Source: Acidobacteriota bacterium (lineage in GTDB: Bacteria > Acidobacteriota > Terriglobia > Acidiferrales > UBA7541). Taken from it: 62,639 nucleotides of DNA. The stretch lies in the NCBI GenBank assembly GCA_003154775.1, contig PMES01000072.1, positions 74,888 through 137,526 on the forward strand, read 5' to 3'. The notes below the pieces were generated by a model. The model saw nothing but the letters and a program-made list of their open reading frames with translations. It did no database searches and had not been told where the DNA came from. The first letter of the stretch is position 1. Each line of letters opens with the position of its first letter. Positions 1 through 62,639 of the stretch are shown in pieces. The position numbers and the translations under genes were made by a program.

Positions 1-203
1 CAAGATGACAGGGTGCTGCGCCATTTGAATAGCATCAAAATTGCAGCTCGTGAGAAAGTCCGGCTTGCCGCGAGAATTCCGGGACCTCACAAAGTACATT
101 CAAACCTTGCGATAAACAGTTCCTTCCGGCGGTGCAAGGGGACACAGCGGTTGTCCCTGCGGGAAGGGTTGAGAAAGCTCTAGACGTCGCGGGGGTGTGC
201 AAT

Positions 204-431
204 TTAGGACTTGGAGGGCAACCCGGAATGGGGCGTGCCGGGCATCAATTCACCACTGGCATGGGAGAGGCGCCGCTCGCAAGTGTCCCATTCGCCGTCA
301 AAACATTGCGCCTTGCGGCAGTCGAACTCGCAGAGCGCAAGGTCTTCAGGCACTTCGCGAATCCACTGGTCTTTGAGCCACTGCCAGACTCGCGCGAAAA
401 TGCCTAATTTCTTTGGGCGGGCATATGTCAT
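204..431 (-). CDS. Small four-cysteine protein, unknown function
   Basis: This is a 75-residue protein starting at an ATG at 431. The first half is basic and aromatic, with a W-Q-W-L-K-D-Q-W stretch around residues 16-23. The middle has a Cys pattern C34-x3-C38-x4-C43-x7-C51 ending in C-E-R-R-L, which could bind a metal or form disulfides. No signal peptide or membrane segment is seen. I recall short conserved acidobacterial proteins with a similar Cys-D-C-R...E-W..C..R-L pattern, so I treat it as real, but no function is known to me. The first 203 bases of the window show no convincing gene. The last dozen or so residues look less constrained than the core. Confidence 0.6.
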   Translation of the reverse strand: MTYARPKKLGIFARVWQWLKDQWIREVPEDLALCEFDCRKAQCFDGEWDTCERRLSHASGELMPGTPHSGLPSKS

Positions 432-605
432 AAGTCATCCTGAGCGAGGAACTACAGCAGTTGGGGATTCTAACCCAAGGCACTCCAATTGGACGGAATT
501 ACTTCTCCTTGGAAATGGTTGATCCTAAGCAAGATCCGGCATGGGGGTCGTTCGAAGTGCACAAGAAAAACCTCAGCCTCGCGCAGAATGACGGCGGAGA
601 GCGGG

Positions 606-1310
606 ATGGAAGAGAAGAAAGCGACACGCAGGAAGTTCCTGAAAACGACAGCATACGCGGGCGCGGGAAGCGTGGCAGGGGCGGCCGCTTTGAACGCGGT
701 CTCCGCCGGCGATTTGGCCGGAAGAGCTGGTGATTGAAGCGAACCGCAGTCATTGGGCGGCGGCGCTGCCAGCGGCAAATCCCGGACTGGAGCGGGATAT
801 CGAAGCGGACGTCGCGGTGATCGGCGGAGGATTCACCGGACTTTCCGCGGCGTATTGCCTGAAAAGGGAAGGCACGAAGGAGTGGGTGGTGTTGCTGGAA
901 GCGGAACGCTGCGGGAATGGAGCGTCGGGGCGAAATGGGGCCATGCTGCTGACGGCGACGGAAGACCGCTACATGGAATAGAGCGGCGACGCGAGGCTGG
1001 ACAAACGAGTTTACGATTTGACGGTCGAGAATATCGGGAGATTGAAAGCGCTCTCAGAATCGCTGCGGATTGACGCGGAGATCGAACAGAACGGCGCGCT
1101 GCAGGTTTGCAATACGAGAGAGATTGCGGAAGAGGGGCGGCGCTATGTGGAAAAAGCGCGCGGTGCTGGATTTCCATGCGAATTCTGGAAGAAGGAGAGA
1201 GTGGCAGAGACGATTGGAACGAAAGTGTACGAGGGGGCGCTATTCGATCCGAACAGCGGACAGATGCATCCCGGGAGATTGGTGCGATTGTTCAAGGCGG
1301 CGGAATCGTC
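606..1310 (+). pseudogene. Broken Tat-exported FAD-dependent oxidoreductase (DAO family)
   Basis: The remnant starts at ATG 606 with a Tat signal (T-R-R-K-F-L-K, then an Ala/Gly-rich hydrophobic stretch). Near 710-725 the reading frame shifts by one base. The following frame encodes P-E-E-L-V then an FAD-binding Rossmann motif, V-I-G-G-G-F-T-G-L-S-A-A-Y, and the downstream G-A-S-G-R-N-G typical of DAO-type amine or amino-acid oxidases. A TAG at 979-981 interrupts that frame, which then continues with plausible family sequence (G-A-L-F-D-P-N-S-G-Q-M-H-P) until about 1310, where similarity stops. The expected C-terminal part is missing. One frameshift, one in-frame stop and a truncation make a functional product very unlikely. 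The exact substrate class cannot be told. Confidence 0.75.
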
Positions 1311-1311
1311 G

Positions 1312-1545
1312 TCAGCATATCCGCTCCTCCTCCTCCACGTGAATCACCGGCGTGCCCTCGAAAATTTCCACTTCCACCGTCACGGTAAACCATGGCGACG
1401 TGGATGTGTACTCGGTGGATTTGAAGCTGCCGTAAAAGGCAGGAGGAATTCCTCGCTCCAGCTCCGTTGTTCCCCAGAACAAGGCCTGATTCCGAAGAAT
1501 TGAAAACGGGTGTGCGCTCGGAGATTTGGATGTACGCCAAGGCAC
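1312..1545 (-). pseudogene. Possible coding remnant abutting the broken oxidoreductase
   Basis: An open frame on the minus strand gives protein-like sequence, including a run rich in alternating hydrophobic and polar residues (T-V-T-V-E-V-E-I-F-E-G-T-P-V-I-H-V-E). It begins exactly where similarity of the plus-strand oxidoreductase ends, suggesting a foreign fragment joined by deletion or rearrangement. I cannot name a family, and no ribosome binding site was found. It could equally be a chance frame. Positions 1546-1654 show nothing recognisable. Confidence 0.22.
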
Positions 1546-1660
1546 GGAGGCACCTGTTCCCAGTGGCAGGTTTCAGCTCGGGCACAAGCCGCGCACGGAA
1601 AAGGTGCGCGTGAGGAAAGCGAGGTTAGACTGAAGGCACCGAAAAAGGAGTGACGTGGGA

Positions 1661-2020
1661 ATGAAACGCAAGCTGCTCCCGGTGATCGTCACGGCTTTCG
1701 CGGTCTTGTGGGCGGGCGGATCGCCTGCGCAAGCGCCAAAGAAGAGCGGAGCGTCACTGACAGGGATCGTGCTGGGGCAAAATGGCAAGCCGGTCGAACA
1801 TGCGGCGGTGGTCTGCCAATCGTCGGGGGGCAGCTCTCCACGAGTGATGTACACAGACGCGAATGGAAGGTTTACGATTACGGGACTGAGGCAAGACAAC
1901 TACGATTTGAGGGCGTCGGCGAACGGATTCTATTCGGATTGGGAACGAAATATTGTCGCGCGGACTGGGCAGACCAAGGAGGTCACGGTGAAGCTCGTGA
2001 ACAAGGATGTGACTCCCTGA
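1661..2020 (+). CDS. Secreted carboxypeptidase-regulatory-like (Ig-fold) protein
   Basis: This is a 119-residue protein with a Sec signal peptide (M-K-R-K-L-L then a hydrophobic core and an A-Q-A cleavage-like site near residue 23). The remainder is a single carboxypeptidase-regulatory-like domain: L-T-G-I-V-L-G-Q-N-G-K-P-V-E-H-A-A-V at the start, T-D-A-N-G-R-F-T-I-T-G-L in the middle and Y-D-L-R-A-S-A-N-G-F later. The same fold caps the N-terminus of the two large receptors at 14.6-22.3 kb, but here it stands alone. An AAAGGAG lies at 1644-1650. An alternative GTG at 1655 is in frame but very close to it, so I prefer the ATG at 1661. The role is probably periplasmic or cell-surface binding. 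Confidence 0.72.
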   Translation: MKRKLLPVIVTAFAVLWAGGSPAQAPKKSGASLTGIVLGQNGKPVEHAAVVCQSSGGSSPRVMYTDANGRFTITGLRQDNYDLRASANGFYSDWERNIVARTGQTKEVTVKLVNKDVTP

Positions 2021-2467
2021 CGGTAGTGGCCCGGTGGAGCCATGGGCGTAGGGGAAATTGCGAGGTACTAGTCGAAAAACTGCGCAAATTCCTCGTAACT
2101 GATAATCAATATAAGTATTTTAGTTTGTTACATATACATTGATACTAAGAGAGTCGAACCGAACCCCTATAGTACTAAGCCGTGGGTACCCGGCAATTGA
2201 CGCTAGCGGCCCATTGAGCGACGAATTGGCCCCTTCTAGGATGAATTATGACGGGTTGGGGGCCGCGCGGGGACAGCGGTCCCGCAAGGGGCCGTGTGCG
2301 AGCTACCCAACCCGCCAGTAATAGCCTGCCGACGGCCTCCCCTGAACTCCGGTATTGAAATCCGATACGATAGTCTGGCACGTTCATTGCATCCATCAAG
2401 ATGGAAAGCGGCAAAGATGCGAATTTGACGCTCAGGGCGGCGTTGCAATGACGCGAAACGAGGACAG
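2021..2467. other. Intergenic stretch with an AT-rich patch and a GC-rich stem
   Basis: No gene was found. Positions about 2095-2145 are unusually AT-rich for this genome. Further on, a 9-bp perfect inverted repeat (CGGGTTGGG at 2252-2260, CCCAACCCG at 2306-2314) encloses an imperfect GC hairpin at 2267-2285, so a structured RNA or leader is possible. No T-tract follows, so it is not a standard terminator. Confidence 0.4.
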
Positions 2468-3325
2468 GTGCAGGGATTAGCTGGCAGATGGTTGTTGGTG
2501 TGGCTGATTGTCTTGATGGCCGTTCCTCTGGGTGCGAGCCACCGGGCAGGTGGGTATCCCGCCTCTTCGCTGCAACCTGCCACGATTCGCGCGTTCGAGA
2601 ATTATGTGGCGGCGACGGAAACGCGATTGGGAAAAAGCCTGACGCAAGCAGATTTCTTCTGGGTTGACGAGCTGGCGAAGCAAGAGAAAGAGGAAGCGTA
2701 CGAAAGGTTGAAAAGCGGCAAGGTCGAGCTACGGCACGTGAGCCGGGAGGAAGCTGGGGGGAGCAGCGCGATCCCCGGAGGAATGATCCACGACTGGCAG
2801 GGGATGGTGTTCATACCCGGCGTGAAACTGGATGAGGTATTGAAGCTGTTGCAAGACTACGATCACCACGCGACGTACTACGCACCAGATGTGGAAAGGG
2901 CCAGAATCGAAGCACACGACGGCGATCATTTTCGCGTCTTCATGAGGTTTCGCCGGAAGAAGATCCTCACCGTAGTGCTGAATACGGAGCAGGAAATCAC
3001 CTACTATCGCGATTCGCCGACGCGGGCACACAGCCGGAGTTCGGCGATCCGCATCGCAGAAGTGGAAAATGCGGGGACGCCGGAAGAGCAGGAAAAAACG
3101 CCGGGTAACGACAACGGCTTTATGTGGCGGCTGGAGACGTGGTGGCGAATGGAGGAGCGGGATGGCGGCGTGTACGTCCAGAATGAGGCGGTAAGTTTGA
3201 CGCGCGACATTCCCGGCGTACTGGCCTGGATGATCGAGCCTTTCCTGACGAGCATCCCCAAAGAATCGCTGGAAATGACGCTGGAAGCGACGCGACGGGG
3301 AGTGCTGGGCCGGAAGGGGCGTTAG
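2468..3325 (+). CDS. Secreted conserved protein, function unknown
   Basis: This 285-residue protein starts at GTG 2468, just after AGGACAG. It has an N-terminal signal peptide (about residues 7-24: W-L-L-V-W-L-I-V-L-M-A-V-P-L-G). The rest is a soluble mixed alpha/beta domain with no cysteine motif and no recognised catalytic signature. Patterns such as I-H-D-W-Q-G-M-V-F-I-P-G and the repeated beta segments ending in an amphipathic helix are loosely like lipid- or ligand-binding START/SRPBCC folds, but this is only a guess. Its stop lies 8 bases from the stop of the convergent acyltransferase gene, so the two transcripts meet tail to tail. Confidence 0.7.
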   Translation: MQGLAGRWLLVWLIVLMAVPLGASHRAGGYPASSLQPATIRAFENYVAATETRLGKSLTQADFFWVDELAKQEKEEAYERLKSGKVELRHVSREEAGGSSAIPGGMIHDWQGMVFIPGVKLDEVLKLLQDYDHHATYYAPDVERARIEAHDGDHFRVFMRFRRKKILTVVLNTEQEITYYRDSPTRAHSRSSAIRIAEVENAGTPEEQEKTPGNDNGFMWRLETWWRMEERDGGVYVQNEAVSLTRDIPGVLAWMIEPFLTSIPKESLEMTLEATRRGVLGRKGR

Positions 3326-3333
3326 GGACGAGA

Positions 3334-4551
3334 CTAGACAGAAATCTGCTCACCCCTCTTAGCAAATCTGTATTTGCGGGTATGACCACGATGAATCAAG
3401 GGATGCTCAAAGAAATGCCAGGAGAGCTTCGCGAGAAGGAGCGTGAGCAGAAAAGCGAGGAAAGAGATTGAGGCAGCCGCAGGAGTAGCGATGCTAGGGC
3501 GCTGATGGCGAAGCAGGGCATGGCAGAGACCGAGAAGCAGAAGATGAATCAGATAGATGCAGTAGGAAAGGCGGCCCATCTCTCGCAAGAAGGACCATTG
3601 GAGAAAACGGCTCCAAAGCCCGCGGGGCTCCAATAGACACCAGAGAAGCAAACCAACATAAAAGAACGCGAGCCAGGAAAAACCGAGCGAGGCCATCCAG
3701 AAGGCATCCATGGCGAACAGCCACTTTGTGAAGACGGGCAAGCCCGAGAACAGGAACGCAAGAATGACGTAAAACGCGGTGCGGTGAGCCGCGTACCAGC
3801 TTTGGATGATGCCCTGGCGCCATAAGAGAGCGGCGAGCATGCCGATGGCGAGCGAGTCGGCACGGCAGGGCATCCAGACCGCAGCGTCGGTGCGGCCGGC
3901 GGGCCAGAGAAGGAGAACGGCGGTGCGCAAGAGTGGCGCCAGGCCGAGAGTGGCAAAGAGGACGGCTTTCAGACGAGAAATGGAAAGGAAGCGGACCAGT
4001 GGAGGGGAAATGAGGTAGAACTGCTCTTCAACCCCAAGTGACCAAGCCGGCGCAAGCCAGTACCATGCGAGGGAGGAGTGGGAGAGAACGAAGTAGTTTT
4101 GCAAAAAAAGAAAATAGATGGGGAGCAGGCGAAAATCTGCGGAGAGAACCGGCAGGTATCGCGAGAGGAAGCGGCCAAAGAAAAGAGAAACGACCGCGAA
4201 CAGAGACAACCAGGCGTAAAAAAGAGGGAGAATCCGAAAAAGCCGGCGAGTATAGAAGACGCTGAAATAGTTCTCGGCCCGACGGGCATCGAGAAGAATG
4301 CCGCCAATCAGAAATCCGGAAAGGACGAAGAACAGGTCCACACCGGACCAGCCAAGACGGAAGGCGCAACCGAAGCGATAAAGGAAACTGCCGAACGCGC
4401 CGTGCTCACTGTCGTTCAGATAATGAAGGGAGATCACGAGCAGGATGGCGACACCGCGGAGGCCATCGAGTTGGGGGACACGGCCCGCGAGGAAGGAAAG
4501 ATTCCGGGCTTGGGAGGAGGGAGAAACGGCGCGAGAGTGAAGGGAATCCAC
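3334..4551 (-). CDS. Acyltransferase family 3 (OafA/YrhL-type) membrane protein
   Basis: This 405-residue integral membrane protein has about ten hydrophobic segments. The N-terminal family signature is clear: P-Q-L-D-G-L-R-G-V-A-I-L-L-V near residue 27, then the conserved His of the I-S-L-H-Y element. W-S-G-V-D-L-F-F-V-L-S-G-F-L-I-G-G follows, and later W-S-L-G-V-E-E-Q-F-Y. Members move acetyl or other acyl groups onto sugars of surface polysaccharides or glycolipids across the inner membrane. It sits at the downstream end of the minus-strand glycosyltransferase cluster, 289 bases after the methyltransferase, so decoration of that polysaccharide is the natural inference. Length is within the normal range for the family. 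Confidence 0.92.
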   Translation of the reverse strand: MDSLHSRAVSPSSQARNLSFLAGRVPQLDGLRGVAILLVISLHYLNDSEHGAFGSFLYRFGCAFRLGWSGVDLFFVLSGFLIGGILLDARRAENYFSVFYTRRLFRILPLFYAWLSLFAVVSLFFGRFLSRYLPVLSADFRLLPIYFLFLQNYFVLSHSSLAWYWLAPAWSLGVEEQFYLISPPLVRFLSISRLKAVLFATLGLAPLLRTAVLLLWPAGRTDAAVWMPCRADSLAIGMLAALLWRQGIIQSWYAAHRTAFYVILAFLFSGLPVFTKWLFAMDAFWMASLGFSWLAFFYVGLLLWCLLEPRGLWSRFLQWSFLREMGRLSYCIYLIHLLLLGLCHALLRHQRPSIATPAAASISFLAFLLTLLLAKLSWHFFEHPLIHRGHTRKYRFAKRGEQISV

Positions 4552-4840
4552 GAATATTCTTTCAGAGCATCAGGAAAAAGGCGGAGCAATGGGATTCTAT
4601 CGTATTAGGCCGATTCGCGGGACGATTCATGGGCGTGTTGAAGGAGCGGCCCGGGGTTCCTTGGGAGAAGGCGTCTGTGGCACATTTTGGGGCGGGCATT
4701 GTTTCATAGCACGGCGCGGTCTGCGCGTAATAGGGGCACAAAATTTCCACGTCGCGACGAACAGAGCTACGCGGCGCGTTGGACATGGTGATTTCGTGCA
4801 GCGACAGAAAGAGAAATGAGACGCACCTTCCTGGAATCTC

Positions 4841-5737
4841 CTAGCCGCCGGGACCTCGAGAAGCGCCGGCAATGTGAATGGAGTTCTTCAGAAGGGGGTG
4901 CTCGAGTAGCGCCTGCGTTTTCTTGTAAACCTCTTCGGAATCCACGCGCAGACAAAGCATCACGGTGCCCTCAATCTGGAATACGGGAAGTTCGCGGGCG
5001 AGCCATTCCCAGAATCGCGTGGGCCCCTCGGCAGTACTGTAGTCGTGGCGCAAGATGACGCCACCCGGCTTGACCACGGAAAAAGCCTGATAGGCTTCCG
5101 CGGCAAGCCCCGGCATGCGGTCGCAGGCATCGCAGAAGACGAGCTCGGCAGAAGCGCGATAAGGCCGGTAATCCCAGGAGTCCACGCTGGCGAAGATCTG
5201 TTTGATTCTGGTTTTGGCCGGTTGATCCCAGTAGAAAAAGCCGACTTCGTTCTGGCCGGGAACCGGCGGCAAATCGAGAGTGATGATCTCGCCACCAGGA
5301 GGAAGGTGCAGGGCAATATTCAGCGCCGTGCGCCCTTCCGCAGTGCCAAATTCGACCACGCGCTTCGCCTTCAGGTGGTCCACCACCTTCGTCAGGACGA
5401 TCAGTTCCTGTGGAAGCACGCCGAGATTGCGGGGAAAAGGAAAGAGCAGTTCGGGCGAACGGGTGCAGTCCATTCCAGGGAAAAGCTCGTCGATTTTTCT
5501 CGAGGGAATTTTGAGATCATTCCGCCAAGGCAATCGCTGCCACAGGTGGGGCAACCCAAAGCCGGAGTACAAATGATAGGAGTGGGAGACAAAGCTGAGG
5601 GCAGCGGAAGGACCATTGCGCAACAGGACGCGGAGAGAATTCAAGTTGAGGGAAGAGAGAGCCCGGGCGACGCGCTGAACCGAGGAGGGGTGAGAAGCGA
5701 GATGGTCCAAGGAGTGGTCTTTGGTGAGATCGGCCAT
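4841..5737 (-). CDS. SAM-dependent class I methyltransferase
   Basis: The product is 298 residues from ATG 5737; a GTG at 5779 would add 14 residues. A Rossmann methyltransferase core begins at about residue 125 with V-V-E-F-G-T-A-E-G-R-T (SAM-binding motif I), then I-I-T-L-D-L-P (acidic loop binding the ribose) and L-V-F-C-D-A-C-D (motif IV region). It ends with G-G-V-I-L-R-H-D-Y. This resembles the Methyltransf_24 group often seen in polysaccharide loci. Its place between a GT4 glycosyltransferase and an acyltransferase suggests it methylates a sugar of the same glycan. The acceptor cannot be read from the sequence. Confidence 0.82.
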   Translation of the reverse strand: MADLTKDHSLDHLASHPSSVQRVARALSSLNLNSLRVLLRNGPSAALSFVSHSYHLYSGFGLPHLWQRLPWRNDLKIPSRKIDELFPGMDCTRSPELLFPFPRNLGVLPQELIVLTKVVDHLKAKRVVEFGTAEGRTALNIALHLPPGGEIITLDLPPVPGQNEVGFFYWDQPAKTRIKQIFASVDSWDYRPYRASAELVFCDACDRMPGLAAEAYQAFSVVKPGGVILRHDYSTAEGPTRFWEWLARELPVFQIEGTVMLCLRVDSEEVYKKTQALLEHPLLKNSIHIAGASRGPGG

Positions 5738-5824
5738 GATTAAGAAGAGAGAATACCTGAATTGTCCGCGGTGGTACACAGGGCCGGCGTGCTTAAACCG
5801 AGCAGAATTACCAAGACGAAGGGC

Positions 5825-7006
5825 TTATGGCTCGGGCTCCGCGCCCGAAAGAAGGCGATGAATCGCATCCGCCTGCCGGTCCCATGAGAACTGCTGGGCC
5901 TTGCGCGCAGCGTTTTCTCCGAGGGAGCGCCGAAGTTCCGGATGTTGGAGCAACAAGGAAAGAGATCCGGCAAGGGCGCTGGGATCGCCCGGATCCTGAA
6001 GAAAAATCCCGTCCACACCGTCTACAATGTATTCGCTGATACCGGCCAGACGGCTTACGAGCACGGGCAAGCCACAGGCCATGGCCTCGAGAACAGGCAA
6101 GTTGAATGAATCTTCCAGCGAAGGCGCGGCATGAATGTCCGCGGCGGCATAGAAAGCAAGAATTTCCGAAGATTCGGCAAAGAATTTGACGCGATCGGAT
6201 AAATGAAGCGATTGCACCTGGGACAAGAATGCCGCAGGGGCGTCGCTGCCCACAACGCAAAGCCGAAGCGAGGGATGATTGAGGCGGCTGATGGCTTCAA
6301 GGAGCGTGGGAAGGCCCTTGTTGCGCCAATCGTTGCCGATCAATAGCAGGAGGATGTCATCGGGAGAGTAGCCGAGCTTCTGCCGAGTGGCATCCCGCAG
6401 AGCCAGGCGGGAAGCCGGAGAAAACAGAGATAGATCGACGCCATTGGGCACGACTACGGCATCGCGCCGGCCAAAATATTGGACAAGTTGCAGGGCAGTG
6501 TGTGTGGAAACGGCCGCGAGGCGCAACTCTTTGTGGCGGTAGATGCGGTTCTCCAGGAAGCAGAGCAACCGGTAGTAGAGCGAGCGATGAAGACCGCGGA
6601 GTCCCTCAGAAGATCGCTCCAGTTGCAACTCTCGCAGCCGATGAAAGACAACGTGCACGAGGATGAGATCGGCGTCGGCGGCATTGATGCCGGGAGAAAA
6701 GACAGCGTCGAAGCGGAGATGACGAAACCACCGGTCGAACCAGCGGCAGAATCGATTGGCAAACATCCAGAAGAGAAATGCGAACAGGTGAGGCGCGGGC
6801 AGACGGGGAACGCGATGCCAGAAAATGCGCTGACTGGAATCCTGTCCGCGAGTTGCAAACGGTGCGACCTGCAAATCGCCGACTTGCTGAGAATAGAGAT
6901 GAATCTCATGGCCGTGGCGGTTGGCAAGCCTTTCGACAATCTCGGCAAGGGAGCGCTCCGTGCCGTGGCGGCGGTCTACAAAGGGAGAAAGGACGGCGAT
7001 GCGCAA
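5825..7006 (-). CDS. GT4-family glycosyltransferase
   Basis: A 393-residue GT-B fold retaining glycosyltransferase. The N-terminal half carries the acceptor side (R-I-A-V-L-S-P-F-V-D-R-R-H-G-T-E-R). The C-terminal half has the nucleotide-sugar side, with the typical N-G-V-D-L hinge. The acidic pair is in E-D-S-F-N-L-P-V-L-E-A-M-A-C-G-L-P-V (E-x7-E motif). Such enzymes add one sugar from an activated donor at the cytoplasmic face of the inner membrane. Only one base separates it from the upstream ligase-like gene, so it is certainly co-transcribed. Confidence 0.92.
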   Translation of the reverse strand: MRIAVLSPFVDRRHGTERSLAEIVERLANRHGHEIHLYSQQVGDLQVAPFATRGQDSSQRIFWHRVPRLPAPHLFAFLFWMFANRFCRWFDRWFRHLRFDAVFSPGINAADADLILVHVVFHRLRELQLERSSEGLRGLHRSLYYRLLCFLENRIYRHKELRLAAVSTHTALQLVQYFGRRDAVVVPNGVDLSLFSPASRLALRDATRQKLGYSPDDILLLLIGNDWRNKGLPTLLEAISRLNHPSLRLCVVGSDAPAAFLSQVQSLHLSDRVKFFAESSEILAFYAAADIHAAPSLEDSFNLPVLEAMACGLPVLVSRLAGISEYIVDGVDGIFLQDPGDPSALAGSLSLLLQHPELRRSLGENAARKAQQFSWDRQADAIHRLLSGAEPEP

Positions 7007-7007
7007 G

Positions 7008-8591
7008 TTAGATGGTCCTTACAGCGGGGGCTGAGCCAGCGGCCAGGGAGTTTCCCTGGACCTCGGCCGCGAGTTTTGGCAGGCGAAAGAGAATCCCGAG
7101 GGAGAGCCACAACAGAGAATTGAGAATGAAGTCCTCATAAGGGGAGAGGCCTTCGTAGGTATAAGGGAAAAGAAGCAGGGAGGCATACCAAAAAATGACA
7201 AAGGCGATGGGAAACCAGACCGTGCCTTTCATTTTGCGGACCACTTTCCAGGCAGAGAAGACGATTGCAAAAGTCATGATGAGCCACAAGAACAAGCCAA
7301 CGACGCCGAGTTCAACAACGATAGATCCATAGCCGCTCTCCACAGCGAAGCCTGTGAGGGGCACGTGGAAAATGCGGGCCACGTACTGGGTACCCAGCGA
7401 AGCGGTGCCAATACCAAAACCGTAGGGCCACCGCGGGTTGTCGAAGGCATACAGGAAATTCCGGATGGGATAGGTGCTGGAGCGGTCCACCAATTCGCTG
7501 GTGGGGCTGGTCAGAGAGAGAGTCTCCCAGTAAAAGGTGAAACGATTTGTGACTTCGGTTGGGAAAAGGAAAATCGCCAGTCCCAAGGAGAGGATGGCAA
7601 TTATCAGGGCGCGCTGGAAGGAGCGCAACACCCGGACAAGTTGTCCGCGCTGCCACGGACAGCCCCACAAGAAAGCAACCACGCAGACAAAGGCACTGCC
7701 CACGGTCCAAAGTAGAGTGCCGCGGGAAGCGGCCATGGCGACCGCCACGGTGGTGGTACCGAGACTGAGCAGTGTGAGAAGCCGGCCCTTGCGGGTCCGT
7801 AAAATGAGGTAGCCGCCATATCCAAAGGCAAACAGCCAGACCGGAACAAGAAAAAACGCGAAGCGGCCGTTACTCACAAATACAGAAGTTGGGCGGTAAA
7901 CAATCACGCCAGAAATGGGAGAGACACGGTAGTTGGTACTCAATTCCCGAATGTCATCGGCCATGATCGCGGGATTCAGAAAGGTATGGCCCAAAATCGA
8001 CTGCGCAATGCCAAGCAGGGCAACCACAAGGGAGAGTCCCAAGAGGTAGGGATAAAACTTCTGGAGATCGCTTTCCTTATCGATCAACGCGTAACCCACA
8101 AAAATCAGGGGAATGTAGTAAAAGTACAGCTTCATGCCCAAGATTCCATAAAAAAGACTGGTGGAGGCGGGGTTAAAGACCTGGATGAGTCCGAACCAGA
8201 GGAAAATAAGGAGCGGGAGACGAAACGGAAGGGTGAAGGTTTGTACTTCCTTTTTGCGATAAGCGAGAAAGAAAGATAGATAAACCATTCCCACAAGGAT
8301 GTCTTTCCCGAAGTAGATGACCATATTGTTGCCGAGGTATTTTCGGGCAAGATCTTCAAAGAAGAGCCATCCAAGGAAGACATAGAGGCCTGTCCGCCAG
8401 CGGCCGAGGATGGTGGTCAAACTGGCGGCGACGGCCAAGCCGAGAGCGATGTAAGCGAGAGCAGTGAGATCACCGGCCAAAACGTACTGAGCCAATTTGT
8501 AAGCCAGATAAAAGAAGAGAAAGATCGCCACAACAAGATAGAGGGGATTCTTGCGAAACTGACCCGGCAAAACTTGAGCGGCCAGCCTCAC
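7008..8591 (-). CDS. O-antigen ligase/polymerase-like membrane protein
   Basis: A 527-residue polytopic protein with about a dozen hydrophobic segments. A large extracytoplasmic loop of roughly 70 residues lies between the later helices (around T-N-R-F-T-F-Y-W-E-T-L to G-F-A-V-E-S-G-Y). The Y-G-F-G-I-G-T and E-S-G-Y-G-S-I-V-V-E-L-G-V-V-G-L segments match the Wzy_C/O-antigen-ligase pattern. Proteins of this kind polymerise or transfer lipid-linked glycans at the periplasmic face. The start overlaps the stop of the upstream methyltransferase by four bases (ATGA). Whether it acts as ligase (WaaL) or polymerase (Wzy) cannot be decided here. Confidence 0.82.
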   Translation of the reverse strand: MRLAAQVLPGQFRKNPLYLVVAIFLFFYLAYKLAQYVLAGDLTALAYIALGLAVAASLTTILGRWRTGLYVFLGWLFFEDLARKYLGNNMVIYFGKDILVGMVYLSFFLAYRKKEVQTFTLPFRLPLLIFLWFGLIQVFNPASTSLFYGILGMKLYFYYIPLIFVGYALIDKESDLQKFYPYLLGLSLVVALLGIAQSILGHTFLNPAIMADDIRELSTNYRVSPISGVIVYRPTSVFVSNGRFAFFLVPVWLFAFGYGGYLILRTRKGRLLTLLSLGTTTVAVAMAASRGTLLWTVGSAFVCVVAFLWGCPWQRGQLVRVLRSFQRALIIAILSLGLAIFLFPTEVTNRFTFYWETLSLTSPTSELVDRSSTYPIRNFLYAFDNPRWPYGFGIGTASLGTQYVARIFHVPLTGFAVESGYGSIVVELGVVGLFLWLIMTFAIVFSAWKVVRKMKGTVWFPIAFVIFWYASLLLFPYTYEGLSPYEDFILNSLLWLSLGILFRLPKLAAEVQGNSLAAGSAPAVRTI

Positions 8592-9247
8592 GGTGCTGCC
8601 TCGAGCACGAGAATGTGGTTATCGCCGAGAATGGATTCGCCGGAAAAAGCAGCGGCCAACAGGCGCATGGTCCACGCGACGGATTTCCGGCTGAGTTGAT
8701 AACCGTGGGCGGGAAAAACGAGGTGCTGGCGAAGCTGGAGGCCAACGAGCGGGAGAAATTGCCGCTGCAGGAGATCGAAGAAGATGGGGGAGATGTGCGT
8801 GGGCTCCCCATGCTCATCCATGGTGCGGATTTTTCCGGCGAGGAAGAACTTGAAACGCGCGGGCAGCGAATCGACATTCGGCGTCGTCAGAACCGCCACG
8901 CCGGTGGGCGCGAGCAACCGGGCAATATTGCGGAGAAACCCGATGGGGCTTTCCACGTGCTCGATAACTTCGATGGCGGTGACCAAGCCGAATTGCCGAG
9001 GGCCCAGGAGAGATGCGAAATCGGGCTGGTTAAAATCGACGGTGATATGGGGAAGCCCGGCCGCAAAACCATTTTTGGTGAGATCCGCAGCGAGGACGTC
9101 GCAACCCATCGCGGCCAATCGCGCGGCCATGGCGCCGGGCCCCGAACCCAGGTCCGCAGCCTTCAGCCCCGGACGGACAAGCCGGACGAGGACATTATTC
9201 CCGACGAAATCATGAAGACCACTGTTGGTCGTTGTAGGAATCATCAC
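8588..9247 (-). CDS. SAM-dependent class I methyltransferase (Methyltransf_11/23 type)
   Basis: The product is 219 residues. SAM-binding motif I is A-D-L-G-S-G-P-G-A-M-A at about residues 32-42, followed by V-L-A-A-D-L-T-K. Later come L-V-T-A-I-E-V-I-E-H-V-E-S-P and G-V-A-V-L-T-T-P-N, hallmarks of small-molecule methyltransferases of the UbiG-like type. Four-base ATGA overlaps occur with the genes on both sides, so it is translationally coupled in the polysaccharide cluster. The likely target is a sugar or lipid-linked intermediate, by context only. Confidence 0.87.
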   Translation of the reverse strand: MMIPTTTNSGLHDFVGNNVLVRLVRPGLKAADLGSGPGAMAARLAAMGCDVLAADLTKNGFAAGLPHITVDFNQPDFASLLGPRQFGLVTAIEVIEHVESPIGFLRNIARLLAPTGVAVLTTPNVDSLPARFKFFLAGKIRTMDEHGEPTHISPIFFDLLQRQFLPLVGLQLRQHLVFPAHGYQLSRKSVAWTMRLLAAAFSGESILGDNHILVLEAAP

Positions 9248-10416
9248 GCGGCCCCGTCCGGCGCAAGACGTCGATAAATTTGGGCGTGTCCTTCTATCAT
9301 ACGACTCAGCACGAAGAAATCGCGCACCCTTTGGTGAGCCGCGATGCCGAGTCGCTGGGAGGCAGCGGGATCATCGAGAAGTTGAACGATTTGACGAGCC
9401 AAGTCGGCGGAATCTCCGGTTTTGAACGTGCGCCCGGCATCTCCCAGGACTTCGACAAAGGCGCCGAGATCGGAGGCCAGAATAGGGATTCCACGAAGCA
9501 TATTTTCAGCAATGACCATACCAAAAACTTCGCCGCCGAGAGAGGGAACGACCAGGAGGTCGGCTGTGGCGAGAAGATCGGCGATTTGAGAGTCGAGGAG
9601 CCGCCCGAGAAAGTACACCTGCGAGGCGAGCTTCCATTCTTCCGCGAGTTTCTGAAGAGCGGCGCGTTCGGGGCCGTCGCCGACAACCTTCAGTTCGATT
9701 GGGCGATTCTGCTGCTGCAGCAGGCGCGCTGCTTCGAGGAGCAAAGGAAGTCCCTTGGTGGTAACAATGCGGCCCAGAAAAACGAGCACTGGGACTGGGC
9801 GGCTGGCTAGGAGCCGCACAAGCGGTGGCGAGATTTGCAGGCCGTGGGGAACGGTCTCGGTTCGGGACAATTGAAGCATTCGGGCCAGCCAGTTGGTTGG
9901 TGTTATGTTCGCGGCGACATGCTGGCAAAGGAACCGCCGAAAGAAGGTAAGCAGCCAGAGATGAAATGACGCAAAAGGCTTGGGGGAAGGCGCGCAAGCC
10001 AGGCAATGTGTGTAACGTTCCGCCATGAAATGGCCGGGGCAAGGGATGTTTTCGGGTTCCTGGAATAACTGCCCGGTCGGACAAATGGTCTGAAAACCGT
10101 GGTGCTCCACGACAACCGGCTTTCGCAACACAAGTCCAAGCAAGATGGGAGAAATGGCGGCACCGGCCACGTGAACCACATCCGCGGAGCGAATGAGTTT
10201 GCGAAGAGAATTGAAATTGGGCTGACGCACCACCGGGAAAGGAAGCGAGGGATCGTCGAAAGAGCCGCGAGGAGTCTGGGTCACGAGAGTCAGCTCAAAC
10301 TCGCCCTGGGCGTGGGAGCTGGCGCGCTGGGACAATCCCCTGGCAAGAGACATCACCACGGTTTCCACGCCGCCAATGCTCGGCGCAAAAAAGTGGGAAT
10401 AGAGCAGGAGCTTCAC
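9244..10416 (-). CDS. GT4-family glycosyltransferase
   Basis: I use the GTG at 10416 (390 residues) because the protein then begins V-K-L-L-L-Y-S-H-F-F-A-P-S-I-G-G-V-E-T, the standard first strand and glycine loop of GT4 enzymes. The longer open frame would overlap the upstream gene and adds 60 residues with no family character. The donor-side motifs are P-V-L-V-F-L-G-R-I-V-T-T-K-G, L-K-V-V-G-D-G-P-E-R and G-G-E-V-F-G-M-V-I-A-E-N-M. A cysteine-containing insert (F-Q-T-I-C-P-T-G... and H-C-L-A-C) sits in the N-terminal domain, as in some GT4 enzymes. It ends in an ATGA overlap with the next methyltransferase gene. Confidence 0.88.
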   Translation of the reverse strand: MKLLLYSHFFAPSIGGVETVVMSLARGLSQRASSHAQGEFELTLVTQTPRGSFDDPSLPFPVVRQPNFNSLRKLIRSADVVHVAGAAISPILLGLVLRKPVVVEHHGFQTICPTGQLFQEPENIPCPGHFMAERYTHCLACAPSPKPFASFHLWLLTFFRRFLCQHVAANITPTNWLARMLQLSRTETVPHGLQISPPLVRLLASRPVPVLVFLGRIVTTKGLPLLLEAARLLQQQNRPIELKVVGDGPERAALQKLAEEWKLASQVYFLGRLLDSQIADLLATADLLVVPSLGGEVFGMVIAENMLRGIPILASDLGAFVEVLGDAGRTFKTGDSADLARQIVQLLDDPAASQRLGIAAHQRVRDFFVLSRMIEGHAQIYRRLAPDGAA

Positions 10417-10483
10417 GACCAACTCTTCTTGAGGGCAGGGAGTCCGAGGACTTTGTGAACGCCATGCGCTGAATGCAACAGCA

Positions 10484-11749
10484 TTAAGAGGCCCTCCCGT
10501 CAGAGGTTGGCCTGCGGCGACGGGCAATCTCAATGGCGCCCAACCAACTATCCAGGCAATCGGCCATGGTCCATGATTCCATTTGGCGGCGCACACCGGC
10601 TTTCAACTGATCAAGAAGAGCCGGATCAGAGAGCACTTTCCTGAGCATGGCGGCAAGCGCAGCGACATCGCCGCAGGGATAGGAGTAGCCGCTCTTGCCC
10701 TCGTGAATCATGTCCCGGCGGCCGAGCACGGCATCGCTTAGAATAACGGGAATTCCAGAGAACATGGCTTCGGGAACGACGAGCGGGCATGGATCGTAAT
10801 CCGAGCAGAGAACAAACAGGTCGGAGGCACTGTAAAAGCCGGGAAGCTGCGAGACGTTGACGAAACCCAGGACACGGACGCGTTCTTGCACATTTAGATG
10901 GCGCGCTTCGTCTTCCAGTTCCTTGCGCAGCGCGCCGTCGCCCGCGAACACAAGATACGCGCCAGCGACGTTGGCAATGGCGAACGCGCGGAGCAGATCG
11001 AGCGGGCGCTTCCAGGGCTGCAGTTTGGCGCAATAGAAAACCACCGGCGCATGCGATGGCACATTCCAGGAAGCGCGAATGGCGAGGGGATGCGATTTTT
11101 GGGCGCGCGCGATCCAGGCATCCTTGTCAGCGCCAGAACGAATGACCATGATGCGCTCCTGGGGCATGCCCAACCGGGTGGCCAATTGAGCAGCCGCAGG
11201 CGAGCCGGCCATCAGAACGTCCACGCTGCGATAGACACCGCCAAGGATGAAGGGCTTGATGGGCTTTTTCCAGCGGGACTGATCGCGAGGCTGCAGGACA
11301 GTGGAATCGGAAGAGATCACCACGGGGATGCCGCGGCTTTTTGCAGCCAGGACGGCTTGCCAGAAGGCGGCGCACATGTAGCCGGTATAGATCACCACGG
11401 CGTCATAGGAACCGCTACGGATGAGTGACCACAGTCTGGAGTTCCACAGTCCGAAGAAAGAACCCACGTTGGACAAAGGAGCCTTTCTGGACAGTTCGAC
11501 CCACGGATAACCATCGAGCAGGGGCTCATCCCACTGGACTTCGACGCCAAATTCAGGATCCAGACTGCGCTCGGCTCCCTGGAGGCTGCAGTAAGCGACC
11601 AGGATCTCCACGCGAGGATCTTGTGCCAGATGTCGGAAGAGGGGGGAAGCATAGGGAACCACGTGGGAACACAGAATCAGCACTTTGAGTCGGCGCACGG
11701 AGGCGGCTGGGCGGGGAACATCCGACTGTCGCGAAGGAATGGCAACCAT
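10484..11749 (-). CDS. GT4-family glycosyltransferase, first gene of the polysaccharide cluster
   Basis: A 421-residue GT-B glycosyltransferase. The start of the core is L-K-V-L-I-L-C-S-H-V-V-P-Y-A-S-P-L-F-R near residue 22, preceded by a short basic tail. The donor domain shows V-V-F-Y-C-A-K-L-Q-P-W-K-R-P and L-V-F-A-G-D-G-A-L-R, then D-P-C-P-L-V-V-P-E-A-M-F-S-G-I-P-V, where the first acid of the E-x7-E pair is Asp. It is the most upstream gene of the minus-strand run and is 67 bases ahead of the next glycosyltransferase. No flippase or initiating transferase is present in the window, so the pathway is incomplete here. Confidence 0.9.
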   Translation of the reverse strand: MVAIPSRQSDVPRPAASVRRLKVLILCSHVVPYASPLFRHLAQDPRVEILVAYCSLQGAERSLDPEFGVEVQWDEPLLDGYPWVELSRKAPLSNVGSFFGLWNSRLWSLIRSGSYDAVVIYTGYMCAAFWQAVLAAKSRGIPVVISSDSTVLQPRDQSRWKKPIKPFILGGVYRSVDVLMAGSPAAAQLATRLGMPQERIMVIRSGADKDAWIARAQKSHPLAIRASWNVPSHAPVVFYCAKLQPWKRPLDLLRAFAIANVAGAYLVFAGDGALRKELEDEARHLNVQERVRVLGFVNVSQLPGFYSASDLFVLCSDYDPCPLVVPEAMFSGIPVILSDAVLGRRDMIHEGKSGYSYPCGDVAALAAMLRKVLSDPALLDQLKAGVRRQMESWTMADCLDSWLGAIEIARRRRPTSDGRAS

Positions 11750-11762
11750 GGTTTGAAGGTCA

Positions 11763-11768
11763 AGTATA
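11763..11768 (-). promoter_or_regulatory. Candidate -10 element for the polysaccharide cluster
   Basis: On the minus strand TATACT lies 13 bases ahead of the ATG at 11749, which would give a very short leader. No good -35 was seen, so this is weak. A plus-strand TGCTAGACT (11794-11802) could be an extended -10 for the divergent yebC. Confidence 0.3.
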
Positions 11769-12005
11769 GCGGGTTTCGGAGCAGGCGCGGGTGTGCTAGA
11801 CTGGCGTGGTTTGGACTCCTAGCGCCTGACAGGCCGTTGATTCAGGGGTAGCTACCGGCGGGTTATTAAGGCACCGTTGGCACTCGGCTCGCAGGTTTCC
11901 GCAGGACGAATCCCCGCGACTGGGTGTGCCGCGAGAGGGACCCGCGGCCAAGCCAAAAATTGCACGGCCTGCACAGGGCCACTAGTCATAAGAAGAGGAA
12001 TTGTC

Positions 12006-12761
12006 ATGTCTGGCCATTCAAAGTGGGCGACAATCAAGCACAAGAAGGCGGCCACCGACGCAAAACGCGGCCGCATTTTCACGCGTCTAATCCGCGAAAT
12101 CACCATCGCCGCGCGCATTGGCGGCGGCGACCCCAACACCAACCCGCGCTTACGCACAGCGATCCTGTCCGGGAAGAACGAAAATATGCCCAACGAAAAT
12201 ATCGAGCGGGCGGTACTGCGCGGCACAGGCCAACTGGAAGGCGAGCAGTTTGAAGAAGTGACATTCGAGGGGTACGGCCCCGGCGGCGTGGGAATGCTGA
12301 TTCAGGTAGTCACTAGCAATCGCAACCGAATCGTTGGCGAGTTCCGCCACATGATCAGCAAGAATGGCGGAAACATGGCGGAGGCTGGCGCGGTTGGTTG
12401 GATGTTCCACCGCAAAGGCGAAATCAACGTACCCAAGGAAGCCGCGAGCGAAGACAAACTTCTAGACATAGTTCTGGAAGCAGGCGCCGAGGATATGAAG
12501 GACGACGGGTCGGCGTGGTACATCGTGACGCCGCCGGAATCGCTGGAGGCGGTGAAAGAAGCACTGGTGAAGGCCGGGATCAAGCCTGCTTCCGCGGAGT
12601 TGGCATTGGTGCCGCAGAACTACATCAAGCTTACCGGGCAGCAGGCCTCGCAGATGTTGCGGCTGGTGGAAGCCTTGGAAGAGCACGACGACGTGCAGCA
12701 CGTATACGCCAACTTCGATATCGACGAATCGGAGATTCAGGCGGCAGTTAGCGCAAACTAA
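12006..12761 (+). CDS. yebC: YebC/PmpR-family protein (translation factor/transcriptional regulator)
   Basis: The ATG at 12006 follows AGAGGAA and gives the canonical start S-G-H-S-K-W-A-T-I-K-H-K-K-A-A-T-D-A-K-R-G. The product is 251 residues, the usual length. Further family markers are N-P-R-L-R-T-A-I, M-P-N-E-N-I-E-R-A, G-Y-G-P-G-G-V-G and the C-terminal L-E-E-H-D-D-V-Q-H-V-Y-A-N-F-D-I. Members are cytoplasmic; they have been described as DNA-binding regulators and, more recently, as helpers of ribosomes at proline-rich stretches. It lies upstream of ruvC, a common arrangement, but a strong terminator stands between the two. Confidence 0.96.
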   Translation: MSGHSKWATIKHKKAATDAKRGRIFTRLIREITIAARIGGGDPNTNPRLRTAILSGKNENMPNENIERAVLRGTGQLEGEQFEEVTFEGYGPGGVGMLIQVVTSNRNRIVGEFRHMISKNGGNMAEAGAVGWMFHRKGEINVPKEAASEDKLLDIVLEAGAEDMKDDGSAWYIVTPPESLEAVKEALVKAGIKPASAELALVPQNYIKLTGQQASQMLRLVEALEEHDDVQHVYANFDIDESEIQAAVSAN

Positions 12762-12778
12762 GCAACGTTTTTCAGCAG

Positions 12779-12809
12779 CGGCCATCGGGCGAGTCTCGAT
12801 GGCCGTTTT
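12779..12809 (+). terminator. Intrinsic terminator after yebC
   Basis: There is a 9-bp perfect stem, CGGCCATCG at 12779-12787 with CGATGGCCG at 12797-12805, a 9-base loop, then TTTT. It lies between yebC and ruvC, so ruvC needs its own promoter or read-through. Confidence 0.85.
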
Positions 12810-12913
12810 GCTTTCAGGACTGTTTTGCCGCGAGAATGTGGTGGAAGAGGGTTGGGGTTCGCCGTAGACTAGCAAAAGTGGGCGAGAAAACGAACGAAGA
12901 CGGGAAGGCCAGA

Positions 12914-13516
12914 ATGTTTCGCGTGCTGGGAGTAGATCCGGCGTCGGCGGGACCCACGGGCTACGGCATCGTCGAGAGTGACGGCAAGACGTGCCGGGTG
13001 CTGCACTATGGAGCGCTGCGCGTGGCGGCGAAACGTCAGAAGGCGTCGAGGGGAGCGGCGCTGCAGGACGTGCACAAGCTGCTTTGTGATTTGCTGGAGG
13101 AATTTGCGCCACAGGCGATGGCGGTGGAATCGGTGTTCACCGCGTTGAATATGAGAACGGCGCTGCGGCTGGCGGAAGTGCGCGGCGTGGTGCTGCTGGC
13201 GGCCGAGCAACACGGCGTGGAGGTATTCAGTTACGCACCTCGCGAAGTGAAGGCATGCGTTGCAGGGCACGGCCAAGCCGATAAAAAACAGATGCAGGCC
13301 ATGGTGCGAGCCTTGCTGGCAATGAAAGAAACGCCGGAACCATCGGACGCGGCGGACGCATTGGCCGTGGCGTTGTGTCATATTCAGGCGGAGCAGTTGC
13401 AGCGGCGCTTCGGCGTACAACGCGCGGCATCCGGTGAACGAAAAATCAATCCGGTGGGTGCGCTGGCGGGTCACGCAACAGGCCACCGCGCCGCCGGTAT
13501 CTTAACAAACCAATGA
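12914..13516 (+). CDS. ruvC: Holliday junction endodeoxyribonuclease RuvC
   Basis: The ATG at 12914 gives 200 residues starting M-F-R-V-L-G-V-D-P-A. The four acidic catalytic positions are visible: D8 (G-V-D-P), E72 (V-E-S-V-F), and D145 and D148 (P-S-D-A-A-D-A-L). The N-M-R-T-A-L-R-L-A-E-V-R-G segment is also conserved. RuvC dimers cut Holliday junctions during recombinational repair with RuvAB. No ruvA or ruvB lies next to it; instead the stop overlaps the start of a secreted-protein gene by four bases (ATGA). The tail after about residue 165 is longer than usual and not conserved. Confidence 0.95.
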   Translation: MFRVLGVDPASAGPTGYGIVESDGKTCRVLHYGALRVAAKRQKASRGAALQDVHKLLCDLLEEFAPQAMAVESVFTALNMRTALRLAEVRGVVLLAAEQHGVEVFSYAPREVKACVAGHGQADKKQMQAMVRALLAMKETPEPSDAADALAVALCHIQAEQLQRRFGVQRAASGERKINPVGALAGHATGHRAAGILTNQ

Positions 13517-14172
13517 GCTTCCTCCTCCGCCGCGTGGTGATTTTCTCGCTGGTGCTATCGATGTGGGCAGCGGCGATGCCCGCTGTGGCTGCGCCGGCGG
13601 GCAGTGTTTTTACGTACCGGCGGGTGTTCAAGTCCAGCGTGCCAGAGTTCATCGAGATCAAGATTCCGGAGAGCTCCGGGAATGCCAGCTATGAAATCCG
13701 CCAGTTGGACGAGGACGCGGGATCGACACCATTTGAGGTTGGCGTGGGACTGCGCGCGAAGATTTTCGAGCTGGCCGGGCAGTTGAACCACTTCAAGGGG
13801 CTGGATTTGGATGTGCACCGGAAGATCGCGAACCTGGGGGAAAAGACGTTCCACTGGGAAGCGCCGGGCGAATCGTACGAAGTGAAGTTCAATTACACGC
13901 TCAACACACAGGCGACACATTTGCTGCAGATTTGCGAGGGACTGGCGCGCCAGCAGGAATTGCTCGACTTGCTGAAGAGGCGCATGAAGTATGACCGGCT
14001 TGGCGTGAACGACGCCCTGCTGCAATTTGAGAACGACATGATGAAGGGAGTTTTGCCCGAGCCCCAGCGGGCATTGCCGCTGCTTGACCAGATCGCGGGG
14101 GATTCGCGCTTCGTGGAAATCGCGCGACAGCGGGCGCGAGCCCTGGCGGAACGCGTGAGGCATACGGTCTGA
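13513..14172 (+). CDS. Secreted protein of unknown function, coupled to ruvC
   Basis: This 219-residue protein has an N-terminal signal peptide (R-R-V-V-I-F-S-L-V-L-S-M-W-A-A-A-M-P, with an A-V-A-A-P cleavage-like region near 28). The mature part is a soluble domain with beta strands in the first half and a long helical second half (from about residue 135). It has no cysteines apart from one in C-E-G-L-A-R, and no recognised motif. It overlaps the ruvC stop by ATGA, so translation is coupled, yet the products would act in different compartments. I do not recognise the family. Confidence 0.72.
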   Translation: MSFLLRRVVIFSLVLSMWAAAMPAVAAPAGSVFTYRRVFKSSVPEFIEIKIPESSGNASYEIRQLDEDAGSTPFEVGVGLRAKIFELAGQLNHFKGLDLDVHRKIANLGEKTFHWEAPGESYEVKFNYTLNTQATHLLQICEGLARQQELLDLLKRRMKYDRLGVNDALLQFENDMMKGVLPEPQRALPLLDQIAGDSRFVEIARQRARALAERVRHTV

Positions 14173-14596
14173 ATCCCCGTCGTTAGGTTGTTGACACCTC
14201 CGTCTTCAAGATTAAGAGTGACTGCAGTTTGATCCTGGGGCCAGTGGAGCGTCCGTGGACTTCTTCGAGTGCAGGAGCCGGTGAAGTGACTGGGGTAATG
14301 CCTGGGAACGTTTGTCCGATCCTCCGGGTCCGTGCTGCGGAGTAGCCGCACCCAAGGTCATGTCTGGTTAGGTACAGGCAATTTGTTCCAATTTTCATAG
14401 GGGCTATGTTTGAGTGGATTTGGCTTCGCGATTGACGCGCTCTGCGATTTGCTCTGTTCCTATATGTGGAACAAAATAAGATGGTTAGTAATATGGCCGT
14501 GGGCCCAAAGGCCAGATGCAATATGGTGGTGCATTTGCCTAGAAATTAGACATTAGTTGGTTGCTCCCTATTAGATTCGTGAAACCAGGAGGGTAT
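14173..14596. other. Long leader of the first receptor gene
   Basis: No gene was found. A perfect 6-bp inverted repeat (TGTTCC 14455-14460, GGAACA 14468-14473, 7-base spacer) sits about 120 bases upstream of the receptor start and may be an operator. A TTGACG at 14432-14437 is -35-like but has no matching -10 at normal spacing. The strong ribosome binding site AGGAGGG lies at 14587-14593. Confidence 0.4.
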
Positions 14597-17500
14597 ATGA
14601 AGTACGGCTTTAAAGGCGTTTTGGCCTTTGCAGGTCTGGCTGCGCTGGTACTAGGTCTACTTGTAGTTGGCGTAGCACAATCCCAGATCGTCAGCGGCAA
14701 CCTTGTTGGGACGGTGTATGACAAAACGGCGGCGGTAGTGCCGAATGCCACCGTGGAAGCAGTGAACGTAGATACAAACGTAAAGTACACAACACAGGCA
14801 AACGGCCAGGGAGAATACGGGTTCACCAACCTTCCGGTTGGCACGTACAATGTGTCGGCGTCGGCTCCCAACTTTGCCACGACGAGGGTGCAAGACTTTA
14901 GAGTCGATTTGAATAAGACGTCCACGCTGCCAATCACGCTGGAGGTGCGCGGTACCGTGTCGACGGTGGAGGTGATCGGCGGAGCCCAATCAATAGAGAC
15001 AACGACGGCCCAGGTTACCAACGATTTTACCGAACAACAGATCGCGGATTTGCCTTCGGCAACATTGGGCAGTGGCGTGTTGAACCTCTCCCTGCTCAAT
15101 GCGGGAGTTGCGTCGAGCGGGGGCGTGGGAGTGGGCAGCGGGCCTTCGGTGGGCGGTCAGCGTCCGCGGAACAACAACTTCACGATCGAAGGCGTGGACA
15201 ATAACGACTATAGCGTCACCGGGCCTCTAGTTACTGTGCCGAACGATGCCGTGGCGGAGTTTTCCGTACTGCAGAACCAGGTTTCACCGGGTTTCGGGCA
15301 CTCCTCGGGCGGTCAATTCAACACCGTTGTAAAGAGCGGCACGAATGACTATCACGGCCTCGCATTCATTTACAACCAGAACCGGAATTACGATGCCCTG
15401 GATACTTTGCAGAAACGGGACGGCGTCACCACAGTGCCGAGATATGACAACAACCGCTTTGGGGGCGATTTCGGGGGCCCGATCCTGAAGAACAAGCTTT
15501 TCTTCTTTGCGGACTATGAGTATCAACCCGTAGGCCAGGCGGGAGTGCCGGGGGCGGTTTGCGCGCCATCCGCCTCGGGCATCAGCGCTATCAATTCCTA
15601 TCCGGGACTGTCGCAGGTGAACGTATCGGAGTTTGAAAAGTACGTTCCGGTGGGCACGATCTCGCAAGCGAACTCCGGCTGCCCGACTCTACAATGGCCG
15701 AGTGGCACAGGCACGATACCGGTCGAGACCCTGGGGCTCTCGTTTTTGTCGCCGAGTTACTACAACGAGAAGTACCTCACCACCAGCATGGACTATAACA
15801 TTTCGTCCAGCGACCAGTTGCGCGGCCGCTATATCTATAACAACTATGGCGGACTTGACACCGCTGCGACCCTCCCAGTGTTCTACCAGACCGAACCTTC
15901 TAGGTATCACCTCGTGGCGATCAGCGAGTACCACACGTTCAATGCGCATCTGACGAACGAGTTGCGCTTGGGTTTCAATCGCTACGGCTACCAGGATCCC
16001 GCCGGCAACTTTTCCTATCCCGGCCTGGACATGTTTCCGAATCTCGAATTCGGCGATTTGGGATGGCTGCAGATCGGCCCGGATGGGAATGCGCCCCAGT
16101 ACGGTACGCAGAACATTTACCAGCTTGCCGACTCGGTAAACTGGACGAAGGGCAGCCACACGTTGACGTTTGGGATTGAGGGCAAGAAGTTAATCGCTCC
16201 GTCTTCGTTCACGCAGAGGGAGCGCGGCGATTATGAATACAACAACGTGCTGTCCTTCTTCCAAGACCTGGTTCCGGACGCAGTGGCGGAGCGCAGCGGG
16301 GGCAATGCGATCTATGAGGGAAACCGCTCCTCCGTTTACTGGTATGTGAACGACAACTGGCGGCTTCGCCCGAACTTTACAGTGAACCTTGGCGTAAGGT
16401 ACGAGTACACGACGATTCCCTATACCGAAACGCTTCAGTCGCTGAACGCCATTGCCAGCGTGCCCGGACTCGTAACCTTTGCGTCGCCAAAGGCTCCCAC
16501 GAATGACTGGGAACCCAAAATCGGGTTTGCGTACTCACCGGGCACAAGTGGGAAGACCTCGATTCGGGCAGGCTTTTCCTTGTCCTACGATGTTCTCTTT
16601 GACAACCTTGGGCTGCTGACGCTGCCACCGGAGTTGAGCACCACGGTTGACTGTACGGGCGCAACTAGCGCCAGCGCCAGTTGCCCGGTGGCGCCGTTTC
16701 TTGCCAGTGGCGGCATTCCGCCCGGAAAAGGCGGTGTCACCACTTACCCGGACCAGGCAACCGCAGCCTACAATACGTCCGCCGATCTTCCGGTCAATAC
16801 GAAATACCCGAAAGCAATTACGTGGAACTTGGGTGTACAGCACAGCTTCGGCAATGATTACACGGTCGAAATTCGCTACCTGGGCACGCGGGGACTATTT
16901 CTTCCCGTGCAGACTCGCCTAAACGCGGCGGCTCAGGTCACGCCGACGGTTAATTTGCCAACCTACACGACGGCTCCAAGCCAGGCAGCGTTGGATGCTC
17001 TTCCCTACAACTTGAATGGGATCGAGAATGGAGCATACGGGAATGGTGACGGCCTGGTGCCAGCCTGGGAAAACGCCGGGTTCTACGGCGCCTACATAAC
17101 ATCCTACCAGCCGTGGGGCGCCTCAACCTACCATGGGCTGGCGGTGCAGGTTAATAAGCGCATGAGTCATGGGCTGCAACTTATCGGATCCTACACCTTT
17201 AGCCACGACATTGATAATTCCACAGCCGAGGTTTTCAGCACCGTGTTGGCGCCGCGGCGTCCGCAGAACTTCCAGGATCAGGCTGCGGAGCGGGCCAATT
17301 CGATTCTGGATCACCGGCATCGTTTGACTCTTGGATTGGTCTACAATTTGCCGTACTTCAAACAGGGGAACTGGCTCGAAAGAAACGTACTTGGCAACTG
17401 GGAGTTTGACCCGGTGTATATCTTCCAGTCTGGACAATGGGTGACGGCACAGAGCGCCGACGATGCGAATTTGAACGGCGACTCGTGGACTGACCGCACG

Positions 17501-17953
17501 ATCTGGAACGCCAAGGGCACGCCGGGAACTGGGTCGCCGGTGAATGCCTTGACCAACAGCAGCGGTGATGTTGTTGCGTACTGCGCATGCGGGCCGGCCG
17601 TAGACGGCGTGCCGACGAATCCGAGTGCCCAGTACATCCAGGCCAGCTATGGCGCCTTGGCGAACGTGGGCCGGAATACCATGCAACTGCCTCCGATCAA
17701 TAACATCGACGTGGCCGCGGGCAAGACGATTGCGTTTTCCGAACGCTACAAGGTCACTTTCATGGTTCAGGCAATCAACCTGTTTAACCACCCACAGTGG
17801 ATAGGCGGCTATTTAAACGATATCGCCCCGATTGGATACACGGGCTCTCAGCGGAGCATGCTGGAGCCTCAGTCCGCATTATTTAACACTCCGTCGGCGG
17901 TGTTCTCGAGCAATCCGCGGTATCTGCAACTGACGCTAAAGGTTGCGTTCTGA
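14597..17953 (+). CDS. OAR-like TonB-dependent outer-membrane receptor with carboxypeptidase-regulatory N-domain
   Basis: The ATG at 14597 follows AGGAGGG by three bases; the product is 1118 residues. Order of parts: signal peptide (about 1-30), carboxypeptidase-regulatory-like domain (about 33-115; G-T-V-Y-D-K-T-A-A-V-V-P-N-A, G-E-Y-G-F-T-N-L-P-V-G), plug domain with R-P-R-N-N-N-F-T-I-E-G-V-D-N-N-D-Y, then a large beta-barrel ending in L-T-L-K-V-A-F with the C-terminal Phe used for outer-membrane insertion. Such proteins are strongly expanded in Acidobacteriota and are thought to import large or scarce substrates or act in adhesion. The substrate is unknown. It has its own terminator immediately after. 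Confidence 0.9.
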   Translation: MKYGFKGVLAFAGLAALVLGLLVVGVAQSQIVSGNLVGTVYDKTAAVVPNATVEAVNVDTNVKYTTQANGQGEYGFTNLPVGTYNVSASAPNFATTRVQDFRVDLNKTSTLPITLEVRGTVSTVEVIGGAQSIETTTAQVTNDFTEQQIADLPSATLGSGVLNLSLLNAGVASSGGVGVGSGPSVGGQRPRNNNFTIEGVDNNDYSVTGPLVTVPNDAVAEFSVLQNQVSPGFGHSSGGQFNTVVKSGTNDYHGLAFIYNQNRNYDALDTLQKRDGVTTVPRYDNNRFGGDFGGPILKNKLFFFADYEYQPVGQAGVPGAVCAPSASGISAINSYPGLSQVNVSEFEKYVPVGTISQANSGCPTLQWPSGTGTIPVETLGLSFLSPSYYNEKYLTTSMDYNISSSDQLRGRYIYNNYGGLDTAATLPVFYQTEPSRYHLVAISEYHTFNAHLTNELRLGFNRYGYQDPAGNFSYPGLDMFPNLEFGDLGWLQIGPDGNAPQYGTQNIYQLADSVNWTKGSHTLTFGIEGKKLIAPSSFTQRERGDYEYNNVLSFFQDLVPDAVAERSGGNAIYEGNRSSVYWYVNDNWRLRPNFTVNLGVRYEYTTIPYTETLQSLNAIASVPGLVTFASPKAPTNDWEPKIGFAYSPGTSGKTSIRAGFSLSYDVLFDNLGLLTLPPELSTTVDCTGATSASASCPVAPFLASGGIPPGKGGVTTYPDQATAAYNTSADLPVNTKYPKAITWNLGVQHSFGNDYTVEIRYLGTRGLFLPVQTRLNAAAQVTPTVNLPTYTTAPSQAALDALPYNLNGIENGAYGNGDGLVPAWENAGFYGAYITSYQPWGASTYHGLAVQVNKRMSHGLQLIGSYTFSHDIDNSTAEVFSTVLAPRRPQNFQDQAAERANSILDHRHRLTLGLVYNLPYFKQGNWLERNVLGNWEFDPVYIFQSGQWVTAQSADDANLNGDSWTDRTIWNAKGTPGTGSPVNALTNSSGDVVAYCACGPAVDGVPTNPSAQYIQASYGALANVGRNTMQLPPINNIDVAAGKTIAFSERYKVTFMVQAINLFNHPQWIGGYLNDIAPIGYTGSQRSMLEPQSALFNTPSAVFSSNPRYLQLTLKVAF

Positions 17954-17997
17954 ACATTTAGCCCTCTTCGCCGCATCAAAGCGGAAAGCGGGATTTG

Positions 17998-18030
17998 AAA
18001 AAGGCGCCCCAGGAAACTGGGGCGCCTTTT
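17998..18030 (+). terminator. Intrinsic terminator of the first receptor gene
   Basis: An 8-bp GC stem GGCGCCCC (18003-18010) / GGGGCGCC (18019-18026) is flanked by A-run and TTTT, so it could work in both directions. Confidence 0.88.
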
Positions 18031-18083
18031 CGTTTTGTGGCCGCGAATTACGCTAGGCTGCCCCCGACGGCAGGGAGGGCAGT

Positions 18084-18257
18084 ATGAGTTTTGCGGAATT
18101 CTGGCCGGTGTACGTGCGGGCGCACAGCGACGCTGCAACGCGGGCGCTACGGAAGATGCTGGTAGAAACGCAGGATGCTGGCCTAAAGGCACAGCGCTAC
18201 AAGAGGAACGCGAGATGCTGGCCGGTAGTGTCCAGAGTTTTTCGCACATTTGAGTAG
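18084..18257 (+). pseudogene. Fragment resembling the DUF962/Mpo1-like family
   Basis: A 57-codon frame follows a good AGGGAGGGC ribosome binding site. Its first 20 residues (M-S-F-A-E-F-W-P-V-Y-V-R-A-H-S...T-R-A-L) closely match my memory of the start of DUF962/Mpo1-like membrane proteins, which continue with H-x-x-G-T and four membrane helices. After about residue 25 the sequence loses that character and a TAG ends it. It is best read as a truncated, decaying copy. A short functional peptide cannot be excluded. Confidence 0.45.
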
Positions 18258-18642
18258 GGGTGGGTCTGGTTGGTAAAACAGAGGGCCTGAGGAAGGCCCA
18301 AGAGCCTGTGGGCACGGGCGCTGGCAGAACAGGTGCGCCACCCAAATTGGATGCGAGATTTGGCCCCCGTAGCCGTGAGCGCCCCCCCTAGCTATAAATA
18401 ATGGAAGATACTGAGAAAACTACAAGAAATGGTAGCCATGGTCATCGGCAATGGTTTTTGTCGTAATTAGTCTTTTGTTTTCAACAACTAAGACTGGCAC
18501 AACAATGGAGATGAAGTTGCAGCTTTTTTGCCTATCCGTTAGGGTTTTGGTTGACCCGAAGTGTGGTGGTTGAAGGAAATCCCTGAAATTCAGAAGATCT
18601 GGCCGGTATTGTTCGTACCCATAGATCCAGGAGGATCGAATC
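18258..18642. other. Long leader of the second receptor gene
   Basis: No gene is visible. The last 250 bases are richer in AT than the surroundings. A TATAAA occurs at 18393-18398 without a convincing -35. CCAGGAGGATC just ahead of 18643 is the ribosome binding site of the receptor. Confidence 0.4.
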
Positions 18643-21600
18643 ATGCATAAAGTGCGGGGGCTAGTTCCAGTTGTTGTTTGTATATGTGCCCTGCTTATTT
18701 TTGTGGGCGGAGTGTGGGCCCAAGAAACGACGGGGGGATTGCAAGGTACGGTGAAAGATCCCTCGGGCGCAGTTGTGCCGGGCGCCAAGGTTATTGCCAC
18801 GACAAGCACGCTGGTAGGCACGAAGGAAATCGAAACGGATGGAAGCGGCTACTACCGGTTCGCCAACCTGCCACCAGGCAATTACACGATCACGGTGACA
18901 GCGGCGGGGTTCGCGACGTCAAAGCGCGAAGTGGCAATTGAAGTGGGTCACCTGCCCAGTGTGGATATTGCGCTGGAGGTAGGAAAAACCTCGACGATTG
19001 TCGAGGTCAGCGGCCAAGCTCCGCAAATCGATGTGACGACAAACGTCACGACGACGAACATAACGGAAGATGTCATCACGGATATCCCCCACGGGAGATC
19101 CTACCAATCAGTCATCCAGTTTGCTCCCTCAGCGCGAAACGAGCCCTTGATGGGAAATAACAGCGCGGGCGGTTATTCGGGCAACGGAACCGGCGGCTCT
19201 TCCCCGGGCAGCACAGCCAATGGAGGTAACTTCGGTTTCTCGGTGGCCGGGGGTTCGGATTCAGAGAATTCCTACCTAGTGGAAGGCCAGGAAACGGCCA
19301 ACCTGATTGGCGGCTACTCCCACACCAGTGTTCCCTTCGACTTCATCGACCAAGTGGAGATCAAGAACTCCGGGATCTCGAGCGAGTATGGCGGCGCCTT
19401 GGGCGGCGTGGTCAACGTGATCATGAAGAAGGGCTCGAACGGATATCACGGTTCGGTCTTCACTCAGTTCGAGAACGATGCGATGGACGCTAACCAAATA
19501 TCTACGGTGGCTCGGTACAACCCCCAATCCAGTCAAACACCGATGAGCTGGGGCACGACCGACCCAGCCTTCCAGGAATATGCGGCCAAGAAAGACAAAA
19601 CCAGCGACGTCTTCCCCGGATTTACTTTCGGCGGACCCATCTGGAAGGATCGCATCTTCGGCTTCATCGGGTTCAATCCGGAATTCAATGACCTCGAGCG
19701 CGGTGTGAACTACGACCAAACGGGCGGCTTGGGAGGGGGTCTCGGGCTCGTCAACTTCAGTCAGAACACACAGACCTACTACACCAGCGCGCGTCTCGAC
19801 TTCGAGGTGACCAAGAAGCTTCGCGTATACGCTTCCTGGCTCTACCAACTTCAGAAGCTGGCCGGCGAAGGTCTGCCCGCTCCGGACTCCTCGACCGGCC
19901 TTTTTAACGTCAGCTCGACTGTTGACCCGTCCGCTTACTCGCACGGTGTGGGCTATACGGCTCCGAACACCACAATCAATGTGGGCGCGGATTACAGCCT
20001 TACCTCGCGTCTCATTTTGACCGGCCGGTTCGGCTATTACTTTGAGAATTACCACGACTTCGGTCTGCCGACGACCGGGACCCTGACCATTTGGGAGACC
20101 AATGGTAGTGGCGCTTGCGCGAATATTCCACTGAGTGCAACTGTTACCACTCAGCCTTCGAACTGTTCGAATCCAAACCCAGTTCCTCCTCAGGCAAACT
20201 ATACCCCGCAGTATGCCCTGCCTGCTTCTTTGCAGCAATCGGGTGGATACTTCAACTTGGCCAATAGCCAGAACTTCACACTCCACAACGCCAGTAAAGC
20301 AATCCAGGTTGACACGAGTCTAGCCTGGTTCAAAAGCGGATGGAAGGGAACGCACAACTTCAAGTTCGGCTATCAGCTCAACCGCCTCAACAATAGTATC
20401 CAGCAGCACTTCAATGTGCCGAACGTCCAATACTTTGTCGGAAGTGGTTCCGCCTATTCCGCCTTGGGACCTACGGGTACCACGAACTGCGCAGCGTACA
20501 TCGCTGAATATGGGCAGTGTTCAGGGGAGTATGGTTACATCAACGTAATGGATTATGGCTCCAACGGGCAAGCCACCAGCTACAATCACGGTTTATTCGC
20601 CCAGGATTCCTGGTCCATCGCCAAGGGCGTCACCGTCAATTTGGGTCTCCGCGTGGAGAGGGAATGGTTGCCAGCCGAGGACCAGCCCACCGGCGGGATC
20701 ACCCACCCGATCAACTTCGGCTGGGGCGACAAGATTGCTCCCCGCCTCGGGATTGCCTGGGATCCCTTGAGGAACGGAAAGATCAAGGTGTTCGGCGGCT
20801 ATGGGAAGTTCTACGACCAGATGAAGCTCAACCTGGCGATCAGTTCGTTTGGCGGGCAGTACTGGAGCAATTGCTATTATGCTCTGGATACCGATAACAT
20901 TGCTTCGATCGCGCCAGTGCTCAGTAGCGCTGGCCGCTACTGCGGCGGCATCGGCACCACTTCTGCGAGCCAGGCGAATTTCGGAGCCACGACGCCTGCC
21001 GGGATCACGTTCCTGGAAAACCAAAACTATCGCACCAATCCTACAACGTGTTCGACTTGCACGCTCACCGAAGAAGGCGTTGCTCCGGGCCTGAAGCCCT
21101 ATGAGCAGCATGAGTACACCGCAGGCATTGATTACCAAATAGCCCCGACTTTGGCGTTTGAAGCCCGCTATGATCGCCGGCGCCTCGACCATGTGATCGA
21201 GGACTCGGCATTGGTCAACCCAAGCATCGGCGAAACCTTCGTCATCGTCAACCCCGGCCAAGGTGTGAACAACACGTACGACAACTTCTATAACTTCCTG
21301 TACGGACTCACTCCCGGACAGCCGGGGGCTTCACCTTGTGGCACGGCCTGCCCGCCGACGATTCCAGCGCAGCGCGATTATGACGGGGTGGAATTCCGCC
21401 TGACGAAGACTTCCGCGAAGCATTGGAATGGAATGGTGTCCTATACCTACAGCAGGTTGTGGGGCAACTACACTGGCTTAACGAGCTCGGACGAGGCGGA
21501 CGGCGGCGGTGGCCGCAACTCTCCCAATAACAGCCGTGCCTTCGACGAACCGATGTTCTCTTGGAACGACAATGGCGGTTCTTCCAGCGGACTTCTGCCA

Positions 21601-22308
21601 ACCGATCGGCCGAACACTTTTAAGGGCTATGTGTATTATGAGTTGGGCTGGCTGAAGAGCTTTTCAACCGACTTCGGAATCTTCCAAGTCATGTACCAAG
21701 GCTCGCCGGAGACCAGTTACATGGACGTGGGCGCCTCGGCTCCGAGCGGCCTTACGGGCGGCGCGTACCCGGTTGACGTTGTGAACCGCGGCAAGTGGAT
21801 AGCCGTCACACAGGATCCGACTACCGGTTTGATCACGGTGGGCAATCCGATCACCCAGCGCACGCCGTGGTATAACCAGACGGATTTTAACCTCCAGCAG
21901 AACTACAAGATAAGCGAGAAGAAGACCCTGGCCTTCTCCGCGACGATTGGCAACGTGCTGAACGAGCGTTCCGTGACCAGCGTTGAAGGGAATATCGACA
22001 GCGGCTATAGCTATAACTACATCGCGCCAGGCGGTAGCTTCCCTACGGGTGCCGCTGGTCTTGTCGGCGGTACCGGTGCGGGTACACCTTACTACGCGGC
22101 CAGCTTCCATCCGTACAATATTCAGACCCTGATGAACGCGGCACCAACGAGCACCCTTTGCACGGCGCCCAATGGCACGTCCACCACGGGCAATACTATA
22201 GCGCTCCCCAATACTTGCGGTCCGCTGACGGTGAGCAGCGCATACGGCCAGCCAAATCGTTATCAACTCGGCCGGACCATCCGCCTGGGAGTGCGCTTCA
22301 CCTTCTAA
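18643..22308 (+). CDS. OAR-like TonB-dependent outer-membrane receptor with carboxypeptidase-regulatory N-domain
   Basis: The product is 1221 residues, with a strong AGGAGG ribosome binding site. A signal peptide (about 1-27, cleavage near V-W-A-Q) is followed by a carboxypeptidase-regulatory-like domain (Q-G-T-V-K-D-P-S-G-A-V-V-P-G-A; Y-R-F-A-N-L-P-P-G-N-Y). Next comes a plug-like domain with a Gly/Ser/Asn-rich loop around residues 165-200, the Y-L-V-E-G-Q-E region, and G-G-V-V-N-V-I-M-K-K-G-S-N (the T-K-S-G-T-N motif position of OAR proteins). The beta-barrel ends R-L-G-V-R-F-T-F. It shares architecture with the receptor just upstream but is clearly diverged in the barrel, so old duplication or different substrates are likely. 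No SusD-like partner is nearby. Confidence 0.9.
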   Translation: MHKVRGLVPVVVCICALLIFVGGVWAQETTGGLQGTVKDPSGAVVPGAKVIATTSTLVGTKEIETDGSGYYRFANLPPGNYTITVTAAGFATSKREVAIEVGHLPSVDIALEVGKTSTIVEVSGQAPQIDVTTNVTTTNITEDVITDIPHGRSYQSVIQFAPSARNEPLMGNNSAGGYSGNGTGGSSPGSTANGGNFGFSVAGGSDSENSYLVEGQETANLIGGYSHTSVPFDFIDQVEIKNSGISSEYGGALGGVVNVIMKKGSNGYHGSVFTQFENDAMDANQISTVARYNPQSSQTPMSWGTTDPAFQEYAAKKDKTSDVFPGFTFGGPIWKDRIFGFIGFNPEFNDLERGVNYDQTGGLGGGLGLVNFSQNTQTYYTSARLDFEVTKKLRVYASWLYQLQKLAGEGLPAPDSSTGLFNVSSTVDPSAYSHGVGYTAPNTTINVGADYSLTSRLILTGRFGYYFENYHDFGLPTTGTLTIWETNGSGACANIPLSATVTTQPSNCSNPNPVPPQANYTPQYALPASLQQSGGYFNLANSQNFTLHNASKAIQVDTSLAWFKSGWKGTHNFKFGYQLNRLNNSIQQHFNVPNVQYFVGSGSAYSALGPTGTTNCAAYIAEYGQCSGEYGYINVMDYGSNGQATSYNHGLFAQDSWSIAKGVTVNLGLRVEREWLPAEDQPTGGITHPINFGWGDKIAPRLGIAWDPLRNGKIKVFGGYGKFYDQMKLNLAISSFGGQYWSNCYYALDTDNIASIAPVLSSAGRYCGGIGTTSASQANFGATTPAGITFLENQNYRTNPTTCSTCTLTEEGVAPGLKPYEQHEYTAGIDYQIAPTLAFEARYDRRRLDHVIEDSALVNPSIGETFVIVNPGQGVNNTYDNFYNFLYGLTPGQPGASPCGTACPPTIPAQRDYDGVEFRLTKTSAKHWNGMVSYTYSRLWGNYTGLTSSDEADGGGGRNSPNNSRAFDEPMFSWNDNGGSSSGLLPTDRPNTFKGYVYYELGWLKSFSTDFGIFQVMYQGSPETSYMDVGASAPSGLTGGAYPVDVVNRGKWIAVTQDPTTGLITVGNPITQRTPWYNQTDFNLQQNYKISEKKTLAFSATIGNVLNERSVTSVEGNIDSGYSYNYIAPGGSFPTGAAGLVGGTGAGTPYYAASFHPYNIQTLMNAAPTSTLCTAPNGTSTTGNTIALPNTCGPLTVSSAYGQPNRYQLGRTIRLGVRFTF

Positions 22309-22331
22309 CTTAAACCAAAGCAGTACTTTCC

Positions 22332-22365
22332 GAGGGAGCCGGTTTTCCGGCTCCCTCTTTTTTTT
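22332..22365 (+). terminator. Intrinsic terminator of the second receptor gene
   Basis: An 11-bp perfect stem GAGGGAGCCGG / CCGGCTCCCTC with a TTTT loop is followed by eight T. This is one of the strongest terminators in the window. Confidence 0.95.
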
Positions 22366-22421
22366 GCTGCGGAGAGGCGGAGGAGATCCACCGCCGGGCA
22401 TGGTGGGCTACTTAACCTAAA

Positions 22422-22592
22422 AGCCAAAGTTGCAGAGGGATTTCATCGCACAAAAAACGTGCGATGGAGAACCGTATCTCCGCTCCGGGACGGCAAAAAG
22501 CGCCGTCCCTCCGGTCCCTTCGGCTCCGCTCAGGGCAGGCGAAATGACAGATTGTGGGTAGTGGATGATGTGGGAGAATTCAACTTTGGCTA
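22422..22592. repeat. Interspersed repeat, copy A
   Basis: This non-coding block shares ordered segments with 58921-59049: CAAAGTTGCAGAGGGATTTC, then CTCCGGGACGGC, AAGCGCCGTCCCTCCGGTC, GAAATGACAGATTGTGGG, GATGATGTGGGAGAATTCA, TTTGGC. Copy A is longer: it carries an extra hairpin (ATCGCAC...GTGCGAT, 22444-22464) and an inserted stretch TCCCTTCGGCTCCGCTCAGG. The element has no frame and looks like a small non-autonomous intergenic repeat. Confidence 0.75.
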
Positions 22593-22625
22593 TGGTTTGT
22601 CGGCGGGGCGTGCAGCCGTAAAAGC

Positions 22626-22851
22626 GGCGGCGAGCCGCCACACTCCAAAGGCAAACTCAAGAGCACAGGCCCTGCGCGGCTCAGGGTAAACAGAAGGCCT
22701 CTGCTACAAAAGCAAGAGAAACCCAAGAACCGACCCCGCGAGGCGGGATCGGCCAGTACATGAGCTGACCCAAGAACACAGTCAAGAGTGACTGTGCCAC
22801 AGCGATGGTACAGAGCCGAACCCAAGATGGGCACGGCGTGCCGTGCCCATC
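22626..22851. repeat. Run of four perfect hairpins downstream of repeat copy A
   Basis: Perfect stems are GGCGG/CCGCC (22626-22639), CCCGC/GCGGG (22735-22747), CACAGTCA/TGACTGTG (22777-22796) and GATGGGCACGG/CCGTGCCCATC (22826-22851), the last with an 11-bp stem and a 4-base loop. No gene, no T-tracts. The block 22593-22921 contains nothing else I can recognise. Confidence 0.6.
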
Positions 22852-22921
22852 CCATGAGGCGGCGTAGAGTCGCCCCTGCAGAGATCTCTGTAGCGAGGAA
22901 GATTGCCGGGAGAAACTTGGG

Positions 22922-23989
22922 CTAGGGTGCGGCGCGGAGAGGCTGCGCAGCGGCGAGGCGGCGCAGGGATTCGATGTACGGGGCCTGGGCCACGCCACGC
23001 TCTGTGAAAATGGCGCGAATGTAGCGGCTGGGCGTGACATCGAAGGCCGGGTGCGCCGCGGGAACATCGGGCGCGATCCTCACTCCCTGAATGTGCGTGA
23101 CCTCGGCGGCGCTGCGCTCCTCGATGGGAATATGCTCGCCATCGGGTATCGAAAGATCAAAGGTGGAAATGGGCGCGGCAATGTAAAAGGGCACGTTGTT
23201 CTCTTTGGCCAGCACGGCAATCTGATAGGTGCCGATTTTGTTGGCGGTGTCGCCGTTGGCGGCGATACGGTCCGCGCCGGTAACAATGGCGCCGACCTTG
23301 CCGGTTTTCAGGAAGTGGCCGACCATGTTGTCCGTGATGAGAGTGAGGGGAATGCCTCCTCGGAGGAGTTCCCAGGCGGTGAGGCGCGCACCCTGCAAAT
23401 AGGGACGCGTCTCCGGAACCAGCACGTGCAGCTTGTGGCCTTGCTGGAAGGCGACGCGAATGACTCCCAGCGCGGTACCAATTCCTCCCGTGGCAAGCGC
23501 GCCGGCATTGCATTGCGTCATCACTTGCCCTTCCTTGGGCATGAACTCCGCGCCGAAACGCCCGATGGCTTCGTCGGTAGCCTTTTTTTCGAGGTGCACT
23601 TCCCGGGCTTCGGCAATGAGGGCGCTGCGTATTTCGGAGAGACTGGCGGAGGAGGCCAGCAATTCCGTGAAACGGGTTTTCATGCGTTGCAGGGCCCAAA
23701 AAAGATCGACAGCCGTGGGGCGCGTATCCGCCAGCTCCCGGGATATCTCCGCGAATTCCGCTTGCAATTCATCCACGGAAGTGGCGCGCGAGTGGAGCAC
23801 GCCGAGAGCAACGCCCATCGCTGCTGCGACACCAATGGCCGGCGCGCCGCGAATCACCATTTCGCGAATGGCTTTGGCGACCTCGCAGTAGTCCGTGTAG
23901 GTGTAATAGGTTTCCTCGGCGGGAAGGCGCCGCTGGTCCAGCATGACCACGCCGCGATCGGTCCACTCAATGGGCTGCGCTACGTACAT
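22922..23989 (-). CDS. mtnA: S-methyl-5-thioribose-1-phosphate isomerase
   Basis: This 355-residue enzyme of the methionine salvage pathway converts methylthioribose-1-phosphate to methylthioribulose-1-phosphate in the cytoplasm. The family markers are [13 protein letters not shown], the catalytic Cys160 in [10 protein letters not shown] and the catalytic Asp240 in [12 protein letters not shown]. These fall at the same numbers as in the Bacillus enzyme. The homologous eIF2B subunits lack both residues, so this is a true isomerase. No other mtn gene is present in the window. The C-terminal 20 residues are Ala/Arg-rich and variable. Confidence 0.95.
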
Positions 23990-24047
23990 TCTCCGGTGCT
24001 TCCTTTCCAGTGGAATTGTAACGAAGGCGAATGGCGAAATGAATCGA

Positions 24048-25034
24048 TCACTGGCCTGCGGGGATGCGGGTGAAGCCGTGCGTGCTTAAGACCGCGGCCA
24101 CGGCAATGAGCGAGTTGTAACCCAGATGCATCAGGAAGCTGGCAAACACGCTGCCTGTACGCGCGCGCACGAGCGTGAAGATAATGCCGACGAGAATGAG
24201 CATGGAGACAAGGCTCCAGGTCCACCCCAACTGCGCGCCGTGCATCAGGCCGAAAAGGACTCCCGTAAGAATTATGCTGCCGAGAATGCCGCTTCGCAGA
24301 GCCGGTGCGTCCTCGATGCCAAAGTGACGCAAGAGAGCGGAGATCAATCGAGCAAACAGGGGATAGAGATATCCACGGAAGAGCGTTTCCTCCACCAGCG
24401 GCGCCACGAGCACCGCCATAGCAACGAAGAGCAGCGCGGTCTGCCGATGTTTGAACAACTCTTGCATGGGGATGTTCTCCGGCTCCTTCATGCGCGCAGT
24501 GAGAAGAGCAACGAAAAGAGACAACCCGGAGCCGGCAATGAAATAAACAAACGGGTTTCTGGGCTGCTCGCGATTGTGCGAGTTGATCTTGCGCCAGCCG
24601 AGACACTCCCAGAAGGAGTGGCCGCGCAGGAGCGACAACGTAACGTAAAGGAAGAAGAAGATGGTGGCGTACCAGATGAGCATGCTGCCGATGGCGAATT
24701 GCGGCTTGGAGAGCAGGTACTGTTCCATCTGTTTTGTGGTGAGTTTCTGGCCGTGCGGCAAATAGTAGACCGCCAGAATGCCCTGCACCATAACCAGGCT
24801 TACGAGGCCAAAAAGGACGAAGAGGATGAGATGCGGCCAAGACCAGGTGATTTGTAAGTCTTCAGGGTATTGAGGTAAAGAAGGCAGTGCCGGGGCGGGA
24901 GATTGTGCAGCCAACATGAGGGGATCGCCCGCCAAGGGTTCCGAGGAATGAGTGAGTTGGCTGGCTGGCGAAGGTGAATCGCTGCCCGGAGAAGATTCTG
25001 GTGGTGCGGAGGGGGAATCGTCAAAAGGATTCAT
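24048..25034 (-). CDS. CPBP-family intramembrane glutamic endopeptidase
   Basis: The product is 328 residues: a Pro/Ser-rich cytoplasmic-looking N-terminus of about 75 residues, then seven or eight hydrophobic segments. The catalytic motifs of the CAAX-protease/bacteriocin-processing (Abi) family are present: E-E-T-L-F-R-G-Y (paired glutamates plus Arg), G-L-M-H-G-A and F-L-M-H-L-G-Y-N (conserved His residues). Related proteins cleave prenylated or other peptides within the membrane, or confer self-immunity to bacteriocins. Its start overlaps the stop of the deoxyhypusine-synthase-like gene by ATGA, so the two are co-translated. The substrate is unknown. Confidence 0.88.
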
Positions 25035-26035
25035 GATCTCGTGTGTTTCTCCGAAGCAGGCCAGCCGGAAGCCAGTGCGGCGGCCACCAGCGGCAGGAGG
25101 ATTTCGTGGTGACCCGTGATGGCGAATCCCCTGGAACTCCTGCCTTTCTGTCCGCTAACGGGAGCGGTGGGGCGCCTCACTACATTTTGGACCGGCCGGT
25201 AATGTTGGATGAAGTCAAAATTCACGGTGGTGATGGGGCGGAGGGGCACGCCCAGATTGCGAACGACGGAAACCGCCTTCAGGAAGATTTCCGGGAGAAG
25301 CACCGCAGAGCCCCAATTGAGAAACACACCGCCCGCATCCATCTCCCGCACCAGGGCGCAAAACAGCCTGAAATCGGAGAAGGTGGCGGCGCCGAGCGAG
25401 GTTCCTTCAGCCGCAGGGTGCATGTGCGAAATGTCCGTGCCGATGGCTAGGTGAATGGTGACGGGGATTCTGCGCCGGTAGGCTTCAACCAGAACGCTGG
25501 ACTCCGGATGCTTCGGCGAGAGGATGCCGCTGGTCAAGTATTGTCCGGCAGCCTCGCCGTAGCCAATGCGGATGCGGTACGCCAGCTTGGCGATCTCGTT
25601 GATGTAGAAGCCGGTTTCTTCGGCCATGCCGAACTGACCCTCGCCGAGAGCGGCCTCGACATCCTCGGAAGTATTGCCGGCCATGGCGATTTCAAAATCA
25701 TGGATCAAGGCGGCGCCATTCATGGCGATCCCGGAAATGAACCCGCGGCGCATGAGGTCAACGAGAACCGGGCCGAGGCCGACCTTGATGACGTGGCCGC
25801 CGAGACCCCAGAGAATGGCCCGTTTCTGTTTACGCGCGCGATGAATGGCGGTGAGCAGGTCGCGCAAATCCTGGGCGGCAAGAATTCCTGGTAGAGAGTC
25901 GAGGAACTTCGTGAGGGAAGCGTTGCGCCCCACCGCCCGCGCAAAATCGCCGACATTGACTTTGCTTTTGCGGGAGGCCAACGGGTAGGTGCGCACGCCG
26001 CCAAACGTCAGAGGCTGAATGGAATAGATGCTCAT
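25031..26035 (-). CDS. Deoxyhypusine-synthase-like Rossmann protein, function unknown
   Basis: A 334-residue soluble protein. Segments line up in order with deoxyhypusine synthase: G-x-H-V-I-K-V-G-L-G-P-V-L-V-D-L followed by I-S-G-I-A-M-N-G-A-A-L-I-H-D-F-E; a middle R-R-I-P-V-T-I-H-L-A-I-G-T-D; G-G-V-F-L-N-W-G-S-A-V; and a last strand H-H-E-I-L-L-P-L-V-A-A-A-L. The active-site lysine segment of true deoxyhypusine synthases (D-E-A-V-S-W-G-K) is not found, so the classical spermidine-to-lysine transfer is unlikely. Bacterial relatives are often annotated only as hypothetical. It is coupled by ATGA to a membrane protease gene and lies between it and uvrA. The family assignment is my alignment by eye. 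Confidence 0.6.
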   Translation of the reverse strand: MSIYSIQPLTFGGVRTYPLASRKSKVNVGDFARAVGRNASLTKFLDSLPGILAAQDLRDLLTAIHRARKQKRAILWGLGGHVIKVGLGPVLVDLMRRGFISGIAMNGAALIHDFEIAMAGNTSEDVEAALGEGQFGMAEETGFYINEIAKLAYRIRIGYGEAAGQYLTSGILSPKHPESSVLVEAYRRRIPVTIHLAIGTDISHMHPAAEGTSLGAATFSDFRLFCALVREMDAGGVFLNWGSAVLLPEIFLKAVSVVRNLGVPLRPITTVNFDFIQHYRPVQNVVRRPTAPVSGQKGRSSRGFAITGHHEILLPLVAAALASGWPASEKHTRS

Positions 26036-26102
26036 GCGAGTGTCATCACTCTACGAGGAAGATAGCGGAGGCGCAAGTGGGAGATGGAGTGGAGCGTGGC
26101 TG

Positions 26103-28991
26103 TCATGCCCGGGCCTCTTTGCGCTCGGTGATGGCGCTGCCGTTTGAGGAGCCGCTCAACCCCATAGAACGCGCGAGCGCCTGGCCGGTGTAGGACTTCT
26201 TCACGCGGGCGACTTGCTCGGGAGTGCCTTGCGCAACGATACGCCCGCCACCCTGGCCGCCTTCGGGGCCCAGGTCGATGACCCAGTCCGCTTGTTTGAT
26301 GACATCCAAATTGTGCTCAATGATCAAAACGGTGTTGCCGAGATCCACGAGCCGCTGGAGGACGTCCAAGAGCTTGCGCACATCATCGAAATGCAGGCCG
26401 GTGGTGGGCTCATCGAGAATGTAGACGGTCCTGCCGGTCTGGCGTTTGGAGAGTTCGCGGGCCAGCTTGATGCGCTGGGCTTCGCCGCCGGAAAGCGTGG
26501 TGGCCGATTGGCCGAGCTGCACGTAGCCAAGACCCACCTCGACCATGGTGGAGAGCTTCTGCTGGATCTGGGGAATATTTTCCAGGAGCTTCAGCGCATC
26601 GCTGGCCGGTAGATTCAGAACATCGTTGATGCTGTGTCCTTTGTAGCGAACGGCAAGGGTTTCCGAATTGTAGCGGCGGCTGCGGCAGACTTCGCAGGTG
26701 ACATATACGTCCGGCAGGAAATTCATTTCGATGCGGCGGAGACCTTCGCCCTGGCAGGTTTCGCAACGCCCGCCTTTCACGTTGAAGCTGAAGCGTCCGG
26801 GGCGGTAACCCCGCTGGCGGGATTCCGGGAGCATGGCAAAAAGCTCGCGGATGGGAGTGAAGACGCCGGTGTAGGTGGCGGGATTCGAGCGCGGCGTGCG
26901 GCCAATGGGCGCCTGATCGATCTCGATGACTTTGTCAATGTGCTCGATGCCAAGGAGCATGCGGTGCGCGCCGGGCGGCTCCATGGAGCGGTAGAGCTTT
27001 TGCGCCAGGACGCGGTAGAGAATGTCGTTGACCAGCGTGGATTTCCCGGAACCGGAAACACCGGTAACGACGGTGAACAAGCCCAGAGGAAAGGAGACAT
27101 CGAAATCCTTCAGGTTGTTGGCGTGCGCCCCGAGCACTTGAATCATTTTCCCATTGGGGCTGCGGCGCTTCGTGGGAACGGGAATCTTCGCCGCACCGGT
27201 CAGATATCGCCCCGTGAGCGACTCGCTGCAGGCGGAAATTTCCTCCGGCTTGCCTTTGGCGACCACGTAGCCGCCGGCGTTTCCCGCGCCGGGGCCGAGA
27301 TCGATCACGAAATCGGCGCGGCGGATGGTGTCTTCGTCGTGTTCGACCACGAGAACGGTATTGCCGAGATTGCGGAGTTGCTCGAGCGAATGCAGCAGGC
27401 GGTTGTTATCGCGCGAGTGGAGGCCGATGGAAGGCTCGTCCAGGACGTAGAGGACGCCGCGAAGGCGGGAACCGATCTGCGTCGCCAGGCGGATGCGCTG
27501 GGCTTCGCCGCCGGAAAGAGTGGCGGCGGAACGTTCCAAGCTGAGATAGCCGAGGCCGACGGCGAGCAGGAAGTCGATACGCTCCGCAATTTCCCCCAGC
27601 GGCCTTCCCGCGACTTCCTTCTGGCGAGGGGTAAGCTGAGAGAGAATTTTGTCAACGGCGGGCCGGGCATCGCTGAGGGCCAGAGCGGTGAAGTCCGAGA
27701 TAGACCACCCCGCCAGCTTCACGGCCAGCGATTCCGGGCGCAGACGTTTGCCGTGGCAAGCGCTGCACTGCGTGGCGGACATGTACCGCGTCATCCACTC
27801 ACGATAGGAATCGGAATTGGATTCCTCGAAATTACGTTCGAGAAACCGCAAGATGCCCTGAAAACGGAAGCCCTTCTCGTTGCTTTCGGAACGCGCGGCC
27901 TTGGTTATTCCGGTGCGTTTGCCGTCCGAGGGCGGAAAGCCGTAGAGGAGGAGATTCTGCACGCGGGCAGGATATTTGTCGAACGGCGTGTCCAGATGAA
28001 AGCCGTGCGCGTAAGCAGCCAGCTCCAGCGTCCGCTTCAGAATGGCTGACCCGGAACCCATCCCCAGGCCGCCGTCAAAGAGGGGCCGCGTCCAATCCAC
28101 AATCACTTTGGCAGGATCGAAGTCGTATTTGGAGCCGAGGCCGTTGCACGCGGGGCAGGCACCATAAGGCGAGTTGAAACTGAACGAGCGCGGCTCGAGT
28201 TGCGGCACGGATAGCCCGCAATCCGGGCAAGCCAGCCTTTCGGAGAAGACGTGCTCTTTTCCGCCGACGACGGCCACGGTGACCAATCCTTGCGCGAGTT
28301 TGAGTGCCGTGGCGATGGACTGTTCGAGGCGCAAGGTGATGCCTTGTTTGACGAGGAGGCGGTCAATCACCACTTCGATGGTGTGATTCTTGCGCTTGTC
28401 GAGTACCGGCGTTTCGTCCAGAGGGAGCAACTCTCCATTGATACGCACGCGCACGAAGCCGTCCTGGGCCAGCTTCTCGAGTTCCTTGCGGTAAGCGCCC
28501 TTCCTTCCACGCACGATCGGCGCCAGGATCATGATGCGATCGTCGGGTTTGCAGAGCTCCCCCTGCAGAATTGCCTGAACAATCTGCTCGCTGGATTGCC
28601 GCGTGATGGGCTTGCCGCAATTCGGGCAGTGGGGCACGCCCACGGAGCTGTAAACGACGCGGAGATAGTCGTAAATCTCGGTGATGGTGCCGACGGTGGA
28701 ACGCGGCGAGCGCGTGGTGGTTTTCTGCTCGATAGCGATAGAGGGCGATAGGCCTTCGATCACATCCACATCGGGCCGCTCCATCTGATCGAGGAACTGG
28801 CGCGCGTAGGCGGAAAGAGATTCAACGTAGCGGCGCTGGCCTTCCGCATAAATGGTGTCAAAGGCCAGCGAAGATTTGCCGGAACCCGAAAGCCCGGTGA
28901 TGACCGTGAGGGAGTTTCGCGGGATTTCGATATTGATGTTCTTCAAGTTGTGCTGGCGCGCGCCGCGCACAACAAGTTTTGTGAGTCCCAT
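26103..28991 (-). CDS. uvrA: UvrABC excinuclease subunit A
   Basis: The ATG at 28991, preceded by GGGGGAG, gives 962 residues beginning [18 protein letters not shown]. Two ABC ATPase modules are present: Walker A at about residue 33 (G-L-S-G-S-G-K-S-S) and again in the C-terminal half (G-V-S-G-S-G-K-S-T). Both have L-S-G-G-E-A-Q-R-I signature loops. Zinc-binding cysteines occur in C-P-N-C-G, C-P-D-C-G...C-P-A-C and C-E-T-C...C-E-V-C. The protein scans DNA for bulky lesions and loads UvrB in nucleotide excision repair. A longer GTG start at 29012 is possible but has no good ribosome binding site. Confidence 0.97.
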
Positions 28992-29060
28992 AATCCGAAA
29001 GTGCTCCCCCACAGGAGATGCCGGCGCCCAGTGAGTAGACTGAGCCCAGCATAATCATTC

Positions 29061-29090
29061 ACCATAGCAATTCGCGCGCGTAGCGGTCAA
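29061..29090 (-). promoter_or_regulatory. Candidate sigma70 promoter of uvrA
   Basis: On the minus strand TTGACC (29085-29090) is separated by 18 bases from TATGGT (29061-29066), giving a start near 29054, about 60 bases ahead of the ATG at 28991. No LexA-like box was recognised. Confidence 0.45.
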
Positions 29091-29484
29091 GGCAGGGCGG
29101 CGGGGGTGGGCGAAGATGGGGCGAAAATTCTGCGGAAAATCTTTTCCGATACAGCTTCAGAGTAAATTTTTCCTCGGGGGTAGTGCATTTTTACTCGCTG
29201 CGCGACTTTAAGATATTGAAAATAAGATGGTTATATTGGCGAGCCGCGTGCACCTTCACTACCTGTGGGGGAGGCGAGCCGAGGATCCCTTTAGGGGATT
29301 GAGGGCTGGGCCGGTTCGTACTTCCCCTCACTTCTACCTCTCCGCGATTTTTGCATTTCCCCAGATCGCACTCCTGCAAGAACCAAGTCCCTGGAACCTG
29401 ACCAAGCGGCAGAAGCGCGATTGCGCACCCAGCAGAAATACCGCTAGAGTCACAATTTCGTGATTGGCAAGGTCCTTCGTTTGC
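29091..29484. other. Intergenic stretch, nothing recognised
   Basis: No frame, tRNA or repeat could be supported. One small hairpin (ATCCC...GGGAT around 29283-29299) and a moderately AT-rich patch at 29140-29230 are the only structure. Confidence 0.4.
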
Positions 29485-29892
29485 TCACGGCCCCATCGTC
29501 CAGAGGATGTCTAAATTCTTTTCGACGCTCGCGAAGTCTCTGTCGCTGGTGGCGAGGGAGGCTTTGCGACTGGCAGCGAGGGCGGCGGCGAAACAATCGG
29601 CATAAGGCAATTTGTGTTCGGCACGGAGTTCGGCTGCGGTGCGTGTCAATTCGAGGTCGGCGTTCACGATTTCCAGCGGGAGTTGTGCGATGTCTTCCAG
29701 GACTTTCCGCGCAACGCCGGGCCCCTTAGCACGCCATGTAGAGTAGTAGACTTCGCCCCAATTCACCACGGACATCAGCAACTGGCGTTTGCCTTCGACG
29801 CCCAAGCGAATCAACTCCTCGACTCTGCCGGCCCCGGGCCGATCTTCAAAAAAAACCATGAGCGCGCTAGCGTCGAGCACGATACGCTTCAT
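29485..29892 (-). CDS. PIN-domain ribonuclease toxin (VapC-like)
   Basis: The product is 135 residues from ATG 29892. The acidic residues of the PIN active site are in place: D7 (V-L-D-A-S-A-L), E47 (N-W-G-E-V-Y-Y), D99 (P-Y-A-D-C-F-A-A-A-L-A) and D117/D119 (A-T-S-D-R-D-F). The four acids hold Mg2+ for RNA cleavage. It overlaps the AbrB-like antitoxin gene by four bases (ATGA), as in VapBC modules. The open frame extends further upstream, but that region overlaps the antitoxin gene and is not needed. Confidence 0.9.
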   Translation of the reverse strand: MKRIVLDASALMVFFEDRPGAGRVEELIRLGVEGKRQLLMSVVNWGEVYYSTWRAKGPGVARKVLEDIAQLPLEIVNADLELTRTAAELRAEHKLPYADCFAAALAASRKASLATSDRDFASVEKNLDILWTMGP

Positions 29893-30125
29893 AGCTCGCG
29901 CTCCCGTTTGCGGTCTTCCAGCAGAGCTTTCAGCACGGACGGGTCGCCCCTGAGGGAGCCGCGGAGGCTGCGGATGAACTCCGGTGTGAGGGGCTGCAGC
30001 ACCAGGCGGTTTTCTTGCTCCAGAAAGGCCACCTGTGTTCCCTTTTTGATCGCATATTTGCGCCGAAGCTTGGAAGGAATGACCAGTTGGCCTTTTGTGG
30101 TAACGGTGGAAACTTCTGTCTTCAT
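29889..30125 (-). CDS. AbrB/SpoVT-family antitoxin (VapB-like)
   Basis: The product is 78 residues: an N-terminal swapped-hairpin AbrB DNA-binding domain (V-S-T-V-T-T-K-G-Q-L-V-I-P-S-K-L-R-R-K-Y at residues 5-24) and a charged, helical C-terminus that would wrap the PIN toxin. Antitoxins of this kind neutralise the toxin and, as a complex, repress their own promoter. It precedes and overlaps the toxin gene. A near-consensus promoter and an inverted repeat lie just upstream. Confidence 0.92.
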   Translation of the reverse strand: MKTEVSTVTTKGQLVIPSKLRRKYAIKKGTQVAFLEQENRLVLQPLTPEFIRSLRGSLRGDPSVLKALLEDRKREREL

Positions 30126-30154
30126 GCGAACTCCAAGGCGTAGAATTCGGGATA

Positions 30155-30183
30155 AGTATACTGTGGGACCGGACGTAAGTCAA
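30155..30183 (-). promoter_or_regulatory. Sigma70-type promoter of the PIN/AbrB module
   Basis: Minus strand TTGACT (30178-30183), 17-base spacer, TATACT (30155-30160). The predicted start near 30148 gives a leader of about 23 bases before the ATG at 30125. Confidence 0.75.
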
Positions 30184-30200
30184 TATCCAGTGTGACTTAC
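30175..30200. promoter_or_regulatory. Inverted repeat over the -35: candidate antitoxin operator
   Basis: The perfect 8-bp arms GTAAGTCA (30175-30182) and TGACTTAC (30193-30200) are 10 bases apart. The left arm covers the -35 hexamer, which fits autorepression by the AbrB-like protein. Confidence 0.5.
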
Positions 30201-30265
30201 ATCGTGAAGTACGTACTACATCATGGTGAAGGCGGGACAGCGGCAGAAGCTTGTTTGCGCGAGGA

Positions 30266-30622
30266 TCAGCCGCGCTGGGCGGGAAGTTGCTGGCTGACTT
30301 GCGAAATTGGGAAGCGCACCCCACGATAGTCGACGCGAGTGATGTAATCGCTGAGGGTCATGCCGAGGAGCAGCGCGAGCCAGAAAATGCCCGCGAGGAT
30401 GATGAGCTTGGTGCGCTTGGGGCTGTACTTGGCGTGCATGAAGAAAAGCACGACGAGCGTGGCCTTCAGTGTGGCAATGGCGAGCGCGACGACGATATTG
30501 AAGCGGCCGAGATTCACGAAGGCCGCCCAAATCGTGGTGCCCGTCAGGAAGAGCAGCGTCAGGATGATTGCCAAGTATGTGGCTGGCGGTACGATATGTT
30601 CGGAATGTTCTTGTTCAGACAC
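30266..30622 (-). CDS. coxD: Cytochrome c oxidase subunit IV (caa3 type)
   Basis: This 118-residue protein has three hydrophobic segments (about 17-37, 43-65 and 74-94) and the conserved L-K-A-T-L-V-V-L-F-F-M-H motif of prokaryotic subunit IV. It is a small accessory subunit of the proton-pumping oxidase in the inner membrane. It is the last gene of the 12-gene respiratory operon and starts 10 bases after coxC. No terminator is visible downstream. Confidence 0.85.
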   Translation of the reverse strand: MSEQEHSEHIVPPATYLAIILTLLFLTGTTIWAAFVNLGRFNIVVALAIATLKATLVVLFFMHAKYSPKRTKLIILAGIFWLALLLGMTLSDYITRVDYRGVRFPISQVSQQLPAQRG

Positions 30623-30632
30623 GCGTCACTCC

Positions 30633-31370
30633 CTACTTATGCCGGTCAATCAGATATAACAGCGGGAACAGATAGATCCACACGATGTCGACGAAGTGCC
30701 AATACAAGCCCACAAGATCCACGGGCGTGTTCCATTGCGGCGTAAATCTGCCGGCCAGCGATCCCTTCAGCAACCAGAAGAGCAAGCCCGCGCCGATGAC
30801 CATGTGCAGCGCGTGCAGGCCGGTCATGCCGAAATAGGCGGAATAGTACAACTGCGCATGCGCGTTCAGATCCGGGTCGGCAGCCTTGGCTTCATCCAGG
30901 AGTTTGCTTTCTTCCATAAGTTCTGGCGCGTCCACATCCGGGCAGCCGGCGGGATTGTTAACGCAATAGAAGATGTCAAACTTCTTGCCGGGCACCAGGT
31001 GGTGATGGAATTTCTGGCTGTATTCCACGTATTTCACGCCGAAAAATACAAAACCCAGCGTGATGGTCAGCAGGAGGAAAATGGAAATCAGCGTTTTCTT
31101 GCCGACTTGGGAGGACCAGACCGCCACGGCCATGGTAAAGCTACTGGCCAGCAGCACGACGGTGTTGAAGCCACCCAGCTTCAAGCTAAGGGTATTGCTG
31201 CCGGCGGCAAACGCGGGGAAATAGACGTGGCGGTTCAGCGCGTAGGCCAGCATGATGCCGCCGAAGAACATGACTTCGGTGATCAGGAAGATCCACATTC
31301 CGAGCGTGGCAGATTCCTTCTGCTGCTCGAGGGTCTTGAATTGTCCGTACAGTTCGCCGGTGCGATGCAC
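30633..31370 (-). CDS. coxC: Cytochrome c oxidase subunit III
   Basis: The product is 245 residues with about five membrane helices: T-L-G-M-W-I-F-L-I-T-E-V-M-F-F-G-G (residues 23-39), then T-V-V-L-L-A-S-S-F-T-M-A, and G-M-T-G-L-H-A-L-H-M-V-I-G near the end. This subunit stabilises subunit I and is the short form lacking the first two helices. An unusual loop of about 50 residues (H-H-L-V-P-G-K-K...A-D-P-D-L-N-A-H) with two cysteines separates two helices. The 72-base gap to coxA is the largest inside the oxidase part of the operon. Confidence 0.9.
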   Translation of the reverse strand: MHRTGELYGQFKTLEQQKESATLGMWIFLITEVMFFGGIMLAYALNRHVYFPAFAAGSNTLSLKLGGFNTVVLLASSFTMAVAVWSSQVGKKTLISIFLLLTITLGFVFFGVKYVEYSQKFHHHLVPGKKFDIFYCVNNPAGCPDVDAPELMEESKLLDEAKAADPDLNAHAQLYYSAYFGMTGLHALHMVIGAGLLFWLLKGSLAGRFTPQWNTPVDLVGLYWHFVDIVWIYLFPLLYLIDRHK

Positions 31371-31442
31371 TCCGCACTCCTCTGTCCATCAGTTTCAGGC
31401 GCAAGCGGCACGCCTGGCGCCGGGCCGAAGCCCAGCAGCCAT

Positions 31443-33119
31443 TCAGTCGTCTCCGTGGGCCGGAACAACCCCGTTCGCTGCAACTGCGTCGAGACCCAAA
31501 TCCGGCCGATTATGAAAGTCGTAAGGTTCCCACGTTACGACCGGGGTTACCTCAAAATTCTCCGTGAGCGGCGGCGACTGGGTTTTCCATTCGAGGCCGG
31601 TCGCCGGCCAAGGATTATCACCTGCGACCTTGCCGCAGAACGCGGCCCACGTCAGATAGATCATCGGCAACAGATAACCAATCGCAAGAATCGAGGCGCC
31701 CGCAGTAGACATCACGTTGTACACCTGAAATTCCGGCGGATAGACGTGATAGCGGCGCGGCATGCCCAGATAGCCAAGCAAGAATTGCGGGAAGAAGGTC
31801 AGGTTGAAGCCGACGAAGAGAATCAGCGCGGAAATTCGCGCCAGCCATTCCGGGTACATCCGGCCGGTCATCTTCGGCCACCAGAAATGCAAGCCGCCGA
31901 GGTAACCCATGATCGCGCCGCCAACCATGATGTAGTGGAAGTGCGCGACAACGAAGTAGGTATCGTGGATGTGGATGTCCGTGCCGAGGCAGCCGAGGAA
32001 GAGTCCCGTGAGTCCGCCAATGAGGAACAGGCCGAGAAAGCCGAATGCGTAGAGCATCGGCGTGTCGAACGAAATCGAGCCGCCATAGAGCGTCGCCACC
32101 CAGTTAAAAGTTTTTACTGCTGAGGGTATGGCGACGAGAAAGGTCAGAAAGGAGAAAACTAACGCGGCGTAGGTGGACTGCCCGGTCAGGAACATGTGGT
32201 GCGTCCAGACCAGGAAGCCGATGACGGCAATCGCGAGGCTGGCGGCCGCGACGAAGTGATAGCCGAAGAGCTGCTTGCGCGCGAAGGTGGGGATCAATTC
32301 GCTGATCACGCCCATCGCCGGGAGAATCATGATGTACACGGCAGGATGCGAGTAGAACCAGAAGAGATGCTGGAAGAGGATGGGGTCGCCGCCCATGGCC
32401 GGATTGAAGAAGCCGAGGCCGAAGAGGCGCTCCATGCCGGCGAGTGCCAGGGTAATGGCGATCACCGGCGTGCCGAGAATCATCACGATGGAAGTGGCGT
32501 AGTGGGCCCAGACGAACATCGGCAGGCGGAACCAGGTCATGCCCGGGGCGCGCATGGTGTGAATCGTGACGAGGAAATTCAAGCCGGTCAGGATCGACGA
32601 GAAACCGGTGATGAAGATGCCGACGACGGCAGGCGCGACCGCCGAATTCGAGTAAACCGTGCTCAACGGCGTGTAGAAGGTCCAGCCGGTGTCCAATCCG
32701 CCGCTCACCATCGAATAGAGCGTAAAGGCGCCACCGACAACGTACACATACCAGCTCAGCAGGTTGATCTTAGGGAAGGCCAGGTCTTTCGCGCCAATCA
32801 TCAGCGGAATCAGGAAATTCCCCAACACGGCAGGAATGGATGGGATCAGGAAGAAGAAGATCATGGCCACGCCATGCATCGTGAACATGCGGTTGTAGGT
32901 GTCCGCACTGAGCAAGTAGCCGCTGGGGGTCAAAAGGTGCAAGCGGATCATCATGGCGAAGAAACCGCCAATGAAAAAGAAGAACGTGACGGAAGCGAGA
33001 TAGAGCAAGGCGATGCGCTTGTGGTCCACGGTGAGCAGCCACGAACGGATGCCGTAGGTCGCGTTCAGATAGTGATGTTCCGGCATTGTCTTTACCGGTG
33101 CTGCTGCAGCGGTGCTCAT
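31443..33119 (-). CDS. coxA: Cytochrome c oxidase subunit I, A2-type heme-copper oxidase
   Basis: This 558-residue, 12-helix catalytic subunit has its low-spin heme ligands at H82 (M-H-G-V-A-M) and H395 (A-H-F-H-Y). The high-spin heme ligand is H393, the CuB ligands are H258, H307 and H308, and the cross-linked tyrosine is Y262. The helix VI motif is Y-S-H-P-A-V-Y instead of G-H-P-E-V-Y. In the accepted heme-copper classification this marks the A2 subtype, in which Tyr/Ser replace the D-channel glutamate. D112 of the D-channel entrance is kept. It reduces O2 and pumps protons. It is separated from coxB by two bases. Confidence 0.97.
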
Positions 33120-33121
33120 AA

Positions 33122-34105
33122 CTATTTCTTCCCCGATGTTGCTGGCGCGACGCCGGCGCCCTTGGCGGGCACGGGTTGCGTCTGCAGGGACTTGATGTAG
33201 GCCGTGAGGTTCAGAATCTGCTCCTCGGTCACCAAGCCCTGGAACGTGGGCATGACGGGCTGATACCCGGCCACAATCTTAGCTTTAGGCTGCAGAATGG
33301 ATTCGCGGATGTAACCTTCGTCGGCAGTCACGATGGAACCATCGGCCAGCAACACCTTCGCGCCATAAACGCCATTGAGGGATGGGCCGCGCCCGGTGCC
33401 GTTAGATACATGGCAGGTAGTGCAAGCGAGTTGCGTGAATAGTTTCTCGCCCGCGGAAACCGGACTGACGTCACCGCTCTCGCCGGAAAGCCACGCGGCA
33501 TACTCCGCGGGATCCTGCACGATCACCCAACCCCCCATCAACGCGTGATTCGTGCCGCAATACTGCGAGCAGAAAAAGTGGTACTTGCCGACCTTGGTGG
33601 GCCGGAACCACATAGTGTTATAGCGTCCCGGGACAACGTCCATTTTCACGCGGAACGCGGGCACATAAAAGTTGTGGATTACGTCCTCGCTGCCCAGGAT
33701 CAGCTTGATATTGCGATTGACGGGGATGTGCAACTCGTTGATCTCTTTGCGGCCGTTCGGTTGCTGCAACTTCCACATCCACTGCTTGCCGATGACGTAG
33801 ATGTCCAGCGTATCCTTTGGGGCGGTGCGGTAGTTGACGTAAATCACGGCGCCCCACGCGAACATGCCCAGCGCCAGAATGAGCGGGATCAGGGTCCACC
33901 CGATTTCCAGCGCGGTGTTGCCATGAATTTCAGCGCCAATATCGCTGGCGTTTTTCCGCCGGTAGCGGAAGGCCGCAAATATAGCCAGCAGCGACACCAG
34001 CACGGTGAAGAAGATCGCGGTGACGAGAATATAGGAGAACAGGGCATCCACATTTCCCGCGAAATTGGAGGCCTGCTCTGGAAAGAATGGCAGCGGTGAC
34101 TGCAC
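33122..34105 (-). CDS. coxB: Cytochrome c oxidase subunit II with fused cytochrome c (caa3)
   Basis: The product is 327 residues. Two membrane helices (about 22-46 and 66-90) are followed by the CuA cupredoxin domain, with ligands H144, C179, C183, H187 and M190 (H-N-F-Y-V...[12 protein letters not shown]). A C-terminal class I cytochrome c domain has the heme motif C227-T-T-C230-H231 and an axial Met in P-V-M-P-T-F. The fused cytochrome defines a caa3 oxidase, able to take electrons straight from a partner complex without a soluble carrier. That fits the adjoining Alternative Complex III genes. Confidence 0.96.
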
Positions 34106-34109
34106 GGTT

Positions 34110-34982
34110 CTAATGTGCTCCTTGCTTCGGCAAATCCTGGCCCGAATTGCCGGCCGCGCCGGCGCGGTGTTCGCGCCGGCGGAAAATAAAGAAGCCGATG
34201 GCGATGCAGAACAGCGTCACGACACCGCCCATGCGGATAACCGTCAGAATCGTGGCACTGTAGCGAGCTTTTGTGGGGTCATATTGGTAGCAAAACAATA
34301 GAAAGTGATCGACCGGCGTCCCGATCTTGCCCGCGGACGCATCCACGAGTCCCAGACGCACATTGCTCGGCGGATACTCGACGCCGAAGAAGTAGCGGGA
34401 AATGCGGCCATCAGGCGTCAAAAGCAGGATGCCGCTGGCATGCGCGAAGATTTGTGACTTCTGGTCGAAGCTGAAGCGGAAATTGGCCGCCTTCGTGACC
34501 GCGTCAATCGATTCCTTGCTGCCGGTCAGAAAATGCCAGCCGGCCTGCGTCGCGGGGCGCGCGAACCGCGACATCGCTTCATGTTTTTTCTTGAGGCTGG
34601 CATCCGGAGTGTCCGTCGGGTCGAAACTGATGAACACCACCTGGTAGTCCGTTCCCGGATTGAAGGAAATCATTTTCAGAGAGCCAACAACGGCTTGTTC
34701 CACTTGGCTGCAGAGCATGGGACAGTTGTAATAGACAAAAACGAGCACGATGGGCTTCTTGCCGGAGTAATCGCGCAGCCTCACGGGATTCCCCATCTCG
34801 TCGGTGAACGCGGCGTCGAGCGGAATCTGCGCGTTGAGTTGCGGATCAAATCCCACATTCACCAGAGCCGGGGGCAGGCCGTTGGAGGACTGGCCGACAT
34901 TGTCGGGAATCATCTGCGCGCGGCCGGCCGTGAGGCTCAGCAGCAACGCCAGGACTCCCGCGAAATAACGCAGTACTTTCAT
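34110..34982 (-). CDS. SCO1/SenC-family copper chaperone for CuA
   Basis: A 290-residue protein with a signal peptide (1-22), a thioredoxin-like domain and a C-terminal membrane anchor (about 249-267, V-I-R-M-G-G-V-V-T-L-F-C-I-A-I-G-F-F-I-F). The copper ligands are C87 and C91 (C-P-M-L-C) and H181 (A-H-A-S-G). It delivers copper to the CuA site of subunit II, whose gene follows four bases later. The C-terminal anchor differs from the N-terminally anchored mitochondrial type and is seen in other bacterial act/cox operons. Confidence 0.92.
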   Translation of the reverse strand: MKVLRYFAGVLALLLSLTAGRAQMIPDNVGQSSNGLPPALVNVGFDPQLNAQIPLDAAFTDEMGNPVRLRDYSGKKPIVLVFVYYNCPMLCSQVEQAVVGSLKMISFNPGTDYQVVFISFDPTDTPDASLKKKHEAMSRFARPATQAGWHFLTGSKESIDAVTKAANFRFSFDQKSQIFAHASGILLLTPDGRISRYFFGVEYPPSNVRLGLVDASAGKIGTPVDHFLLFCYQYDPTKARYSATILTVIRMGGVVTLFCIAIGFFIFRRREHRAGAAGNSGQDLPKQGAH

Positions 34983-34983
34983 T

Positions 34984-35442
34984 TCACTTTTTCTTTTCCG
35001 CCGGAGCCACGGACACTGCCGGCAAACCTTTTTCGGAGATGAGCTTCATGGCCTCGCTCACCGGAATCTGCGCGATGCCGCTGTTCTTGTCGATCCAGAG
35101 AAGCTGGTTGTTGGCTTCTGTATCGGCTTTCACTTTTTCGCGCCAATCCTTCTGCGGATCGCTCAAGTGGCCAGGCATTCCCTGCAAGCGAGGCTCGGGC
35201 GGCATCGTGGCGGCGGCATTGCCCCGGGAAGGCGGGGGCGCGGTGTAGGTGTCCTGCCAGTAGTGCGTGAGTCCCCGGTAGACGAGCAGGGTCAAGCCGT
35301 AAGACAGGATGATGGTGACGCCGAGATAGATCAGGAATTTCAGGATGGCGCTGGTGCGGACGTCGCGCGGTTCAAAGGAAACGTCGTCGTGCACCGGCTG
35401 TCCTTCCTCGCCGTGGCCTTTCTTCTGGGGCTCAGTGCTCAT
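34984..35442 (-). CDS. Small membrane-anchored protein of act/cox operons
   Basis: The ATG at 35442 gives 152 residues: a His/Glu-rich cytoplasmic N-terminus, one membrane helix (about 34-56, L-K-F-L-I-Y-L-G-V-T-I-I-L-S-Y-G-L-T-L-L-V) and a periplasmic tail. The tail has P-P-E-P-R-L-Q and L-L-W-I-D-K-N-S-G-I-A-Q-I-P-V-S-E-A-M. I recall similar P-E-P-R-L-Q...W-D-x-x-x-G-x-x-x-I-P-I-x-x-A-M tails in small proteins beside Alternative Complex III and SCO genes. A structural or assembly role is plausible but not established. It overlaps the end of actF by 11 bases. Confidence 0.75.
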   Translation of the reverse strand: MSTEPQKKGHGEEGQPVHDDVSFEPRDVRTSAILKFLIYLGVTIILSYGLTLLVYRGLTHYWQDTYTAPPPSRGNAAATMPPEPRLQGMPGHLSDPQKDWREKVKADTEANNQLLWIDKNSGIAQIPVSEAMKLISEKGLPAVSVAPAEKKK

Positions 35443-36616
35443 GATGTGCAATGGCCTCCGCAAGTTTGGGGTCTCCCAGCGGCAGCAGCGGCGGCTGCTT
35501 CAGATTGAGGGCGAAGAAACCAACCCACAATCCGATCAGAGCGATGGGAACAACGATGTCCAGCCAGGTGGGCAGCGCGCTGGAGGAGAATTCGGGCCGC
35601 GTCATCCAGAACAGATCCACCAGGCGCATCAAGATCATCCAGATGGCCACCTTTGAAATCAGGCTGGCGCTGCGCTTGATGTCGCGCGACAACAGCACCA
35701 AGAACGGCAGCGCAAAGCTGAAAATCAAAACGATCACCGCGACCACGCCCCAGCCGCCATACAAGCGTGTGCGATAAAAGGAAATCTCTTCGGGCTGGTT
35801 GCCGGACCAAATGATCAGCAACTGCGAAAAATCGAAATAGGCCCAAAGCATATTGAAGGCAAAGAGCAGCTTTCCGAGATCGTGTAGGTGGCGCTCCTGA
35901 ATAATGCCCGCGTAAGGTTCGTAATTGGAGAGAGCCGCCACGACGATGATCATGAACGACATCGCGGTGATGGCCTGCCCGGCGACGAAGATGAAACCGT
36001 AAATTGTGGAGGCCCAATGCGGCGAGAGGGACATCACCCAATCAATCGCGGCAAACGTCATGGCCAGCACGTAGAGAATGATGCCCGGCCCCGCCAGGAG
36101 TTTCAGACGGCGGCGCAGCGCGCGATCTTCCCGATTCTGGTCCTGCTCCCGCGACCAGCTATTGAAAAGCCATACCAAGGCGCCCCAGATCGCGAAATAG
36201 AGCACGGCGCGGCCAAGGAATCCGGCAGAGGTGAGGTAACCCTGCTGGTAGGCCGAGAGCGGTTCCGCTTTCAGTTTTTCGGGATCGAGCCAAGCGCGGT
36301 AGAGCGACTTCATGCCAAGCACGATGGGCACGAACATCAGGAGGACGAGCCAAATATTCCGCGAAGCGGCCTCGAGCGGCCGCCGGATGATGATGCCCCA
36401 ATGCCCGCCGGTCAGATGCTGCAGCATGAGCAGGCCGAGAGAGCCCAGGGTGAGCCCCAGCACAAGCATGTAGCTGAAGAGATACGACTGATAAAACTTT
36501 TCGGGCGAGGAGACCGCGCCGAAAATGGCCGCGAGCAATGCAACGCCACCCACCACCAGTCCAGCGGTCTGAACGCGGCTGACGCTTGCGGGCGCAGTGT
36601 AGTCTTGCGCGTTCAC
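35432..36616 (-). CDS. actF: Alternative Complex III membrane subunit ActF
   Basis: A 394-residue integral membrane protein with about ten hydrophobic segments. Typical ActF features include H-W-G-I-I-I-R-R-P-L-E-A-A-S near residue 72 and M-S-L-S-P-H-W-A-S-T-I-Y-G in the second half. ActF pairs with the larger quinone-reductase-like membrane subunit ActC in the membrane arm of the complex. Its start overlaps actE by ATGA. The helix content and gene order agree with Rhodothermus-type act clusters. Confidence 0.9.
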   Translation of the reverse strand: MNAQDYTAPASVSRVQTAGLVVGGVALLAAIFGAVSSPEKFYQSYLFSYMLVLGLTLGSLGLLMLQHLTGGHWGIIIRRPLEAASRNIWLVLLMFVPIVLGMKSLYRAWLDPEKLKAEPLSAYQQGYLTSAGFLGRAVLYFAIWGALVWLFNSWSREQDQNREDRALRRRLKLLAGPGIILYVLAMTFAAIDWVMSLSPHWASTIYGFIFVAGQAITAMSFMIIVVAALSNYEPYAGIIQERHLHDLGKLLFAFNMLWAYFDFSQLLIIWSGNQPEEISFYRTRLYGGWGVVAVIVLIFSFALPFLVLLSRDIKRSASLISKVAIWMILMRLVDLFWMTRPEFSSSALPTWLDIVVPIALIGLWVGFFALNLKQPPLLPLGDPKLAEAIAHHEH

Positions 36617-37203
36617 TTCGCGGCTCCTTGAGCCATGAGCTTCTCCCGTAAATCAGCGGGCAGATCCGCCACATGAGCGTTCCTGCTTAGCTGCAACGCC
36701 CGGACGTAAGCAATGATGGCCCAGCGATCGCGCGGCGGAATTTGCGCGGAATAGCCATACATCGCGCCAAAACCGTTCGTGACCACGTCGTAGATGTAAC
36801 CGTTGGGCTCCTGCCGCAGGCGGTCCTGATGGTAGCTGGGCGGGTGCTTCATGCCGCGCACGGCGACCATGCCCTGGCCATTTCCCTGCAAGCCGTGGCA
36901 CGGCGTACAGAAAATGTTGTAGCGCTCCTGGCCGCGCTGCAGCAATTCCTGCGTGATGGGCAGGGGAAACGCGTTGGAATCCTTGGGCACGAACAACGCG
37001 TCGTTTTCGACGGAGCCGCGCGCGACGGTGTTATCGATCAACTGGCGCTCGGAACGTCCATCGGCAAAGAGGTCCGACGGCGACAGCGTGTTCTGGCGCG
37101 GCTGGTTGGCCATATCCTGGCGCAGAGTGTAGTTGCAACCGGCCAAAGAGCTTGCGCCCAGAAAAGCAAGGAGGATCGCGCGAAGCGAGGAGTTAGCCTT
37201 CAT
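36613..37203 (-). CDS. actE: Alternative Complex III monoheme cytochrome c, ActE
   Basis: A 196-residue lipoprotein: signal sequence with a lipobox L-A-G-C ending at Cys23, then a class I cytochrome c domain with C99-T-P-C102-H103. The axial Met is probably in the V-R-G-M-K-H-P-P region or nearby. It would be held at the periplasmic face by its lipid and carry electrons from the ActB/ActA part towards the caa3 oxidase. It overlaps actD by 11 bases and actF by four. Confidence 0.92.
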   Translation of the reverse strand: MKANSSLRAILLAFLGASSLAGCNYTLRQDMANQPRQNTLSPSDLFADGRSERQLIDNTVARGSVENDALFVPKDSNAFPLPITQELLQRGQERYNIFCTPCHGLQGNGQGMVAVRGMKHPPSYHQDRLRQEPNGYIYDVVTNGFGAMYGYSAQIPPRDRWAIIAYVRALQLSRNAHVADLPADLREKLMAQGAAK

Positions 37204-37741
37204 CCTTCACCTCGCTGATGTGTTCCGCGGCCACACTTTGCAGGAATTTGGACGTTTCCGCCAGATTGAATTTCGGATCGCGCGCTTCGATGCAGAGGAA
37301 GAAACGGTCCGTGGATGCGTGTGCAAAGCGTTCCACGTTGAAGACCGGGTGATACGGCTGCGGGAGCTTGTTCAAGGCCAGCATGCCCACCACGGCGAAG
37401 ATGGATGCGCCGAGGACAGTCAGTTCAAAAGTGACGGGAATGAACGCCGGCCAACTGTTCAGCGGCCTGCCGCCAATATTCATCGGATAGGTGATCGCGG
37501 CAACCCAGTATTGCAGACCGAAGCCGGTCAAGCCTCCGCCAAGGCCGCCAATCAGGGTGAGCAGGGGTACCGCAGTCCAGCGAAAACCAATGGCGTGCGC
37601 GAGGCCTTCCACCGGGAAGGGTGTGTAGGCGGCGATGTGCTTGTAGCCCGCTTCGCGCGCTTGCTTCGCGGCGCTCAGGATCTGCTCCGGCGTCGCGAAC
37701 TCGCCCATCACGCCAAAGAGTTGTGAAGGGTGTTCCTTCAT
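37193..37741 (-). CDS. actD: Alternative Complex III subunit ActD (DUF3341)
   Basis: A 182-residue protein with two central membrane helices (about 56-80 and 95-118). The N-terminal domain begins with the family pattern L-F-G-V-M-G-E-F-A-T-P-E-Q-I-L-S-A-A. The K-H-I-A-A-Y-T-P-F-P-V-E-G-L-A region is also conserved. It is a structural membrane subunit. It overlaps actC (ATGA) and actE. Confidence 0.92.
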   Translation of the reverse strand: MKEHPSQLFGVMGEFATPEQILSAAKQAREAGYKHIAAYTPFPVEGLAHAIGFRWTAVPLLTLIGGLGGGLTGFGLQYWVAAITYPMNIGGRPLNSWPAFIPVTFELTVLGASIFAVVGMLALNKLPQPYHPVFNVERFAHASTDRFFLCIEARDPKFNLAETSKFLQSVAAEHISEVKDEG

Positions 37742-39128
37742 TTATGGTCCCCACCGGAATGGGATTCGTGCGCGACAAGCTCCCGCATTTCCGAGATGGC
37801 GATTGCCGGCAAGCCTCGCACAAACAGGAAAATCAGCATGACGAAAAGGCCGAGGGTGCCGATGAAGGTGCTGAAATCCCAGAAGGTCGGCTGGTAGCGG
37901 CCCCAGGCGGAGGGCACAAAGTCGCGGGTCAGGGAAATCACCACGATCACGAAGCGTTCCAGCCACATGCCCGTATTGATGACCAGCGACATTACGAAGA
38001 GCGCGGCAACATTGCGGCGCACCTTTTCAAACCAGAGCAATTGCGGCGTGAGAATGTTGCACAGGATCAGCGCGTAATAATAATGCGCATACGGGCCGTG
38101 CAGGCGCTGCTGGGCGAGGAATACGTCGAACTTGTTTCCGCTGTAGAAGGCCATGAAAAACTCGACGAAGTAGCCGTAAGCCACGATCAAGCCGGTGGCA
38201 AGCATCACCTTGGCCATATTGTCGAGGTGGCGCATGGTGATGAAATCTTCCAGCCCGTAGACCTTACGCAACGGGATTGCCAAGGTTAGAACCATGGCGA
38301 AACCCGAATAGATGGCGCCCGCGACGAAGTAGGGCGGGAAAATCGTGGTGTGCCAGCCGGGCACGATGGCGACGGCGAAATCGAAGCTCACGACCGTGTG
38401 CACCGAGAGGACGAGCGGCGTCGCGAGGCCCGCAAGCAGCAAATACGCGGATTGGTAGCGATGCCAGTGGTGCGCCGAACCGCGCCAGCCCAGCGCAAGC
38501 GCGCCGTAAATCAGTTGCTGGAAACGGTTCTTGGCGCGATCCCGCAGCGTGGCTAAGTCCGGTAGCAAGCCGATGAACCAGAACAGCAGCGAAACCGTGC
38601 CGTAGGTGGAAACCGCGAAGACGTCCCAAATCAGCGGGCTGCGGAACTGCGGCCAGATGCCCATGGTGCTGGGATACGGCATCATGTAGTAGGCCATCCA
38701 GGGGCGCCCAGTGTGGATCAGCGGGAAGATGCCGGCGCAGGCCACGGCGAAAAGAGTCATGGCTTCCGCGAAACGATTGATGGAGGTGCGCCACTTCTGA
38801 TTTAGCAGGAAGAGAATGGCGGAAATCAGCGTGCCGGCGTGGCCGATACCGATCCACCAAACGAAGTTGACGATCGCAAAGCCCCAGCCGATGGGGATAT
38901 TGATGCCCCAAATTCCGACGCCTTTGACGATCAACCAGGCCAGCGAGCCGAACAGCAGCATCACGAGGCTGAATGTGAGCGTAAAGCCCGCGAGCCAGCC
39001 GATGCCCAGCGGCCGCGTCAGCACCACCGCCGCGATTTTGTCGGTGACCGAAGCGTAGGTGTGCCCCGGCTCCAGCACCGGGTCTAGCCGGCGGATTTCA
39101 GGTGCGCCCACAGGAGGCCGCGTCACGC

Positions 39129-39132
<4 letters not shown>
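37738..39132 (-). CDS. actC: Alternative Complex III quinol-binding membrane subunit ActC (NrfD-like)
   Basis: A 464-residue polytopic protein of the NrfD/polysulfide-reductase membrane family with about ten helices. It shows N-F-V-W-W-I-G-I-G-H-A-G-T-L-I-S-A near residue 90, R-W-R-T-S-I-N-R-F-A-E-A-M-T-L-F and F-P-P-Y-F-V-A-G-A-I-Y-S-G. This subunit is the likely site of menaquinol oxidation. Its start overlaps the end of actB by four bases. Length and motif order match known ActC proteins. Confidence 0.95.
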
Positions 39133-42314
<3,182 letters not shown>

Positions 42315-42326
42315 GGCATCCAATAA

Positions 42327-42986
42327 CTAACGGTGGCAGGTCGAGCAACTGGTGAGCTCGACCGTGGTCCGAAGTTTGTACTCCGCCGCAAGTTGCTTTC
42401 CTGCTTCTTCCTGATCCGCGGGCGCTTTCCAATCCATATTGAAAATCTGGTCCTTGGGGCGAAGGTTCGCCTGAGGATTGCGGTGGCAATCCAGGCACCA
42501 GCTCATCGTGAGCGGAGAAGCCTGAAAGACAAGGGGCATCTGGTTGATCGAGCCATGGCAGGACGAGCAGCCGATGCCCTTGTTGATGTGGATGCTGTGA
42601 TTGAAATAAACGTAGTCGGCCAGCCGGTGCACTTTAACCCACTGGATGGACTGGTCCGTGCGGTAGCTTTCCCGAAGGGGTTCCAAATAACCGACGTTGT
42701 TGAAGAGAACGGAATGGCAATTCATGCAGGTCTTGGTGGGGGGAATGCCCGCGTAAGCCGAACTCTCCACGCTGGTATGACAGTAGCGGCAGTCGATGCC
42801 TTCATCTCCCACGTGGTGCTTGTGGCTGAACTGTATGGGTTGATTCCGGGACACGCGCTCGTTGGTGATATAGGGCGACCTCGCCACGACCAATACGCCG
42901 GTCAGCGCCAAGCCTCCCAGAACGACCGTTCCGAACAGACTAAATCTCGCTAAAAAATTCGCACTACGGTGAAAGATTTGTGCCAT
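42327..42986 (-). CDS. actA: Alternative Complex III pentaheme cytochrome c, ActA
   Basis: The ATG at 42986 gives 219 residues. The N-terminus is a single hydrophobic anchor (about 13-33, F-S-L-F-G-T-V-V-L-G-G-L-A-L-T-G-V-L-V-V-A). The periplasmic part carries five heme-attachment motifs: C-R-Y-C-H, C-M-N-C-H, C-S-S-C-H, C-L-D-C-H and C-S-T-C-H, plus extra His residues for bis-His ligation. It is the first gene of the respiratory operon. The longer open frame to 43142 lacks a convincing start and would put extra sequence before the anchor. Confidence 0.95.
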   Translation of the reverse strand: MAQIFHRSANFLARFSLFGTVVLGGLALTGVLVVARSPYITNERVSRNQPIQFSHKHHVGDEGIDCRYCHTSVESSAYAGIPPTKTCMNCHSVLFNNVGYLEPLRESYRTDQSIQWVKVHRLADYVYFNHSIHINKGIGCSSCHGSINQMPLVFQASPLTMSWCLDCHRNPQANLRPKDQIFNMDWKAPADQEEAGKQLAAEYKLRTTVELTSCSTCHR

Positions 42987-43450
42987 GTCAGCGTTGCGCT
43001 TGGGCAGATTGATTCTCCGGAAGGGCCGAAACTCTCGGGAGAATCTTCCACTCTTATGCCGGACAGCGCAGGGCCAGGCCGAAACGAGGGGATAGTTTCT
43101 ATCAATTTCCTCTGGAATGCAACCCGAAAGCCAAAATGGCACTCCAGGCCAACTTCAGGGTTTACTGTTTCAAAGGACTTGCCCGGTTCGAAGGTTTCAA
43201 AAACAAAGCAAAGTTGTGAAACTTGGTTCAATACGTTCCGAACTGACTACTCCTTATCCGTTATCATCAACTTTCCTGTGGATCGACGAATTTTGCGCTC
43301 ACTGAGTCCATAAATGTTCCTTATGCGCGGCTCTAACGCATTCGACTCTCGCTGATGGCCTGCGGCGTGCTATTCTTGCAATATCTTTTGCCGTTTCTGC
43401 GGCGAAGCGCCGCCGCCCCGGCTCTTCCCGGGGCGGCCATTGAACGCCGC
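42987..43450. other. Region upstream of the respiratory operon
   Basis: No gene is supported. The stretch 43140-43310 is distinctly AT-richer than its surroundings and must hold the operon promoter, but no pair of -35/-10 hexamers with normal spacing stood out on the minus strand. Confidence 0.4.
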
Positions 43451-43526
43451 TGGGGCGTGGTCCAACCGGTAGGACACCTCACTGTTAATGAGGATGGTGA
43501 AGGTTCGAATCCTTCCGCCCCAGCCA
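43451..43526 (+). tRNA. tRNA-Asn (anticodon GTT)
   Basis: A 76-base cloverleaf including an encoded CCA. The acceptor stem TGGGGCG pairs with CGCCCCA. The anticodon stem CCTCA/TGAGG encloses loop CTGTTAA with GTT at 43484-43486, and the T-loop is GGTTCGAATCC. It stands alone between the act operon and a rhodanese gene. Confidence 0.97.
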
Positions 43527-43571
43527 ATTTTCTTGGGGTCGGGGTCACGCCGTTCGCGTTCGCTTCGGAGG

Positions 43572-43943
43572 CTAGTCCTTTTGCGTCGGAAGGCCTGCTT
43601 CGAGCCAGCCCTTCCATCCGCCGTCCATCGATTCGACGTTGCTATAGCCCATTTTTTGGAGGTTGTCCGCGGAGAGCGCGGACCGGAAGCCTCCGCCGCA
43701 ATAGAGAATCAGCTTGGTATTGGTGTCCGGCACACGTTGCTCAATATCGCGTTCGATGATGCCTTTTCCGAAGTGCACGGCTCCCGGCAAGTGCCCGCGG
43801 CCCCACTCGCTTTCCTCCCGGACATCGACCAGAACGAGCTTTTCGCCAGCGTCCAGGCGCCGTTTAACGTCCGCCACATTGGTTTCCTTTACGCGTTTTT
43901 TCGCTTCATTCACCAATGCCAGAAATTTCGGAGCGTGTGCCAT
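43572..43943 (-). CDS. Single-domain rhodanese-like protein
   Basis: This 123-residue cytoplasmic protein consists of one rhodanese domain. The active-site loop is Y-C-G-G-G-F-R-S-A with nucleophile Cys82, and the family strand L-V-D-V-R-E-E-S-E-W and G-H-L-P-G-A-V-H precede it. Such proteins carry a persulfide on Cys82 and move sulfur between donors and acceptors, or detoxify it. The C-terminal G-G-W-K-G-W-L-E-A-G-L-P is typical. Nothing near it specifies the pathway. Confidence 0.92.
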   Translation of the reverse strand: MAHAPKFLALVNEAKKRVKETNVADVKRRLDAGEKLVLVDVREESEWGRGHLPGAVHFGKGIIERDIEQRVPDTNTKLILYCGGGFRSALSADNLQKMGYSNVESMDGGWKGWLEAGLPTQKD

Positions 43944-44000
43944 GCCTTCCTCCTCAACATTTTACCTGCCCCAAAAGCCTACCATGCCCTGCTGCCGTGC

Positions 44001-44036
44001 AAAAAAGAAGGGCGCTCCAAACTCCCTGGAGCGCCC
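44001..44036 (-). terminator. Intrinsic terminator after the cytochrome c gene
   Basis: Perfect 9-bp stem GGGCGCTCC (44010-44018) / GGAGCGCCC (44028-44036). Read on the minus strand it is followed by TTCTTTTTT. Confidence 0.9.
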
Positions 44037-44082
44037 GCAAGGCCGCAAACCGTGCTAGCCGTATTATTCGCCGCTTGGCGTT

Positions 44083-44529
44083 CTATGTACCACTCTTCTT
44101 GCCGAAAGAATGCACCAAGTTCACCAAATTCCAGCGTATTTGTTCCTTGGTGCGGTCGCCTTCGCCGCCAACCATTTTCCCGCGCCCGTTGGTGATGATA
44201 TAGAAGAGCTGACCATCGCTCATTTTCTCGATCGTGCTGGGATCGCGCCAATCGTTCAATTTCAGATCCATCGAAACGGCCAAGTCACCCTTGCCGTCGC
44301 CGTCCTTCCCGTGGCACATCGCACAGTGATAGCCGTAGAGACGCTTGGCTTCAGCGAGGCCTTCGGGTGTGGGTTTCACAGGATTCTTTTTCGCTGCATC
44401 GTCCGCGGAAGTTGGTGGCGGGGCCGCTTCGGGTGCTTGGGCCTTGTCCTTGGTGTCTTTCTCTTGCGCGAATCCGATGCCCAAGGCCAGGAGCAGAACT
44501 GTACCGAACAAAATCGCATTTCGCCGCAT
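44083..44529 (-). CDS. Secreted monoheme class I cytochrome c
   Basis: The ATG at 44529 follows a G-rich ribosome binding site and gives 148 residues. There is a signal peptide (1-21, ending F-A-Q), a Lys/Pro/Ala-rich linker to about residue 55, then a cytochrome c domain with C69-A-M-C72-H73 and a possible axial Met in G-R-G-K-M-V-G-G-E-G. It is likely a periplasmic electron carrier. It lies near, but separate from, the act/cox operon and has its own terminator. Partner proteins are not identified. Confidence 0.88.
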   Translation of the reverse strand: MRRNAILFGTVLLLALGIGFAQEKDTKDKAQAPEAAPPPTSADDAAKKNPVKPTPEGLAEAKRLYGYHCAMCHGKDGDGKGDLAVSMDLKLNDWRDPSTIEKMSDGQLFYIITNGRGKMVGGEGDRTKEQIRWNLVNLVHSFGKKSGT

Positions 44530-44689
44530 AAATACCCCCTGAGTGGAAGGAAGGGTCGAGGGAGCAAGTTCGACACCATCTAGGGTGATTCTACAACCGC
44601 GCCCTGCACAAAGAAAGGTCCAGGGGGATTCGAGACGGCGGTTTCGCCCTGAACAAGGGAGGCGCCTTGTGCGAATCGCATTGCCGTGA

Positions 44690-46564
44690 TTATGGGTTTG
44701 TTTTAGTGAGCAAAGTCTTGGCCACGGGCACTTTGCAACTCCGAGCGGGTTCGTTGCCGCGGCGTCCCGCGGTGAAGGGGCTCGTTTCGCGAACGCGAGT
44801 CCGCAAGCCGTCGATCTCTGCCGGGATGTTGTCTTGCGGCGCTCCACGGAGGATGTAGATCAGCAGCGCCGCTTCTCCTGGCGCGTCAACGCTGGAGGTG
44901 ATGCCTACACCAAGGATTCCCGCCTGCTTCAGCAGGTCCGTAACGTGAGCGGTGTGCACGGTTTTGGCGCGCAGATATTCGCCCTGCTGCAAGGGGTAAA
45001 CGATTTGCGGCCTGCCCGCGGTGCTGAGCAGATCAGCGCTCTCTTCGCCATTCAGGAGCCCCTGATGCGCCCAATCATTCCCTTCGATCAGTCGCGTGCG
45101 CACACCGTCGATGGTTCTGGGAATATCCGCAAGCGATTCGCCGCTGCCCACAAAGAGAAGGATTGCCGCTTTGCCCGGGTGATCGTAGCTCTCTCCCACG
45201 GCCACCGCTTTAATTGCCGGATTGGCCAGGAGTTGAGAGGCGTGCAGGTCGCGCACCGCGCTCGCCTGCTGTATGGATTCGGCCACCGCCTTCACCTGCG
45301 GGACCGTGGTGACTGCCTTCAACGCGGGAAGGGTGCAGCCGATCACTTGAGGCGTCGCGCTAGTCGGCCTGCTGCTACTGCCGACGATTGTCGGCGTAAC
45401 ATTGCCCGCGCCGGGGAAGGCGGGAAGCACATCGCTGATGGGATTGCCGACGGAGTCCGTATCTGAGCCGGCAAAAAGCAGTGCCACCGCCTCGGCCGTA
45501 TCTTGGGTCACAATCAGGGAACCCGAATCGCCAGTGTCACTGAAATCTCCGCCGTTGACGGCGACCAGGTCCGTGTAGCTGACGGTGAAGGCTGCGTTAG
45601 CGTCGCCACAATGGGCGTAGTAAGCCACGTTGCTGGCCACGTTGGTGCCGATGATTGTCGAGCAGGTCAACCCGGTGGTTCTGCCGCTCTTGGCCACCGC
45701 GCCGTTGTGTGGGGCACCAATCGCCTGGACGGGAGTAAGGCCGGTGCCGGACGTCGGCGGGCCGGGATCTGGAACGCCTTTCGTGAGCGTAGTGCCAAGT
45801 AGCAGGATGTTGCCGCTGGTGTCCACTGCGCCGCTAGCTACCGCAGCCAGGGCGGCGTCGATCTTGGGGATAGGCCCGGTCTCCAGAGGGAAGTATTCCG
45901 AGAGGCTTGCCACCTGGCGCGTCGAACTGCTCAAACAATTCACCTCGATCAATCCGGGCTGCGTGATGGCAACACCCACGTCGGGGCTCGCAAGGTTCCC
46001 GGCGCTATTTGCCAGCACGTGGTTGTTGCTCAGGATGTACTGCGTGCCACTTCGCGTTACTAATGCCCCCAGCGTGCCGGAGCAGCAATAATTTCCATTC
46101 GCGTCATCGATAATGCCGCCGGAGGTTCCGAGTTTGATGGCCCCAGTCTGGGTTTGCTGCTGTTGCGTCGTCAGGGTCACGACAGCGCTGCCCGTGGCGG
46201 TCGAGTTCGCTTGAGAAATCGCGGTGATCGTCACGGTGATCGGGGCGTTGGTGGCGGGAACCAGGATCGCAGCGATGGAGTGTGGTGCGGTGTAGAGCCC
46301 TGCGGTGGAGATAATTCCGGTCGTGGCGCTGCCGCCAATAACGCCGTTGACTTGCCAGGTCACGGCCTGATTGGTGCTGCCTTGGACTTGGGCGGAAAAC
46401 GATTGTGTTGTAAAAGGGTCCACCGAAGCGGCCGCCGGCGAGACGGTTACGCCGGTAGCTTGGCCAGCACCGCCGCCACTGTTTTTGACGTCCGACAGCC
46501 CACTGCAGCCGGCAATGCACAGAACAAGAGCAGGAACGAAAAGGAATTCGAGGATTCGGCGCAT
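44690..46564 (-). CDS. Surface lipoprotein with Ig-like domain and chymotrypsin-fold serine protease domain
   Basis: The ATG at 46564 (after GGGAGAG) gives 624 residues and a lipoprotein signal whose lipobox I-A-G-C ends at Cys20. The upstream part of the open frame overlaps polA and is not coding. Residues about 36-135 form a bacterial Ig-like domain (V-S-P-A-A-A-S-V-D..., V-T-W-Q-V-N-G). Residues about 140-370 look like a trypsin-like protease: H182 (S-N-N-H-V-L-A), D236 (P-K-I-D-A-A-L) and S347 (G-D-S-G-S-L). The last 200 residues hold repeated alpha/beta units with V-D-A-P-G-E-A-A-L-L-I-Y, found twice in related form. Probably an exported protease on the outer surface; target unknown. Confidence 0.75.
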   Translation of the reverse strand: MRRILEFLFVPALVLCIAGCSGLSDVKNSGGGAGQATGVTVSPAAASVDPFTTQSFSAQVQGSTNQAVTWQVNGVIGGSATTGIISTAGLYTAPHSIAAILVPATNAPITVTITAISQANSTATGSAVVTLTTQQQQTQTGAIKLGTSGGIIDDANGNYCCSGTLGALVTRSGTQYILSNNHVLANSAGNLASPDVGVAITQPGLIEVNCLSSSTRQVASLSEYFPLETGPIPKIDAALAAVASGAVDTSGNILLLGTTLTKGVPDPGPPTSGTGLTPVQAIGAPHNGAVAKSGRTTGLTCSTIIGTNVASNVAYYAHCGDANAAFTVSYTDLVAVNGGDFSDTGDSGSLIVTQDTAEAVALLFAGSDTDSVGNPISDVLPAFPGAGNVTPTIVGSSSRPTSATPQVIGCTLPALKAVTTVPQVKAVAESIQQASAVRDLHASQLLANPAIKAVAVGESYDHPGKAAILLFVGSGESLADIPRTIDGVRTRLIEGNDWAHQGLLNGEESADLLSTAGRPQIVYPLQQGEYLRAKTVHTAHVTDLLKQAGILGVGITSSVDAPGEAALLIYILRGAPQDNIPAEIDGLRTRVRETSPFTAGRRGNEPARSCKVPVAKTLLTKTNP

Positions 46565-46778
46565 ATACTCTCCCAATTCGACCACGCGTGGCAAGCGTAG
46601 CATGTGGACTTCTTCTGAAGAGCGGGGCGGTTCAAGTGACGTGCCGTATGGGGTTCCTGTCCCTGCGGACAGGTCTGGTTGCTGAGTATTTCCAGGGGCG
46701 TTTTGTGAAGCCGGGAAGGGCTGGTTTCCGATGCGGCGATCTTGGCGCGGGATTGCTGGTTCTGTTCTGTGATGGGAT

Positions 46779-49442
46779 TCAGTCCAGATCCCGCCAGTTT
46801 GGTCCAATGCCGATTTCCACAACCAGCGGCACGGCAAGTTTGTGCACGCCTTCCATCTCTTCCTTGACCAGCTTTTCCAGTGCTTCGCGCTCCTTTACCG
46901 GCGCCTCGAAGAGCAGTTCGTCGTGTACCTGGAGGATCATGCGAGCGGCGAGTTTCTCTTTCCGCAGCCGATCATCGATCGCGATCATGGCCAGCTTGAT
47001 CAGGTCCGCCGCAGTCCCCTGCAGCGGCGAATTCAGCGCCGTGCGCTCCGCAAAATTCCGCAACTGCATCTGCGGCGCATTGATTTCCGGGATTGGGCGG
47101 ATTCTGCCGAAAAGGGTTTTCGCCAGACCGGTTTTGCGCGTCTCGACGAGCACATTGTCGAGGTACTGCTTCACGCCGCGGTAGCGCGTGAAATAAGCAT
47201 TGATGAATTGCGCAGCTTCCTTCTGCCCGATTCCCAATTGCTGTGCGAGGCCGAACGCCGAAAGCCCGTAGATGATGCCGAAGTTGATCGCTTTTGCGGC
47301 GCGGCGGTGCTCCGCGGTCTGCGCCAGCGGCCCAACGCCAAAAACCTCTTGCGCTGTCCGCGCATGAATGTCCTCGCCGTGGCGAAACGCTTCCAACAGC
47401 ACGGGATCCTTGGAAAAGTGCGCCATGATGCGCAGCTCGATCTGGGAATAGTCCGCCGAGAGCAGGATGTTCCCTTTTTCGGCGACGAACGCCGCACGAA
47501 TTTCGCGCCCCAACTCGCTGCGCACGGGAATGTTTTGCAGATTCGGATCGCTCGAGCTCAGCCGGCCTGTCGCCGTGCCCGTCTGCGAGAAGCTGGTGTG
47601 CAGCCGCCCCGTCTCCGGATGAATCAGCTTCGGCAGTGCATCAACGTAGGTCGATTTCAGTTTGGCGATCTCGCGGTACTCGATCACCTTGCCCGGCAGC
47701 GCGTGCTGGCCGGCCATCTCTTCCAGGATGTCCGCCGCGGTTGAGCGCACTTTGCCTTTTCCGCGGCGTGCCGGCGGCTGCAAATTCAACTTGTCAAAAA
47801 GAATCTCAGCCAGTTGCGTAGGAGAATTCACATTGAATTCTAATCCCGCCAGTTCCCAGATCTCCTTCTCCAGCCGCCGAACTTCTTTTTCCATCGCCTT
47901 CGACATCGTTTCCAGCGCTTTGGGATCGACGCGAACGCCGGCGCGTTCCATCTCCGCCAGTACCGGGGCTAGCGGCAGATCGATCTTTTCGTACACGTCG
48001 GTGAGTTGCTGTGCTGCAATCTGCTCCCGCAAGATGGGGGCAATGCGCTGCAGATAGTCGGCGCGTTCGCCCACGCCGCCGCCGAGCGGCACGTTAAATT
48101 GCCGGAAAACCACTTCCGCAAAGTCGTGTTTCGCCGTGGTTGGCCTCAACAAATACGAATAGATTTGCGTAGCGTGCTCGATAGATTCCGATTTGCCGGC
48201 CAGCAATTGGAAAAGCTTCGGGTCGTGCACGATTTTGGGACGTTTGGCGTCGTGCAAAACGGATTGCAGGGCTTTCAGCACCTCGCCTTTTTCGTCCACC
48301 CACACGGCTCGTCCTTCACCCGTCTTCGAGGACACTTCAATCCCGCTGACGCGCGTCCCAAATCCCTCCGCTTCGCGTTCGCCGGCTTCCAGGTTCAGCC
48401 AAACTGCCAGTGATTGTTTTGCCGCAAGCTTTTTCAAAAACTCGCGAAACTCGTCTGCTCCCTGGAATTGGAGGTAGTCCTTTGCCTGCTCGCCGCTCGC
48501 TCCTGGCGGCCCGTGCGTTTCCGCCCCAGCCTCGACACTTGGTTCAGCCGTTCCGCTTGCCAGCAACTCCTTCAGGAGCGAATTGAATCCGAGCTCGCGA
48601 TACAAGACCGCCAGCGCTGCGGCATCCGGTTCGCGCACCTGCAAACTCAGAAGGTCAAGCTCCAGCGGCACATTTGTCTCTATCGCGGCCAATTTCTTGC
48701 TCATCATTACCTGATCTCGCTGTTGCTGGAGGGCCTCGCGATACCTCTTATTCGTCACTTCGCCGGCATGCTCGAGCGCGCTTTCCACGCTCCCAAATCT
48801 CTGAATGAGCTCTGTGGCGCCTTTTTCACCGATTCCTTTTGCGCCGGGAATGTTGTCCACGGTGTCGCCGAGCAAGGCCATCAGGTCGATGACTTTCCCG
48901 GGCGGTACACCCAAGATTTCCTCGACCTTTTGCGCATCGACGATCATGTCGGCCTTCGCGCCGCCCGATCCCGTGCGCAGTATCCGAACCCCGGGACTTA
49001 CAAGCTGCATCATGTCCTTGTCATTGGAGATGACCAGCACTTCCAGCTTCTTCTCTGTGCCTTTTTTCGCCATCGTGCCGATAACGTCGTCGGCTTCGTA
49101 GCCATCCAGTTCCAGAATGGGCAGGTGCATCGCTTCGCACAGCCGCCGGACATATGGCAGTTGCACTTTCATTTCGTCCGGCATCGGCGGGCGCTGCGCC
49201 TTGTAGGCTTCGAAGAGTTTGTCGCGAAAGGTAGGCTTGCTGGTGTCAAACACGATTCCGAGGTATTCCGGCTGGTAGTCCTTGATCAAGCGCCGCAGGA
49301 TATTCGCGAAGAGGAACGGCACTTTGGTGGGAATGCCGCTGGGCGCATTCATGCGCACCATCGGCGCGTAGAAGGCGCGGTAGATGTGCGCCATCGCATC
49401 TACGAGGAAGAGTTTTTTCGATTTTTCGTCGTTCAGCGCCAT
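46779..49442 (-). CDS. polA: DNA polymerase I
   Basis: The product is 887 residues. The N-terminal 5'-3' flap exonuclease (about 1-290) has L-F-L-V-D-A-M-A-H-I-Y-R and E-A-D-D-V-I-G-T. The middle domain (about 320-490) keeps the fold, but in place of the D-x-E exonuclease motif it reads A-V-W-L-N-L-E, so proofreading is probably absent. The polymerase domain shows motif A D-Y-S-Q-I-E-L-R (about 661), motif B R-R-A-A-K-A-I-N-F-G-I-I-Y-G (about 711) and motif C V-H-D-E-L-L-F (about 834). It fills gaps in repair, including after UvrABC, and removes RNA primers. Confidence 0.97.
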   Translation of the reverse strand: MALNDEKSKKLFLVDAMAHIYRAFYAPMVRMNAPSGIPTKVPFLFANILRRLIKDYQPEYLGIVFDTSKPTFRDKLFEAYKAQRPPMPDEMKVQLPYVRRLCEAMHLPILELDGYEADDVIGTMAKKGTEKKLEVLVISNDKDMMQLVSPGVRILRTGSGGAKADMIVDAQKVEEILGVPPGKVIDLMALLGDTVDNIPGAKGIGEKGATELIQRFGSVESALEHAGEVTNKRYREALQQQRDQVMMSKKLAAIETNVPLELDLLSLQVREPDAAALAVLYRELGFNSLLKELLASGTAEPSVEAGAETHGPPGASGEQAKDYLQFQGADEFREFLKKLAAKQSLAVWLNLEAGEREAEGFGTRVSGIEVSSKTGEGRAVWVDEKGEVLKALQSVLHDAKRPKIVHDPKLFQLLAGKSESIEHATQIYSYLLRPTTAKHDFAEVVFRQFNVPLGGGVGERADYLQRIAPILREQIAAQQLTDVYEKIDLPLAPVLAEMERAGVRVDPKALETMSKAMEKEVRRLEKEIWELAGLEFNVNSPTQLAEILFDKLNLQPPARRGKGKVRSTAADILEEMAGQHALPGKVIEYREIAKLKSTYVDALPKLIHPETGRLHTSFSQTGTATGRLSSSDPNLQNIPVRSELGREIRAAFVAEKGNILLSADYSQIELRIMAHFSKDPVLLEAFRHGEDIHARTAQEVFGVGPLAQTAEHRRAAKAINFGIIYGLSAFGLAQQLGIGQKEAAQFINAYFTRYRGVKQYLDNVLVETRKTGLAKTLFGRIRPIPEINAPQMQLRNFAERTALNSPLQGTAADLIKLAMIAIDDRLRKEKLAARMILQVHDELLFEAPVKEREALEKLVKEEMEGVHKLAVPLVVEIGIGPNWRDLD

Positions 49443-49530
49443 CGCGCGAGTATAACAGGTCTCCTTTTGCCGTGCGGTCAGCTCAGATGGCCGGCCGTGA
49501 AGGGCAGCAGAGTGCCGCTAGGGGAGATCC

Positions 49531-50748
49531 TCAGGAAACGATCCCGAGCGATTTGCCCACTTCTCCCAATATCTCCGCCGCTTTCAGCAACTGCTCCCGT
49601 TTGTGCGCTGCGCTGACTATCGCACGCAAGCGTGCCCTTCCTTCCGCGACCGTCGGATAGCCTACGGCGGGGGCGAACACACCCGCTTCAAACAACTTGC
49701 GCGAAAACTCAATCGCTTTTGCGGCATCTCCAACATGAATCGGAATAATCGGCGTCTCGCTGGTCTTGAACTGGAATCCACGCTTTTTTAATTCGCGCTT
49801 GAAGAATTTCGCGTTGGCCCAAAGTTTCTTCACCAACTTTTCGCCTTCCGGCGAATCAAGAAGCACAAACGCCGCCTGGCACGCCGCAGCGGTGGCCGGC
49901 GGGTGCGACGTTGAAAACAAAAACGGCCGCGCCCGCAAGTACAAAAAATCGATCAGGTCGCGCGACCCGCACACATATCCGCCCATGGCCCCGATGGCCT
50001 TGCTCAGCGTGCCCACCTGGATGTGCACGCGCCCGTGGCAATTGAAATGATCCACCGTGCCACGCCCGCCACGTCCCAAAACGCCGCTCGCATGCGCGTC
50101 GTCCACCATCATGATGCAGGCGTACTTTTCCGCCAGGTTGCACAGCCCCGGCAGGGGTGCGATATCGCCATCCATCGAAAACACGCCATCGGTGATGATC
50201 AGCTTGTGGCCAGGCCAACCCGCTGTCTCTTTCAAAATTCGTTCGCAATCTTCCAGATCCTTGTGCTTGAACACCTTGATGGTGGCTTTCGATAGCCGCG
50301 CGCCATCGATGATCGACGCGTGATTCAGCTCATCCGAAACGATCAGGTCTTCTTTGCCCAGAACAGCCGAAACTGTTCCGGCGTTCGCCGTGAATCCCGA
50401 CTGGAACACCACACAGGCTTCCACCTGCTTGAATTTGGCGATCTGCTCTTCCAGTTCCATGTGCAGCTTCATTGTGCCGGCAATGGTGCGCACGGCTCCC
50501 GCACCGACGCCAAGCTTCTTCACGGCTTCCACGGCTGACTTTCGCAGCGCCTTGTGCGACGTGAATCCCAGATAGTTGTTCGACGCCAGGTTGATCACCT
50601 CGCGCCCGTCGAAAATGCACACGGGCTTTTGTTCGCCCTCCAGGACGCGCAGCTTTGGCGCCACGCCTTTCGCGCGCAAATCCTGCAGCGTTTCGCTGAC
50701 ATACTGAAGTGGATTCTTAATTGTCGCTAGCGTTCCCAATTCACTCAT
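49531..50748 (-). CDS. kbl: Glycine C-acetyltransferase (2-amino-3-ketobutyrate CoA ligase)
   Basis: This 405-residue alpha-oxoamine-synthase-family PLP enzyme has its Schiff-base lysine at K250 in V-G-T-L-S-K-A-I-G-A. Other markers are S-N-N-Y-L-G-F, D-E-L-N-H-A-S-I-I-D-G and V-D-D-A-H-A-S-G-V-L-G. It cleaves 2-amino-3-ketobutyrate with CoA to glycine and acetyl-CoA, the second step of threonine breakdown. The gene lies 116 bases downstream of tdh on the same strand, which separates it from the biotin (BioF) and heme (HemA) relatives. Confidence 0.93.
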   Translation of the reverse strand: MSELGTLATIKNPLQYVSETLQDLRAKGVAPKLRVLEGEQKPVCIFDGREVINLASNNYLGFTSHKALRKSAVEAVKKLGVGAGAVRTIAGTMKLHMELEEQIAKFKQVEACVVFQSGFTANAGTVSAVLGKEDLIVSDELNHASIIDGARLSKATIKVFKHKDLEDCERILKETAGWPGHKLIITDGVFSMDGDIAPLPGLCNLAEKYACIMMVDDAHASGVLGRGGRGTVDHFNCHGRVHIQVGTLSKAIGAMGGYVCGSRDLIDFLYLRARPFLFSTSHPPATAAACQAAFVLLDSPEGEKLVKKLWANAKFFKRELKKRGFQFKTSETPIIPIHVGDAAKAIEFSRKLFEAGVFAPAVGYPTVAEGRARLRAIVSAAHKREQLLKAAEILGEVGKSLGIVS

Positions 50749-50864
50749 GTTCTTGCCCCCAAAATTGCGTGATTCCCGCGGTTCCTCTGTTCTGTCTGTG
50801 GTGAACTCTGCGTTTCAGGCCGGCTGCCGTGCTATCTGCGTATTCTGAAGTGGAATCTTCACTC

Positions 50865-51920
50865 TTATTTAGGCATCCCATTCGGATACATCAGAATCTT
50901 CCCCGCTAAACCGCTCTGCAGTTTCGCAAAAGCTTCCTCAAATTTCTCCAGCGCCACGCGCTCTCCAAAAAGTGGCTCAAGATTCACGCGCCCCACTTTC
51001 AGCAAAGCAGTCATCTGCACCCAGGTCTGGTACATACGCCGCCCATAAATGCCCTGCACGGTGGCGCCCTTGAAAATCACATCATTCACCAAGTCCAGCG
51101 GCACGTTCTCCGTCGGGATCCCCAGCAGGGACGCGCGCCCGCCTGCGCGCAACGCTTTGAACCCCTGCTGGATCGCTGTGGCGTTCCCGCTCATTTCCAG
51201 CAGCACATCCACACCAGTGCCGCCCGTGGCCTCCAAAATCTTTTTCACCGCATCTCCCTCAGCGGGGTTCAGCACCACGTCGGCGCCCATCTGCTTGGCC
51301 ATGGCGCGACGATGATCATTTGTTTCGGTTGCAAACACGGTGGAACTGCCGCACGCTTTGGCTACGGCAATCGACATCAGCCCGATCGGACCACAGCCGG
51401 TCACCAGCGCCGTCTGCCCCGCAATCGCTCCCGCCAGCACGGTGTGCACGGCATTTCCCAGCGGATCGAGGATGGCGCCGTAATGTTCGGGGATGGCGGG
51501 GTCCAGCCTCCAGATATTTGTCGCGGGAATTTTCACGAACTCCGCGAACGCGCCGTCCTGGTCAATTCCGATCACGCGAACGTTCTGGCAGATGTGCGCT
51601 TGGCCCATGCGGCACTGGTGGCAATGGCCGCAATTCACGTGCATTTCCGCGCTGACGAAGTCGCCCGGTTTCACGGCCGCAACTTCTTCGCCCACGCGTT
51701 CCACCACGCCGCAAAATTCATGGCCCAGGGTAACCGGGGGCTTGATCCGGGCTTGCGACCAGCGATCCCACCCGTAAATGTGCAGGTCCGTGCCGCAGAT
51801 CGAGGTGGCCTTCACGCGCACGAGCACGTCCGCCGGTCCAATCGACGGCACCGGCACCGCTTGCATTTCCAACCCCTTCCCCGCTTTGGTCTTGCGCAGA
51901 GCTTTCATCGTGGCAGGCAT
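50865..51920 (-). CDS. tdh: L-threonine 3-dehydrogenase
   Basis: A 351-residue zinc-dependent medium-chain dehydrogenase. Catalytic zinc ligands: C42 (I-C-G-T-D) and H67/E68 (G-H-E-F). The structural zinc is bound by C97, C100, C103 and C111 (C-G-H-C-H-Q-C-R-M-G-Q-A-H-I-C). The NAD-binding site is V-T-G-C-G-P-I-G-L-M. T-S-I-C-G-T-D-L-H-I-Y-G-W-D is the threonine dehydrogenase version of the motif. It oxidises threonine to 2-amino-3-ketobutyrate, used by the Kbl product encoded next. Confidence 0.95.
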   Translation of the reverse strand: MPATMKALRKTKAGKGLEMQAVPVPSIGPADVLVRVKATSICGTDLHIYGWDRWSQARIKPPVTLGHEFCGVVERVGEEVAAVKPGDFVSAEMHVNCGHCHQCRMGQAHICQNVRVIGIDQDGAFAEFVKIPATNIWRLDPAIPEHYGAILDPLGNAVHTVLAGAIAGQTALVTGCGPIGLMSIAVAKACGSSTVFATETNDHRRAMAKQMGADVVLNPAEGDAVKKILEATGGTGVDVLLEMSGNATAIQQGFKALRAGGRASLLGIPTENVPLDLVNDVIFKGATVQGIYGRRMYQTWVQMTALLKVGRVNLEPLFGERVALEKFEEAFAKLQSGLAGKILMYPNGMPK

Positions 51921-52282
51921 TCCGGCAGGCTCCTCAATCAGGCAGGACCGCGTCCTTGCGTAAAACTAAATGCTAACACACGCCGCCGCAGCATATCGTG
52001 GGCAAGGCCCTGGGCCCCCCGCGACCGGGCGCGGTCCGCGGTTCCTTGATTTTGGCGACACCCCGGCAGCGAACACCTCTCCCCAGGTTTGCGAGCCGGA
52101 GTTTACCACCTGGCAGAAGATGGGGTGATCGCCCTTATCCATTTGGTACAGGTACCCTGTTTTCTCTTCCGCCACAGGAGTACCCCACGCCTATTGCCAT
52201 CCTCACTGCCGAAACGGAACCTGTCTGTATCCTGGCAACTCCAGGTCTCCCTTGGGGGAAGTTGCCTCACATAGGTGTGAAT
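51921..52282. other. Divergent intergenic region between tdh and the GGDEF-like gene
   Basis: An open frame runs into this region from the downstream gene, but it has a GC-rich, low-complexity translation and I do not accept it. No clear promoter, riboswitch or repeat was found. Confidence 0.4.
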
Positions 52283-53041
52283 ATGGCGACAATTGATCGT
52301 CAGGAACTTGATCGTCTTGAGCGGCGCAGCCTGCAACTTACGATTCTCTCCGCAGTGTTTGTAATGGTGCTTGCGAGCGGCCTGGCTATGTTCATGTACC
52401 CCCTGGTGTTTGTGCACCCGGAAGGCAACAAGTGGACGATGCGTGTGGCCTACTTTGGTTTCTGCGCGCTGACGCTGCTCTTTGTCGGGTACCTCTTCGA
52501 TCGCCAGCGCACCTTCGGCAAGCTGAAGCAGCATCTGCTTGGCGAACTGGAGCGCAACGTCGAACTGCAGATTCAGGCAAGCACCGATTTGCTGCATTCC
52601 ATGCCTGACCAGAATTACTTCTGGGATCGATTGACGATGGAGTTCCGCCGCGCCATGACCATGCAGAAGAATCTTTCGCTGGTGCTGGTGAAGGCCAAGC
52701 CAGGGGCGCGCGCTTCCCTGAACGATCAAAAAGGAGCGCTGAGCGATGCGGCGAAAGCCATGTCCAAGCGGCTTCGCCCTACGGATTCCATCTACCACCT
52801 CGCCGAAGATATTTTTGGCATCGTGCTTCCAGAAACCGACACCCTGAACGCCAAGCGAGTGGCTTTGCGTTTGCAGGAGGAGTTGCAGGATGTGCGCGCA
52901 AAGTATGGATTCAGCTTCGATCTTTCCGCGCACAATTATCCGGGTGATGTGAAGAGCTCACATGAGTTTGAGGACATTGTGAAGTCCATGCTTCCGGAGA
53001 ATCGGGAATGGGAAGTTCCCACGGAAACCCCGGTCCGTTGA
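52283..53041 (+). CDS. Two-helix membrane protein with degenerate GGDEF domain
   Basis: The ATG at 52283 gives 252 residues. Two membrane helices (about 16-37 and 52-69) with a short extracytoplasmic loop are followed by a linker coiled coil (about 72-97) and a C-terminal domain with the layout of a GGDEF fold: D-Q-N-Y-F-W-D-R-L-T-M-E-F-R-R-A, R-P-T-D-S-I-Y-H-L-A-E-D-I-F-G-I-V-L-P-E-T and A-K-R-V-A-L-R-L-Q-E-E-L. Where active cyclases have R-x-G-G-D-E-F, this protein reads H-L-A-E-D-I-F, so cyclic-di-GMP synthesis is not expected. A GTP/c-di-GMP sensor or dimerisation role is possible. Confidence 0.7.
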   Translation: MATIDRQELDRLERRSLQLTILSAVFVMVLASGLAMFMYPLVFVHPEGNKWTMRVAYFGFCALTLLFVGYLFDRQRTFGKLKQHLLGELERNVELQIQASTDLLHSMPDQNYFWDRLTMEFRRAMTMQKNLSLVLVKAKPGARASLNDQKGALSDAAKAMSKRLRPTDSIYHLAEDIFGIVLPETDTLNAKRVALRLQEELQDVRAKYGFSFDLSAHNYPGDVKSSHEFEDIVKSMLPENREWEVPTETPVR

Positions 53042-53072
53042 GGATCGGGATGACGCGCTGAAGCGAAGGAGT

Positions 53073-54257
53073 TTAGTTCAGCGCTTGCTGTAAATCCTGG
53101 ATGAGATCCGCGGCATGTTCGAGCCCGATCGAGACGCGCACCGTACCCATTTTGACGCCCGCGCGCTGAAGTTCAGCTTCGCTCATACGGTAGTGCGAAC
53201 TGTAAATCGGCAGCGATACCAGCGACTCCGTACCCCCCAGGCTTACCGCCAGCAGGAATAGCTTCACGCGGTCGCAGAATCTGCGCGCCGCCGGCAACCC
53301 GCCCTTCAGATCAAAAGCCAGCATGGAGCCAAAACCGCTCATCTGTTTCCTGGCGAGCGCGTGGTCGCGGTGCGATTTCAATCCCGGGTAATGAACGCGC
53401 TCCACTTTGGGATGTTTCTCCAGGAACTTCGCGACGCGCATGGCGTTCTCGCACTGGCGCTCGACGCGCACGCCCAGCGTCTTCATCCCGCGAATCAGCA
53501 GGAAGGCCACTTCCGGATCCATGCAACCCCCAAGATAGATCACCATCTGCCGCACGGGATCGATGAACTTATGGCTGCCGGAAGCGACGCCGCCGATCAG
53601 ATCGGAATGCCCGGAAAGGGCTTTGGTGACGCTGTGCACGACGATATCGAATCCCAGTGCGAGGGGTCTCTGAAGGAGGGGCGTAGCAAAGGTGCTGTCA
53701 ATGATGCTGACGAGTTTGTGCTTTTTGGCAAAGGCGATGGCTTTGCGGAGATCGACAAGTCGTAACGTGGGGTTTGTGGGCGTTTCGATGTAGAGGCACT
53801 TGCTCTTCGGGGTGACCAGGGACTCTATGTTTTCGAGGGAAGTTTCCGCGTGACGCACGGTGATGCCCATGCGAGGCAAGACGTCGCGCATCAGCCGGTA
53901 CGTTCCGCCATAGAGCTGGGCAGTAGAAATGAGTTCATCCCCATGCTGCAGCACGCTGAGAAGCGAGTGAGAGATCGCCGCCATTCCGGAGGAGGTGACG
54001 ATGGCGGCTTCCGCGCCTTCGAGAGAAGCTATTTTGCGTTCGGCAATGGCGAGGGTGGGATTGGCGTAGCGAGTGTAGATATAGGCTTTGCTCTTTCCTT
54101 CGGCCCAGCGTTTCATCTTTTTGCTGGAGGAAAAGGTGAAGGTAGAGGAGCGCACAATCTCGGCGCTGACCGGAGCATCCACGCCGTGACGCGGAGGTTC
54201 ACCGGCATGAATGGCGCGAGTGGTGGGATTTAGGGAGGCGTGCTTCTTTTTCTTCAT
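53073..54257 (-). CDS. Cystathionine gamma-synthase/methionine gamma-lyase family PLP enzyme
   Basis: The ATG at 54257 (M-K-K-K-K-H) gives 394 residues; the longer frame adds sequence unlike the family. PLP lysine K212 lies in V-H-S-V-T-K-A-L-S-G-H-S-D. Phosphate-binding Y61 and R63 of the neighbouring subunit are in Y-T-R-Y-A-N-P-T, and S-S-G-M-A-A-I and I-E-T-P-T-N-P are conserved. The family includes synthases, beta-/gamma-lyases and O-acetylhomoserine sulfhydrylases; sequence alone by eye does not separate them. No other methionine or cysteine genes are adjacent, and no SAM riboswitch was seen upstream. Confidence 0.9.
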   Translation of the reverse strand: MKKKKHASLNPTTRAIHAGEPPRHGVDAPVSAEIVRSSTFTFSSSKKMKRWAEGKSKAYIYTRYANPTLAIAERKIASLEGAEAAIVTSSGMAAISHSLLSVLQHGDELISTAQLYGGTYRLMRDVLPRMGITVRHAETSLENIESLVTPKSKCLYIETPTNPTLRLVDLRKAIAFAKKHKLVSIIDSTFATPLLQRPLALGFDIVVHSVTKALSGHSDLIGGVASGSHKFIDPVRQMVIYLGGCMDPEVAFLLIRGMKTLGVRVERQCENAMRVAKFLEKHPKVERVHYPGLKSHRDHALARKQMSGFGSMLAFDLKGGLPAARRFCDRVKLFLLAVSLGGTESLVSLPIYSSHYRMSEAELQRAGVKMGTVRVSIGLEHAADLIQDLQQALN

Positions 54258-54377
54258 GCTGCCGATTATTGACCTGCGGGGTCCACAACGGCAACCACCA
54301 ATATCGCGGAGACTGGAGGCTTCGCTATTCGGTTCGAGATAGTTTGTGAGATCGTAGAACAGGGGGAGAGACCCAAC

Positions 54378-54956
54378 ATGAATTGGTTGGCGATGGATGC
54401 GGGCCGTGCGTCGGCGTGGGCGGAATACTTTTGGATGGCGCTTTTGGGTGTGTGGGTGGTCATGTGGTTCGGCATCAAGAGGGTAAAGCAACGCGAGACC
54501 TCGCTGGAGAGAGCGCAGCATCTGATACCACTACTGTTTGGATTCTGGCTGTTGTTTGGGAGGAATTGGAACGGGCTGAACACGAGGCTGGTGCCAGATA
54601 CTCCAGCGGCATGGTGGCTTGGCCTGGTTCTGACGGCACTCGGCGTGGCGATCAGCATCTGGGCGCGGGTGAGCCTGGGAACAAATTGGAGTGGTGTGGT
54701 GACGTTGAAGAACAACCATGAATTGATTCGCAAGGGGCTCTACCGGTGGATACGGCATCCGATCTATACGGGAATCCTACTGGCGATGATCGGGACGGCG
54801 CTGATCAAGGGGCACCTGCGGGGCTGGCTAGGATTCCTGGTCGTGTGGGCAGCGTTTTATTTTAAGGCCAGGCGCGAGGAAGGTTTCTTGCGGCACGAGT
54901 TTGGGGGCGGATTTGAAGAGCACGCCAGGCACACGGGGATGTTTCTGCCGAGATAG
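54378..54956 (+). CDS. Isoprenylcysteine carboxyl methyltransferase-like membrane protein
   Basis: A 192-residue protein with four or five membrane helices. The diagnostic C-terminal segment is G-L-Y-R-W-I-R-H-P-I-Y-T-G-I-L-L-A (about 121-137), followed by the charged end R-R-E-E-G-F-L-R-H-E-F-G. This matches the ICMT/PEMT methyltransferase family, which binds SAM at that His-Pro region and methylates lipid-like or membrane-embedded substrates. Bacteria have no CAAX proteins of the eukaryotic kind, so the substrate is open. It is divergent from the PLP-enzyme gene with 120 bases between starts. Confidence 0.85.
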   Translation: MNWLAMDAGRASAWAEYFWMALLGVWVVMWFGIKRVKQRETSLERAQHLIPLLFGFWLLFGRNWNGLNTRLVPDTPAAWWLGLVLTALGVAISIWARVSLGTNWSGVVTLKNNHELIRKGLYRWIRHPIYTGILLAMIGTALIKGHLRGWLGFLVVWAAFYFKARREEGFLRHEFGGGFEEHARHTGMFLPR

Positions 54957-54987
54957 GCGGGAACGACTCCGGCGAAGCCAAAATGCG

Positions 54988-55008
54988 CGGGCCGAGCCAT
55001 CCGGCCCG
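54988..55008. terminator. Possible hairpin between convergent genes
   Basis: A 7-bp stem CGGGCCG / CGGCCCG lies between the stops of the ICMT-like gene and the EF-G paralogue. T-tracts on either side are poor, so termination activity is uncertain. Confidence 0.35.
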
Positions 55009-55048
55009 GCCTGGGCGGAAAATCTCAATTGCAACGGTTGAAAGTTGG

Positions 55049-57178
55049 TTAGGCTTCTTCCTCGACGAGGGCTTCGCCGTGGGCCGCTTTGTGGGCGGCG
55101 ATGACTTTGTCCGCCAGTTCGCCGGGCACGTAATCGTAGTGAGAAAACTCCATGGAGTAGCTGGCGCGGCCCTGCGTCATGGAGGTGAGGTCCGTGGCAT
55201 AAGAAAGCATTTCCGCGAGCGGCACCATGGCTTTGACGACGACGTTATGGCCGCGTGCTTCGCTGCCTTCGATGCGGCCCCGGCGAGAGCTGAGGTCGCC
55301 CATCAGATCGCCGGAATACTGATCCGGCGCGTAGACCTCCACGTGCATGACAGGTTCGAGGAGAGAAGGCCGAGCCTGCTTCATGGCCTCCTTGAACGCA
55401 AGCGAGCCGGCGATTCTGAACGCCATGTCCGAGGAATCGACGTCGTGATACTTGCCGTCATAGAGGGTGGCGCGGAAATCGGTCACCGGGAAACCGGCGA
55501 GATAGCCGCGCGCGGCGGCTTCGCGGATGCCGCGTTCGACGGAGGGAATCCAGTTGTTCGGAATCGCGCCGCCGAAAACGTCGTCAACGAACTCAATGCC
55601 CTTGTTGCGTTCGGCGGGCTCGAACTTGACGCGGCACACACCGAACTGGCCGTGCCCGCCGGACTGTTTCTTGTGCTTGCCTTCGGCGTCTGCCTTGCCG
55701 CGGATGGTTTCACGATAGGGAACCTTTGGCGGCTTGAGCGTGAGATTGACGTTGTAGCGCTTCTGAAGCTTGGCCACAACAACCTCAACGTGCTGCTGGC
55801 CGTTTCCGGCGAGCAGGAATTCCTTGGTTTGCGGATCGCGGGAGAAACGCAGTGCCGCGTCTTCTTCCATCATTTTGTGAATGGCGACGCCGATTTTATC
55901 TTCATCGGCGCGGGATTTGGGTTCGACCGCGAAAGTGATGGAAGGCTCCGGCAACTGCGCGGGTTGATAGTAAATGGGAGCGCTTTTGTCGCCAACGGTA
56001 TCGCCGGTAATGGTTTCCTTCAGTTTGGCGATGGCGCCGATATCGCCCGAGTGAAGCTCCTGAATTTCCGTGAGCTGTTTCCCCTGAACCACCATGGTGT
56101 GCTGAAAACGTTCCGGAATATTGCGATTGAAATTGAGAAGCGTGGCGTCGTTTTTAAGGACACCGCTCTTGACCTTGAAATAGTTGATGCGGCCGGCGAA
56201 GGGATCGGCAAGAGTCTTGAAAACGAAGAGGGAAAGAGGCTGCGTGTCATCGTACTTGCGGTCGATGCGATCGCCCTTGCCGGCGGGTTCCTTGAAGCCG
56301 GCCTGCGCGTGCTCGTCCGGATGCGGGAACACATCGGCGAGAAAGGTAAGCAGGCTGGCATTGCCGATGTTCCGAGTGGAAGAGATCATCAGAACGGGAA
56401 CGATTTTTTCGGAGACAATGGCTTTGCGGACCGCGGGGATAAGGTCCTGAACGGGTATGGTGCCCTCGCGAAAGAATTCTTCCATCATTTCGTCGTCGCC
56501 TTCGGCAATCATTTCGACGAGCTTTTCGTGGGCTTCCTTGGCCTCATCCAGGAGCGCGTCGGGAATATTTTCGACGGTAGCCTTGCCATCGCCATCGGGC
56601 GTGTAGAGGTGGGCCTTCATGGCCACCAGATCGATAACGCCGCGAAAACCTTTTTCGGAGCCGATGGGCATCTGCAGAGCGACGACATTGCGGCCAAAGA
56701 GCTCCCCCAGGGATTCCATGCAACGCTCAAAACTGGAAAGCTCCCGGTCCATCCAGGTGAGGACAAAGGCGCGGGGGATGTCGTATTCGGCGCAATAATC
56801 CCAAACTTTTTCCGTGGTGACCTGTGCGCCGACGTGGGCGTCCACGGTGATGAGGGCCGCGTCAGCGGCGATGAGGGCCGCCTTGGTTTCGGTGATGAAA
56901 GTGGAATAGCCGGGGAGATCGATGAAGTTAAGCTTGACGGTATTGCCCGCGCAAAGAGTGCAGGCCCATTCGGCGTGGGCGAGGCCTGGTTGGATGGAGA
57001 TTTTACGGGCGATTTCTTCGTCGTCCCAGTCCGTGGTGGTGGTGCCCTCCGCAACTTTGCCAAAGCGCTGGGTCGCTCCGGCGGTAAAGAGTAACGACGA
57101 CACCAGTTGCGTCTTGCCGGTGCCGCCGTGGCCTACAATGCCAACGTTTCTGATGTCCTTAGTGGGATAAATTTTCAT
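55049..57178 (-). CDS. EF-G paralogue (FusA2-like GTPase) with atypical G4 motif
   Basis: The ATG at 57178, after GGAGGT, gives 709 residues with the full five-domain layout of elongation factor G. G1 is G16-H-G-G-T-G-K-T23 and G3 is D87-L-P-G90. At G4, where translational GTPases have N-K-x-D, it reads T141-W-M-D144, so two base-contact positions are replaced. Domain IV contains S-G-G-H-G-Q-F-G-V-C, and the C-terminus S-H-Y-D-Y-V-P is EF-G-like. Such second copies are common beside a standard fusA and may act in ribosome recycling or stress. There is no rpsL-rpsG-tuf context here, supporting a paralogue. Confidence 0.88.
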   Translation of the reverse strand: MKIYPTKDIRNVGIVGHGGTGKTQLVSSLLFTAGATQRFGKVAEGTTTTDWDDEEIARKISIQPGLAHAEWACTLCAGNTVKLNFIDLPGYSTFITETKAALIAADAALITVDAHVGAQVTTEKVWDYCAEYDIPRAFVLTWMDRELSSFERCMESLGELFGRNVVALQMPIGSEKGFRGVIDLVAMKAHLYTPDGDGKATVENIPDALLDEAKEAHEKLVEMIAEGDDEMMEEFFREGTIPVQDLIPAVRKAIVSEKIVPVLMISSTRNIGNASLLTFLADVFPHPDEHAQAGFKEPAGKGDRIDRKYDDTQPLSLFVFKTLADPFAGRINYFKVKSGVLKNDATLLNFNRNIPERFQHTMVVQGKQLTEIQELHSGDIGAIAKLKETITGDTVGDKSAPIYYQPAQLPEPSITFAVEPKSRADEDKIGVAIHKMMEEDAALRFSRDPQTKEFLLAGNGQQHVEVVVAKLQKRYNVNLTLKPPKVPYRETIRGKADAEGKHKKQSGGHGQFGVCRVKFEPAERNKGIEFVDDVFGGAIPNNWIPSVERGIREAAARGYLAGFPVTDFRATLYDGKYHDVDSSDMAFRIAGSLAFKEAMKQARPSLLEPVMHVEVYAPDQYSGDLMGDLSSRRGRIEGSEARGHNVVVKAMVPLAEMLSYATDLTSMTQGRASYSMEFSHYDYVPGELADKVIAAHKAAHGEALVEEEA

Positions 57179-57473
57179 GACAGACCTCCGCGTAGGTGTG
57201 GCCAACTGAGGTCACCGGGCGATGGTCCGCCGACAAAACAGCAGGCGCGGGCCTGCGCCTGGCGAAGTTGTTGGTTTGAAGGAGAGCGAGGCCCTGCCTG
57301 GGCCCCGGAAAGCGGGGCGAAGGAGAAACGCTAAATCCCTGGTCCGCTCTTCTTAACGAGGAAATGCTAGCACACGGAATTGGCAGGGGCAACGGAGAGG
57401 GGCACAGGCACAGAGTCCTGCCTGGAAGAGCACGCTGGGTCCGGACCCCCCCCTGTCACCACCTGCCTCACGA

Positions 57474-58847
57474 TTAAGGCAGAGAGTCGAAGAGCGCTTT
57501 CAAGGTCAGTTTGGAGGACTTGGGCACTTCGACGGTACGGGAGTAATCCGGGCGGTTGGGAGATTTAAACAGGAAGAGGTGCGGGCCAGCGGGGAGTTTC
57601 AAGATCGCGGGCGTATTGCCGACAAATTTGCCGTCGACGAAGACTTCGGCGGCATCGGGATCGGAGGTAATGGTGAGTTGGCCAAAACCCTCGGGCGAAG
57701 AAGTCGAGGTGGGAAACGAGACCGTGGATTCAGAAATCGCCGGGGCTCCGGAGGACGGCAAGATTGCAGAGTCCTGGGCATCGGAAGGGTGGCCCGACGA
57801 CTCGGCTGTGGTGGCAGGGGGAACGGAAAGAGCGGGATAGAAACGGTGAAGGACAGCGAGGAGGTCGGCGGAGCTGAGAGCAAAGCCGATTCCGGTGACA
57901 TTTTTCTTGATGAGTTTCTGGGTGTTGAGGCCGATGACTTCGCCGCGGGAATTGAGAAGCGGGCCGCCGGAATTGCCCGGGTTGATGGGAGCGTCGGTCT
58001 GGATCCAAGTGCCAGGTCCTGCGGAGGCGAACTTGCCGACAGCGCTGACGATGCCCTTGGTGACGCTGAACAGCATGGCGTCGCCGGGGCTGCCAATCGC
58101 GAGCACGGCATCTCCCTGGCGGATGGAGGAAAGATCGGCGAGGGGAAGAAGGGGAAAGACGAAGTTTGAAGAAGGTGGCGCGACTTTGACGAGCGCAATG
58201 TCGAGGTCGGCGTCGATATAGACGACTTTGGCCTGGAGCTGCACGCCGCTCGGGAGCAGTGCGAGAAGGGAAGCGCCGCCCCGGGCAACATGGGCGTTCG
58301 TGGCGACGATACCGGTGTCGGTAACGAAGAAGCCGGAGCCAAGGCTATCGAGAGATTTCAGACAGACAACAGCAGGCTTGGCGCGACGAACAGTTTCTTC
58401 CATGGATAGCTCTGGCCGTGGGGAGGCAGGTCTCGCGGAGTCTGGTGCAGCGACAGTGCCCGTGAAGGTGGAAGCAACGGGATCAAGATCAGCGTGAAAA
58501 TGGTCGGACTTGAACAACCAATATTGGCCGTGATTGTGGCCGTGGAGATCGATCCACTCCATGGGGCCATCGGTAAGCTGGATCTCGCGTGTAGCGTAAC
58601 CTGTCAGCGAGACGCGCGCGACAAGGGGATGTTCCAAGCGCTGGCCGATCGCGGTGTGGGTGCGATGGAAATAGCCACCCGGGAAGGATTTTTCGAATGG
58701 AGTGGTGCCAGCGAGGGCCCCGTCAAGTTCGACGCTGGCGCCAGGAGGAGTGCTGGTGATTTTGAGGGACTCGGCAGAAGAGGGGGCAACGAAGCAAAGA
58801 ATTAGAGAAACGATGACAGAGAGACGGTTAAGGGAGGGTTGGGTCAT
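57474..58847 (-). CDS. Exported HtrA-like serine protease flanked by PEGA domains
   Basis: A 457-residue protein with a signal peptide (1-25). N-terminal PEGA-like domain: L-K-I-T-S-T-P-P-G-A-S-V-E-L-D-G-A-L-A-G-T-T-P (28-50). The trypsin-like protease of HtrA type (about 150-335) has catalytic H186 (T-N-A-H-V), D216 (D-L-D-I-A-L) and S293 (N-P-G-N-S-G-G-P-L). There is no PDZ domain; instead a Ser/Pro-rich linker and a second PEGA domain (about 393-455, I-T-S-D-P-D-A-A-E-V-F-V-D-G-K-F-V-G-N-T-P). It probably does envelope proteolysis or quality control near the cell wall or surface. A TATACT at 58865-58870 (minus strand) is a weak -10 candidate. Confidence 0.9.
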   Translation of the reverse strand: MTQPSLNRLSVIVSLILCFVAPSSAESLKITSTPPGASVELDGALAGTTPFEKSFPGGYFHRTHTAIGQRLEHPLVARVSLTGYATREIQLTDGPMEWIDLHGHNHGQYWLFKSDHFHADLDPVASTFTGTVAAPDSARPASPRPELSMEETVRRAKPAVVCLKSLDSLGSGFFVTDTGIVATNAHVARGGASLLALLPSGVQLQAKVVYIDADLDIALVKVAPPSSNFVFPLLPLADLSSIRQGDAVLAIGSPGDAMLFSVTKGIVSAVGKFASAGPGTWIQTDAPINPGNSGGPLLNSRGEVIGLNTQKLIKKNVTGIGFALSSADLLAVLHRFYPALSVPPATTAESSGHPSDAQDSAILPSSGAPAISESTVSFPTSTSSPEGFGQLTITSDPDAAEVFVDGKFVGNTPAILKLPAGPHLFLFKSPNRPDYSRTVEVPKSSKLTLKALFDSLP

Positions 58848-58880
58848 GGGGGCTCCCTGGCAGGAGTATATCAGAATATA

Positions 58881-59049
58881 AGACTAAAAGAAGTAATATA
58901 GAGATCAAAATATTAGTCTAAAATCCGAAGTTGCGGAGGGATTCCTCCACTCCGGGCCGGCCAAAGCGCCGTCCCTCCGGTCGGAATGACAAATCTGGGG
59001 CAGTGCACGATGTGGGGAAATTCATTTTCGGCGAAGTTGGCTTCTCCCG
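58881..59049. repeat. Interspersed repeat, copy B, with an AT-rich inverted repeat at its edge
   Basis: Positions 58921-59049 repeat, in the same order, the segments of copy A at 22422-22592: GAAGTTGCGGAGGGATTCC, CTCCGGGCCGGC, AAAGCGCCGTCCCTCCGGTC, GGAATGACAAATCTGGGG, CGATGTGGGGAAATTCA. Copy B lacks the extra hairpin and the insert. Just before it, AGACTAA (58881-58887) and TTAGTCT (58913-58919) form an AT-rich inverted repeat. The remainder of 58848-59165 is non-coding. Confidence 0.72.
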
Positions 59050-59165
59050 CGACAATCGTTTGAAACAAAACAAGATGCGCTCGCCTGCAATTGGTCAACT
59101 TTGGGTTTCAGGATAAGGAGCGCAGAGTGCACAGGTGCATTGTCGTAACGGCTTGAATGGGTTAT

Positions 59166-59354
59166 TCAGGCGGACGGGGTCTTCTGGTAGCCGGAACACG
59201 TAAGGACGGGGAGGTGCGGGTATTTCGGGAAACGCGGATCGGTTTGAGAGAGGTGGCACAGTAGGAACTGCGAGCCCTTGGCGGACTCGACGCGACGCGC
59301 GTGAAGGCAGTTGGCGCACAGACCGAGAGAGTTCGCGCCAGTCGAGGAGGGCAT
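59166..59354 (-). CDS. Small four-cysteine protein, unknown function
   Basis: The product is 62 residues from ATG 59354. Cysteines are at C13-x2-C16 (L-C-A-N-C-L-H-A-R), C33 (F-L-L-C-H-L-S) and C53 (V-L-T-C-S-G-Y), a pattern that suggests a small zinc-ribbon-like fold. The stretch D-P-R-F-P-K-Y-P-x-L-P-V-L matches my memory of short acidobacterial proteins with C-x2-C-x-H...F-P-K-Y-P...C-x-G-Y. A longer frame continues upstream but overlaps the neighbouring gene and is low-complexity. The ribosome binding site is weak. Confidence 0.62.
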   Translation of the reverse strand: MPSSTGANSLGLCANCLHARRVESAKGSQFLLCHLSQTDPRFPKYPHLPVLTCSGYQKTPSA

Positions 59355-59415
59355 AGAGATAAAGATAACCCAGGGTGAGGCCGCGCAGGGAGTCGGGCGG
59401 CAGATGCAGGAGAGT

Positions 59416-60198
59416 TCAGTTGGGTTTGGGGGAACCGGCGGCAGGAGGTTCTGCCGGGGGCGCTGGCGGAGTGGGCGGGTTTGGCTTGCCGAAACGGGCT
59501 TCGTCGATGGGGACATTCAACTCGATTTTTTCGGCGGTGATCTTTTGGGTGCCTTCGGCGCCTAGCTCCTCGGATTCGATCAAGAATGGATATTTTAGGC
59601 CGTTGACTTCGCGGAAGTCCCGGAAGAAAGAGACCCAAGGAACTTCTTTGGCACCAACTTTGCGATTGCCCTGCCACTTGAGAAGGAGATGCGTGGAGGC
59701 GTCGAAAAAGAAATAGCTGACATCGCCATCGCGGTTGGTGAGCTTGAGTTTGTAGGCGGGCTTCTCTTCGACGTCCTCTTTGCCGGCTAGTTCGATTTGA
59801 TTGCCCTTGGATTTGTAATCCACGAAGGGGCCGTCAAAATCGGCTTCCTCGAAAATGTTGCGCAGATCGGCTTCAGTGAGGGCCTGGACGGAAGGGTTGG
59901 ACGTGAAAGGATTGTAGGTCCAACCTGCGGACTTGCCGTCGTAGGTGCGGATGATGACCTGGCCGTTGAGATTGAATTCCATGTGCATTTTGAGGGTGCG
60001 GGCGCGCTCGACGACAAAGGGGCCTTCCGCTCCAGGGCCGAAGGAGATGGTGCCGGTGACGCGTTCGGATTGCACGGCTTTGATCTTGTCCAGGCCACCG
60101 CGGGCGGCGAAGTACTTGGCGAGGATGTCGTCGGCGGATTGTGCCGCCGCGGGAAGAGCAAAAAGAACAGAGAGCAGGAGAAACGCGAGTTTACGCAT
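59416..60198 (-). CDS. Periplasmic outer-membrane lipoprotein-sorting-like (LolA-fold) protein
   Basis: The ATG at 60198 gives 260 residues with a signal peptide (1-19, A-L-P-A-A-A-Q). The mature domain starts A-D-D-I-L-A-K-Y-F-A-A-R-G-G-L-D-K-I-K, the usual opening of this acidobacterial LolA/LppX-like family. It proceeds as a half-barrel of beta strands (I-R-T-Y-D-G-K-S-A-G-W, Y-K-L-K-L-T-N-R-D-G, Y-F-F-F-D-A-S-T-H-L). The C-terminus is a Pro/Ala-rich tail of about 25 residues. Likely it holds a lipid or hydrophobic ligand in the periplasm. The longer frame to 60408 is rejected because the signal peptide would be buried. Confidence 0.8.
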   Translation of the reverse strand: MRKLAFLLLSVLFALPAAAQSADDILAKYFAARGGLDKIKAVQSERVTGTISFGPGAEGPFVVERARTLKMHMEFNLNGQVIIRTYDGKSAGWTYNPFTSNPSVQALTEADLRNIFEEADFDGPFVDYKSKGNQIELAGKEDVEEKPAYKLKLTNRDGDVSYFFFDASTHLLLKWQGNRKVGAKEVPWVSFFRDFREVNGLKYPFLIESEELGAEGTQKITAEKIELNVPIDEARFGKPNPPTPPAPPAEPPAAGSPKPN

Positions 60199-60553
60199 GG
60201 TGGATTCCGTCTGTGCGGCGTGGCGGGGACGCGGCATCGCAAGAATGTTAGATGCAGAATCTGCAAGGGTCAATACGCAGCGCCGGGTGGGTGATGCTCT
60301 AAATGTGTGTTGCTGGTGGTGGTCTGGGGTAGAGGGGAGGCCATATTTTGGAAGGATCGGTACAGTGCCGTCCAAGAGGCTTCTTGCGAGACTCAGAAAA
60401 CGTAGCATTGCAACCGCTCAGGTAGGTCATGTGGCTTCTCCTCTTGTTTTTGTGCGGGAGAAGCCCGAAAATAAAAGTCTCGGGTTCAGGCTCGGACTAG
60501 CTCCGCGCTTGGATTCAGCCCCGCTTCTAGTTAGCGCTAGAGGCGGGGCACAT
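60199..60553. other. Intergenic stretch, nothing recognised
   Basis: No coding frame or structure could be supported here. It lies upstream of the LolA-like gene and downstream of the winged-helix-like gene, both on the minus strand. Confidence 0.4.
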
Positions 60554-60997
60554 TCATTTCATATCCGAAAGTTTTCCAAATTTACGTCGCCATCCGTACG
60601 TAAGGCCATCGTCACTTGTCGTAATCTCTTCGTTTTCCAACATTCTCTTCAATGTGGAATGGATACTCGCCATCACGTTCTTGTGGCCGCTAAGGTTCTG
60701 TCCGGCAGCTTTCAATTGCTCCTTGATTTCAACGGGAGTGAGTTTCTGGGGGTAGGCAGCGCGAAGAATTTCCCTGATACCGTCCGTAATTCCGATTGTC
60801 CTCAGTTCTCCCAGAACGCTGTCCCAAAAACTCCTCGGCTCGTTCGATTCCTTTGCGAGAGGCGCGAGCGATATGATGGCCTGCTTCAACTGAGCGATTT
60901 TCTGTTCAGTATCCTCTTGAAGTTCAAGCAAGCTATCAAGCTCCTTTCGCATCGTTTCGAGCATCTGTTTGTATTCTTGTTTAGTCACAGCATCCAC
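60554..60997 (-). CDS. Small coiled-coil plus helix-turn-helix-like protein
   Basis: The product is 147 residues from GTG 60997; a GTG at 60988 would shorten it by three. Residues about 5-48 form an amphipathic coiled coil (E-Y-K-Q-M-L-E-T-M-R-K-E-L...L-Q-E-D-T-E-Q-K-I-A-Q-L-K). Residues about 70-140 look like a winged helix: I-R-E-I-L-R-A-A, L-T-P-V-E-I-K-E-Q-L, V-M-A-S-I-H-S-T-L-K-R-M-L-E-N-E-E-I, D-D-G-L-T-Y-G-W. This suggests a DNA-binding regulator that dimerises by its N-terminus. It is divergent from another small gene with a shared inverted repeat between them. Confidence 0.7.
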   Translation of the reverse strand: MDAVTKQEYKQMLETMRKELDSLLELQEDTEQKIAQLKQAIISLAPLAKESNEPRSFWDSVLGELRTIGITDGIREILRAAYPQKLTPVEIKEQLKAAGQNLSGHKNVMASIHSTLKRMLENEEITTSDDGLTYGWRRKFGKLSDMK

Positions 60998-61030
60998 TCA
61001 ACTAAGGAGAACTATACTCCTGTGACTAAA
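60980..61030. promoter_or_regulatory. Divergent promoter region with an 11-bp inverted repeat
   Basis: Arms TTTAGTCACAG (60980-60990) and CTGTGACTAAA (61020-61030) are perfect and 29 bases apart. Each arm covers the first codons of one divergent gene (GTG ACT AAA on both strands). Between them is TATACT on the plus strand (61013-61018) and TATAGT on the minus strand (61011-61016), overlapping -10-like hexamers that would give very short or no leaders in both directions. Confidence 0.55.
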
Positions 61031-61033
61031 GTA

Positions 61034-61219
61034 ATGTCAACTAAAAAAGCTAATCGTTGCACTAATTCCTCCGACAAGGTACCGGTACTATCTCCTAATT
61101 GGGAATTGGCAATTGCGGACGCAGCGGAACAGATTGCTCAACTGCGAAGGTCAATCGAAATGTTCAAACACAACCTGAAGGTCGGGGTTCCGTTTCTGAC
61201 ATCAGCAACACGGAATTAG
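61034..61219 (+). CDS. Small protein of unknown function, divergent partner
   Basis: The product is 61 residues from ATG 61034; GTG 61022 would add four. A polar N-terminus is followed by L-S-P-N-W-E-L-A-I-A-D-A-A-E-Q-I-A-Q-L-R-R-S-I, an amphipathic helix. I recall short proteins with an S-P-x-W-x-x-A-I-x-x-A-x-x-x-I-x-x-L pattern in varied bacteria, sometimes beside regulators. It is divergent from the winged-helix-like gene, so joint regulation is likely. A toxin/antitoxin-like or regulator/partner arrangement is possible but unproven. From 61220 to 61332 I see nothing. Confidence 0.5.
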   Translation: MSTKKANRCTNSSDKVPVLSPNWELAIADAAEQIAQLRRSIEMFKHNLKVGVPFLTSATRN

Positions 61220-61332
61220 AGCAGTACCCGCCACTTGTTCATGTCACATTGCATGCGTTTTGGCCTTTCCGCAGGCTGTGAAGGCATGGTACGGATTAGC
61301 GGGCACTCTTCACACGCAGTGACCGCGCTCGA

Positions 61333-62229
61333 TTAGACAGCGGTGACAAAGGTGGAGTCCGGGGCAACGTAGCCATAGGCCATGCGCGGGGTGCTGAAGG
61401 CGAAACCGGGGTTGCCGCGCATGTCGAGGAGAATCAGGCCGCCGGTGCCCTTGCCACGTTTGGCGAGGAGTTGGACGGCGGCTTGTGCAGCACGATGTGG
61501 ACTCGAAGCGGCGGGACGCAAAAAGTCGGTGGCCGTTTTGGCAAGAACTATTTTCATGATGGCTTCGCCGTAGCCGGTGGAGGAGACGCCGCCGGTTTCG
61601 GCGTCGGCATAGCAACCGCAGCCAATGAGCGGCGAATCGCCGACGCGGCCGGGGAGTTTGCAGCAGGTACCGCCGGTGGAAGTGGCGGCAAAGAGGCGGC
61701 CGTGTACATCCAGCGCGACAGCCCCAACGGTGCCTTGCTCGTGGCCCCGGTGATGGCTGGCGGCGTGGGAATCTTTGCTGCAACGAAGCCAAGCTTCGCG
61801 CTCAGCGGGAGAGATGAGGTCTGGCGGATCGCAAAGGGTGATGCCGTGTTGCGCAGCAAAGCGCTCGGTGCCTTCGGAGATCAGCATCATGTGCGGGCAT
61901 TTTTCGAGAACGGCGCGGGCCAGGCGGATGGGATTCTTGACGCGGTGCAAACCAGCGACGGAACCGGCGCGAAGAGTGGCCGCGTCCATCACGATCGCAT
62001 CGCATTCGACTTGACCGTCGAGATTGAGATGCGAGCCATAGCCGGCGTCGAAGACGGGATCGTCTTCAAGAACGATGATGGTGGCTTCAATGGCGTCGAG
62101 GGCGTGGCCGCCTCGGGAGAGGACGTCCCAGCCGACCTCCAAGGCGCGGCGGCACCCAGCCTTGCAGGCTTCGACGGCGTCATCGGGAATGTCCCAGGCG
62201 CCACCGTGGACGATGAGAGATGGAAGCAT
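61333..62229 (-). CDS. Isoaspartyl peptidase/L-asparaginase (plant-type Ntn hydrolase)
   Basis: The ATG at 62229 gives 298 residues, beginning L-P-S-L-I-V-H-G-G-A-W. This threonine-type N-terminal nucleophile hydrolase is made as an inactive precursor that cuts itself before T167 (E-Q-G-T-V-G-A-V-A-L-D), splitting into alpha and beta chains. The substrate-binding loops G-R-V-G-D-S-P-L-I-G-C-G-x-Y-A and S-S-T-G-Y-G-E are present. It removes isoaspartyl residues from damaged peptides or hydrolyses asparagine. No signal peptide is seen, so it is cytoplasmic. It is downstream of the rRNA operon terminator on the same strand. Confidence 0.93.
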   Translation of the reverse strand: MLPSLIVHGGAWDIPDDAVEACKAGCRRALEVGWDVLSRGGHALDAIEATIIVLEDDPVFDAGYGSHLNLDGQVECDAIVMDAATLRAGSVAGLHRVKNPIRLARAVLEKCPHMMLISEGTERFAAQHGITLCDPPDLISPAEREAWLRCSKDSHAASHHRGHEQGTVGAVALDVHGRLFAATSTGGTCCKLPGRVGDSPLIGCGCYADAETGGVSSTGYGEAIMKIVLAKTATDFLRPAASSPHRAAQAAVQLLAKRGKGTGGLILLDMRGNPGFAFSTPRMAYGYVAPDSTFVTAV

Positions 62230-62290
62230 GAACAGTGAGGATTGCAGAGGCGAGAAAATTTGTCTAGCTGGGGAGAGCTGCGGCACACAG

Positions 62291-62322
62291 AAAAAAGGGC
62301 CCTGATCTGGAAATCAGGGCCC
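62291..62322 (-). terminator. Intrinsic terminator of the rRNA operon
   Basis: Perfect 10-bp stem GGGCCCTGAT (62297-62306) / ATCAGGGCCC (62313-62322), 6-base loop. On the minus strand it is followed by six T. It lies 11 bases beyond the 3' end of 5S. Confidence 0.93.
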
Positions 62323-62333
62323 CTCTAAAATAA

Positions 62334-62450
<117 letters not shown>

Positions 62451-62611
62451 AAATCGATAAATTCGATCCGCAAAAAGCGGAAGAATCCCGACAACAGAGG
62501 CTGGCGATTACAAGTTCGACCCGCAGTCGAACGCACTGTGTATCACAAGGCTTGCTTGTGAAGCCTACCCCGCGTTGTTGTAGAAAACCAACGACGGCTT
62601 GGGTAAGTTTT

Positions 62612-62639
62612 ATGATTAAGCCGAACGGGCGATTAGTAC
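62612..62639 (-). rRNA. rrl: 23S ribosomal RNA, 3' end only
   Basis: The minus strand begins GTACTAATCGCCCGTTCGGC then TTAA, which is the conserved last segment of 23S rRNA (GGTACTAAT...GGCTTAA). The gene continues past the window edge. The 161-base spacer to 5S holds no tRNA that I can see. Confidence 0.9.

Follow-up and report, generated by a model that had tools for sequence, protein, structure and literature searches.

A divergent pair of small genes in a probable IS1-like transposon remnant recurs with two transposase families

Two small genes that point away from each other across one shared start region raise the question of what they control, and for whom. In the window, by which we mean the whole stretch of 62,639 nucleotides of acidobacterial DNA that was analysed, two small genes are indeed open and divergent, as had been claimed in an earlier note made from the DNA letters. 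The first gene encodes a protein with a coiled coil and a winged helix (wHTH) and lies on the minus strand at 60554..60988, giving 144 aa from GTG 60988 or 147 aa from the alternative GTG 60997. The second (the small gene) lies on the plus strand at 61022..61219 and gives 65 aa from GTG 61022 or 61 aa from ATG 61034. The start sites of both genes are less certain than the earlier note implied. The wHTH homologues (MTKETY.. or MAKREY..) align with a start at GTG 60988. For the small gene, AAGGAG is found 12 nt 5′ of GTG 61022 and favours this codon; in the alignment most homologues begin with MS.., which favours ATG 61034 (61 aa).

Homologues of both proteins were searched in related genomes, and all the genome counts given here include the window's own genome. 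The wHTH protein had matches in 8 of 61 genomes, and a 7-row profile of it gave 50 matches in 34 of 299 genomes of the class. For the small protein matches were obtained in 3 of 61 genomes, and a 13-row profile of it matched 25 of 399 genomes of the class (30 matches, E 1e-3) and 3 of 396 of the phylum (E 1e-4). Flanks were fetched for 48 of the 50 wHTH matches, two of these 48 having less than 50 nt upstream. With an HMM of the small protein, the divergent partner was found to adjoin the wHTH gene in 16 of the 48 fetched loci, window included; it may be noted that 12 of these 16 loci had themselves seeded the HMM. The 30 small-protein matches divide into 16 that were already in the set, 10 that were newly fetched and 4 weak ones inside long ORFs that were left out (G261:C6, G021:C4, G710:C15 and G006:C30). 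Six of the 10 newly fetched loci have an adjoining wHTH gene, and the other four are cut by a contig end near the start of the small gene. The pair is thus found as divergent neighbours in relatives, with 22 pairs in all including that of the window (16 + 6). At L011/L015 (G018) a weak small-protein match (HMM E 9e-4) has no wHTH match beside it. A separate clade of wHTH proteins (QEVVRxAHDELRQL.. and similar) is without an HMM match to the small gene (L056, L057, L059, L063, L065, L066, L068, L075, L077 and L084). Long similar flanks are common to L056, L057, L059 and L063, which suggests that these members may occupy a stable chromosomal place.

The earlier note had taken the layout to fit an autoregulated two-gene switch; in its full form this model is a stand-alone switch of the host with the 11-bp inverted repeat as its operator. 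The repeat itself could be confirmed, as the arms TTTAGTCACAG (60980-60990) and CTGTGACTAAA (61020-61030) match each other perfectly over both starts, and each contains GTG ACT AAA in frame with its gene. None of 100 shuffles of the 85-bp start region gave an 11-bp repeat. The whole window has 5 perfect repeats that measure 11 bp or longer and have a gap of at most 60; the number in each of 10 first-order Markov sequences was 0-3, with a mean of 1.2. On comparing the 22 pairs, a repeat of 11 bp was found in the window only. In L052 and L151 the repeats are of 8 bp (1 and 3 of 100 shuffles, respectively, are equally good), and in the remaining 19 of the 21 other pairs they are of 5-7 bp, close to the shuffled values, with at least 26 of 100 shuffles equally good. 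The 11-bp repeat was therefore rejected as a conserved operator. This striking repeat is private to the window copy.

The surroundings of the two genes give a different picture of the locus. A left terminal inverted repeat (TIR), GGTGATGCTCTAAATGTGTGTTG, is present at 60290..60312 on the plus strand, and the right TIR, GGTACTGCTCTAATTCCGTGTTG, at 61206..61228 on the minus strand (core read 61228-61206); the two agree in 21 of 26 positions if the next 3 bases are counted. In the window the right TIR supplies the last codons and the stop (61217-61219) of the small gene, and in L012 and L052 the TIR likewise holds its final codons. Just inside the left end, at 60299..60430 on the minus strand, lies a 43-codon ORF that is the remnant of the start of an IS1-type transposase, with about 30 recognisable residues by eye and a tblastn match of 68% over 22 residues (E 3e-5) to the transposase of L012. 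Most of the transposase gene is gone, so that only this ORF stands where a functional transposase would be. A degenerate TIR pattern, searched with at most 2 mismatches in the own 4.6-Mb genome, gave 3 matches, and both zero-mismatch ones are the window ends; the pattern was composed to fit these ends, and a backward control pattern gave 1 match. An IS1 remnant should still carry its TIRs, as the window copy does. No 8-bp target duplication was seen at the ends of the 939-bp window element, for which reason this copy is filed as a decayed remnant only and not as an element.

The stretch between the wHTH gene and the transposase remnant can be folded. A GC-rich hairpin at 60518..60549, with a T-rich tail on the plus strand, follows directly after the wHTH stop and precedes the remnant. 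A second hairpin lies on the minus strand at 60433..60465, GGCTTCTCC...GGAGAAGCC, and in it the Shine-Dalgarno sequence that belonged to the lost transposase would be base-paired. The 152-nt transposase leader folds 3.1 sd below its shuffles, none of 200 shuffles being as stable, and 2 terminator-like sites were found in the window element against 1.0 in shuffles. A similar GC-rich hairpin after the wHTH gene was seen by eye in L012, L052, L069, L070 and L089, and one covering the transposase Shine-Dalgarno sequence, also by eye, in L012, L069, L070 and L089. When the DNA of the window element was searched in 41 genomes, a single match was obtained outside its own genome, of 83 bp at 92% in G003, and it is located in the transposase leader that follows the wHTH gene. 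We consider it probable that 60290-61228 is a decayed IS1-like transposon that has lost nearly all of its transposase and kept both accessory genes, and that the pair most likely controls the transposon's own genes. This context had been missed by the earlier note.

Seven relatives have TIRs together with exact 8-bp duplications (by eye), and six of these carry the pair, four in the IS1-like group and two of the IS1595 type. They are L012 (1819 bp, duplication CTGGTTCA), L052 (2124 bp, CGAATTCA), L151 (2716 bp, TTCATTAA), L155 (863 bp, GATTAAGA), the IS1595-type L073 (2065 bp, GTTTAGTT) and L074 (2059 bp, AAAGAGTT), and L089 (2142 bp, CATCGCCG) with a wHTH gene and a transposase. The small ORF of L089 matches a short motif only and not the HMM, and L089 therefore stands outside the 22 pairs. 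In L155 the pair is alone between L012-like ends, and this element parallels the window copy. In L053 and L069 TIRs are present with no clean duplication.

The transposases beside the pair are of two families. An IS1-type transposase is found beside 9 of the 22 pairs (L012, L052, L053, L069, L070, L078, L151, L153 and L156) and an IS1595-type transposase beside 4 (L014, L072, L073 and L074); the window pair has the transposase remnant beside it and L155 has TIRs alone. No transposase or matched TIR pair was present in the available flanks of the other 7 (L013, L018, L060, L085, L086, L154 and L157), several of which end at a contig edge. The L012 transposase matches PF03400 with 31.7 bits, above the cut-off of 24.1, and PF13610 slightly better (33.6); its best NCBIfam match is NF033558, IS1, with E 2.4e-26 and 92.9 bits, under the cut-off of 100. 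Among the intact relatives the IS1 family is thus recognised by the transposase in L012 and by TIRs with 8-bp duplications in L012, L052, L089 and L151. The L014 transposase is of the IS1595 type (PF12762, E 8e-36; NF033547, E 6e-52), and those of L072, L073 and L074 are 70-85% identical to it (L073 72%, L074 70%). L073 and L074 have an ISXO2-like transposase, TIRs and an 8-bp duplication as in the IS1595 family, the family models having been run on the L014 protein.

An intact IS1-like element begins with one TIR and the small gene, which reads outward; then come the start region common to both genes, the wHTH gene, in certain copies a tRNA gene, and finally the transposase and the other TIR. 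In the IS1595-type elements the transposase lies downstream of the small gene, i.e. on the other side of the pair. Between the wHTH gene and the transposase of L151, L052 and L156, very short ORFs (about 16-23 codons) with many I, R and P residues were seen by eye. Conversely, when 30 IS1-type transposase loci of relatives were examined (1.5 kb on each side), the pair was present at 2, one of which is the query's own element; the module is hence optional and the elements do not need it.

These results bear on the stand-alone host switch, which we now regard as highly improbable. It would account for the perfect repeat on both starts, which shuffling did not reproduce, and for the winged-helix fold of one product. 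Against it, the repeat is absent from the 21 other pairs, the unit sits between transposon ends, and the distribution is sporadic for both proteins (the 34 of 299 and 25 of 399 genomes given above, own genome included). The reading was not borne out by the window either, where the pair sits in a transposon remnant.

What the two products are can be partly judged from models. The AlphaFold2 model of the wHTH protein (pLDDT 90) has a long helix at 3-45, then a short one, and after it a winged-helix domain at about 65-135, and the best rows of VIA-align are DNA-binding domains of the Fur family (Z 10.5, rmsd 1.7-2.1 over 67-68 residues). The coiled-coil winged-helix product proposed at the outset is supported by both. 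Only the wHTH part of this predicted structure (about 64-136) aligns with the Fur chains, and the Fur family is not among the Pfam matches of 18 wHTH members; further VIA-align rows (linker histones, Z-alpha domains) reflect a common fold only. Foldseek gave no match at E 0.001 or better, and a PDB sequence search gave mainly coiled-coil matches, which were set aside. Both proteins stayed below the curated cut-offs of the Pfam and NCBIfam families. The weak wHTH matches are DUF4404 (E 0.0015, 19.6 bits of 27) and HTH_69 (E 0.01), likewise set aside, and PHROG 1926 (E 0.003). The modelled fold suggests that the protein may bind DNA, and a likeness of fold shows no function. A phage or plasmid origin was also considered; the PHROGs matches were weak (best E 0.003), and the L013 wHTH protein gave no match by tblastn against a plasmid collection.

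For the small protein the AlphaFold2 model (pLDDT 78) consists of a low-confidence tail and one helix at 25-54, in agreement with the helical 61-residue product claimed earlier (61 or 65 aa depending on the start). An alignment of 13 sequences has the pattern W..AI.DA..I...RLR.AI..F....GEPWPG, with the seven-residue gaps that a coiled coil would have. A comparison of L073 with L074 gave a dN/dS of 0.10 (wHTH gene) and 0.24 (small gene), which indicates purifying selection on both proteins in this one close pair.

The region in which both genes start was analysed for promoters. In the window a putative wHTH promoter lies at 61011..61040 on the minus strand, with the −35 box TTGACA at 61040-61035, a spacer of 18 and the −10 box TATAGT at 61016-61011. 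It scores 11/12, and its −35 box overlaps the ATG TCA A of the small gene. The overlapping TATAGT (minus) and TATACT (plus) boxes that had been noticed are present at 61011-61018, with a matching −35 box for the minus-strand one only. The promoter scan of the window element found 1 site against 0.8 in shuffles, so this promoter is not significant alone and takes its weight from the relatives. From its position, the wHTH transcript would start near 61004, with a leader of about 7 nt (GTG 60997) or 16 nt (GTG 60988).

Under a strict leaderless test we counted a −35 box of at least 5/6, a spacer of 16-18 and a TANNNT ending 5-9 nt 5′ of an in-frame start, all in-frame start candidates being considered. 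Leaderless genes have been called by a TANNNT about 12 nt 5′ of the start, according to PMC3160421, and the geometry of our test is the same. The wHTH gene passes in 9 of 22 pairs against 0.19 expected from shuffles, the near but unpaired homologues in 1 of 6 (0.07 expected) and the control clade in 1 of 20 (0.04 expected). The window copy does not pass, as its −10 box TATAGT ends 13 nt before GTG 60997 and 22 nt before GTG 60988. In 18 of 22 pairs the 70 nt 5′ of the wHTH start contain a TTGAC, where shuffles predict 3.2, and in 11 of 22 it begins at −35 or −36, with some wHTH starts in these position counts chosen by the analyst among in-frame candidates. In 10 of the 14 pairs in which both genes could be placed, the wHTH gene has a −35 box of at least 5/6 that falls 7-20 nt into the small gene on the opposite strand, a count in which a wrong wHTH start was used for L070 and L072; L014 and L053 have only weak wHTH −35 boxes in the small gene.

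On the side of the small gene, GGAG was seen by eye 6-11 nt 5′ of the start in 10 of the 16 starts inspected, among which are L055 and L089 from outside the 22 pairs. The search between the two starts gave no good promoter for this gene, and no plus-strand site in the window reached 9/12; its transcript may therefore begin inside the wHTH gene. The idea that both genes are leaderless was rejected on these two grounds, the GGAG and the missing plus-strand promoter. Of the leaderless or near-leaderless layout proposed before, what stands is the placement of the wHTH promoter in many copies. The recurrent feature is accordingly a predicted sigma-70 promoter of the wHTH gene within the start of the small gene, often in leaderless placement.

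Such an overlap could also arise if the small ORF were not a protein gene at all and the conserved DNA were the wHTH promoter together with an antisense transcript. The −35 box does overlap the first codons in many pairs, and the reading frame of L012 is broken near its start. We find this explanation barely credible, given the pattern with seven-residue gaps shared by 13 sequences, the dN/dS of the small gene in L073/L074 and the confidently predicted helix, all of which speak for a protein. In the otherwise complete L012 the small gene has no nearby start codon in the frame of its conserved part, and around 4900-4940 ATGTCAAGA is present at the usual start place in another frame.

Besides the transposases, tRNA genes accompany the wHTH gene. 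On its strand and up to about 160 nt past its stop, a tRNA gene is found in 8 of 22 pairs (L014, L072, L073, L074, L078, L153, L154 and L157), and also in L055 and L061, which are not counted as pairs; the sequences of L085 and L086 end before the tRNA position. In the IS1595-type loci it is a long-armed tRNA with anticodon UGC downstream of the wHTH gene, at 4184-4271 (+) in L073, 3809-3896 (−) in L074, 2662-2749 (+) in L014 and 3505-3593 (−) in L072, for which ARAGORN calls tRNA-Ala (UGC) with a long variable arm. Such an arm is untypical of tRNA-Ala. The three distinct sequences of this tRNA keep 98.6% of pair cells, with two-sided changes in 9 of 24 pairs, and in L073 and L074 the tRNA lies inside the TIRs and target duplications. 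In L073 and L074, and also in L014 and L072, a basic ORF of about 40 codons (MAKTKKSPKGKRGPKEERL..) was seen by eye after the tRNA.

Rfam did not detect the long-armed tRNAs of L014, L061, L072 and L073, and placed those of L078, L153, L157, L055 and L154 above the tRNA gathering score. In L157 the wHTH gene is followed by two tRNA genes, both on the minus strand. The first (3087-3163) has the anticodon UUA at a lowered ARAGORN threshold and would read the stop codon UAA; the second (2992-3075), with anticodon GCA (Cys), is tRNA-Sec-like and scores just below the cut-off of the tRNA-Sec model. The others are Ser GCU in L078 (3796-3870, −; a 75-nt body with no long arm), Thr UGU in L153 (2611-2687, −), Cys GCA in L061 (3680-3771, −), and those of L055 (3557-3631, −) and L154 (1369-1444, +), whose anticodons are unclear in ARAGORN. 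A tRNA remnant downstream of the window wHTH gene was also considered; ARAGORN finds none there at the lowered threshold.

At the level of sequence, the comparison establishes the transposon context, the doubly read start region, the reappearance of the pair beside transposases of two families and, for one close pair of elements, purifying selection. Given these, we infer that control of the transposon's own genes would be the likeliest role of the pair. The wHTH protein would bind the shared start region and thereby repress or switch both arms, and hence whichever transposase lies downstream. The small coiled-coil protein would most likely pair with the coiled coil of the wHTH protein and modulate it. 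In several IS1-type copies read-through could be limited by the hairpins that separate the wHTH gene from the transposase, and these could also cover the Shine-Dalgarno sequence of the latter. As the window copy has lost its transposase, the switch there would be at most a leftover that still regulates itself.

An alternative is that the pair is passenger cargo that serves the host or enforces the keeping of the element, in the manner of addiction or defence genes, and that the transposase merely moves it. That the pair accompanies two transposase families and occurs on both sides of the transposase fits such a role, as does L155, where nothing other than the pair was recognised between the TIRs and the duplication is intact, and as does the window copy, which kept both ORFs open after the transposase was lost. 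We nevertheless think it unlikely. The Pfam, NCBIfam and PHROGs matches at E 1 or better include no toxin or antitoxin family, and no curated Pfam or NCBIfam cut-off was reached; the genes are divergent in 22 of 22 pairs, unlike the co-directional operons of type II toxin-antitoxin systems; and the fold of the wHTH protein suggests DNA binding. Control of the transposon's own genes remains our preferred role for the pair.

A broader version of this role can be put forward as a tentative possibility, which we would not yet favour. The pair may be a movable control cassette common to IS1-type and IS1595-type transposons, in which one stretch of about 50 bp is read twice, on one strand as the Shine-Dalgarno sequence, start and first codons of the small gene and on the other as the promoter of a leaderless wHTH mRNA. 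As the wHTH arm in many copies leads into a tRNA gene, in some cases with an anticodon unsuited to the tRNA body, these transposons would be a natural home of the orphan odd tRNAs known from soil bacteria, and translation may be the route by which the cassette tunes transposition.

The usual picture of a small insertion sequence is that of a transposase and two ends. An uncharacterised protein pair that recurs with two transposase families and with a shared, doubly read start region suggests that very small transposons may have dedicated regulation. In our literature search no description of the wHTH/small pair in transposons was recognised. The outcome for the window is a sobering one, as the feature there is a transposon fossil.

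On comparing with known systems, the IS1 family usually makes target duplications of 8-9 bp, and larger members that carry additional genes are said to belong to its ISMhu11 subgroup. The elements here resemble this family in the IS1-type transposase of L012, the short TIRs and the short target duplication. They differ from it in that the L012-type transposase is one long ORF with an NCBIfam score of 92.9 (below 100), and in the divergent wHTH/small module aboard. Some members of the IS1595 family have passenger genes. The ISXO2-like transposase of the L014 type and the 8-bp duplications of L073 and L074 agree with this family, unlike the wHTH/small pair and the tRNA gene that ride inside. As for the tRNAs, the review PMC7609411 describes odd tRNAs from soil bacteria whose variable arm is long and whose anticodon is at variance with the body, mentions that atypical tRNAs are possibly tied to transposable elements, and defines allo-tRNAs by 8/4 or 9/3 acceptor branches. 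Some of the tRNAs found here share the long arms and the anticodons unsuited to the body with those odd tRNAs, and unlike the allo-tRNAs so defined, the L073-type tRNA fits the tested 7/5 structure. The literature on such tRNAs concerns Acidobacteria, to which the hosts of the elements described here would belong. The linked tRNA genes offer a testable place to seek a function of atypical tRNAs. Finally, in Tn3-family transposons a toxin-antitoxin pair adjoins the transposition gene promoters and is possibly a component of the transposition module, according to PMC7157771. Those elements have another transposase, and the pair described here is divergent rather than co-directional and matched no toxin or antitoxin family in Pfam, NCBIfam or PHROGs; as a two-gene regulatory pair within a transposition module, the Tn3 arrangement set out there is nevertheless the nearest parallel recognised in our literature search.
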